This document shows, one piece after another, positions 1 through 38,633 of a stretch of DNA of 38,633 nt. The notes under the pieces were generated by a model. The model worked only from the letters and a program-made list of their open reading frames with translations, ran no database searches and had not been told where the DNA came from. The stretch spans positions 1 through 38,633 of the forward strand of contig JACQDD010000232.1 of the NCBI GenBank assembly GCA_016201265.1. Direction: 5' to 3'. Numbering within the stretch: position 1 is the stretch's first letter; each line of letters begins with the position of its first letter. The translations under genes were made by a program, and so were the position numbers. Source of the DNA: Terriglobales bacterium (GTDB lineage Bacteria; Acidobacteriota; Terriglobia; Terriglobales; Acidobacteriaceae).

Positions 1-1
1 C

Positions 2-403
2 AGCATCGCGCACATGGCCCACGTCGCAGAGGAAGCCGGCGCGGACGCGATCTCTCTGGTGAATACGTTTCTAGCCATGGCGATCGACGCCGAGACGCGC
101 CGCCCTCGAATTGCCAACGTAACGGCAGGCCTTTCCGGCCCGGCCATCAAGCCGATCGCGCTGCGCATGGTGTACGACGCCGCCCACGCGGTGAAGATTC
201 CCGTCATCGGCATGGGCGGAATTACCCCCGCAGTAGACGTTATCGAGTTCATGCTGGCCGGCGCCAGCGCCGTGCAGATGGGAACCGCCAGCTACTACGA
301 TCCGGTGGCCACGGAAAAGTTGGTGGAGGAACTGGCCGGGTACTGCCGCGAACATCGCATCCAGAAGATTCGCGAAATCACGGGCGGGCTGCTAACGGAC
401 TGA
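2..403 (+). CDS. pyrD: Dihydroorotate dehydrogenase, C-terminal part (5' end outside window)
   Basis: This is the last ~133 residues of a class 1 (type B-like) dihydroorotate dehydrogenase, the FMN enzyme that oxidises dihydroorotate to orotate in pyrimidine synthesis. The frame is open from base 2 with no start, so the gene begins upstream. Visible family marks are the ADAISLVNT segment of the FMN/substrate pocket, a GLSGPAIKPIAL stretch, the barrel strand IPVIGMGGI and the FMN-phosphate loop AGASAVQMGTA. The C-terminus is a short helix ending at a TGA. The neighbour downstream is convergent, so any operon partners such as the electron-transfer subunit would lie before the window. Positions 404-548 hold no gene that I can support. 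Confidence 0.95.
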   Translation, partial: SIAHMAHVAEEAGADAISLVNTFLAMAIDAETRRPRIANVTAGLSGPAIKPIALRMVYDAAHAVKIPVIGMGGITPAVDVIEFMLAGASAVQMGTASYYDPVATEKLVEELAGYCREHRIQKIREITGGLLTD

Positions 404-548
404 AGTGAAGCTGCCCACTTGGACCTCAATCCCCCACCCCGGTGCTGATCCGGGTATGGCCCCACACTCAATGAGATTACAAGAAAAGGGATCGTTGGTG
501 AAATCGCGATTTATCAACAGTTGTGCCCGCTTTGCTACGCGCCGGAAA

Positions 549-1322
549 CTAATAGTCACCCGCGCATTGATCGTTGGCGAGGTACTCAGAGGCCTTCCGG
601 CGTTCCCAAGTGCCGGGTTCACTGTTTGCCAGCAATTCGTTCATCGCCGCCGTGCTTCGTGGAGTGTTGAGGCGATGAAAGGCGAGTGGGGCATATTGCC
701 GGATCCACCGGTCGTTCGCGAAGGTAAGAAGCGTGTCTTCTAGAGAACGAGGTGCAACGCTTGCCAAAATGCGCGCGGCTTCCAGCCGTTCCATCGGGTC
801 GGTTGAGTGGAGTTGGGCGACCCAGGGTTCGAATACTCTTTCACCTGCAGGTTTCTCATCCACTACGAAATGAAGCGTGGACTGTATTTCAGTCGTGTTC
901 TCGGGTTGTACTTCCGAAACACGACCGTATAAGGCCTCTACGGTGTAAGTTCCGGCTGCGTCTACCTTGTGGTGAATATTCAGCAATACACGGTCAACGT
1001 ACGTCTCGCCCGGCTGAAGCTCAATCTTCCGAGGTCCGCACCCAATGCTAATTCCTCTAGGCGGGCATGAGAGATGGTGCACTTCAACTGGCCAGACCCT
1101 GGAGACACGGATTCGATAAGGCGAGCAGATAGGTTGAAGAGAGGAACGATCGTCGGCATAAAAGGCTTCAGCTTTCGGTCCATGGTTGACGACCTTTAAT
1201 TGAACGAAAATCGGCTCCCCCAATGCGTAAGACTCTTTCTCCATGTAAAACTGTCCGGAGGTTTGTGCTGCTGCAAACACAGAGCAGCAGACACACGCGA
1301 AGATTAGATAGCGAGTGCCCAT
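549..1322 (-). CDS. Secreted protein with Ig-like N-terminal domain and helical C-terminal domain
   Basis: This is a 257-residue protein of unknown function. Residues 1-19 form a signal peptide ending in AAA-Q, so it is probably exported. Residues ~25-155 have alternating hydrophobic strands with patterns such as LGEPIFVQLKVVNHG and LQPGETYVDRVLLNI, like an immunoglobulin/Big-type sandwich. Residues ~165-250 look alpha-helical, with phrases such as DPMERLEAARIL and DRWIRQYAPLAF that resemble HEAT-type repeats. Several cysteines after the signal could form disulphides. It starts at an ATG and stands alone, convergent with pyrD. I do not recognise a named family; a role in envelope or protein binding is only a guess. 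Confidence 0.8.
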   Translation of the reverse strand: MGTRYLIFACVCCSVFAAAQTSGQFYMEKESYALGEPIFVQLKVVNHGPKAEAFYADDRSSLQPICSPYRIRVSRVWPVEVHHLSCPPRGISIGCGPRKIELQPGETYVDRVLLNIHHKVDAAGTYTVEALYGRVSEVQPENTTEIQSTLHFVVDEKPAGERVFEPWVAQLHSTDPMERLEAARILASVAPRSLEDTLLTFANDRWIRQYAPLAFHRLNTPRSTAAMNELLANSEPGTWERRKASEYLANDQCAGDY

Positions 1323-1448
1323 CTACTACGATTAGACACCGTGCGGAATCAATTTGGAAGACAGTTGATGTAAACAGGCGTTTACACTCACCGCTGGTAG
1401 CTGATTAAGTCGCGGTATCACGCCAGCGGTCAGCAACCCGGGACTTGG

Positions 1449-2726
1449 CTATCGTCCGCTCGCGTACCAGATCGATCCCGGCGACTGGTAGTTCATTCCC
1501 TCGCCCCAGACCACGTGGGTATCGTCGTGGTTGTCGATGGCAATCCCAAAATAGTCGCCGAACGGGAAGCGGAAGCCTTTCTTGCCGATGTAGCGATAGC
1601 CGCGGACATATCCCGAGAGCCGGATCTCCTCTGACCAGGTTGCGCCGCCGTTGCTGGAACTGCGGTAGTAAGTGTTCCAATGCGGCGCATTGCGCGCATC
1701 CATCCACGCCACCCGGACATCTCCTGCGCTCCCGGCCACGATCGCGGGGAAGGCGTGCTCGACTCTGCGCGCCGCCTGAGAGATGTTCACCCGGGGTAGC
1801 CAGTTCTCGCCACCGTTGGTGGAAGAAGAGAAATAGATGCGTTGTGGGCCCATACGCGTGCTGCCGGAACTCCACAGCGCGTAGAGAGTTCCGCCCGCGT
1901 CGGAGGCTAGTGAGACCTGCGCGCCGAGGTAAGCCTCGCCGCATTCCGAATCCTTGCAGTCGGGCGCCGCCGCTGAAACGTCGAGCAATGTCGGATTCCA
2001 GGTCTTGCCCGCATCTGCCGACTTTGCGATATAGAGGTTCACCGGTCCCCGCGCCCCGCCCGCCTTGGAGTACGAAGCCCACGCCAGATAGGCGTTCCCG
2101 GCTGGATCCACAGTCGTACCGCCGAGCAGCGACCATCCCGGACGCGACTCGCTGTTCACGCGCGTGCTGGTGAAGCTGCGCCCGCCGTCCTGCGAAGCCG
2201 CCACCCACACATCCTCCTCGTGATTGAAACCAACGTAGACGCGCTGTCCCCGCACGCCGAGGACCGGCTTGTCCAGTTCCACCGCGCTCCGGACGGCGAC
2301 GTTGAAGCTCCAGGTGGCCCCGGCATCCACTGACTTGGCCACCATGACCTCGCGTTTCTTGTTCTGCAGCCAGGCCGCATACACGGTGCGCCGGTCGGCT
2401 GGATCGACCACGATTTGAGGATCGTACTGGCCCGACCCCGAATCGAGCATCACGCGCGGCGCTTGCCAGGTCTTTCCGTTGTCGTTGCTGACCACCAGCA
2501 GCATGGCGGGCGCGCTGCAATCCTTGCATTCCAGCACCGGCCCATAGTGCGGATAAAGGACATACACCCGCCCCGAGCCGTCGGCCGCCAGAGCGGGTTC
2601 CCACTGATCGCCGGTCGCGAGACCGACGCGCTTCTGCGCGGAAAACTGCGGCGGAGCCGCCCATGCCAGGCCGGCAACAGCGAACACCAGCACTGGCACT
2701 GCGAGTTTGGAAAAGGCTGAACGCAC
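1449..2726 (-). CDS. Exported sialidase-fold (Asp-box) beta-propeller protein
   Basis: This 425-residue protein has a signal peptide (residues 1-~24, ending AWA-A). At least six Asp-box-like motifs of the S-x-D/N-x-G-x-T-W type follow: SNDNGKTW, SVDAGATW, SQDGGRSF, SADAGKTW, STNGGENW and SSNGGATW. They are spaced at blade-like intervals, as expected for a six-bladed sialidase/BNR propeller. Asp boxes occur in sialidases and in many other propellers, and I cannot place the arginine triad and Asp/Tyr/Glu set of a true sialidase, so enzymatic activity is not claimed. Two cysteine pairs (CKDC and CKDSEC) may stabilise surface loops. It is monocistronic by spacing (74 bp from map) and probably acts in the periplasm or outside the cell. 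Confidence 0.85.
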   Translation of the reverse strand: MRSAFSKLAVPVLVFAVAGLAWAAPPQFSAQKRVGLATGDQWEPALAADGSGRVYVLYPHYGPVLECKDCSAPAMLLVVSNDNGKTWQAPRVMLDSGSGQYDPQIVVDPADRRTVYAAWLQNKKREVMVAKSVDAGATWSFNVAVRSAVELDKPVLGVRGQRVYVGFNHEEDVWVAASQDGGRSFTSTRVNSESRPGWSLLGGTTVDPAGNAYLAWASYSKAGGARGPVNLYIAKSADAGKTWNPTLLDVSAAAPDCKDSECGEAYLGAQVSLASDAGGTLYALWSSGSTRMGPQRIYFSSSTNGGENWLPRVNISQAARRVEHAFPAIVAGSAGDVRVAWMDARNAPHWNTYYRSSSNGGATWSEEIRLSGYVRGYRYIGKKGFRFPFGDYFGIAIDNHDDTHVVWGEGMNYQSPGSIWYASGR

Positions 2727-2800
2727 GCGGTGGGGGCAGGGGGGAATCGGGCCCTTAATCCTAAACTCTACCTTGAAGGCGCTCCCCGGTCAACGGCCAG

Positions 2801-3544
2801 TTAGCCAGCCGTGAGTAGGATGGGCGCACCGGACGTAATCACCAGAGTGTGCTCAAAATGGGCCGATAGCGAGCGATCTCCGGTCCGGACCGTCCAGCCA
2901 TCTTTGTCGGTGAAGACGCGCCCCGAGCCGCTGCTGATGATCGGCTCCACGGTAATCACCAGGCCCTCGTTCATGATCTGACGGGCCCGCGGGTCGGCGT
3001 AGTTTGGGACGCGCGGATCTTCATGGATGGTGCGTCCAATGCCGTGCCCTCCCAACTCGCGAATCACTGCGAATCCGGATTTGCGCACTTCGCGTTCCAC
3101 GATCCTTCCGATCTCAAACACGCGGAATCCCGCCCGCGCCACCAGCATGGCCTTCTGGAAAGCCCGCTCCGCGCAGGCGATCAGCCGCTCGGCCTGCGGG
3201 CTTACGCGGCCCACCGGCACGGTGATAGCGGCATCGGCCATATAGCCGTCTTTCTCCAACGTGACGTCGAGTTTGACGATGTCGCCCTCGCGCAACTGGC
3301 GATCGCCCGGGATGCCGTGCACCGCCTCGTCGTTCAGGCTGATGCAGTTGGCGCCGGGAAACTGGTAAACCATCGAGGGGGCGGAGCGAGCGCCGTTCTC
3401 CTGAATCACACGTCCGCCGATCTCATCCAGATACCGGGTCGTTACCCCCGGCCGGACTTCTGCCTTCATGGCGTCCAGAACCTGGCGCACAATGCGACCG
3501 ACCGCTTTCAGCGAGTTCAGTTCCAGTTCGTCCTGAATGGACAT
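2801..3544 (-). CDS. map: Methionine aminopeptidase, type I
   Basis: This 247-residue cytosolic enzyme removes the initiator methionine from new proteins. All five metal ligands of the pita-bread fold are present: D93 (KLDVT), D104 (MADAA), H167 (GGHGIGRTIHEDP), E200 (ITVEPI) and E231 (SAHFEHT). The substrate histidine is H76 (AVHGIPGD). The length and the absence of an N-terminal zinc-binding extension fit type Ia. The ATG start follows an unstructured leader, and the four-TM protein gene lies 22 bp or more upstream on the same strand, so the two may be cotranscribed. The gene is away from its common bacterial place next to secY/infA. Identification is secure. Confidence 0.96.
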   Translation of the reverse strand: MSIQDELELNSLKAVGRIVRQVLDAMKAEVRPGVTTRYLDEIGGRVIQENGARSAPSMVYQFPGANCISLNDEAVHGIPGDRQLREGDIVKLDVTLEKDGYMADAAITVPVGRVSPQAERLIACAERAFQKAMLVARAGFRVFEIGRIVEREVRKSGFAVIRELGGHGIGRTIHEDPRVPNYADPRARQIMNEGLVITVEPIISSGSGRVFTDKDGWTVRTGDRSLSAHFEHTLVITSGAPILLTAG

Positions 3545-3566
3545 TCGGATCTACCTCGTGCCTGCA

Positions 3567-4001
3567 TCAAGCCGGCTCGGCCCGCGGAGCGCGCGGCCAA
3601 AACATCAACAGCAGCACGAATCCGCCCGCGTAATACGGCCAGACTTGGGCGAGCGTAAAGCCCATGACGCGTAGCATCAGCCCGAATAGCGCCAGGGCCT
3701 CGCACAACGCGTACGTGACAATGTAGCCCATCTTCCAGCGCGCTAGGAGGACCCCATCACCCGGCTTTTCTCTCAGCTGGGCTTCGGACTCCAAGACCAG
3801 CGTTTTTCGGACTACGAGAATCGCGCCCACAACGCTGATCGAAGCAAATGAGATCGCGTAGAGCACGGTTGCATCGGGGCTAAGATGACGGCCAGCCATT
3901 TCCCCGATCACGACGTACATCCCGATGCTTACCAGCATCGCGATCTGAATCAGGCGAACGGTCCGGAGTGCTGCCCCCATGGCCTTAGATTCTGCTCCCA
4001 T
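3567..4001 (-). CDS. Small four-TM membrane protein, unknown function
   Basis: This is a ~144-residue hydrophobic protein. Four membrane segments are visible: around RLIQIAMLVSIGMYVVIG, VLYAISFASISVVGAILVV, YIVTYALCEALALFGLML and YYAGGFVLLLMFW. A charged cytosolic loop with a possible helix (LVLESEAQLREKPGD) lies between segments 2 and 3. The start is uncertain: a TTG at 4034 and ATGs at 4001 and 3980 are all in frame, and a GAGGA sits right before the 4001 ATG. The conserved-looking part begins near residue MGAALRTVRLIQ, so the two ATGs are the better candidates. It is upstream of map on the same strand. I do not recognise the family. Confidence 0.72.
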   Translation of the reverse strand: MGAESKAMGAALRTVRLIQIAMLVSIGMYVVIGEMAGRHLSPDATVLYAISFASISVVGAILVVRKTLVLESEAQLREKPGDGVLLARWKMGYIVTYALCEALALFGLMLRVMGFTLAQVWPYYAGGFVLLLMFWPRAPRAEPA

Positions 4002-4069
4002 TTCCTCTAAGTCACAAACGGGAAAGCTATGCAAGAATCTGCCTGAGTAATGTCGTCTTAATGACCGGA

Positions 4070-5377
4070 TCAGTGGCGGTGATAACCGGAGCCTGGCCGG
4101 AACCGGAGAAAAATCTGGAACGAGACGGGATAGTCTCCATAGGCGGAGTTCAGAGCCGAGGGCTTCGAATAGAACGTCAGGTCAGCACCCAGGGCCAACT
4201 GCCAAAGCCGGCTCTGGACGAGGTCGCGCGCACCGCCAAATGTGTAGGCGCCCACACGAAAGTTGGGCCGCAGTGGATCGTCCGGAAACAGTTCATCCTT
4301 ATCTGCTAGTTCGATTCGCGAGAACGCATAGCTGCGCGCCTTGAAATTAAGTGTGGACTCGAGCAGGTAGCTGTTCAGGTTGCGGTTTTCAAGCTCTTTG
4401 TGCTTCCGTCCCCAGACCGCGGAAGTCGCCCACGAGCCCCGCTCGAAGGGCCGCACATATTCGATGGAAGCCGTCTGCCGGCGCTCGCTGCCTGGCTCGA
4501 GGGCTTCGGGATGCTCCAACCGGCCGTAGCTGTACTGTGCCGTCCAGTTGCGCGTCGGGGCTACGCTCAGGCGGGCCGACCAGGAATCCAGTGCCGCCAA
4601 CTGTATCCCATATCGTTGTTCATTGGGTTCGCGGCCATTGAACAACGACCCTTCGATCTTGAACCGGTCCACGATCAGCCCCGTAGTTACCACGCCAAAG
4701 CTGGTATGTGTGGAATCCTGCAGGTGATGGGAAAGCGGGGCCATGGGCAATTCCGCTGCCGAGGCGCGGTGCATGAAAGCCACCGGGCCGAGTGCGGGCT
4801 CCGCGACCGGACCACCATAGAAGAGCCACGAGACTTTCTCGCTGATCGGCCGCGTGTAGTAAAGCGAGAGTTCTGCAAAAACGTTGTGCGGATGCTGGTG
4901 ATCCACCAGCGCCTGACCGTGATAGGTCTCGCCGGTCTGGAAGAGTTCGGGAAATCCAGGATGTGGAGCGGTCAACGACTCGGCCGAAAACATCTGGCGA
5001 AACAGAACGGTCCCGCGTCCTACGGGATGCTGTTCCATCAGCATCAGCCAGTTCACGGACTCCGCCTTGCCTGCGCCGCGCGGCCCTCCTTGCTGGTTGT
5101 AGTCCACAAACAGCGCGCCGTGGGCCATCAGGTCCCAGCCAGCGAGAGGCTTCATCCACAAATGCGCCGGCGCGGCGGCGGGCTGCCAACCAGTCCCGGA
5201 GGAGACGTGGGGCGATGGCAACCAGTCGGGCGTGGGCTGCGGCATGTCCATGCCGCCCATCGCCGCTTGCGTCTGCGCCGTGTGGTCATGCCCGCTCATA
5301 TTGTGGCTGGCTTCTTGCGCCGCCGCAAAAGAAGCCAGCACGTTTGCAACAACAAGAAATAAGGTCAATATCCGCAC
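4070..5377 (-). CDS. His/Met-rich putative outer-membrane barrel protein, probably copper related
   Basis: This 435-residue protein has a signal peptide (residues 1-~20). A His/Met-rich segment follows (SHNMSGHDHTAQTQ and AAMGGMDMPQP), typical of periplasmic copper-binding tails. The rest is aromatic and strand-like, with alternating patterns and a C-terminal phenylalanine-rich strand (FQIFLRFRPG) near the end, suggesting a beta-barrel. Further His/Met clusters include DHQHPHN and MAPLSHHLQDSTH. The gene lies 95 bp downstream of a small Cys/His-rich secreted protein on the same strand, which strengthens a metal link. The assignment to copper handling is inferred from composition and context; no transport or oxidase motif is visible. 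The start is an ATG. Confidence 0.78.
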   Translation of the reverse strand: MRILTLFLVVANVLASFAAAQEASHNMSGHDHTAQTQAAMGGMDMPQPTPDWLPSPHVSSGTGWQPAAAPAHLWMKPLAGWDLMAHGALFVDYNQQGGPRGAGKAESVNWLMLMEQHPVGRGTVLFRQMFSAESLTAPHPGFPELFQTGETYHGQALVDHQHPHNVFAELSLYYTRPISEKVSWLFYGGPVAEPALGPVAFMHRASAAELPMAPLSHHLQDSTHTSFGVVTTGLIVDRFKIEGSLFNGREPNEQRYGIQLAALDSWSARLSVAPTRNWTAQYSYGRLEHPEALEPGSERRQTASIEYVRPFERGSWATSAVWGRKHKELENRNLNSYLLESTLNFKARSYAFSRIELADKDELFPDDPLRPNFRVGAYTFGGARDLVQSRLWQLALGADLTFYSKPSALNSAYGDYPVSFQIFLRFRPGSGYHRH

Positions 5378-5413
5378 GTTAGATTCCTCGGCATCGAAAG
5401 AGAAGCAGCAAGT

Positions 5414-5441
5414 CTCTGAACGGACTTCCGTACACTCAGAG
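5414..5441 (-). terminator. Hairpin between the Cys-rich gene and the barrel gene
   Basis: CTCTGA at one end pairs with TCAGAG at the other, and ACGGA pairs with TCCGT inside it, with a four-base bulge. On the minus strand the stem is followed by a loosely T/C-rich tail, not a clean T-run. It could attenuate transcription between the two genes. Evidence is base pairing by eye only. Confidence 0.3.
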
Positions 5442-5472
5442 GAGTTCTTGATCGCAAAGAGAGGGATTGGGA

Positions 5473-5823
5473 CTAGATCCGGAGAGGAGTCGCGCCCGGT
5501 GGGTCGGGAGAAGCAACGGTCAGTTTTTCCAAACCGGCGCCCACCCTTGCCTTGGTTGGAGGCTCGAAGCGCAAATCAGCGGTTGCGCGCTGAATGACCA
5601 GTTGCGGTGAATGGCAAGGCTGGGGGACAGCGGCGTTATGGCCAGTCAGGCAGCAGTTGTAGCTCGTGCGTTCGGGCATGGGCGGTGCTTTCTCGCCGTG
5701 CCCGTGGCAGCCCACGGGGCGTTGCTGGGGACGCGCGGCCGGCGGGAGCGTTTGCGCCGCCAGACAACCCATCGCGACCGCCGTCATCAGCAACGAAGCA
5801 AGAAATCTCGACAAGTGTCCCAT
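5473..5823 (-). CDS. Small secreted Cys/His-rich protein, probably metal related
   Basis: This is a 116-residue protein with a signal peptide (residues 1-~23, MGHLSRFLASLLMTAVAMGCLAAQ region; the C before LAAQ could also suit a lipoprotein). The mature part carries CHGHGEK, a paired cysteine NCC, TGHNAAVPQ and PCHSPQ, so four Cys and four His fall within about 45 residues. This pattern suggests metal binding. It is upstream of, and collinear with, the His/Met-rich barrel gene, and the two are best read as one copper-linked unit. No catalytic motif is visible and I do not recognise a named family. The ATG start is followed by a convincing signal sequence. Confidence 0.68.
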   Translation of the reverse strand: MGHLSRFLASLLMTAVAMGCLAAQTLPPAARPQQRPVGCHGHGEKAPPMPERTSYNCCLTGHNAAVPQPCHSPQLVIQRATADLRFEPPTKARVGAGLEKLTVASPDPPGATPLRI

Positions 5824-5879
5824 TACTCAATCGTTAGATGCCGGAAGCGACCTAAAGAACCGGTGTTTTACCTTGCCAC

Positions 5880-5930
5880 TTTGCGGGTTTTCTTAGCGAA
5901 CTTTGCGGTTAGAAGCTTTTTACCGTCCTA
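5880..5930. repeat. Dispersed intergenic repeat, copy 1
   Basis: The core at 5905-5924 (GCGGTTAGAAGCTTTTTACC) matches 16818-16837 in 16 or 17 of 20 positions. It occupies the 144-bp gap before the metal-related pair. No open frame of interest overlaps it. It is read here as a member of a dispersed non-coding repeat family. Confidence 0.45.
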
Positions 5931-5967
5931 GCAGGCCGCCAGGAAGGTTCCCGGCTCACCCGATCCC

Positions 5968-6408
5968 TCAAGAGCCGGTAATTTTGACGCGCAGCTCTTC
6001 CGGCAGTTTCTCGCGGATTTCAGGCGGCAGACGGTCATGCACGTGGCGCGCACCCAACTTGGCCGCGTCCACCACCGCCATGGGCGCGGGAGTGGCCACC
6101 GCCACCGCCAGCCAGATGAGCGCCGACAGGGCGAAGCCCGCCAGCGCCGCCACTTCAAGCCAGAAGGCGTGGCGGGGGCCAAAGTGCCGGATCACGCCGA
6201 AAGCCAGCAAGAACATGGCCGCCGACACCGAGGCCAGCACGATCAGCGAAATGTCAATGATGCGATGCAGTTGCTGACGGCTGCGGCAGTGCTCACAACC
6301 CGCGAAGTGCCCTTCGTAGTCGCCGCGCATTTCCGGGGCCAGGCCGGAGATGTCGTAACGCCATCCAGCAAGGATTTTCCCTACGATCGGTTCAACGCAC
6401 TGGCTCAT
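5968..6408 (-). CDS. Membrane protein with anti-sigma-type zinc finger
   Basis: This is a 146-residue protein. Its N-terminal domain holds an Hx3Cx2C motif (H34, C38, C41), the signature of ZAS/zinc-binding anti-sigma domains, with a further Cys at position 4. Two membrane segments follow (about residues 51-72 and 80-103), then a short cytosolic tail rich in charged residues. No sigma-factor gene is adjacent, so an anti-sigma role is not supported by context; many such zinc-finger membrane proteins have unknown roles. The gene starts 6 bp after the metallo-hydrolase stop codon, so the two are surely cotranscribed and possibly translationally coupled. Confidence 0.75.
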   Translation of the reverse strand: MSQCVEPIVGKILAGWRYDISGLAPEMRGDYEGHFAGCEHCRSRQQLHRIIDISLIVLASVSAAMFLLAFGVIRHFGPRHAFWLEVAALAGFALSALIWLAVAVATPAPMAVVDAAKLGARHVHDRLPPEIREKLPEELRVKITGS

Positions 6409-6414
6409 AGCATG

Positions 6415-7218
6415 CTACAGGCGGATGGGCTCGAGAATGTCCGACTGGCTAGCCAGCAATACGCGGTTTTGCCACAGTCCCTGACGCTCACGCAGGGCAT
6501 GTTCCGCCGCCGCCCGGGCGATTTCGGGATGGTTATTCTGTTCCGACAAGTGCGCCAAAACTACGTATGCTGCTCCTCCATCATAGTCGCTGGAGAAGAA
6601 TTCCGCGAGAGCGTCATTCGAGAGGTGGCCCACCCGGCTCATCACGCGCTGTTTCACCGGCCACGGGTACGGTCCGGAACGAAGCATCTCCAGATCGTGA
6701 TTCGATTCCAGCACCAGCACAGCGCATTCCCGCAGATGGTCGCGCACGCTCACCGGCATATAGCCCAGGTCGGTGGCGAAACCGATCTTGACTCCCTCCG
6801 TGCGGAAGGTGAAGCCCACGGGATCGGCGGCATCATGAGGAATCGTGAAGGGCGTAACCGCGATGTCGCCAACCTGAAAGCTGCGCCCGGAAGCGAAATG
6901 TTCCAGCTTCGGCAGTTGTGGAATTTTGCCTTCTTCATCCCGCATCGCTCTGCCCCATTCGCGATGCGTCGGTTCGGTCAGGAACACCGGAACGTTGAGT
7001 TTGGCCGCCAGTCGCTGCAATCCCGCTACGTGGTCGGAGTGCTCGTGCGTGATCAGGATGGCCGAAATCTGTTCCGGGCGCTCGCCCAGCGCGCGCAGCC
7101 GCTTGAAGGTTTCCCGGCAGGATAGACCTGCGTCCACCAGGATGCGCGTTGTGCTGCTGGCCACCAGTGCACTATTGGCTTTACTGCCGCTGGCCAGCAA
7201 CGAGACGGACACTGCCAT
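6415..7218 (-). CDS. Metallo-beta-lactamase-fold hydrolase, YycJ/WalJ-like
   Basis: This is a 267-residue cytosolic enzyme of the metallo-beta-lactamase superfamily, resembling the YycJ/WalJ exonuclease-like group. The opening VSLLASGSKANSALV and the metal motif THEHSDH (H58, H60, D62, H63) are diagnostic. Later elements include FTIPHDAADPVGF, GFATDLGY and LESNHDLEML. I chose ATG 7218, which puts the family opening at residues 4-12; an in-frame TTG at 7239 would add seven residues. It is third in a minus-strand run with hbd and two membrane proteins. WalJ in Firmicutes acts on DNA ends, but substrate here is inferred only from family. Confidence 0.88.
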   Translation of the reverse strand: MAVSVSLLASGSKANSALVASSTTRILVDAGLSCRETFKRLRALGERPEQISAILITHEHSDHVAGLQRLAAKLNVPVFLTEPTHREWGRAMRDEEGKIPQLPKLEHFASGRSFQVGDIAVTPFTIPHDAADPVGFTFRTEGVKIGFATDLGYMPVSVRDHLRECAVLVLESNHDLEMLRSGPYPWPVKQRVMSRVGHLSNDALAEFFSSDYDGGAAYVVLAHLSEQNNHPEIARAAAEHALRERQGLWQNRVLLASQSDILEPIRL

Positions 7219-7297
7219 ACCTTGGCAGCTTACCCTCAAGGGCTGTGGAAACGGGAGTACTTTTTGAGTTCTCCACGACCCTTGGTTCGCTGATCCC

Positions 7298-7672
7298 TTA
7301 CTTGGCGAACAGGTTGTTGATCACGCCCCGTCCAAAAGCGCCGCCGTAGGCGCCGACAATCCCTGGCAGAAAGGCAAGAAGTGACTCGAAGATCTGGGGG
7401 CGCGTCGGCTTCTGCGCCAGCAGAAGGTAGGCCAGCCACTCCACGATCGGCACGAACAACCCGATTAGCAGCACCCAGCGCCAAGGCCTCCACGGCCGCA
7501 GAAAGCCCAGCAACATGCACGACGCCAGCACGATCATGGCGGTGAACAGCAAGTCGCCCACCTTGATGTCAATCCATCCCGCGATGACTCCGCAGGCGGC
7601 CGCCAGCAGATAGTGCAGGGAGTCGCCGCCGGATTGTCCTTCAGGAAGAATTCCGCCCCAGGCTGTCGTCAT
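7298..7672 (-). CDS. Small membrane protein, unknown function
   Basis: This is a 124-residue polytopic protein. Hydrophobic stretches lie at about YLLAAACGVIAGWIDI, LFTAMIVLASCMLLGFL, WRWVLLIGLFVPIVEWLAYLLL and IFESLLAFLPGIVGAYGGAF. The last segment is glycine-rich (GAYGGAFGRG), which may pack against another helix. It begins 9 bp after hbd on the same strand, consistent with an operon, and the metallo-hydrolase follows after 79 bp. I do not recognise the family and see no catalytic motif. The ATG start is the first in frame. Confidence 0.72.
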   Translation of the reverse strand: MTTAWGGILPEGQSGGDSLHYLLAAACGVIAGWIDIKVGDLLFTAMIVLASCMLLGFLRPWRPWRWVLLIGLFVPIVEWLAYLLLAQKPTRPQIFESLLAFLPGIVGAYGGAFGRGVINNLFAK

Positions 7673-7681
7673 ATCTTGATT

Positions 7682-8533
7682 CTACGGGTATGAGTAGAAA
7701 CCGCGCCCGCTCTTGCGCCCCAACCAGCCGGCATCCACCATTTTGATCAGCAGCGGACACGGGCGGTACTTGGGATCGCCCAGCCCGTCCTGCAGCACTC
7801 GCATGATGTCCAGACACACGTCGAGCCCGATGAAGTCGGCCAGGGTCAGCGGCCCCATCGGGTGCGCCATCCCCAGCTTGAACACTTCGTCGACGGCCTG
7901 TGGTGTCGCGACCCCTTCCATCACCGCATACATCGCTTCGTTCAGCAGCGGCATCAGCACGCGATTCGAAACAAAACCAGGCGCATCGTTGACTTCCACC
8001 GGCGTCTTTTCCAGCTTCACCGCCAGGTCGCGCACCGTTTCGTAGGTGGTCTGCGAGGTCGCCATGCCGCGAATCACCTCGACCAGCTTCATCACCGGCA
8101 CGGGATTGAAGAAGTGCATCCCGATTACCTTGTCCGGGCGTTTGGTCAGCGCCCCGATTTTTGTGATGGAGATGGATGAAGTGTTGGAGGCCAGGATTAC
8201 TTCCGGCTTCATCAGGCGATCCAGGTCGCGGAAAATCTCGGCTTTGATCTCGAATTTTTCCGTCGCCGCTTCAATGATGAGTTCGCAATCCGCAAGTCTT
8301 GCCCGGTCGAGCACCGGCGTGATGCGGCCGAGAGCGGCCGCCTTGTCAGCCACAGAAATCTTGTTTTTCGCAACTTCGCGGTCCAGATTCTTGCCGATTG
8401 TTTCCAGGCCGCGATCCAAAAACCGCTGCTCCACGTCGCACAGTACGACGTCGTAACCACAACGCGCGAACACGTGGGCAATGCCGTTGCCCATGGTGCC
8501 CGCACCCATGACCCCTACGCGCTGAATTGGCAT
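7682..8533 (-). CDS. hbd: 3-hydroxybutyryl-CoA dehydrogenase
   Basis: This 283-residue NAD(P)-dependent enzyme interconverts acetoacetyl-CoA and 3-hydroxybutyryl-CoA in fatty-acid or butyrate/PHB-type metabolism. The N-terminal Rossmann motif is [17 protein letters not shown]. The catalytic His region is [17 protein letters not shown], and the Ser/Asn region is ASNTSSISI and [17 protein letters not shown]. The length matches single-domain hydroxyacyl-CoA dehydrogenases, with no crotonase fusion. It starts the four-gene minus-strand run at an ATG, with a 440-bp divergent gap upstream where a promoter would lie. Its tie to the metallo-hydrolase and membrane proteins behind it is positional only. 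Confidence 0.93.
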
Positions 8534-8581
8534 GATGCCCTCGCTGCAAGAAGGAAACTGGAAAGTTTAGCAGAACGGGCC

Positions 8582-8760
8582 TTAGGCTTTAGCGCTGGTT
8601 TCAAAAATTGGTCTTGGAGAGGGCACGACTTCACAGGCCGCGGAAAAAACTCTGGCCACGCACAGTTTTTGGGAGGGCACGACTTCAGTCGTGCCGTAGA
8701 AGCCCCGTAAAAACTTGGGCTTTAGCCCCTGAGGGCGCACCTTTTCAGCGTCCAGGGGGA
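8582..8760. repeat. Composite palindromic repeat in the 440-bp gap 8534-8973
   Basis: GGGCACGACTTCA occurs at 8621-8633 and again at 8675-8687. The second copy extends to a perfect palindrome at 8676-8695 (GGCACGACT, two-base loop, AGTCGTGCC). A second hairpin, GGGCT-TT-AGCCC, lies at 8717-8728. The rest of the gap, up to the ribosome site of the next gene, shows no gene that I can support. This looks like a dispersed non-coding repeat rather than a terminator, since there is no T-run. Confidence 0.6.
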
Positions 8761-8973
8761 TTCTTGAAACCAGTTCTAGTGAGTTCCCGTGCTTGGTGTC
8801 TACCCGCCAACCCGCCAGACTGGAAAAAGTTTCGCTCGATACAGACTCCAACCAAAACTATTTCTCGCGCACTCCTGGCAGCAAATTCCGAGCCCCGCCG
8901 CATCCCATCAACCAAGCGATCGGAACGCGGGAAAGAACGGGTTCCGGCGCGGTGCTTTCGGCAGGAGGACCCT

Positions 8974-9612
8974 ATGTGGCGCACGATGAGGATGGCAGCA
9001 TACGCACTGGCCGTGACGCTGGTCATGAGCGGATTTGCGCTGGCGCGCGACGACGACGATGATGACGGCTACTACCGCCAAGGCAACGCCGCCCAGGCGC
9101 GGCAGTACGGATACCAGAACGGCTACCGCGACGGCGTCCAGCAAGGCCGGCACGAGGGCCGTGAGCGCGACCCTTACGATTACCAGACCCCCGACTGGCG
9201 CCAGGCCACACGCGGCTACGAACGATGGATGGGCCCGGTCAACTGGTATCAGCGCGGATACCAGGAAGGCTACAGCAACGGCTTCCGTTCCGGATATCGA
9301 AGCGTTTCGGGCCGGTGGGGTGACGGCGATCGCGACGATGGCCGGCCGTACGGTGGCTGGCGCGGCGCGTACGATCCCAACCGAATTGGATATGGCGGCG
9401 ACACCGCGTACCGTTTCGGCGTTGAGGACGGCTCAACCGCCGCGCGCGAAGATATCGAACACCGCAAGCCGTACAACTCGAAGCCGCGCGGCCGTTTCGA
9501 AGACCGCGATCACGGCTATCGCCGCGAGTACGGCAGCCGCGACCGCTACAGAGCTGAGTACACCGACGGCTATCGCCGCGGCTACGACTCGGTGATGGGA
9601 CACCGTTACTAG
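8974..9612 (+). CDS. Secreted Tyr/Gly/Arg-rich repeat protein
   Basis: This is a 212-residue protein. An AGGAGGA ribosome site at 8963-8969 fixes the ATG at 8974, although the frame stays open far upstream. Residues 1-~24 form a signal peptide ending ALA-R, followed by five or six aspartates. The mature part is built on a loose Y-x-x-G-Y-x-x-G unit: YGYQNGYRDG, YQRGYQEGYSNG, YRFGVEDG and YTDGYRRGYDS. It is very hydrophilic, with balanced Arg and Asp. No catalytic motif is visible. It could be a cell-surface or desiccation-type protein, but I cannot assign a function. It is flanked by the divergent hbd and the convergent ATP synthase cluster. Confidence 0.75.
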   Translation: MWRTMRMAAYALAVTLVMSGFALARDDDDDDGYYRQGNAAQARQYGYQNGYRDGVQQGRHEGRERDPYDYQTPDWRQATRGYERWMGPVNWYQRGYQEGYSNGFRSGYRSVSGRWGDGDRDDGRPYGGWRGAYDPNRIGYGGDTAYRFGVEDGSTAAREDIEHRKPYNSKPRGRFEDRDHGYRREYGSRDRYRAEYTDGYRRGYDSVMGHRY

Positions 9613-9634
9613 ATCTGAGTGGTGGGAAAACCAG

Positions 9635-9659
9635 AGCGGCCACCGGGACGGCGGCCGTT
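9635..9659. terminator. Probable bidirectional terminator between convergent genes
   Basis: AGCGGCCACC pairs with GGCGGCCGTT at 8 of 10 positions around a five-base loop, between two genes that end facing each other. A CTTCTT tract follows on the plus strand, and an upstream A-run (GGGAAAACC) gives a weak T-run on the minus strand. Confidence 0.5.
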
Positions 9660-9676
9660 CTTCTTGCGCTGAACGT

Positions 9677-10081
9677 TTATTTCTCGGCCGCGACCTTCAA
9701 GCGTGTCTCGGCACGCTGCAACGCATCTTCGGCGCGGCCGTAGTCCACTTCCGGATCGTTGCTCTTCAAGCGTTGCTCAGCCCGTTCTTTTGCCTTTTGC
9801 GCGCGCGCCACGTCGATCTCCTCTGGATGCTCCGCGGTTTCGGCGAGGATCGTGACCTTGTCCTGCAACACTTCGGCAAACCCCCACGCCACGGAAAGTG
9901 TCCTGCTCTCGCCGTGCGCGCGGTACGTGATGGCACCGACCGCCAGCTCAGTAATCAGCGGAGCATGGCCTGGAAGAATTCCCAGATATCCAGTCCGGCC
10001 GGGGATCTGGACTTCTTCCGCCACTTCTTTCACCACCAGCTTTTCCGGCGTGACGATCTCGAGTTGGAAAGTGTCAGGCAC
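9677..10081 (-). CDS. atpC: ATP synthase F1 epsilon subunit
   Basis: This ~134-residue subunit of the F1 central stalk links rotation to the c-ring and can inhibit hydrolysis. The beta-sandwich hallmarks are FQLEIVTPEKLV, the GYLGILPGHAPLIT loop and LSVAWGFAEVL. The C-terminal two-helix domain follows (EEIDVARAQKAKERAEQRL). I place the start at GTG 10081, giving VPDTFQLEIV as in the family. A GTG at 10111 also lies in frame, but it falls inside a heptad repeat array, and the ten residues it would add look repeat derived. It is the last gene of the operon, followed by the bidirectional hairpin. Confidence 0.93.
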   Translation of the reverse strand: MPDTFQLEIVTPEKLVVKEVAEEVQIPGRTGYLGILPGHAPLITELAVGAITYRAHGESRTLSVAWGFAEVLQDKVTILAETAEHPEEIDVARAQKAKERAEQRLKSNDPEVDYGRAEDALQRAETRLKVAAEK

Positions 10082-10100
10082 AGTTCTCAATTCCGAACGA

Positions 10101-10199
10101 GCACTTAGCACTTAGCCGTTAGCACTTAGCCCACCCGAACCTTGTCAGCACGGGAGGGAGCCGCACTGGCTAAATGCTAAGTGCCAAGTGCTAATTGCT
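10101..10199. repeat. Inverted heptad-array pair between atpD and atpC
   Basis: The left arm (10101-10132) is built of AGCACTT-type heptads. The right arm (10168-10199) carries the reverse-complement forms GCTAAAT, GCTAAGT, GCCAAGT and GCTAATT. About 35 bp separate the arms, so the RNA can form a long imperfect hairpin. The right arm ends 4 bp from the atpD stop codon. Confidence 0.75.
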
Positions 10200-10203
10200 G
10201 CTC

Positions 10204-11655
<1,452 letters not shown>

Positions 11656-11942
11656 TCAAAACCAGCAATTAGCACTTGGCATTTGGCGCTTAGCTTGGAG
11701 CACTTTAGGTTTTGCTGAGTGCTAAATGCTAAGTGCCAAGTGCCGCTTCACGTCAAAACCAGCAATTAGCACTTGGCATTTGGCACTTAGCTTGGAGCAC
11801 TTTAGGTTTTGCTGAGCCCTAAATGCTAAGTGCCAAGTGCCGCTTCACGTCAAAACCAGCAATTAGCACTTGGCATTTGGCACTTAGCTTGGAGCACTTT
11901 GGGTTTTGCTAAGTGCTAAATGCTAAGTGCCAAGTGCTGCCT
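11656..11942. repeat. Three tandem copies of a 97-bp unit between atpG and atpD
   Basis: Copies start at 11656, 11753 and 11850; the third is cut a few bases short at the atpG stop codon. Copies 1 and 2 differ at about three positions by eye. Each copy has a left arm of AGCACTT/GGCATTT heptads, a centre containing CTTGGAGCACTTT, and a right arm of GCTAAAT/GCTAAGT/GCCAAGT heptads. Each copy can thus fold on itself. Confidence 0.92.
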
Positions 11943-12994
11943 CACAACGCTGCCGCCCCGCTCACAATCTCGATTATTTCTTTCGTGATCTTGGCTTGGC
12001 GCGCGCGGTTCATCACCAGCGTCAGTGAATCAATCATGTCTGACGCGTTATTCGTCGCCGAATCCATCGCGGTCATGCGGGCGGCGTGTTCGGCCGCCAC
12101 CGACTCCAGCAGCGCATGAAAAATCTGGATGCCGATGTACTTCGGCAGAATCTCGCGAAAAAGCTGCTCGGGCGGCTGCTCGTAGATGTAATCCACCTGC
12201 AAAGCGCCAAACTTCGCGGCCGCTTCATCCACGGCTTTCGTGTCCACGGGACGAACCCCCACTCCGGCTGACTTCGCGGCTTCTACGGCACGTTTGCGCT
12301 CTTCTTCTGCCGCCTCTTCGGCCATGCGCACATCCACTACGCCGATTTCCTTGATCGGCAACAGGTGCTGCGCAATCAGGCGCTGTGCGATGACTGACTT
12401 GAACTCGTTATATAGGATGTAAACGCCGTCAATCTCGCCGCGCGAAAAACGCTCCACCACGCTCCCGCCCAGTCCGGAAGCGAAGTTGAATTCCAGCTTA
12501 CCAAGGACACCTACGTGCTCGCCCACAATCTGCACCCGCCCGGCGCGCGGCCGAGTTTCTTCGGAAGCCGCTGCTTCGGGAGCCATGGGAAACCGCCGCC
12601 GCATAAAATCACGCCCCTTGCGGCCAATGCACTCGACGTCAATGTTCTTTTCCGCGTTCGACTCGATGAACTTGGTGACGATCTTCAGAATATTCGTATT
12701 GAACGCCCCGGCCAGCCCCTTGTCGCCGGTCACAACAATCAGCAGGATGTTCTTCTCCGGACGCTCCGCCAACAGCGGATGCCGCGGCTCTCCGGTAATC
12801 GGATCGTAGATATCGGCCCGTGCAACCAGGGATTTCAGGACGTTCGTCAGCATCTGCGAATACGGGCGCGCCGCCAGCGCATGTTCCTGCGCGCGGCGCA
12901 ACTTGGCCGCCGAAACGGTCTTCATGGCTTTGGTGATCTGCCGCGTGTTCACCACGCTGCGGATCCTGCGCCGGATGTCGAGAACGTTAGGCAT
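11942..12994 (-). CDS. atpG: ATP synthase F1 gamma subunit, with an extra charged segment
   Basis: This 350-residue rotor subunit is longer than the usual ~285-300. Both coiled-coil ends are typical: the N-terminal DIRRRIRSVVNTRQITKAMK and the C-terminal region ending in ARQAKITKEIIEIVSGAAAL. The extra length is mainly at about residues 218-266, a charged Ala/Glu/Arg segment (AEEAAEEERKRAVEAAKSAG) between the LLPI strand and the DYIYEQPPEQL motif, plus a smaller insertion near 136-155. The ATG is directly preceded by a heptad array, with no obvious Shine-Dalgarno motif. It lies between alpha and beta as in the canonical order. Confidence 0.96.
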   Translation of the reverse strand: MPNVLDIRRRIRSVVNTRQITKAMKTVSAAKLRRAQEHALAARPYSQMLTNVLKSLVARADIYDPITGEPRHPLLAERPEKNILLIVVTGDKGLAGAFNTNILKIVTKFIESNAEKNIDVECIGRKGRDFMRRRFPMAPEAAASEETRPRAGRVQIVGEHVGVLGKLEFNFASGLGGSVVERFSRGEIDGVYILYNEFKSVIAQRLIAQHLLPIKEIGVVDVRMAEEAAEEERKRAVEAAKSAGVGVRPVDTKAVDEAAAKFGALQVDYIYEQPPEQLFREILPKYIGIQIFHALLESVAAEHAARMTAMDSATNNASDMIDSLTLVMNRARQAKITKEIIEIVSGAAAL

Positions 12995-14621
<1,627 letters not shown>

Positions 14622-14635
14622 TCATGAAATGCGGG

Positions 14636-14716
14636 CACTCAGCATTTAGCACTTAGCCAGGACAGCTTGCACCAGAGGCTTTGGCCAAGTGCTAAGTGCT
14701 AAATGCCAAGTGCTAA
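14636..14716. repeat. Inverted heptad-array pair between atpH and atpA
   Basis: The left arm (14636-14659) uses GCACTCA, GCATTTA and GCACTTA heptads. The right arm (14692-14716) uses the reverse-complement forms and runs into the atpH stop codon at 14713-14715. About 32 bp separate the arms, so a hairpin in the mRNA is expected. Confidence 0.72.
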
Positions 14717-15249
14717 CTAACCAACTGCTCCCGTATCTTCTCCAACTGCCCCTTCACCGATCCGTCGTAAATGGTGCTGCCGACTTTCACTACTGCCCCG
14801 CCCAACAGCGAAGAATCGCGCTGGTAGCGGGCACGCACCTGTTTGCCGGTCAGCTTGGCAACCTCGCCTTCCAGCTGTTTCTTTTCGTCTTCGCTGAGTT
14901 CGCGGGCGCTGATCACTTCTGCGTCGGTGATTCCCATGCGATCGTTCAATTCCTGCTCAATCTGTTTCAGAATGTCGGACAGCAGCGGCAGGCGCCGGCA
15001 ATCGGTCAAGATCGCAATAAGATTCCGCACCTGGCGCGCCATCACCAATCGTTGCGCAATCGCATCCAGCACCGCGCGTTTGCGGTCGCCGGGGATGGAC
15101 GGGTTCTCCATGACCCGCCGCAACGCATCGCTTTCCCCCAGCAGCGCTTCGGTCGCATGCAGTTGCTGCAGCATGCGCGCCGCATCGAGCTTCCCGCTCA
15201 TCACCACGTCAGCGAAAGCCCGGGCGTAGACGCCCACTACAGAAGCCAT
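14713..15249 (-). CDS. atpH: ATP synthase delta subunit
   Basis: This 178-residue peripheral-stalk subunit joins the b dimer to the top of F1 (the OSCP homologue). The N-terminal helical bundle opens SVVGVYARAFADVV and contains RVMENPSIPGDRKRAVLD. The C-terminal part holds LSEDEKKQLEGEVAKLTGKQV and the family motif LLGGAVVKVGSTIYDGSVKGQLEKIREQL. Length is normal. Its ATG begins 2 bp after the atpF' stop codon, so translation is probably coupled. Its own stop codon lies inside the heptad array that separates it from atpA. Confidence 0.96.
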   Translation of the reverse strand: MASVVGVYARAFADVVMSGKLDAARMLQQLHATEALLGESDALRRVMENPSIPGDRKRAVLDAIAQRLVMARQVRNLIAILTDCRRLPLLSDILKQIEQELNDRMGITDAEVISARELSEDEKKQLEGEVAKLTGKQVRARYQRDSSLLGGAVVKVGSTIYDGSVKGQLEKIREQLVS

Positions 15250-15251
15250 GG

Positions 15252-15995
15252 CTACCGACCGCCCTTTCCGCCGTTCCCGGACAACAGCTTCCCGGCGAAA
15301 TTACGCACCAGTGCCTGGTCGGTGGCCGGGTCAACGTGGATCTGCTTCCGAGCGAGCGCGACCGCGAGGTCGGCGGTGTGCGACGTGAGTTCCCGGCGCG
15401 CCTGCTTAGCGGCCGCCGCGATCTCCTGCTCCGCCGCCTGCACCACTTTGCGAACATCTTCTTCCGCCGCTTTTCGGATTCGTACTTCTTCCGCCTCAGC
15501 TTCCTTCTCCGCCGCGGCCTGCATCTGTCCGATCTCCACATCCAGCTGGCGCAACCGTGTCTCGATCTTGCCCAGCCGCCGGTTGGCTTCCTGGCTGGCG
15601 GCGCGCGCCTCTTCCAAAGCACGCCGAATGGATTCCGTGCGCTTGCGCAGGGCAGCGGGCACGCTCTTTCGCGCGAACCAGTAAACAAGAAAACCAATGA
15701 TCGCAAAATTGAGACCGATCGCCAGCAGATGAACCTGATGGACTCTCATCCCAGTTTTCCTGGCCAGGTATCGGATGGCGCCGGAATGCTTCAGATTCTC
15801 GTTCTCTTCCTCTTCCCCGGCTTCCTGGCGCGTTTCCTTGGCCCGCTCACCGCCGACACTCTTGTCCTCTGGTGCCGCTTGCGCTGGTTCCGAGACATGT
15901 TCTTGCGCTCGTGCAAGTGCGCGTGCTGATATCGCCGGAAGCAAAGTCAACAGCGCTAGCACCATCAGAGGCAGGACGATTCGCTTCGCCCTCAT
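15252..15995 (-). CDS. ATP synthase b-type stalk subunit with exported N-terminal extension
   Basis: This is a 247-residue second b subunit (b'-like). The usual b features start late: a membrane helix at about residues 88-107 (VHQVHLLAIGLNFAIIGFLVYW) and a long charged coiled coil to residue ~200, ending in ATDQALVRNFAGKLL. Before them lies an unusual 85-residue extension: a hydrophobic signal-like segment (residues 5-~27) and a Glu-rich linker (GEEEENENLKH). This would place an acidic domain in the periplasm, or be cleaved off. It overlaps the upstream b gene by 4 bp (ATGA), so the two are translationally coupled. The b assignment is firm; the role of the extension is unknown. Confidence 0.92.
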   Translation of the reverse strand: MRAKRIVLPLMVLALLTLLPAISARALARAQEHVSEPAQAAPEDKSVGGERAKETRQEAGEEEENENLKHSGAIRYLARKTGMRVHQVHLLAIGLNFAIIGFLVYWFARKSVPAALRKRTESIRRALEEARAASQEANRRLGKIETRLRQLDVEIGQMQAAAEKEAEAEEVRIRKAAEEDVRKVVQAAEQEIAAAAKQARRELTSHTADLAVALARKQIHVDPATDQALVRNFAGKLLSGNGGKGGR

Positions 15996-16462
15996 CGTCC
16001 ACCCACCTGGCTCGGTGCCGCCACCGGACGCAACACGGTCCGCACAATTTCGCTGGCCAACCGCCCCGCCTCCCCTTGCAGGTTCACTAGCGCCTGTTGC
16101 TTGTCCTGCTCAATGCCGGCGCGCGCCTCCTTCACCTGCTCCTGCGCCCTGCCTCTGGCCTGCGCTACCGCTTCCGCGCGCGACTGCATCGCCTCCCGAC
16201 GATGGGCTTCTTGGTTCTTGAAAATTTTCTGCCGCGCTTCGCGCAGGCGCTGCTCGTAGTCGGCAGTGCGCGCTTCCGCGGCGGCGATATCGGCGCGCGC
16301 TTTCTCCATGGCGCCCTGGGTCCGGCTCCGGCGTTCCGCCAGCACCGCCATCAGCGGCTTATGCACCAGCACCGTATAGAGGACGTAAAGCGTCCCCAGG
16401 AGGATGACCGTGGGCACGGCTCCGAGCAGTAATCCGCCTAGTTGTCGGACTGTCTGATCCAT
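15992..16462 (-). CDS. atpF: ATP synthase b subunit
   Basis: This is a 156-residue peripheral-stalk subunit. A single N-terminal membrane helix (about residues 9-32, LLLGAVPTVILLGTLYVLYTVLV) is followed by a continuous coiled coil with the family phrase VHKPLMAVLAERRSRTQGAMEKA. The C-terminal delta-binding part (AGRLASEIVRTVLRPVA) is present. It is first in the ATP synthase operon here and overlaps the second b gene by 4 bp. No atpB or atpE lies before it: the next gene upstream is an unrelated receiver-like protein after a ~480-bp gap. These two subunits must be encoded elsewhere. Confidence 0.95.
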   Translation of the reverse strand: MDQTVRQLGGLLLGAVPTVILLGTLYVLYTVLVHKPLMAVLAERRSRTQGAMEKARADIAAAEARTADYEQRLREARQKIFKNQEAHRREAMQSRAEAVAQARGRAQEQVKEARAGIEQDKQQALVNLQGEAGRLASEIVRTVLRPVAAPSQVGGR

Positions 16463-16810
16463 TGCTCTGCTGATCTAGTTGGGAGATTAAGGGCTTCTAA
16501 AACCATTAAAATTAACACTCTGGCGACGACGGTGTCAATGCCCGCAGGCCCCTTCCGGCGCCCATTTGCGACCACTGAAGTTCTTCTTGACAATCGCATT
16601 GGGAGGTCTACGATGTAGCTATCACCTCCGATCCGCTTCAGGATCGAGTGGGCCGATAGCCAAGGAAAAGTCACCGCTTCTTGGCTGGCGGCCCATTTTA
16701 GTTTCCGCGATTGGCTCTTCGCCCTCGGGTGCAAATCCCCGCCGCTCACTTCGTTCTCGAGCCCTTGTTTCGCTGGGACTTGCTCGGCGTCCTCTGCGGC
16801 TTTCTCGGCG

Positions 16811-16851
16811 CTCTCCGCGGTTAAAGGTTTTTTACCACAAAGGACGCAGAG
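16811..16851. repeat. Imperfect palindrome, dispersed repeat copy 2, in the gap 16463-16944
   Basis: CTCTCCGCGG at one end and GGACGCAGAG at the other form imperfect arms around GTTAAAGGTTTTTTACCACAA. The core resembles 5905-5924. The remainder of the gap should contain the ATP synthase promoter for the minus strand, but I cannot point to convincing -35 and -10 boxes. No gene is supported in it. Confidence 0.5.
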
Positions 16852-16885
16852 ATCTCCCGGAATTTACTGGGGCCTCGTAAAAGAA

Positions 16886-16921
16886 AAGCGGCGGAATCTC
16901 GTTTCCCGAGTCCCGCCGCTT
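16886..16921 (-). terminator. Rho-independent terminator of the receiver-like gene
   Basis: AAGCGGCGG (16886-16894) pairs perfectly with CCGCCGCTT (16913-16921). On the minus strand the stem is followed by TTCTTTT, giving a typical intrinsic terminator 23 bp after the stop codon of the gene at 16945. Confidence 0.75.
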
Positions 16922-16944
16922 GGTTCGAAAATTTGAGTTAAGGG

Positions 16945-17319
16945 CTACGCCGAAACAATCTGCTCCGCCATGACGCGCGCAATCTTTTCCAGTACGAATT
17001 GCATGCTGGTATTAGCGTCCACGCTCGCATCCACTTCGTGGTGTCGGCTACTGGCGTGCATCACCAGCACCTTCGTCCCTTCGTGCGACTTTTTCACCAT
17101 GTAGGGCAGATGGTGACGGTCGTCCTTGGTCAAAGTGGAGCCGAGAATCACGAGATCGAAGGCATCGCGCCGCAGCGCCTCCTGCACTCCCGAGCGGCCG
17201 ACCGCGGTCGTAACGTGGTGGCTGGCCTTCTTCATCGCGGCGGCCTGGTTGGCCAGTATCTCCTCATCGCTCTCACCATAAAGGATCTTGATCGTGGGCT
17301 TTGCAGACGTAGCGGGCAA
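16945..17319 (-). CDS. Degenerate response-regulator receiver-like protein
   Basis: This is a 124-residue single-domain protein with the alternating pattern of a CheY-type receiver (IKILYGESDEE, FDLVILGS, TKVLVMHASS). The phosphoacceptor aspartate at the end of the third strand is replaced by glycine (G60 in FDLVILG), the usual acidic pair after strand 1 is displaced (YGESDEE), and the conserved lysine is missing (VDANTS). It therefore cannot be phosphorylated in the classical way. The TTG start at 17319 is supported by AAGGAG about 8 bp upstream. It stands alone with its own terminator. It could be an adaptor or pseudo-receiver; partners are unknown. Confidence 0.75.
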   Translation of the reverse strand: MPATSAKPTIKILYGESDEEILANQAAAMKKASHHVTTAVGRSGVQEALRRDAFDLVILGSTLTKDDRHHLPYMVKKSHEGTKVLVMHASSRHHEVDASVDANTSMQFVLEKIARVMAEQIVSA

Positions 17320-17524
17320 GGTAGCTCTCCTTGAACTCTAGACCGGAGCTTAGCAAGCGGGGAGCAACCTTAAGAGGTCACGGAAGATCAGGTACGGCTG
17401 GTAGGAACCTCACAGGACAGAGCCTTAAAACACTCTCATTTAGGGGCCTCGGAATGCTCCAAAAGCCGTCCGGCCACCCCCTTCCATCCTTGCCCGAAAC
17501 CCGCCGCCTGCGTATTGTTACGAG

Positions 17525-19051
17525 GTGAAATTCCCGCGATGTAGTGGAATCCTGCTCCACATTACATCCCTGCCGGGCCGTTTTGGTATCGGCGATCTGG
17601 GCCCCTGCGCCTACGAATTCGCTGACTTTCTGGCGGCCGCGGGGCAGAAATTGTGGCAGGTCTTGCCGCTAAACCCCACCGGCTACGCCGACTCTCCCTA
17701 TCAGTGCTTCTCTGCTTTTGCGGGAAACCCTCTGCTGCTCAGCTTCGAGCGCCTGCGCGAAGGCGGCGTCCTCCAGGCTTCCGATCTGGCGCGAGTGCCT
17801 TCCTTTCCCGAAGACTCGGTGGATTACGGCCCCGTCATCGCCTTCAAGCTCAGTGTCCTGCGCCGGGCCGCGCAGGCGTTCTTCGCCGACGCCTCGCGCG
17901 CCGATCGCTCGGCGTTCGAGCGTTTTTGCGAGAGTGCCGCCCCGTGGCTCAACGATTACGCGCTCTTCATGGCCTGCAAAGATATTCGCCGCGAGAACAC
18001 CTGGGCCACGTGGGACCCGCCCATCCGCCGCCGCGATCCTCAAACCATCCGCGAGTGGTCGGCAGAGCTGGCGCCTCAGGTGCAGGCCCACAAGTACTGG
18101 CAGTTTGAATTCTTCCGCCAGTGGGAGCAGCTCAAGTCCTACTGCCAGGAGCGCAGCATCCGCTTCATGGGCGATGCCCCGATCTATGTCGCCCACGACA
18201 GCGCTGACGTCTGGGCGCATCCCGAACTGTTTCACCTCGACGACCAGGGCCTCCCCACCGTGGTCTCCGGCGTTCCGCCCGACTACTTCAGCGCCACCGG
18301 ACAGCTCTGGGGAAATCCCATCTATCGCTGGGACGTGCTCGCCGCGAACGGATATAAGTGGTGGATCGAGCGTTTCCGCGCGTCTCTGAGTCTGTTCGAC
18401 ATGGTGCGCCTCGATCACTTCCGCGGCTTCGAAGCCTACTGGGAGATTCCCGCCGGCGAGCCCACTGCCATTCACGGTCGCTGGGTGAAGGGACCGGGAG
18501 AAGATTTTCTTTCGGCCTTGCAGAATGCTTTTGGCGGACTTCCCATCGTTGCGGAAAATCTGGGTGTGATTACTCCGCCGGTCGAGAAACTCCGCCAGCA
18601 GTTTGGCCTGCCCGGTATGAGCCTGCTGCAATTCGCTTTCGGCAACGATCCTCAAGGCCCGTCGTTTCGTCCCCACAATTACGGCCGGGAACTCGTCGCC
18701 TATACCGGCGGACACGACAACGACACTACCCTAGGCTGGTGGTCGAGTTCCGGCGCCGGCGACAGCACGCGCACTCCGGAAGATGTCCGCAGAGAACATG
18801 CTTTCGCGCGCGCCTATCTCGGATTCCAAGATGATGCCGAAGTCCCCTGGGTTATGATTCGGGCCGTGATTGCGTCCGTGGCCGACGTTGCGATCATTCC
18901 CATGCAGGACGTGCTCGGTCTGGGCACCGAGGCGCGCATGAATCTTCCCGGCACGCTGAGCGGCAACTGGAAGTGGCGGTATCGCCGCGGCGCGCTGACC
19001 GATGCACTGGCCGCAAAACTTCGCTCCCTGACCACCATCCACGACCGTTAG
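17525..19051 (+). CDS. malQ: 4-alpha-glucanotransferase (amylomaltase)
   Basis: This 508-residue GH77 enzyme transfers alpha-1,4-glucan segments between maltodextrins in the cytosol. The N-terminus carries SGILLHITSLPGRFGIGDLG. The catalytic triad is visible: nucleophile D297 (VRLDHFRGFEAYW), acid/base E344 (IVAENLGVITPPV) and D398 (TGGHDNDTTLGWW). The aromatic patch YADSPYQCFSAFAGNPLLLS is typical. It starts at GTG 17525. The MFS transporter begins 9 bp after its stop, and an exported GH13 enzyme follows, so the three form an alpha-glucan degradation operon. Confidence 0.97.
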   Translation: MKFPRCSGILLHITSLPGRFGIGDLGPCAYEFADFLAAAGQKLWQVLPLNPTGYADSPYQCFSAFAGNPLLLSFERLREGGVLQASDLARVPSFPEDSVDYGPVIAFKLSVLRRAAQAFFADASRADRSAFERFCESAAPWLNDYALFMACKDIRRENTWATWDPPIRRRDPQTIREWSAELAPQVQAHKYWQFEFFRQWEQLKSYCQERSIRFMGDAPIYVAHDSADVWAHPELFHLDDQGLPTVVSGVPPDYFSATGQLWGNPIYRWDVLAANGYKWWIERFRASLSLFDMVRLDHFRGFEAYWEIPAGEPTAIHGRWVKGPGEDFLSALQNAFGGLPIVAENLGVITPPVEKLRQQFGLPGMSLLQFAFGNDPQGPSFRPHNYGRELVAYTGGHDNDTTLGWWSSSGAGDSTRTPEDVRREHAFARAYLGFQDDAEVPWVMIRAVIASVADVAIIPMQDVLGLGTEARMNLPGTLSGNWKWRYRRGALTDALAAKLRSLTTIHDR

Positions 19052-19059
19052 GAAAGTCC

Positions 19060-20412
19060 ATGGAAAAACCACCACGCAGTTTCTGGCAAATCTGGAACAT
19101 GAGTTTCGGCTTTCTCGGCATTCAATTCGGATGGGGATTACAGATGGCCAACATGAGCGCCATCTACGAATATCTGGGCGCGCGGGCCGATCAGATTCCG
19201 ATCCTGTGGTTGGCGGCTCCGCTCACCGGGCTCATCGTGCAACCGATCATCGGCCACGCCAGCGACCGCACCTGGGGACCGCTGGGCCGCCGCCGTCCTT
19301 ACTTTCTGGCCGGAGCCATCCTGAGCTCGCTGGCCCTGATCATCATGCCGCGCTGCTCCGCCCTCTGGATGGCGGCCGGCTTGTTGTGGGTCCTCGACGC
19401 TTCCATCAACATCAGCATGGAGCCGTTTCGCGCCTTCGTCGCCGACCTGCTTCCCGAATCGCAGCGCACGCGCGGCTTTGCCATGCAGAGCCTGTTCATT
19501 GGCCTCGGCGCGGTGGTCGCCTCCGCACTTCCCTGGTTGCTGACCAACGTCTTCCACTTCACCAGCGTGACCGGGGCAGGCAAGATTCCCTTCACCGTCA
19601 AGCTGTCGTTCGAACTCGGAGCCATCGCGTTTTTTGGCGCTGTGCTGTGGACGATCCTCACCACCAAAGAGTATCCACCGGAGAACCTCGCCGAATTCCA
19701 AAAGATGAAGTCGGAACACCGTGGCATCGCTGCCAGCGCGCGCGAGATTCTCAGTTCCATCCGCCAGATGCCGCGCACCATGCGCCAACTGGCCTGGGTC
19801 CAGATCTGCACCTGGCTGGGTCTGTTCTGTATGTGGCTTTATTTTCCGGTGGCGGTAGCGCGCAATGTCTTCGGCGCCGCCGACACCAACTCTCCTCTTT
19901 ACTCCGCCGGCGTCGAATGGGGCGGCATCTGTTTCGGCATGTATTCGGCGGTGTGCTTCGGATTTTCTTTCCTGCTGCCGGCTTTGGCGCGCCAGTTCGG
20001 ACGCAAGGCAACCCATAGCCTCTGCCTCATCTGCGGCGGCCTGGGCCTGCTTTCTGTCGCCGTCGTCCACAGCAAGTATCTGCTCCTGCTCTCGATGACC
20101 GGAGTCGGTATCGCCTGGGCCAGCACGCTGTCCATGCCCTATTCCATCCTCGCCGGTTCCCTGCCCTCCGGCAAAACCGGCGTGTACATGGGCATCTTTA
20201 ACTTTTTCATTGTGATTCCGGAGATCACGGCCTCGCTCCTGTTCGGCTGGGTGATGTCCCACCTGCTGAACAACAACCGGCTAGCCGCTGTGGTGGCCGG
20301 AGGAGTTTTTCTCATGCTGGCCGCGGCCTTAACGCAACGTGTGGAGGATACGCGCGACGTGCGGCACCCAAGCGGCGTGGCCACTGCACAACCGGCTCCG
20401 GCAAAACCTTGA
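19060..20412 (+). CDS. MFS sugar transporter, probably maltose/maltodextrin
   Basis: This 450-residue inner-membrane protein has about 12 hydrophobic helices. Its MFS marks include the loop between helices 2 and 3 with [21 protein letters not shown], very like the GPH/SLC45-type sugar transporters. The fourth helix [21 protein letters not shown] also matches that group. The ATG at 19060 has GGAAAG just upstream; the frame stays open further back into malQ, but that part reads as malQ shadow. Substrate is inferred from its place between malQ and an exported GH13 enzyme: it would import short alpha-glucans released in the periplasm. Confidence 0.9.
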
Positions 20413-20436
20413 TTTCGATGGGAGACTGATTTGCCC

Positions 20437-22302
20437 ATGAGAAGCCTTCGAACTCGCGCTCTGCTGGTTTTATGCTTTCTTTCGATCTTTGTGCTTTGTC
20501 TTGCAGCGTGGCCGCAGCCCGCGGTCTCGCCCGCCGCTCCCCTCGTCCGCAAGATCGAGCCCCCCAACTGGTGGACGAACTTCACGCCCGGCCTCACTCT
20601 GCTTCTGACCGGCGACAACCTCACCGGCACGCGCGTCACGACCACGACGAAGCAGCTCTCTGTGCTGGGCAGCGAGGCCTCCGCCAACGGACACTATCTC
20701 TTCGTCCGCCTGAAGCTCGACCGTTCCCTGCGACCCGGCACAGCGAAGTTCGACCTGCGTACTCCCTCTGGTTCGACAACGGTTGAGTTACCGCTCTCGG
20801 CACGTGCCGACGCCCGCGGCCGTTTCCAAGGCTTCTCCCGCGACGACGTCATCTACCTGATCATGCCCGACCGCTTTGCCGACGGCGATCCCTCCAACGA
20901 TCAGCCAACCGGCTCCACCGGCACCTACGACCGCAGCCAGCCCAAGGCTTACCACGGAGGCGATCTGCGCGGCGTTCGGCAGCACCTTGCTTACCTGCAC
21001 GACCTTGGCGTCACCACGCTCTGGCTCACGCCGGTCTGGAAGAACACCGACTCCGACTATCACGGCTACCACGTGGTGGATTTCTTCGCGCTCGACGATC
21101 ACATGGGCGCGCTCGCCGAGTATCAGGGCCTGGTCGCCGACGCCCACAAACTGGGCATGAAGGTCCTGATGGACTACGTCGCCAATCACACCGGGCCCAA
21201 TCACGTCTGGGCGAACGATCCGCCCACGCCCACCTGGCTGCACGGCACCCCCGCGCACCATCTCGATCCGGCCTACACATTCGCCGGACTGGTGGACCCG
21301 CACGCTTCGCCGCGTCAGTCTCGCGCCACGCTTGAGGGCTGGTTCGCGGGCAGGCTCCCCGACATCAACCCCGACGATCCCAAGCTGAGCACATATCTCG
21401 CGCAGAATGCCCTCTGGTGGGCGGAGTCAGCCCAACTCGACGGCTTTCGCCTCGACACTTTCCCTTACTCCTCGCGCCACTTCTGGAGTGGCTGGCACGA
21501 CCGCCTCCGCCAAATCTATCCGCACCTCAACAGCGTGGGCGAAGTTTGGGACACCGATCCGTCCATCACGTCGTTTTTCGAAGGCGACCGCAAACAGTTC
21601 GACGGCCTCGATTCCAACCTGCCGACAGTGTTCGACTTCCCCCTCTGCTTCGCCCTGCGCGATTCGATCGTCAAAGGCCAACCCATGGGGAAGATCGTCG
21701 AGGTCCTCCGCCACGACTCGCTGTACGCGCACCCCGAAATGCTGGTCACCTTCTTCGGAAACCACGACACCCGGCGATTCCTCAGTGAAGAAGGCAGTAA
21801 CGCTGCCAAGCTGAAGGCGGCATTTTCGCTGCTGCTCACCCTACGCGGCGTCCCACAAATCTATTCCGGAGACGAGATCGGAATGCCGGGCGGCGACGAT
21901 CCCGACAACCGCCACGACTTCCCCGGTGGCTTTCCCGGCGATCCGCGCGATGCTTTCACGCCCGGCGGCCGCACGCCCGAACAGCAGGACGTTTTCGCGC
22001 ACGTGCAATCCCTGCTGGCCTTGCGCAAAGCGCATCCCGCCTTGCGCGACGGAAGGCAATGGCACATCGGCTGGGATGACACCTACTACGCCTTCCTGCG
22101 CGAACAGCCGGAAGAAAAGCTGCTCGTCGTGTACAACAATTCTCCCGCTTCCCGCGAACTGGCGATTCCGCTTGCCGATACGCCCTTGCAGGGGGCGCAA
22201 CAGCTCCAGTTGCTTTTCGGCACTGCGGCTGCAGCCATGGCCGGGGACGAAGTGCGCGTCACCCTGGCCTCCCGGGCGCTCGCGGTGTTCGGCGTGCGCT
22301 GA
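20437..22302 (+). CDS. Exported GH13 alpha-amylase family enzyme, neopullulanase/cyclomaltodextrinase-like
   Basis: This is a ~621-residue enzyme. A signal peptide covers about residues 1-27, so it works in the periplasm. An N-terminal Ig-like domain (about 35-130, VRKIEPPNWW) precedes the catalytic barrel, which opens IYLIMPDRFADGDPSND. The catalytic residues are nucleophile D340 (DGFRLDTFPY), acid E369 (VGEVWDTDP) and D444 (FFGNHDTRRF), and the barrel carries MDYVANHTG. The architecture matches neopullulanase/SusA-like enzymes cutting maltodextrins or cyclodextrins. The start is uncertain: TTG 20431 has better spacing to GGAGA than ATG 20437. It closes the operon with malQ and the MFS transporter. 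Confidence 0.95.
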   Translation: MRSLRTRALLVLCFLSIFVLCLAAWPQPAVSPAAPLVRKIEPPNWWTNFTPGLTLLLTGDNLTGTRVTTTTKQLSVLGSEASANGHYLFVRLKLDRSLRPGTAKFDLRTPSGSTTVELPLSARADARGRFQGFSRDDVIYLIMPDRFADGDPSNDQPTGSTGTYDRSQPKAYHGGDLRGVRQHLAYLHDLGVTTLWLTPVWKNTDSDYHGYHVVDFFALDDHMGALAEYQGLVADAHKLGMKVLMDYVANHTGPNHVWANDPPTPTWLHGTPAHHLDPAYTFAGLVDPHASPRQSRATLEGWFAGRLPDINPDDPKLSTYLAQNALWWAESAQLDGFRLDTFPYSSRHFWSGWHDRLRQIYPHLNSVGEVWDTDPSITSFFEGDRKQFDGLDSNLPTVFDFPLCFALRDSIVKGQPMGKIVEVLRHDSLYAHPEMLVTFFGNHDTRRFLSEEGSNAAKLKAAFSLLLTLRGVPQIYSGDEIGMPGGDDPDNRHDFPGGFPGDPRDAFTPGGRTPEQQDVFAHVQSLLALRKAHPALRDGRQWHIGWDDTYYAFLREQPEEKLLVVYNNSPASRELAIPLADTPLQGAQQLQLLFGTAAAAMAGDEVRVTLASRALAVFGVR

Positions 22303-22399
22303 TTGGAGCGCCCGGCTTTTCTCTGTGGCTTTTTTGTGGCCCTTGTTGTTTTCTTTGCTCCCGCCAAGTACGCCTTCACGTGGCTTCATCACCCGTCTC

Positions 22400-22415
22400 T
22401 GTGACCTGGGACACA
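22400..22415. promoter_or_regulatory. CRP/FNR-type site upstream of respiratory module 1
   Basis: TGTGACCTGGGACACA is a near-palindrome that fits the TGTGA-N6-TCACA consensus of the CRP/FNR superfamily with one mismatch. It lies 70 bp before the cytochrome start codon and closely resembles the site at 26621-26634. Confidence 0.5.
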
Positions 22416-22484
22416 ACCGTTCCGTGACCACGCGCACAGCAGTTTGGACACCCGCTCCTGTATTCCTGCTGTGAGGTGCCGATC

Positions 22485-22924
22485 ATGAATGTCTTCTTAA
22501 AAGATGCAGGGCACCTTTTCCGGTTGGCCGCCGTCTTCGTGGTCGGCTTCCTGCTGTTTCTTGTGATCCGCGGGTTCCTGGTCCCGCGAAGCTTTGGACA
22601 GTATGGACACTACCGCGGCGATGCCATGAGCGAAATGGCTGCCCGGCCGGTCAACTTCGCCGGGAAAAGAAGAAGGACGGCAAGCATGCGCGCGTCAACT
22701 GCGAGGCCTGTCACGGCCCCCTGGCCAAGCACGCCGATGACCCAGCCTCGGTCAAGCCCGAGAAACTCGACACCGCGGTGCTTTGTGTCCGCTGTCATGA
22801 GGCGAACGCCGCCAAGCCGAAAGGCTTTCCGCAGGTGGCTTCCGCCGACCACTCCACCGGTCTTGCCTGTGACACCTGCCACCAGCCGCACAGCCCGGCC
22901 ATCACTGCGGGAGGTGCGAAGTGA
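22485..22924 (+). pseudogene. Membrane-anchored multihaem cytochrome c, frameshifted with lost haem site
   Basis: The first frame (ATG 22485, after GAGGTG) encodes an N-terminal membrane anchor (LAAVFVVGFLLFLVIRGFLV) and runs to ARPVNFAG near 22664. From there the sense continues in a different frame, EKKKDGKHARVN, which carries three haem sites: CEACH, CVRCH and CDTCH. It ends at TGA 22922-22924, overlapping the next start by 4 bp. Family members normally have another CxxCH just before the lysine run, so about 40 bp including haem 1 seem deleted. The intact version would be the cytochrome partner of the ferredoxin and NrfD genes, as in CbcSTU/Nrf-type complexes. It is either a real decay event or a sequence error. 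Confidence 0.8.
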
Positions 22925-23652
22925 ACCTCACCCGGCGTCACCTTCTGATTCTGTTGCCGACGGCCGCCGTCGCCTGGAAATACATCTTGGCCGGAACCCC
23001 GGAGTCCTCCCCCAATTACACGATGGCGAGCCATTGGTGGAGCATGCTCATCGACATCCCCAAATGCATCGGCTGCGGCAACTGCGTCCGCGCCTGTCAG
23101 GCGGAAAACGACGTGCCCGACGGCTACTTCCGCACCTGGGTGGAACGCTACCACGTGACGGAGTGGGATCTGGAAAATCCCAAAGTGGACTCGCCCGACG
23201 GCGGCAAGAAGGGATTTCCTCCTGCGCTGGAAGAAGGAGGAAAGAACTTCTTCGTGCCCAAGCTCTGCAACCACTGTGTGGACTCGCCGTGCACGCAGGT
23301 ATGTCCCGTCGGGGCAACATTTATCAGTCCGGACGGCGTGGTGCTGGTGGACCAGAAATATTGTCTTGGTTGCCGCTATTGTGTGCAGGCCTGCCCTTAT
23401 GGATGCCGCTTTATCAACCCCAAGACCGAAACCGCGGAAAAGTGCACCTTGTGCTACCACCGCATCACGAAAGGACTCACGACGGCGTGTTGTGAATCGT
23501 GCCCGACCGGCGCGCGGCAACTGGCGGACCTCAAGAACCCCAAAGACCCGATTCACGAGTTCCTGAAAACGCACAGCGTGCAGATCCTGAAGCCGCACAT
23601 GGCTACGGGTGCGAAGGTTTTCTACAACGAGTTGGATGGTTCGGTGCGATAA
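22921..23652 (+). CDS. Four-cluster ferredoxin subunit, NrfC/DmsB type
   Basis: This 243-residue electron-transfer protein carries Cys sets for four [4Fe-4S] clusters: CIGCGNCVRAC (C49-C59), CNHCVDSPCTQVCP, CLGCRYCVQACP and CTLCYHRIT...CCESCP. The N-terminus MNLTRRHLLILLPTAAVAW resembles a twin-arginine signal, placing it on the periplasmic side. It starts at GTG, overlapping the cytochrome stop by 4 bp (GTGA), so the two are coupled. With the NrfD-type gene 17 bp downstream it should pass electrons between quinol and the cytochrome. No molybdopterin catalytic subunit is nearby. Confidence 0.94.
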   Translation: MNLTRRHLLILLPTAAVAWKYILAGTPESSPNYTMASHWWSMLIDIPKCIGCGNCVRACQAENDVPDGYFRTWVERYHVTEWDLENPKVDSPDGGKKGFPPALEEGGKNFFVPKLCNHCVDSPCTQVCPVGATFISPDGVVLVDQKYCLGCRYCVQACPYGCRFINPKTETAEKCTLCYHRITKGLTTACCESCPTGARQLADLKNPKDPIHEFLKTHSVQILKPHMATGAKVFYNELDGSVR

Positions 23653-23669
23653 GGAGACTGGTAACGGTT

Positions 23670-24857
23670 ATGCCCGGCGTCGAAGGCTTCATGTATCCGA
23701 ACGAAATCGAGCTCCAGTGGAGCGTGTTGATCGTCCTCTACCCGTTCCTCACCGGACTAGTGGCCGGCGCATTTATTCTGGCCTCGCTGGAACGTGTTTT
23801 CCGGGTGCAGGCGGTGAAACCCACCTACCGGCTCGCGCTGCTGACGGCCTTGTCTTTCCTGCTGGTCGCGCCTCTGCCCTTGCAGCTGCACCTGGGACAC
23901 CCGGAGCGGTCGTACGAGATGTACCTGACGCCGCACACCTCCTCGGCCATGGCCATGTTCGGTTTCGTGTACCTGTGGTATCTGATGGCCGTCCTGGTGC
24001 TCGAAATCTGGCTCGACTACCGGCGTGACATCGTCGTGATGTCCCAGACCACGACCGGCTGGAAGCGCTGGGTTTATCGGGTCATGACGCTGGGCTCCAG
24101 CAACATCAGCGAGCACGCCCTGGCCATCGATGAACGGGTCGGCTACCTGATCACGGTCATCGGCATTCCTTCCGCCTTCCTGCTACATGGGTATGTCGGG
24201 TTCATTTTCGGCTCGATCAAGGCGAATCCGTGGTGGTCCACCCCCCTGATGCCGGTGGTGTTTCTGTTCTCCGCCATGGTCTCGGGGATTGCCACGGTGA
24301 TGCTGTTGTACATGCTGATCACGTGGGTTCGCGGGCAGAAGATTGACATGCCCTGCGTGGACACAGTCGCGCGCTACCTGTTCTACACCTTCATCATTGA
24401 CTTCAGCCTGGAAATGCTGGACTTGATCCACCGCATCTACGAGTCGGACGAGTCCTTCCGCAGCCTTGATTTCATGGTGCATACCAAGCTCTACCTTTCG
24501 CACATCGTGGTCCAGATTGTGCTGGGCACGGTCGCTCCGATCGCGCTCCTGGCTTTGACCCAGGTGCTGGAACTGACAGAAGCGGACCGCAAACGCATCT
24601 ACGTGCTGGCCGGATGCCTGACCATGGTCGGCATCTTTGCTATGCGCTGGAACGTCGTCATCGGGGGCCAGCTGTTTTCCAAGAGTTTTCTGGGGTACAC
24701 GACGTACAAGATGGGCCTGGGCGCGCGGGAGGGACTGCTAATGGCCATTGTGCTGACAGGTCTCCCCTTCGTGATTCTGGGGGTACTGGTGAAACTCCTG
24801 CCCCCCTGGCCGGAGACAGATTCGGGTTCGGCTCCCGACGCCACACCCGCGTACTAG
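23670..24857 (+). CDS. NrfD/polysulphide-reductase-type membrane subunit
   Basis: This 395-residue protein has about nine or ten membrane helices and is the quinone-reacting anchor of the module. Family features are the opening LQWSVLIVLYPFLTGLVAGAFILASLERVF, the phrase PLPLQLHLGHPERSYEMYLTPHTSSAMAMFG and, late in the protein, FAMRWNVVIGGQLFSKSF. ATG 23670 gives a start directly before this conserved part; AAGGAG lies at 23651-23656, a rather long 13 bp away. The longer open frame upstream is a shadow of the ferredoxin gene. Cluster order cytochrome-ferredoxin-NrfD matches Cbc4-type (CbcSTU) and Nrf-type quinol-cytochrome c systems. Confidence 0.94.
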   Translation: MPGVEGFMYPNEIELQWSVLIVLYPFLTGLVAGAFILASLERVFRVQAVKPTYRLALLTALSFLLVAPLPLQLHLGHPERSYEMYLTPHTSSAMAMFGFVYLWYLMAVLVLEIWLDYRRDIVVMSQTTTGWKRWVYRVMTLGSSNISEHALAIDERVGYLITVIGIPSAFLLHGYVGFIFGSIKANPWWSTPLMPVVFLFSAMVSGIATVMLLYMLITWVRGQKIDMPCVDTVARYLFYTFIIDFSLEMLDLIHRIYESDESFRSLDFMVHTKLYLSHIVVQIVLGTVAPIALLALTQVLELTEADRKRIYVLAGCLTMVGIFAMRWNVVIGGQLFSKSFLGYTTYKMGLGAREGLLMAIVLTGLPFVILGVLVKLLPPWPETDSGSAPDATPAY

Positions 24858-24895
24858 GTCCAGCCGGCGTTCGCAAGCCAAAGCGGGTAGAGACT

Positions 24896-26596
24896 ATGGA
24901 CGATCTTCTCGACGCTTTAGCGCGGCTTACCGCACGCCTGGAGAACCTGGAGCGCCGAGTCTCCGCCCTGGAACACTCCTCCGAAACAGCCGACTCCCTC
25001 CCGGTACAACCGATCAGCCCCGCTGTGACCGATTCTGCCGCTCCAGTGGACACTCTCGCACAGGACAGCGGAGTATTTCCTGTTGTTGGTAAGGCCATGC
25101 TCGGAATTGCCGGCGCCTACCTGTTGCGAGCGGTGGCTGAATCAGGTTCATTCCCGAAATTGGCGGTCGTGGCGCTTGCGCTCGCTTACGCGGCGATGTG
25201 GCTGGTATGGGCGGCGCGGGTCTCGCCCGACGCCCAGTTTGCGAGCACCGCGTACGCGGCCACGTCGGCATTCATCCTCGCTCCCATGCTCTGGGAACTC
25301 ACGCTGGTCTTCAAGGTTCTATCCACCTCCGTGACTGCCAGCGTGTTGGTCGCTTTCGTGGTCGCCGCGTCCGCTCTCGCCTGGAAACGCAACCTGGCAT
25401 CGGTCACCTGGGTGGCGAACGCCACCGCGGCCTTCACCGCCCTCGCATTATTGCTCGCCACGCACGATCTGGTGCCGTTCATTACGGCGCTTCTTGTTAT
25501 CGCCCTGGTCAGCGAGTCCGCGGCCTGTCGTAATCACTGGCTCAGCCTAAGGCCCCTCGTGGCGGTGGTTGCGGACTTGGCGATTTGCATTTTGGCTTAC
25601 ATCTACTCCCGCCCGGAAAGTGCCCGTTCCGAGTACCCGGCCGTCGAGACACGCGTCTTGCTGGCTCTGGTTTCCATTCTGTTCCTGATTTATGGAGCGA
25701 GCGCCGCCTTCCGCACGATCCGGCTCCACCAGCGGATCACTGTCTTCGAGATCGGCCAGACCTTCATCGCGTTCCTGCTGGCTGTGTTCAGCGTGCTTCA
25801 TTTCGGGCCCAGCGGCAGCGCGGAGGTGTTGGGGGCCCTGTGTCTGCTCCTCTCGGCCGGGTGTTACGCGGCGGCGTTCTCAAGCTTTGACCGCATCCCG
25901 CAACAGCGCAACTACCACGTGTACGGCACGTGGAGCGCAGCTCTCTTCCTGGCCGGCGGCTTCTTGTGTTTTTCGCCGCTGCCGCTGGCGTTGTGCCTGA
26001 GCATGGCTGCGCTGGTGGCCACTTTTCTGGGCGTTCGGGTGGCTCGCCTGACGCTGGAGTTCCACGGCCTGGTGTATCTCTCGGCGGCAGCATTCGCATC
26101 CGGCCTGCTCGACTATGCCGGCCGCGCCCTGGGCGGAACCTTCCCCACGGCGCCTGGCTGGATGGTTTGGATCGTAGCCGCCTCCGCAATTCTCTGCTAT
26201 GCAATCGGAGCGGGGTTCCGCGGAGACCGGTGGAACCAGCGGCTTCTTCAGTTGCTCTCAGCCACTCTGGCAGTGAGCGCCGTCGCGACTTTCCTCGTCT
26301 CTGCCCTGGTGTGGCTGGCGGAGTCGGGCATGACTCCCGCCTTTCACCATGTCGCCGTGATCCGCACGCTGATCACCTGTGCCCTCGCGCTCGCGCTCGC
26401 CTTCAGCGGCTCGCGCTGGCAGCGCATCGAACTGGTCTGGATCGCCTACGGCACGCTGGCGTTGGTCACGGTGAAGTTGCTGTTCGAGGACTTGCGTCAT
26501 GGCCATCCCGGATCGATCGCCATTTCCATCTTCCTTTATGCCGTGGCGTTGATTATTCTTCCTCGCATGACGCGGCTGGGCCGGCGGCGAACGTGA
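24896..26596 (+). CDS. Polytopic membrane protein with N-terminal coiled coil (DUF2339-like)
   Basis: This is a 566-residue protein. A short coiled coil (MDDLLDALARLTARLENLERRVSALE) is followed by a Pro/Ser linker and then about 14-16 hydrophobic helices with few charges. The first helix region VVGKAMLGIAGAYLLRAVAESG recalls DUF2339 proteins. No catalytic or transport motif is visible. The ATG at 24896 starts the coiled coil; the open frame further upstream belongs to the NrfD gene in another frame. It is 38 bp downstream of the NrfD gene, so probably in the same transcript. Its function in respiration is not known. Confidence 0.82.
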   Translation: MDDLLDALARLTARLENLERRVSALEHSSETADSLPVQPISPAVTDSAAPVDTLAQDSGVFPVVGKAMLGIAGAYLLRAVAESGSFPKLAVVALALAYAAMWLVWAARVSPDAQFASTAYAATSAFILAPMLWELTLVFKVLSTSVTASVLVAFVVAASALAWKRNLASVTWVANATAAFTALALLLATHDLVPFITALLVIALVSESAACRNHWLSLRPLVAVVADLAICILAYIYSRPESARSEYPAVETRVLLALVSILFLIYGASAAFRTIRLHQRITVFEIGQTFIAFLLAVFSVLHFGPSGSAEVLGALCLLLSAGCYAAAFSSFDRIPQQRNYHVYGTWSAALFLAGGFLCFSPLPLALCLSMAALVATFLGVRVARLTLEFHGLVYLSAAAFASGLLDYAGRALGGTFPTAPGWMVWIVAASAILCYAIGAGFRGDRWNQRLLQLLSATLAVSAVATFLVSALVWLAESGMTPAFHHVAVIRTLITCALALALAFSGSRWQRIELVWIAYGTLALVTVKLLFEDLRHGHPGSIAISIFLYAVALIILPRMTRLGRRRT

Positions 26597-26620
26597 TCCA
26601 CGTTGGCTCTTTGCCGGTTT

Positions 26621-26634
26621 GTGATCTGGATCAC
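26621..26634. promoter_or_regulatory. CRP/FNR-type site upstream of respiratory module 2
   Basis: GTGATCTGGATCAC is a palindrome with only the central TG/GG imperfect, close to the CRP consensus TGTGATCTAGATCACA and related to FNR-type boxes. It is about 100 bp before the cytochrome c start codon. A possible promoter (TTGCGG at 26679-26684, 16 bp, TAAATT at 26701-26706) lies between them. Confidence 0.65.
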
Positions 26635-26736
26635 TGACAGTAGTGCGCACATGCCCGAAAGTCAAAGGTTCTGTTCGCTTGCGGTGTTAGAACGGGTGCG
26701 TAAATTACGGCCCGAGAAAAACAGTACGGAGACTCC

Positions 26737-27063
26737 ATGACCAAGAAGTTAGCGTTGCTCGCCTTCGTTCTCTTCCTCCTCGCTCTTACCCCTGCCTTGT
26801 CCTCGGCGCAGGACGCCGCCACCACCTTCAAGGGCAAGTGCGCCATGTGTCACGGCCCCGATGGCAGCGGCAAGACCGCCATGGGAGAAAAGTTCAACAT
26901 CCGTGACCTGCGATCCGCCGACGTACAGAAGCAAACCGATGCCGAACTCGTCCAGATCGTTACCAAAGGCAAGAACAAGATGCCGCCCTACGACGGCAAG
27001 CTCACCAAAGAGCAGATCGACCAGCTGGTCGCCTATGTAAGGGAGCTTGGCAAAAAGAAGTAG
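26737..27063 (+). CDS. Monohaem cytochrome c, class I
   Basis: This is a 108-residue periplasmic electron carrier. A signal peptide covers residues 1-24 (ending SSA-Q). The haem site is CAMCH (C35, C38, H39) and the likely sixth ligand is M82 in NKMPPYDG. The short length and the C-terminal helix KEQIDQLVAYVRELGKK fit a class I, c5/c6-like cytochrome. The ATG follows CGGAGACTCC, a fair ribosome site. It opens module 2, whose other genes encode a Rieske protein, cytochrome b and a nine-haem cytochrome, so it probably carries electrons from that complex to a terminal oxidase. Confidence 0.93.
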   Translation: MTKKLALLAFVLFLLALTPALSSAQDAATTFKGKCAMCHGPDGSGKTAMGEKFNIRDLRSADVQKQTDAELVQIVTKGKNKMPPYDGKLTKEQIDQLVAYVRELGKKK

Positions 27064-27097
27064 GTCGTGCTATCAAATCAGGGCTGAGAGAGCCGCA

Positions 27098-27559
27098 ATG
27101 GAAAACCATACCGGAGCCGGAGTGAAGCCCGGACGCCGCCGCTTCGTCGAAGGGTTGCTTGGGGGCGGGCTGTTCGCGTCTGCCGTTTCCTTCCTCTACC
27201 CCGTGCTGCGCTACATCGTTCCTCCCACGGTCGCCGATTTGGGAGGCGACGAGGTGGTGGCTGCAAAACTTGGGGAAATGAAACCCAACAGCTCGAAGAT
27301 TTTCCGCTTCGGCAGCCACCCGGGTCTGCTTCTTCTCACCGCAGATGGCGAATATCGCGCCATGTCGGCAACCTGCACCCACCTGAGCTGCACGGTGCAA
27401 TACCGCAACGACCTCCACCAGGTCTGGTGCGCCTGCCACAACGGGCTCTACGACCTGGGCGGCCGCAACCTCTCCGGGCCTCCGCCGCGCCCTCTGGAAG
27501 CCTTCCAGGTACACCTGCGCGGCGACGAAGTTGTGGTCAGCCGGAAGCGGGAGGCCTGA
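27098..27559 (+). CDS. Rieske [2Fe-2S] protein of a cytochrome bc/b6f-type complex
   Basis: This is a 153-residue protein. The N-terminus PGRRRFVEGLLGGGLFASAVSFLYPVL combines a twin-arginine-like motif with a single membrane anchor. The cluster motifs are CTHLSC (C93, H95, C98) and CACHNG (C111, C113, H114), giving two Cys and two His ligands plus the disulphide. The usual Ser and Tyr environment that tunes potential is partly present (LSC, GLYD). ATG 27098 is the start directly before the anchor. The cytochrome b gene begins 4 bp after its stop, so the two are coupled. Confidence 0.95.
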   Translation: MENHTGAGVKPGRRRFVEGLLGGGLFASAVSFLYPVLRYIVPPTVADLGGDEVVAAKLGEMKPNSSKIFRFGSHPGLLLLTADGEYRAMSATCTHLSCTVQYRNDLHQVWCACHNGLYDLGGRNLSGPPPRPLEAFQVHLRGDEVVVSRKREA

Positions 27560-27562
27560 CGC

Positions 27563-28642
27563 TTGCTGATGCGCGTCCGCAATTGGCTTGACGAACGCTT
27601 CGGGTGGGACGAGCTCACCGCTCCCCTGCGGCACAAGACCGTTCCCATGCACAAGTTGTCGTACTGGTACTTCCTGGGCGGCATCACGCTGTTCCTGTTC
27701 GTCATCCAGGTGTGCACCGGAATCCTGCTGCTCCTGTACTACCGCGCCACCGCCAACGAAGCATTCGAAAGCGTGCAGTACATCATGACCCGCGTGCAGT
27801 TCGGATGGCTGGTGCGCTCCATTCACTCCTGGGCCGCCAACTTGATGGTCTTCACGGCCATCGCCCACATGTTCAGCGTGCTGTTCCTGCGTGCCTACCG
27901 CAAGCCGCGCGAACTCACCTGGGTCAGCGGCATGATCCTGCTCTTCCTGGTCATGGGTTTCGGCTTCAGCGGCTACCTGTTGCCCTGGAACACGCTCGCC
28001 TTCTTCGCCACTAAGGTCGGAACAGAAATCGCCGGGCAGGTCCCGCTCATCGGCAAGCACCTGGTGATCTTCCTTCGCGGCGGCGAGGAAGTAACCGGCG
28101 CCACCCTGACGCGCTTTTTCGGTTTTCACGTAGCCGTTCTGCCGGGAATCACCACGCTTCTATTGCTGCTGCACCTGGCCATGGTGCAGAAGTTCGGCAT
28201 CAGCGTTCCACCTGGCGTCGAAGAACAGTGGAAAGCGAATCCGGCGCAGGCCCGGGCGATGAAGTTCTTCCCGAACTTTGCCCTGCGCGAGTTGATGGCC
28301 TGGTACATCGCCCTGGGCGTGCTCGGCGCCCTGGCGGCGCTTTCTCCCTGGGGACTCGGAACCAAGGCCGATCCCTTCGCGCCCGCGCCCGCCGGCATCA
28401 AGCCCGAGTGGTATTTCCTGTTCATGTTTCAGACGCTGAAGCTGATTCCAGCCAAAATCGGGCCCATCGATGGCGAAATCCTTGGCATCCTGGTGTTCAG
28501 TCTGGCGGGAGCCATCTGGTTGTTGCTTCCCTTCTTCGGCGGACTCGGACGCGGACGCGCTCATCGCTGGATTCTCGGCTTGGGCTTTTTTGCGGTTGCC
28601 TACATGGTGACGATGACAGTTTATGGATACGTGGCGAAATAA
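27563..28642 (+). CDS. Cytochrome b of a Rieske/cyt b complex, b6-like
   Basis: This 359-residue membrane protein joins a b6-like N-terminal half with a subunit IV-like C-terminal half. Haem-ligand histidines are H88/H102 and H189/H204; the 15-residue step in the second pair is b6f-like rather than mitochondrial. The segment [28 protein letters not shown] is strongly b6-like, but the Cys that precedes LGG in b6 and binds haem c is Phe here. The quinol-site motif PEWY is in [18 protein letters not shown] 27563 is 8 bp from GGGAGG; ATG 27569 is the alternative. Its end overlaps the nine-haem gene by 20 bp. Confidence 0.95.
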
Positions 28643-29888
28643 GCGGCTGGCTCGCGGCGCGTGGCCCTTCCTGGCGGCCCTGCTGATCGCAGGTCTCGCT
28701 CGCGCTGAGCAACCCAACAGCTGCGTCGAGTGCCATTCCGCGCTCGATCCCCCACAGCAGGTTACGCAGGAACAGTTCGCCCAGGACATCCACACGCAAA
28801 AAGGACTCACCTGTGCCAGTTGCCACGGCGGCGATCCCACCAAGAGCGACCTGGATGCCATGAGCAAGTCGGCTGGCTTCCGCGGCAAGCCCGCCCGCAA
28901 AGACATTCCCGCCCTCTGCGGCAAGTGCCACTCCGACGCCGCTTACATGCGACAGTACAACCCGTCACTCCGCACCGACCAGTTCGCTCAGTATCAGACC
29001 AGCGTGCACGGAAAATTGCTGGCCAAGGGTGACACCAAGGTCGCCGTCTGTATTGACTGCCACGGCGTGCACGGCCTGCGCCCCGCCAGCGACACCCGCT
29101 CCAAAGTTCATCCCACCAATGTGGCCCAGACCTGCTCCCGTTGCCATGCCGATCCCGCGCACATGAAGGGATACTCCATCCCGACTGATCAATATGCCGG
29201 CTACAGCGCCAGTGTGCACCATGAAGCGCTGGCCGTCCGCGGAGATTTGAGCGCGCCCACTTGCACCACCTGTCATGGCAATCACGGCGCCGCTCCTCCG
29301 GGAGTGGGCACGGTGCAAAATGTCTGCGCCACCTGCCATGTGTTCCAGGCACAGTTGTTCGAAAAGAGCCCGCACAAGGCAGCTTTCCAGGCCGCCTCGC
29401 TGCCGGGGTGTGTGACTTGCCATAGCAACCACCGCATTGCCCACCCCACCGACGCCTTGTTGGGCACCGGCGCGCAATCGGTCTGCACCAACTGCCACAC
29501 CTCGGGCGACGCCGGCTACGAGGTGGCCGACCAGTTCCAGCAGCAAATCGCCCATTTCGAAACCGCGGTGAGCAACTCCGACGAAATCCTGAATCGCGCT
29601 GAGTCGGACGGAATGGAAGTCAGCCAGCCGCGGCTGGAGCAGGATCAGGCGCGCGATGCCCTGACCAAAGCTCGGGTCACGGTCCATAGTTTCAACATGG
29701 TTCGCTTGCAGGCGGACATCCTGGCGGGTTTGAAGATCACCGACAAGACCTACCAGGACGGCAAAGCAGCCTTGTCCGAGCGTGATTATCGCCGCAAGGG
29801 ATTGGGGATCTCGGTGTTTTTCATCGTGGTGGTTCTAATCGGGCTGCGGCTCTACATCCGCCGCATTGAGCGCGGGCAGAGCGCGTAA
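28623..29888 (+). CDS. Nine-haem cytochrome c with C-terminal membrane anchor
   Basis: This is a 421-residue exported protein. A signal peptide ends near residue 28 (GLARAEQ). Nine CxxCH sites follow: CVECH, CASCH, CGKCH, CIDCH, CSRCH, CTTCH, CATCH, CVTCH and CTNCH. Histidine-rich spacers such as SVHGKL and SVHHEAL could give distal ligands. After the haem part there is a helical stalk (about 285-385) and a membrane helix ([18 protein letters not shown]) near the C-terminus. It takes the place that cytochrome c1 or f holds in classic complexes and would accept electrons from the Rieske protein. The start overlaps cytochrome b by 20 bp. Confidence 0.94.
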
Positions 29889-29910
29889 GAGCTGGTTGAA
29901 AACCCCCTGA

Positions 29911-29945
29911 ATTGTCATCCCGAGCGGAGCGAGGGATCTGCAGTT
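29911..29945. repeat. Dispersed intergenic hairpin repeat
   Basis: ATCCCGAGC and GCGAGGGAT form an imperfect hairpin around a three-base loop. It lies in the 77-bp gap between the nine-haem cytochrome and the tRNA, and has no T-run. I read it as a dispersed repeat, from its form only. Confidence 0.4.
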
Positions 29946-29965
29946 GGCTGGAAGTGGAGAAACTC

Positions 29966-30055
29966 TGGCGGAGAGAGTGGGATTCGAACCCACGTTACCC
30001 TTTCGAGTAAACACGCTTTCCAAGCGTGCGCCTTCAGCCACTCGGCCATCTCTCC
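29966..30055 (-). tRNA. tRNA-Ser (anticodon GGA)
   Basis: On the minus strand the acceptor arm GGAGAGA pairs with TCTCTCC, followed by discriminator G and an encoded CCA. The D-arm starts GCCGAGTGG, the anticodon stem is CACGC/GCGTG around TTGGAAA (anticodon GGA), a long variable arm follows as expected for serine, and the T-loop is GGGTTCGAATCCC. Length is 90 nt with CCA. It reads UCC and UCU codons. Confidence 0.97.
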
Positions 30056-30112
30056 GGCGCCTTCTGAAGCGGCTATTCGATTCTAGCAGCTACCTGGAGT
30101 CCACGATTCTGA

Positions 30113-30178
30113 GAACTGGGAACCGGGAACTGAGAACTCGACGCGAACAGACGCGAACCACTAGCCACTAACCACTGC
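30113..30178. repeat. Heptad arrays at the 3' end of bfr
   Basis: 30113-30140 holds four heptads of the GAACTGG/GAACCGG/GAACTGA/GAACTCG type. 30157-30178 holds CCACTAG/CCACTAA-type heptads and contains the bfr stop codon (30168-30170). They belong to different heptad sub-families. Confidence 0.65.
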
Positions 30179-30647
30179 CTTCCCCCAACTGCTGCGCCAG
30201 GTAATTCTCATACGTCATCTCTTCGATGGCGTGCAGCTGCCCTTCCAGGTAGTCGATGTGGTGCTCTTCATCCACCAGGATCTTTTCCATCAGCTCGCGC
30301 GAGCCATTGTCGCCGGCGGCCACGCTGGCCTTGATGCCGTCGTTCAGCCGCTTCACCGCGGTGTATTCGAGTTGCAGGTCGTTCTCAAGCTGCTGCTTTA
30401 GCGTCTGCCCAATATTGATCTTGAAATAGTCGGTGATGTTCGGGGCTCCATCGAGCAGCAGGATGCGTTCCATCAGAACTTCCGCATGCTGCATCTCTTC
30501 GATGGACTCCTTGCGCGTGTGCTTGGCCATTTTCTGGTAGCCCCAGTTCTCGCACATCTCGGCGTGCAGGAAATACTGGTTGATGGCCGTCAGTTCCGCT
30601 TTCAGCACTTCATTCAGAATGGCAATAACTTTCGCGTCGCCTTTCAC
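30168..30647 (-). CDS. bfr: Bacterioferritin
   Basis: This is a 159-residue iron-storage protein that forms 24-subunit cages. All di-iron ligands line up with E. coli numbering: E18, E51, H54, E94, E127 and H130. The haem ligand M52 is also present (IEEMQHAE), so it should bind haem at the dimer interface. Length is normal, and the helical pattern continues to LEGQLHAIEEMTYENYLAQQLGE. It starts at an ATG, stands alone, and no bacterioferritin-associated ferredoxin is adjacent. Its last residues (EGSG) and stop codon run into the heptad array. Confidence 0.97.
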   Translation of the reverse strand: MKGDAKVIAILNEVLKAELTAINQYFLHAEMCENWGYQKMAKHTRKESIEEMQHAEVLMERILLLDGAPNITDYFKINIGQTLKQQLENDLQLEYTAVKRLNDGIKASVAAGDNGSRELMEKILVDEEHHIDYLEGQLHAIEEMTYENYLAQQLGEGSG

Positions 30648-30755
30648 GGTTTGCCTCTCAAGGATAGAAAATTAGCGCGCCTGAACACTCTCCCCACGCA
30701 CGCAGCGCGGCTTGGAGAATCAGTGGCGAGTAGAGATTGTACTAGAAGAAGGAAA

Positions 30756-31544
30756 TCAGGAACGCGATCCCGAAGCGGCAGCGGCGGCCGCCTCGGTCGC
30801 GGCTCCGTTGGTCGGCTCGGCCGGTTTGGCCGGCGGTTCGCTCTGCGCCACGCGATGATTCAAGCAATACAGTGCCAGTTCCAGCCGGTCCGCTACCCCC
30901 AGCTTGTCGTACACCTTACGCAGATAATTCTTGACGACCTGTTCGGTCGTGCCCACGCGCAGGGCGATTTCTTTGTTCTTCATGCCCTGGGTCACGCAGG
31001 AGACGATCCGCGACTCCTTGGGCGTGAGCTGCACTTTGGGACGCGACCCTGCGGGGCGCAGGCCCTGCGTCCGGAATGCTTCCAGCACCCATCCGATGGC
31101 CCTGCTTTCCAGCCACGGTTCGCCCTGGGCCACTTTCCGCAGGCAATCCACCAGCATCTCCGGCTCCACTTCCCGGGAAACGATGCCGTGCGCGCCGCGC
31201 CGGAACAACTCCAGCGTCATCTCCTGATCCGGTTCCTGCAGCACCACCACCAGATGGCTCTTGACGTTCTGCCGGAGCAGATCGGAAACCGCATCGGCCG
31301 GGTTTGGCGTCAGGGCTGCTTCAAAGATCAGGATGTCGGCGGAAAATTTTTGAATGGCGGCGATGGTCTGGGCCAAGGTCTCGGCCTGGCCGACAACTCG
31401 GACGTCATCTTCGAGCGCGAAGATCTTGCGCAGGCCCGCGCGAAAAATGGCCTGGCTATCCGCCACAATTACGCGGATCGTGCCTTTGCCATCCTCTGGC
31501 TGCAAGCCTTCGCTTTGCTCTACGCTGACAGGAGTGCTTCCCAT
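30756..31544 (-). CDS. NarL-type response regulator with altered phosphoacceptor
   Basis: This is a 262-residue regulator. Residues ~22-145 form a receiver (IRVIVADSQAIFRAGLRKIF), and ~168-230 a LuxR helix-turn-helix (LTPKESRIVSCVTQGMKNKEIALRVGTTEQVVKNYL). The receiver has E75 (ILIFEAAL) where the phosphorylated Asp normally sits, only one acidic residue after strand 1 (VADSQ), and no clear conserved Lys. It may be active without phosphorylation, since Glu can mimic phospho-Asp. The C-terminus is an Ala/Pro-rich tail. ATG 31544 has AAGGGG upstream. It lies 15 bp after the PilZ gene, in one operon. Confidence 0.9.
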   Translation of the reverse strand: MGSTPVSVEQSEGLQPEDGKGTIRVIVADSQAIFRAGLRKIFALEDDVRVVGQAETLAQTIAAIQKFSADILIFEAALTPNPADAVSDLLRQNVKSHLVVVLQEPDQEMTLELFRRGAHGIVSREVEPEMLVDCLRKVAQGEPWLESRAIGWVLEAFRTQGLRPAGSRPKVQLTPKESRIVSCVTQGMKNKEIALRVGTTEQVVKNYLRKVYDKLGVADRLELALYCLNHRVAQSEPPAKPAEPTNGAATEAAAAAASGSRS

Positions 31545-31559
31545 CGTCCCCTTGGCTCC

Positions 31560-31976
31560 CTACTTGCGCTCGAACCGGTACTCGTCGATGACCACGCCTA
31601 CACCGCGCCGGCCACCGTCCTCCTGAAAACTGCGTACCACCCGGCCCCGGCAGTCCACCTGAACGTCGGCCGCCGCGCCCACCACATCGGCGGGCAGCGA
31701 GATCGTGAAGTCCACAGCCGAGCCCACCGGCACATCGGCATCCATGCGGAACAGAACGCCGTTGGCCGAGATGTTCTGCGTCTCCGCGATCTTTCCGTCC
31801 ACTCCCGACTTCAACGCCACCGGGAGCTTGATCGGAAAGCGCGGCGCGCCCTGCACATCGGTGTATCCCTTGCGGCTTTTGCTCACTTCCGTCACGGTTT
31901 CTTTGCCTCCGTCAGACACGGTTGCGACAACCTTCTTTCCCGCTGGTGCCGCCTCCGGGTCGAGCGGTGTACCCAT
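31560..31976 (-). CDS. PilZ-domain protein, probably cyclic-di-GMP related
   Basis: This 138-residue soluble protein has an N-terminal low-complexity part (residues 1-40) and a PilZ barrel. The second PilZ motif is clear: NISANGVLF (N68, S70, G73). The first motif, normally RxxxR, reads R46-F-P-I-K50, so the second Arg is Lys. Cyclic-di-GMP binding is therefore plausible but not certain. It is directly upstream of the NarL-type regulator, which suggests a shared signalling role. The ATG start has only a weak ribosome site. Confidence 0.83.
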   Translation of the reverse strand: MGTPLDPEAAPAGKKVVATVSDGGKETVTEVSKSRKGYTDVQGAPRFPIKLPVALKSGVDGKIAETQNISANGVLFRMDADVPVGSAVDFTISLPADVVGAAADVQVDCRGRVVRSFQEDGGRRGVGVVIDEYRFERK

Positions 31977-32117
31977 TTCAGGGCGAGATTACACCCCAGC
32001 ATCGCACTCGCAAAGTTACGGAAGTCATGGAACGGAAGCGGCGAAGTGCCAGTAGTACAGGGACTTACGGGAATACCAGAAACACTGTATCGGCGGTCAC
32101 AGCGGGAGTTGGGCCCG

Positions 32118-32147
32118 AGCACTTAGCATTTAGCACTTAGCAGTTGG
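32118..32147. repeat. Left heptad arm beside the four-helix-bundle gene
   Basis: AGCACTT, AGCATTT, AGCACTT and AGCAGTT occur in a row, then GGCTTGGAGC leads to the gene's ATG 13 bp later. The arm is the inverted partner of 32521-32554. The same CTTGGAGC follows the left arm inside each 97-bp unit at 11656-11942. Confidence 0.8.
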
Positions 32148-32160
32148 CTTGGAGCGCATT

Positions 32161-32526
32161 ATGAAAGACTTTCGCGATTTGCATGTGTGGGAAAGAGCTC
32201 ACAGACTCACCCTAAACCTCTACACCCTGACCGCCAGATTCCCCCGGGAGGAACTGTACGGCCTGACAAGCCAGATTCGCAGATGCGGAGTTTCCATCGG
32301 CGCGAACATCGCCGAGGGCTGCGGGAAGACAGGCAACAACGAATTTCAGCGTTTTCTTCAGATTGCGGCCGGTTCCGCAAGCGAATTGGACTACGAATTG
32401 TTGCTGGCCAAAGACCTTGGCTATTTGGTCACCGCCGAATACGCGAAGCTTTCAGACGAACTCTCGCAGATCCGGAAAATGCTGAGCTCTCTACTGCGAA
32501 AAGTTCAAATGGACCGAAAGGGCTAA
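32161..32526 (+). CDS. Four-helix-bundle protein, S23/IVP family
   Basis: This is a 121-residue cytosolic protein. The family opening KDFRDLHVWERAHRLTLNLY, the middle part LTSQIRRCGVSIGANIAEGCGK and the following FLQIAAGSASELDYELLLAKDLGYL match the four-helix-bundle proteins first found in intervening sequences of spirochaete 23S rRNA and related to the Avd proteins of diversity-generating retroelements. Biochemical function is not established. Here it is not in an rRNA gene but between PilZ and mrdA. It is bracketed on both sides by inverted heptad arrays, and its TAA stop lies in the first right-hand heptad. ATG 32161 is chosen at the family N-terminus. Confidence 0.93.
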   Translation: MKDFRDLHVWERAHRLTLNLYTLTARFPREELYGLTSQIRRCGVSIGANIAEGCGKTGNNEFQRFLQIAAGSASELDYELLLAKDLGYLVTAEYAKLSDELSQIRKMLSSLLRKVQMDRKG

Positions 32527-32554
32527 CTGCTAATTGCTAAGTGCTAATTGCTAG
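32521..32554. repeat. Right heptad arm beside the four-helix-bundle gene and mrdA
   Basis: GCTAACT, GCTAATT, GCTAAGT and GCTAATT occur in a row, ending GCTAG. The arm supplies the TAA stop of the four-helix-bundle gene on the plus strand and the TAG stop of mrdA (32551-32553) on the minus strand. Confidence 0.82.
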
Positions 32555-34512
32555 CGCATCCCCGGCGCCGCCACCGCCAGCGGAACCTTCTTTCGCGACA
32601 CATCCAGCAGGAACCGGCCACTCTGCAAATGATCCCCATCGCCGTCGCCATCAGCGGGATCCGTCCACACGCCGCCGATTTCGACTTTGTTCTTGCCCGG
32701 CCCAGCCATCTTGGTCGGCACGCGCCGCTGCTTGTCAACGTACGCCTTGATCACCTGGGTCGCCAGTCGCGCCGCCAGCTTCCCGTGCTCGCCGCCTTCG
32801 AACAGCACAACTACGATGATGTCCGGGCTGCGCCGCGGCGTAAATCCCACGAACCATCCGTTCTGAGCGAAATCTTCGTCGTTCTTGTGCTTCGCACGCA
32901 GAGCCAGTGAAACAATCTGCGCCGACCCGGTCTTCCCCGCGATATCGATTCCCGGCACGTGCGCCGAAGGAGCGGTACCTTCCGGCAGCACCACCCGCGC
33001 CATCGCGTCGGTGATTAGATTCCATCCGCTGGAATCAATCGGAATGTTCTTCACTTCCATATAGCGCTGCACCTCGACGTAGCCCTCGGGCAGCCCGGTC
33101 GGGTTGACGACATGCGGCACTACCAGGCGGCCGTCCATCGAGACCGCAGCCACCGCGCGCATCAACTGCACCGGCGTGATCGTCACCGCGCCCTGGCCGA
33201 TGCCAACAGAAATCGTCTCCCCGGCAAACCATTTCTGCTTGAAATTGCGGATTTTCCATTCTTCCGAAGGCATCACGCCACTCACTTCGTTGGGCAGATC
33301 AATACCCGTCTTCTGCCCCAACCCCAGCGTGGTTGCGTATTTTGCGATGCGGTCGATGCCAAGTTTTTCTGCCAGCGTGTAAAAGAAGACGTCGCAGGAC
33401 TGATAAATCGCTTTCTCCAGATCAACCGCCCCGTGTCCGCCTTTCACCCAGCATCCGAATCGCCGCCCGTAAAACGTCGCGCCGCCATTGCAGTGCACAT
33501 TCAGGGTCGGGGCAATCCCTTCCTGCCATCCCGCGACCGACATGATGACCTTGAACGTAGAGCCGGGCGCGAGCTGCGCCTGGATCGCTTTGTTCAGCAG
33601 CGGCTTGTCCTGATCGGTGACCAGCTTGTTCCACTCCTCCTTCGAAATCTTCACCGCGAAGTCGTTGGGATCGAACGTCGGCCGGCTCACCATCGCCAGA
33701 ATTTCACCGGTGCGTGGATCCATCGCCACGATCGCGCCATTCTTCCCTTCCAGCGCCTGTTCCGCCGCGATCTGCAAATCCAGGTCCACCGACAGCTTCA
33801 ACTGTTTGCCCGGTTCCGCCGGAGTCTCATCCAGGCGTCCCATCTCACGTCCACGGCTGTCGACAATCGCTCGCCGCGACCCGTTTTTCCCCATCAGGAG
33901 GTTGTTGTACTGCTTCTCCACGCCGCTCACGCCCACCACGTCACCCGGGTTGTAAAGTTCGAACTGCGGCTGGTTGAGCATGTCTTCGGTGACTTCGCCC
34001 ACGTAGCCGATCATGTGCGCCATGAAACCGTTGCGCGGATACAACCGCCGGTGCGCCATGATGGTATCCAGTTCCGGCAGTTCATTCTTGTGCGACTCGA
34101 TGAACGCCAGCTCATCCGGGGTGATGTCTTCCTTCAGAAAAATCGGCTGGTATCGCGGCAGCGAAGCGAAGCGCCGGACGCGTTGCCGCACTTCTTCCGG
34201 GCTCATATGCAGACCCTGCGCAATCAGGTCCGCGTCGGCGTTCAGGTCGCGTGAGGAATCGCGCAACAGCAGCGCGGAAAACGACGGGTAGTTGTCCACG
34301 ATGATGCGGCCTTCGCGATCCAGAATCTTTCCGCGAGGCGCGAGAATCGGCACGTTGCGGATGCGGTTCATCTCCGCCAGCAGCGCGTACTTGTCGCTCT
34401 GCATCACCTGCAGACGCCACAACCCATACGCCAGCACCAGAAAGATGCACAGGATGATGTACTGCACGGCGGTGAGACGGATGGCGGAGACTTTTTCTTC
34501 GCGGCCGAACAT
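32551..34512 (-). CDS. mrdA: Penicillin-binding protein 2 (peptidoglycan transpeptidase)
   Basis: This is a 653-residue class B penicillin-binding protein for cell elongation. A single N-terminal membrane helix (about 14-33) leads to the dimerisation domain (APRGKILDREGRIIVDNYPSF). The transpeptidase domain has S318-T-F-K321 (APGSTFK), the SCD motif (YQSCDVFFY, in place of SxN) and KTG (AGKTGSAQ). The C-terminus extends ~60 residues past the core with a charged tail. ATG 34512 is preferred over the TTG one codon earlier; GAGGA lies just upstream. The usual neighbours mreB, mreC, mreD and rodA are not in the window, and its stop codon abuts the right heptad arm. Confidence 0.96.
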   Translation of the reverse strand: MFGREEKVSAIRLTAVQYIILCIFLVLAYGLWRLQVMQSDKYALLAEMNRIRNVPILAPRGKILDREGRIIVDNYPSFSALLLRDSSRDLNADADLIAQGLHMSPEEVRQRVRRFASLPRYQPIFLKEDITPDELAFIESHKNELPELDTIMAHRRLYPRNGFMAHMIGYVGEVTEDMLNQPQFELYNPGDVVGVSGVEKQYNNLLMGKNGSRRAIVDSRGREMGRLDETPAEPGKQLKLSVDLDLQIAAEQALEGKNGAIVAMDPRTGEILAMVSRPTFDPNDFAVKISKEEWNKLVTDQDKPLLNKAIQAQLAPGSTFKVIMSVAGWQEGIAPTLNVHCNGGATFYGRRFGCWVKGGHGAVDLEKAIYQSCDVFFYTLAEKLGIDRIAKYATTLGLGQKTGIDLPNEVSGVMPSEEWKIRNFKQKWFAGETISVGIGQGAVTITPVQLMRAVAAVSMDGRLVVPHVVNPTGLPEGYVEVQRYMEVKNIPIDSSGWNLITDAMARVVLPEGTAPSAHVPGIDIAGKTGSAQIVSLALRAKHKNDEDFAQNGWFVGFTPRRSPDIIVVVLFEGGEHGKLAARLATQVIKAYVDKQRRVPTKMAGPGKNKVEIGGVWTDPADGDGDGDHLQSGRFLLDVSRKKVPLAVAAPGMR

Positions 34513-34823
34513 CAATCCTCAGATCCCAGGCGCACGCGGCACTGCCGGCGCGAGCAAAACCGTTTGTTCCCGGAAGGTTAACTGCATTGTAACGCGCTTC
34601 CCGGCCGGCCCAAAATATTGCAACGATAACGAAAGTTTTTGACTCCAATCGCTTGCAGCCGGAAGCTGCTACGCCCGCCCGGCCATGTCCGACTGTGGTT
34701 TGCAACCCGCATCCCCGCAGGCAACAATTAAGGTGAGACTGACGTCTTACTTATTTAACCCACTCCGGCCGCGGCAGTTAAGATCTTTTCAGGCCCGCTT
34801 CTCGAGACGGACAAACGAACTCA
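34513..34823. other. Divergent intergenic region between mrdA and the cyclase-like gene
   Basis: This 311-bp gap must hold two divergent promoters. AT-rich patches occur at about 34608-34650 and 34738-34760, but I cannot name convincing -35/-10 pairs. No heptad array, hairpin or gene was found in it. Confidence 0.4.
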
Positions 34824-35477
34824 ATGCGGATTCGCTCCTTCATCATCGCCTACGCGCTCGTGCTGGCCATTCTGCTGTTCGCCGACCGCCGTCCCGGTTC
34901 GGGGCAGGAGAATCGCTATTCTCACGTGGTCGACCTGACCGGAGCCCAGAACCAGGATCGCGCCGCCGCTAAGCCATCGGCTGCTACCCGCATCATTGCC
35001 CCGGCCGCGCTTATTCCCGGAACCTGGTCCGCTGGCCAGATTCCCGCTGAGCGCCTCATCGCACCTCTCGTGGTTATGGATGTGAAGACGTTGCCGGAGC
35101 AAACCTCGCAGATCACTCTCGACGAAATCGCCGCCTGGGAATCGCGCCACGGCGTGATTCCGCAGGGGGCCGTAGTCGCGATCCGCCGTGTAGACGCCGT
35201 CAACGCGTCCACCGTTGCCCCGCTGCCCATCACCGCCGACGCCGCTCAGTTCCTCATGGATGCCCGCTACGTGCTCGGTTTCGCAATCGAGTCGCCGACC
35301 GACTTGACTTCCGACCGCGCGCTCGCGCGCCAACTCGCCCTGCACGGAAACTACGTCGTCGAAGGTGCAACTCGTCTTTCTTCGATCCCTGAAACCGGTT
35401 CTCTCGTGATCGTCGCCCCCATTAAGAACAAGAACGCCGCCGAAGCCTCCGTTCGCATCCTCGCCATGGTGCGGTAA
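34824..35477 (+). CDS. Exported cyclase-family protein lacking its metal motif
   Basis: This 217-residue protein has an N-terminal signal or anchor (residues 4-20) and resembles the cyclase/kynurenine-formamidase family: YSHVVDLTG, IPAERLIAPLVVMDV, ITLDEIAAWESRHGVIPQGAVVAIRR and the late GSLVIVAPIKNK. The family's metal signature HxGTHxDAP aligns with residues 52-60, which read SAATRIIAP: the first His is Ser, the second is Arg and the Asp is Ile. It is therefore unlikely to use the family's metal-dependent chemistry, or it is a binding protein. It starts at an ATG and is divergent from mrdA. Confidence 0.8.
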   Translation: MRIRSFIIAYALVLAILLFADRRPGSGQENRYSHVVDLTGAQNQDRAAAKPSAATRIIAPAALIPGTWSAGQIPAERLIAPLVVMDVKTLPEQTSQITLDEIAAWESRHGVIPQGAVVAIRRVDAVNASTVAPLPITADAAQFLMDARYVLGFAIESPTDLTSDRALARQLALHGNYVVEGATRLSSIPETGSLVIVAPIKNKNAAEASVRILAMVR

Positions 35478-35481
35478 AGCA

Positions 35482-35654
35482 GTCGCTGGTGGCTAGTTGC
35501 TGGTCGCTAGTCTTAGTAACGCCGGCGCCTCGCCGGCTGTCTCGCGGGCACCCTGCCCGCGCTCCGCTCGCTGTCAGCCCACATCCACAGCACAACACAA
35601 TTGCCTTCGCCTGTCTGTTAACGACTAGCGACTAGCCACCAGCGACTAGCGACT
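35482..35654. repeat. Heptad arms enclosing two perfect hairpins
   Basis: Left arm 35482-35512 (GTCGCTG/GTGGCTA/GTTGCTG/GTCGCTA) and right arm 35621-35654 are inverted copies sharing a 15-base exact match. Between them sit two perfect seven-base-pair hairpins: GCCGGCG-CCT-CGCCGGC (35521-35537) and GCGGGCA-CCC-TGCCCGC (35544-35560). There is no T-run, so it is not a standard terminator. Confidence 0.8.
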
Positions 35655-35691
35655 TTTTCTGCACCACGCTCCGCTCCGAAATCATCTACTC

Positions 35692-35781
35692 CCGCTGAGG
35701 CGACTCCATGACCGACCCGCGCTATCCAATCGGCAACCGCTGAGGCGACTCCATGACCGACCCGCGCTATCCAATCGGCAA
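35692..35781 (+). repeat. Exact 45-bp tandem duplication over the DinB start region
   Basis: The unit 35692-35736 is repeated at 35737-35781 with no visible difference. It carries the GAGGCG ribosome site, the ATG and the first nine codons. The first copy's ATG (35708) runs only 11 codons before a TGA created at the copy junction, so it forms a short upstream reading frame before the true start at 35753. Confidence 0.93.
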
Positions 35782-36277
35782 ATTCTCTTTCGACGGCCGC
35801 CTGACAGCAGAGCAAAAGCAGCACTACCTTGGCGATATCGAACAGACTCCGGCCCGGCTGCGCGCCGCTGTCCGCGGGCTTTCCGATCAGCAACTGAACA
35901 CGCCCTACCGCGAAGGCGGCTGGACGGTGCGCCAGGTCGCGCATCACGTACCCGACAGCCATATGAATGCCTACATCCGCTTCAAGCTCGCCCTCACCGA
36001 GGACGAGCCCACCATCAAGCCCTATCTGGAAGATCGCTGGGCCGAATTGCCGGAGTCCAGGCAGGCCCCCATTGAGGTCTCGCTCGCGCTACTCGATTCC
36101 CTGCACCAGCGCTGGACAATGGTTCTGCGGAATATCACAGACGAAGACTGGAAACGTACCTTCCGCCATCCGGAACTGGGCACGATGTCGCTGGAAAAAA
36201 CTCTCGCTCTCTATTCCTGGCACGGACGCCATCACCTAGCCCACGTCACGACTTTGCGGGAAAAGATGGGATGGTAA
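35753..36277 (+). CDS. DinB-superfamily protein, YfiT/BstA-like putative metal-dependent transferase
   Basis: This is a 174-residue soluble protein of the DinB four-helix fold, close to YfiT of Bacillus. The family opening is MTDPRYPIGKF. Metal ligands fit H65 (VAHHVPDSHMNAYIRFKLAL) and the H160/H164 region (SWHGRHHLAHV). DinB members include thiol transferases for bacillithiol or mycothiol and putative hydrolases; the thiol used here is unknown. The ATG 35753 lies in the second copy of a 45-bp duplication, and the first copy gives an 11-codon upstream frame. A heptad array begins 5 bp after the stop codon. Confidence 0.93.
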   Translation: MTDPRYPIGKFSFDGRLTAEQKQHYLGDIEQTPARLRAAVRGLSDQQLNTPYREGGWTVRQVAHHVPDSHMNAYIRFKLALTEDEPTIKPYLEDRWAELPESRQAPIEVSLALLDSLHQRWTMVLRNITDEDWKRTFRHPELGTMSLEKTLALYSWHGRHHLAHVTTLREKMGW

Positions 36278-36281
36278 GGTC

Positions 36282-36449
36282 GCAGGAAAGCAGGTTGCAG
36301 GTTGCAGGTTGCAGGTTGCAGGTTGCAGGTTGCAGGAAGTAAACAAATCAAAGGATCAGGTCGTCAAGGGGAAACGCGATTCGCATCATTCGCCGATGCC
36401 GAAGAGACACTCGGTTTTCCTGCCACCTGCCACCTGCGACCTGCCACCT
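36282..36449. repeat. GCAGGTT heptad array and its inverted partner
   Basis: GCAGGTT is repeated six times without error at 36290-36331, with GCAGGAA on each side. The inverted partner (CCTGCCA/CCTGCGA heptads) is at 36417-36449 and ends 3 bp from the ydcF stop codon. About 78 bp separate the arms. This is the most regular array in the window. Confidence 0.92.
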
Positions 36450-36452
36450 TCT

Positions 36453-37079
36453 CTAAGTCAGCCCCACTTCCCACAGCAAATAACTCATCGTCTCCCGCAT
36501 CACCGCCGCGAATCTCTGCCAAAGCGACCGCGGCCGGGACTCCGGACGCGGCGCCACTTCCGCCTGTACGCCCTCATGTTCCAGCAACGCGCGGATGCGG
36601 AACACGTGATACGCATCGCTCACGGCAATGCAGGTGTGCATGCCGTTCGCGCGCATGATGTTCGCTACCCGCCCCGCCGACTGCGCCGTATCCGAACTCT
36701 GCGTCTCCGCGATCAGACTCTGCTCCGGGATACCGCGTCGCAAAAGGTAATCCCGGCCGACACCGCCCTCGCTGAAGTCCAGATCCTGGCCCGCGCCTCC
36801 GGTCGTAATCACCACCGGAGCCATGCCTCTCTGAAATAGATCAAACCCATGATCCAGCCGGGAACGGTACACCGGCGAGGGACGTCCGGCATACTCCGCC
36901 GCGCCAAACACAACAATGGCGTCAGCTTTGCGTGCTGGTGTTTCCCCCGCCGCGCCTACGATGCGAAATCCCGTTACACCCACAAACAACAAAAACGCGC
37001 CCACGGCAGCCAGCAAAAACAGCAGCCAGGGACGTTGTCGTGACTTTTCTTCGTGACGTGGGCTGCGATCGTCCGCCAT
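36453..37079 (-). CDS. YdcF-family (DUF218) membrane-anchored protein
   Basis: This is a 208-residue protein with one N-terminal membrane helix (about 17-40) and a DUF218 domain outside the membrane. The domain opens KADAIVVFGAAEYAGRPSPVYRSRLDHGFDLF and contains VVITTGGAGQDLDFSEGGVGRDYLLRRGIPEQSL and the late ISDAYHVFRI-like part (VSDAYHVFRIRALLE). Members include YdcF, SanA and ElyC, linked to envelope integrity; biochemical role is mostly unknown. It starts at an ATG 3 bp after the threonylcarbamoyl-AMP synthase stop, so the two are cotranscribed. Its stop codon is 3 bp from the inverted heptad array. Confidence 0.88.
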   Translation of the reverse strand: MADDRSPRHEEKSRQRPWLLFLLAAVGAFLLFVGVTGFRIVGAAGETPARKADAIVVFGAAEYAGRPSPVYRSRLDHGFDLFQRGMAPVVITTGGAGQDLDFSEGGVGRDYLLRRGIPEQSLIAETQSSDTAQSAGRVANIMRANGMHTCIAVSDAYHVFRIRALLEHEGVQAEVAPRPESRPRSLWQRFAAVMRETMSYLLWEVGLT

Positions 37080-37082
37080 CGC

Positions 37083-37721
37083 TCAGGACAGAGCTTCTAC
37101 AATTTCTTTCGCAGGAATCGCGCCTTCCCGCAGGATCTGCCAGGACTCGTCCTTGTTGAAGTGTACGATCGTGGACAATGCCGCCCGCGGCGACGCGCCT
37201 CCGTCCACAATGAGCGAAATCCGATCCTGCAGCTGATCGCGCACCTGCTCCGCCGTGGTACATTCCGCCGCCCCGCTCAGGTTCGCTGAAGTGGCCGTGA
37301 TCGGAATTTTCGCCGCCCGCACTACCGCCAGCGGAATCTCCGCCGCCGGCACGCGCAACGCGACGTTGCCCGTATTCGCCGTCACCTTCAGTGGCAGGTG
37401 CGACGCCGCCGGCACAATCATCGTCAGCGGCCCCGGCCAGAACCGCCGCGCCAGGAGGTGGAAATCGTCCGGCAGGGGACCAGCGATCTCCTCCGCTTGG
37501 TCCACGTTCTCGATCAGCAGAGAAAGCGGTTTGTGCCGCGACCGCGACTTGATCTCATACACCCGTTCTACCGCTCGCAGATTGAAAGGATCGGCGGCCA
37601 GCCCGTAAAAAGTGTCGGTGGGCATGCCCAACACCTTCCCCGCCTGGATTTGTTCGGCGGCATATTTGACCAGCGATGCTTCCGGGGTTTCGGGGTGAAT
37701 TTTCAGGATTTCCGCGCGCAC
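37083..37721 (-). CDS. L-threonylcarbamoyladenylate synthase (Sua5/YciO/YrdC family)
   Basis: This 212-residue enzyme makes threonylcarbamoyl-AMP from threonine, bicarbonate and ATP, the first step of t6A tRNA modification. The motif GMPTDTFYGLAADPFN, the nucleotide-binding KSRSRHKPLSLLI and the ITATSANLSG loop are clear. Length fits the short TsaC type, without the Sua5 C-terminal domain. It starts at GTG 37721 with AGGAAGGA upstream. YdcF follows in the same transcript, and a divergent RNA methyltransferase gene lies upstream, so tRNA modification is a shared theme by position. Confidence 0.94.
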   Translation of the reverse strand: MRAEILKIHPETPEASLVKYAAEQIQAGKVLGMPTDTFYGLAADPFNLRAVERVYEIKSRSRHKPLSLLIENVDQAEEIAGPLPDDFHLLARRFWPGPLTMIVPAASHLPLKVTANTGNVALRVPAAEIPLAVVRAAKIPITATSANLSGAAECTTAEQVRDQLQDRISLIVDGGASPRAALSTIVHFNKDESWQILREGAIPAKEIVEALS

Positions 37722-37827
37722 ACATTTCCTTCCTGATGGTCGGCGTAAACAGTGAAATGTACCATACTACGAGTTTCCACCGCACCCGAACCCATGGCTC
37801 GTATTATCCTGATTTTGGAACGAACCT

Positions 37828-38633
37828 ATGAAGCAGGACGCGAAGGCCGTGCAAACTACAGTTTCAGACAGCCGTCTGCGTCCACTCGCCGGCCGCCACA
37901 ATCCGCGGCTGAAAGCGCTGCGCCTCGCCTTCCGCCGCGGCGAACTCACGCCCGCGGGCGAGTGCGCCATCGAAGGGGTCAAGTTGGTCGAAGAAGCCCT
38001 GCGTAGCGGACAGCGCCTCAGTTGCGTATTCTTCAGCGAATCCGCCCGCCCGCTGGCCGAAAAGCTTCTGCCCCAGCTCAACGCCCGCACTGAAACCCAC
38101 ATCCTGCCCAACGCGCTCTTCAACTCGATCGTTCCCAGCGACGCCCCTCAGGGTGTGGCTGCCCTCGTCAAATGGCACGCTTTTTCTGCCGGCCAACTGT
38201 TGGAGCGCTCCTTGTCCCGGCCCATCGTCGTCGCTGCCGGCCTGCAAGACCCCGGCAACCTCGGTACCATCTTCCGCTCCGCCGAAGCCTTCGGCGCCGC
38301 CGGCATTTTCCTGTCGGAAGGAACTGTCAGCCCCTTCAATGCGAAAGTTCTGCGCGGCTCGGCGGGATCGATTTTCCGATTGCCGTTCCTTCAGATCCCC
38401 TCCGGTGAACTGATCGCGCTGCTGCGCCAGCGCCGCGTGCGCCTGGTCGCAACTTCCTCGCACAAGGGGACTTCCCTGCCCGAGGCGAACTGGACTCTCC
38501 CTCTCGCAATCTTCATCGGCAACGAAGGCGCCGGCCTCCCTCGCGACCTCATGCATCACATGGACGAAACCATCGTCATCCCACAGGCCGCGCAAGTGGA
38601 ATCGCTCAACGCGGGCGTGGCAGCGAGTATTGT
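37828..38633 (+). CDS. SpoU/TrmH-family RNA 2'-O-methyltransferase (3' end outside window)
   Basis: At least 268 residues are present; the frame is still open at the window edge. The SPOUT motifs are in place: motif 1 LQDPGNLGTIFRSAEAFGA, motif 2 IFIGNEGAGLP and motif 3 IPQAAQVESLNAGVAASI, ending only a few residues short of the C-terminus. An N-terminal substrate-binding domain (about residues 1-105) precedes them, with LAGRHNPRLKALRLAFRRGELTPAGECAIEGVKLVEEAL. The enzyme uses SAM to methylate a ribose in rRNA or tRNA; the exact site is unknown. ATG 37828 is preceded by TTGGAAC. It is divergent from the threonylcarbamoyl-AMP synthase gene. Confidence 0.94.
   Translation, partial: MKQDAKAVQTTVSDSRLRPLAGRHNPRLKALRLAFRRGELTPAGECAIEGVKLVEEALRSGQRLSCVFFSESARPLAEKLLPQLNARTETHILPNALFNSIVPSDAPQGVAALVKWHAFSAGQLLERSLSRPIVVAAGLQDPGNLGTIFRSAEAFGAAGIFLSEGTVSPFNAKVLRGSAGSIFRLPFLQIPSGELIALLRQRRVRLVATSSHKGTSLPEANWTLPLAIFIGNEGAGLPRDLMHHMDETIVIPQAAQVESLNAGVAASI

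Follow-up and report, generated by a model that had tools for sequence, protein, structure and literature searches.

A four-helix-bundle (S23/IVP) gene enclosed by inverted heptad arms looks like a very small mobile element of bacteria

Our analysis indicates that an S23/IVP gene, together with the inverted arrays of seven-nucleotide repeats that enclose it, looks like a mobile element of about 480 bp and may represent an overlooked family of very small ones. The gene was found in a stretch of 38,633 nucleotides (the window) from a Terriglobales bacterium whose genome, G000, is a 2.93 Mb draft that is 76% complete. The first-pass annotation of this DNA had raised the possibility of a compact mobile unit, and the genome and plasmid comparisons support it well through empty sites, relocated and flipped units, and arms that appear specific to S23 genes. 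The observation itself was confirmed, and the evidence supports a mobile-unit reading that is widened well past this locus. We give a probability of roughly 0.6 to the complete reading, in which the element is compact and mobile, the S23 protein would bind the arms, host enzymes would do the copying, and the IVS of 23S rRNA would be the same element placed in an rRNA gene.

The gene product matches the PF05635 profile (E 6.3e-39, 132.9 bits, curated cut-off 33.8) and the TIGR02436 profile (E 2e-38, 130.9 bits, curated cut-off 24), and the two arms are 92% complementary over a 24-nt stretch, the right arm being a 7-nt tandem array (Table 1); the identification of an S23/IVP gene between inverted heptad arms was thus correct. 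The annotation had further remarked that the gene fills the space between the arms and stands alone among unrelated genes. Both remarks hold: only 13 nt (32148-32160) lead from the left arm to the ATG, the TAA stop codon falls within the right arm, and the unit is flanked by a PilZ-domain gene on the left and by a penicillin-binding protein 2 (PBP2) gene on the right, which faces the S23 gene and also has its stop codon within the right arm. S23 is the sole gene between the arms, and no recognisable transposase is found there. In the predicted RNA fold the two arms pair together and close the whole element, leaving the S23 reading frame in the loop. The locus has an arm score of 42, and since a score of 30 is attained by few control ORFs and segments, the arms are confirmed to lie beyond chance. 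The gene is under purifying selection, with a pN/pS of 0.17 against its counterpart in genome G012 and of 0.07-0.22 for the S23 protein across 16 tested pairs, in which dS is often saturated.

Table 1. Heptad arms, S23 gene and gene-less heptad arrays in the window
Feature	Position	Strand	Remarks
Gene-less hairpin beside atpD	10100..10199		Word TTAGCAC
Three tandem 97-bp gene-less hairpins, atpG-atpD spacer	11656..11945		S23-arm word TTAGCAC
Two arms in atpA-atpG spacer	12998..13082		TAGTCGC (word of the C256 S23 element) and TTAGCAC
Gene-less hairpin beside atpA	14640..14716		Word TTAGCAC
Single array	30109..30138		AGTTCTC (word of the C130 S23 element)
Left heptad arm of S23 element	32118..32147	+	Word TTAGCAC, about 4 units
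13-nt leader with ribosome-binding site TTGGAG	32148..32160	+	Equals CTTGGAGC of the first-pass annotation
S23/IVP four-helix-bundle protein gene, 121 aa	32161..32526	+	PF05635/TIGR02436; stop inside right arm
Right heptad arm, inverted copy of left arm	32522..32553	+	
Inverted arms	35481..35654		TAGTCGC (word of the C256 S23 element); word match listed for right arm only
Inverted arms	36285..36452		GCAGGTT/CCTGCCA (word of the interrupted S23 gene, C295)

The check proposed in the annotation, namely whether such arms recur at other copies of the gene and are commoner there than elsewhere, was run: S23 genes elsewhere have such arms too, and other genes have them far less often. Among the matches listed, PF05635 is present in at least 48 of 61 genomes, G000 included. 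We read 80 S23 loci, 11 from G000 and 69 from its relatives, taken in list order to an E value of about 1e-34; this set leaves out four loci near contig starts and the relatives' weaker matches, and an ungapped left/right arm score of at least 30 was used as the rule for the relatives' set. Strong inverted arms were found at 68 of the 80 loci; the other 12 score below 30, and clear arms are missing at L012 and L074. In control DNA from G024 and G000 the same score is attained by 8 of 392 other ORFs and by 2 of 949 random segments of 315 bp, and when left and right flanks of different S23 loci were mismatched, 51 of 1500 pairs reached a score of 30. The rate at S23 loci greatly exceeds that of the control ORFs, the segments and the mismatched flanks; therefore the arms are specific to S23, and their words are largely specific to locus or lineage. 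In G000 there are 12 PF05635 matches, which we read as 11 genes since two of them overlap on contig C295. Inverted arms accompany 10 of these 11 genes, nine of which reach a score of 30 (the gene on C12 scores 25), and at the C236 gene a heptad array flanks just one side. The arm words differ within the genome (AGTTCTC on C130, AGTCGCT on C256, GTGGTCA on C285, CAGGCTT on C12), the close paralogues on C16 and C93 share the word AGAAGTC, and the arms on C111 and C202 have a period of 8. Loci with an 8-nt (or 9-nt) arm period instead of 7 are L017, L018, L076, L103 and L113, and at L321 and L348.

The S23 gene turns out to lie between inverted arms in most bacterial groups examined. The cross-phylum set consisted of the best 80 of 582 confirmed S23 candidates, found via one peptide pattern, and a locus was accepted with a score of at least 28, or of at least 20 plus a period of 7-9 in 15 of 21 positions. 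By this looser rule 64 of the 80 loci pass, against 4 of 146 control segments from the same loci; a score of at least 28 alone is reached by 50/80 loci, 2/146 controls and 19/800 mismatched flank pairs. Judged by record title, and with many MAGs among them, the loci belong to Acidobacteriota, Bacteroidota (21/30), Planctomycetota, Chloroflexi and Verrucomicrobiota, and also to proteobacterial groups, Cyanobacteria, Ignavibacteriota, Nitrospirota, Patescibacteria and others. S23 matches were obtained in 27 plasmid records and in one phage record, and all 10 plasmid loci that were read, 8 of them independent, have arms. On plasmids the elements adjoin unrelated genes, for example cas6/cas4 and nrdB/nrdA; the former case (L351, a Pseudanabaena plasmid), where the S23 gene stands between cas6 and cas4, has very long heptad expansions on either side. 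The window unit and nearly all others examined lie outside rRNA.

The heptad word differs from one S23 lineage to the next, is common to both arms and follows the frame (T)YAGYTN, repeated 4-5 times. Among loci with a score of at least 28, the median is 4.4 units per arm (interquartile range 4 to 5.3) in 178 period-7 arms and 4.5 in 20 period-8 arms. After rotation, 174 arms from 98 loci align to the common frame A-G-Y-T-N-T-Y read inwards, with G conserved at 98-99% and A at 84%; position 5 is free and takes about a third (245/751) of the within-arm deviations. The information in this frame is about 4.9 bits, compared to a null mean of 2.4 and a maximum of 2.6 in 20 runs. Read inwards, AG exceeds CT in the left arm at 52 relatives' loci against 12, with 6 equal, and at 38 cross-phylum loci against 5, with 7 equal. 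In both sets the S23 stop codon is inside the right arm at about half of the loci (34/70 and 25/50).

Similarity of the words tracks protein identity (Mantel r 0.42, reached in 0 of 2000 permutations), in a test where 23 of the 29 closest pairs sit at homologous sites. At one orthologous site in six species the word is AGCTNTC in four and AGTTNTC in two, and most heptads of both arms differ accordingly. The same kind of two-arm change, TTAGC to TCAGC, is seen at the PilZ site, the orthology of which is based on the left flank and on moderate tree support (90/85 for the grouping of L003, L105 and L092, in an alignment with 12 wrong-strand rows that formed a false clade and included none of these three). 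These sites show both arms keeping one word while the word itself changes over time. The leaders of 11 of 70 relatives' elements, L014, L015 and L016 among them, contain a CRP/FNR-like palindrome, GTGA-N6-TCAC; it is absent from 280-nt stretches outside the left arms of those relatives. It was rejected as a part of the general element and regarded as a local feature, since it occurs in 0/50 elements of the phylum set.

Empty sites, which the annotation had suggested looking for, exist in a relative's spacer, on cyanobacterial plasmids and in Azospirillum 23S rRNA. The PBP2-PilZ spacer is empty in G019, and G000, G012 and G004 carry the S23 unit beside PilZ. Trichormus plasmid C, compared with plasmids of Aulosira and Nostoc carneum at 96.5-98.2% identity, carries a cleanly bounded insertion some 420 nt long, which has GTAAT on either side (L354). 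At three more empty sites of cyanobacterial plasmids (L353, L349 and L358; about 85-95% identity) the inserts lie between neighbouring genes and displace about 2 to 13 nt; for L353 three comparisons disagree, leaving the target-site duplication ambiguous. On plasmid AZO_p2 of Azospirillum lipoferum 4B an S23 unit is inserted within the 23S rRNA, where it replaces a 15-17-nt stem-loop kept in A. ramasamyi and strain B510 (95.5-99.7% identity). An Rfam LSU match spans this insert. On a second replicon of A. lipoferum 4B the flanking sequence aligns as two separate pieces (86% cover), the pattern that an insert-free copy would give, and the word of the unit, GACRGAN, is found at only one other place on AZO_p2. 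Thus one of the five empty-site comparisons has a clear target-site duplication (GTAAT, L354), L353 is ambiguous and the other three have a short replacement (about 10-17 nt).

Units of close kinship are also found in different surroundings and orientations. L009 (C130) and L085 have common flanks, and L052, L054 and L086 have another common set; across these two groups protein identity is 79-91% and the arms hardly differ, and the flanks have no homology except one 33-nt match. Within G000, L015 and L016 have one word, 82% protein identity and unrelated flanks. Six pairs combine a protein identity of at least 80% with non-homologous flanks; every one of them has a common word, and together they represent about two independent events. 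Two units are flipped, L054 when compared with L052 and L086, and L059 when compared with L050 and L067; in either case both flanks align to the opposite strand. Taken together, the comparisons show gene and arms inserted, relocated and inverted as one unit. A PmbA/TldD-type gene stands beside the S23 element in G012 (by sequence also in G004) and is located at C230:17123-19459 in G000, and the right arm of the window element (32551-32553) seems to be the place of a rearrangement breakpoint.

Heptad arrays also occur without the gene. Period-7 arrays number 36 in 389 kb of G024 and 19 in 198 kb of G000 (the window and S23 arms included), far above the 0-3 arrays found for each of the periods 4-6 and 8-12 in the same scan. 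Away from S23 genes, 24 of 28 arrays of G000 (a count in which some arrays belong to the same hairpin or to tandem units) find a match among ten resident elements, compared to 9.8 on average and 23 at most for random ten-element sets from other genomes (2000 draws). In G024 the corresponding figure is 11/38 (mean 3.2, maximum 13), and in G030 2/11 gene-less arrays match, no better than with foreign elements. The link of gene-less arrays to resident S23 words is therefore good in G000, moderate in G024 and absent in G030, and the earlier proposal that gene-less hairpins belong to the same system stands to just this extent. Array density that depends on S23 was rejected as a simple rule: 2 arrays, both in one G057 hairpin, occur in 227 kb of S23-less DNA versus 13 in 400 kb of S23-bearing DNA (P 0.051), and G030, with nine S23 matches, has only 6 arrays in 354 kb, against the rule; pooling with G024 and G000 gives a P of 7e-5, in a pool that includes the S23 loci and the window. 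G057 has no PF05635 match and yet carries the heptad hairpin AGTGGTC (L246), explicable by an S23 gene that was lost or left out of the assembly.

The narrower proposal, that the 97-bp units between atpG and atpD are deletion derivatives of this gene, could not be confirmed. As had been noted, CTTGGAGC has one copy at 32148 and one in every 97-bp unit; its 4 exact copies in the window, three of them in tandem, compare with 1.94 expected, and 14 of 100 shuffles reach 4. It is not significantly enriched and is the ribosome-binding site before the ATG, and it was rejected as a mark of shared descent; TTGGAG-type sites are also present 5' of the start codons of S23 genes on C130, C256 and in G012. 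The loops of the gene-less hairpins that we examined differ from one another, hence the hairpins are not simple recent copies, and inspection by eye of the TTAGCAC-family loops revealed no S23 coding remnants. The 65 BLAST pieces of the 97-bp unit fall at no fewer than 39 places in G000, with 40 of 58 candidates scored. One counterpart with a similar loop occurs in the same spacer of G004, a genome with a TTAGCAC hairpin between atpG and atpD and yet with TCAGCAC in its PilZ-site element (5 of its 9 matches were read). A perfect 2 x 45-bp tandem repeat was also noted at 35692-35781 of the window.

Five chains make up each of the two nearest solved structures, 2gsc (E 9e-19) and 2rld (E 2.4e-8), and the available text of PMC4990558 describes the Xanthomonas one as a toroidal homopentamer. 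We propose that such a ring would bind the arms of its own element with one subunit per heptad (YAG every 7 nt); the match of a five-fold ring to the 4-5 units per arm is suggestive only. The target may be the RNA hairpin of the element, or single-stranded DNA. Binding would mark arm-bounded hairpins (the element, and gene-less units that have its word), and host enzymes would copy the marked hairpins into new places; an element landing in an rRNA helix would be seen as a 23S rRNA IVS. Recognition of the arms by S23 in one of these two forms, with copying left to the host, is in our opinion the most likely course, and to our knowledge S23 has no catalytic or nuclease activity of its own.

It could be argued that S23 is chiefly a regulator: the ring would bind YAG heptads in mRNAs, the hairpins of operon spacers would be its targets, its own arms would serve autoregulation, and movement would be slow and not caused by S23. 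The TRAP ring, for comparison, binds NAG repeats. The purifying selection on S23, the gene-less hairpins that fill operon spacers such as atpA-atpG-atpD and the stop codons within the right arm at about half of the loci all agree with such a role, as do the TAACTGA repeats of one Beggiatoaceae genome, which according to the accessible part of PMC4679880 lie mostly just 5' of start codons and whose complement, TCAGTTA, fits the frame. However, species of one genus carry hairpins with different words, or none, in the atp spacers (two spacers were compared), which fits poorly to conserved regulation, and elements are also located in an rRNA gene and, on plasmids, between such unrelated genes as cas6/cas4 and nrdB/nrdA. 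Thus it is unlikely that regulation is the chief role of S23.

Another enzyme, either a Y1/REP-associated transposase or a reverse transcriptase, could instead move the heptad hairpins with S23 as mere cargo. Y1 transposases are present in 52 of the 61 genomes, the hairpin doublets resemble the REPINs described in PMC3116915 as far as its available text goes, and Avd, an S23 relative by a family similarity that stays below cut-off, belongs to a system of the required kind. Avd works together with a reverse transcriptase. Nevertheless, RVT_1 matches are absent from G024, G030 and G058 (7, 9 and 10 S23 matches), drafts of 89-96% completeness that may miss genes, with a profile that may miss divergent reverse transcriptases; in G000 the RVT_1 matches are on contig C186, away from the window. 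Likewise, Y1 (PF01797) matches are absent from G037 (4 S23 matches) and G053 (2), both 98% complete and with armed S23 elements. A reverse transcriptase in trans and a Y1 transposase were both rejected as requirements on these grounds. Cargo would also leave unexplained that the words follow the S23 lineage and that most gene-less arrays of G000 match resident arms, and we consider it rather improbable. That the arms are ordinary intergenic hairpins (terminators or slippage-made repeats) in places which S23 genes tolerate or prefer is scarcely credible and already hard to keep: the window arms are intergenic and fold well, and heptamers are over-represented among the simple repeats of many bacterial genomes (PMC4692102, available part), but such arms occur at just 8/392 other ORFs and 4/146 control segments, belong to the inserted unit at empty sites and have a word common to homologous units at other places.

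We therefore return to the mobile S23 element with host-assisted copying. A more general possibility, which we put forward tentatively and at somewhat less than even odds, is that S23 genes across bacteria may form the core of an unrecognised class of recombinase-less elements of about 480 bp, in which the homopentameric S23 ring would read a lineage-specific heptad code in its own arms and drive the spread of arm-bounded hairpins by means of host enzymes. The association of S23 with the arms yields a direct hypothesis, that the ring binds heptads, and the element offers a single origin for several unexplained repeat families; if true, the IVS, the orphan four-helix-bundle genes and the heptamers of Xanthomonas, cyanobacteria and Beggiatoaceae would be explained together. 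Counting the genes annotated as 'four helix bundle protein' would then amount to counting elements, and genome biology would face a new kind of question in an element that moves without a known recombinase and whose two ends change together. No general link between S23 and heptad arms was found among the literature matches listed, a coverage that excludes subscription journals and preprints.

The element differs from a MITE or a classical transposon by the lack of a recognisable transposase between its arms. Similarity to Avd of the diversity-generating retroelements is distant (NF033474, E 1.2e-4, 22.4 bits where the cut-off is 80; PF22296, E 3.6e-5; both below the curated cut-offs), and Avd systems differ in that several S23-rich genomes (G024, G030, G058) have no RVT_1 match. 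There is also a likeness to the REPIN/RAYT system, in the accessible text of PMC3116915: short inverted hairpin doublets lie in intergenic DNA with variable spacers and are matched by word to resident genes in G000, partly in G024 and not in G030. In contrast to that system, a four-helix bundle takes the place of the REP-associated tyrosine transposase, the arms are 7-nt tandem arrays and the gene is inside its own arms. The Xanthomonas heptamers GGGANTN (PMC4692102) are mostly four per array, with positions 1-4 and 6 conserved and many inverted pairs, and TAACTGA of Beggiatoaceae and cyanobacteria (PMC4679880) has units of the same 7 nt and fits the S23-arm frame on its other strand. The main texts of these two articles lack the term S23, and their available parts propose no carrier element for the heptamers.

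A further close counterpart is the IVS. As far as the available text of PMC4990558 reports, S23/IVP proteins occur widely and have been assigned no function, and a suggestion of 1993, cited there, held that the IVS is a mobile element with the ORF as its mobility component. In the Coxiella IVS the S23 ORF is preceded by GACAGAT heptamers in tandem and the ends form a stem of 28 bp, and the same text argues that its S23 protein is probably not made and that the ORF is decaying; lineage-specific words and gene-less relatives are not part of that description. The window element differs from the IVS by its position between the PBP2 and PilZ genes, and not within 23S rRNA. Nevertheless, the IVS of Coxiella and Leptospira (PMC4990558) has the same architecture as the window unit, an S23 ORF in the loop of a hairpin with terminal inverted repeats, and the GACRGAN word of the Azospirillum 23S rRNA unit fits the GACAGAT of Coxiella. 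The IVS of 23S rRNA hence looks like one placement of the S23 mobile element.
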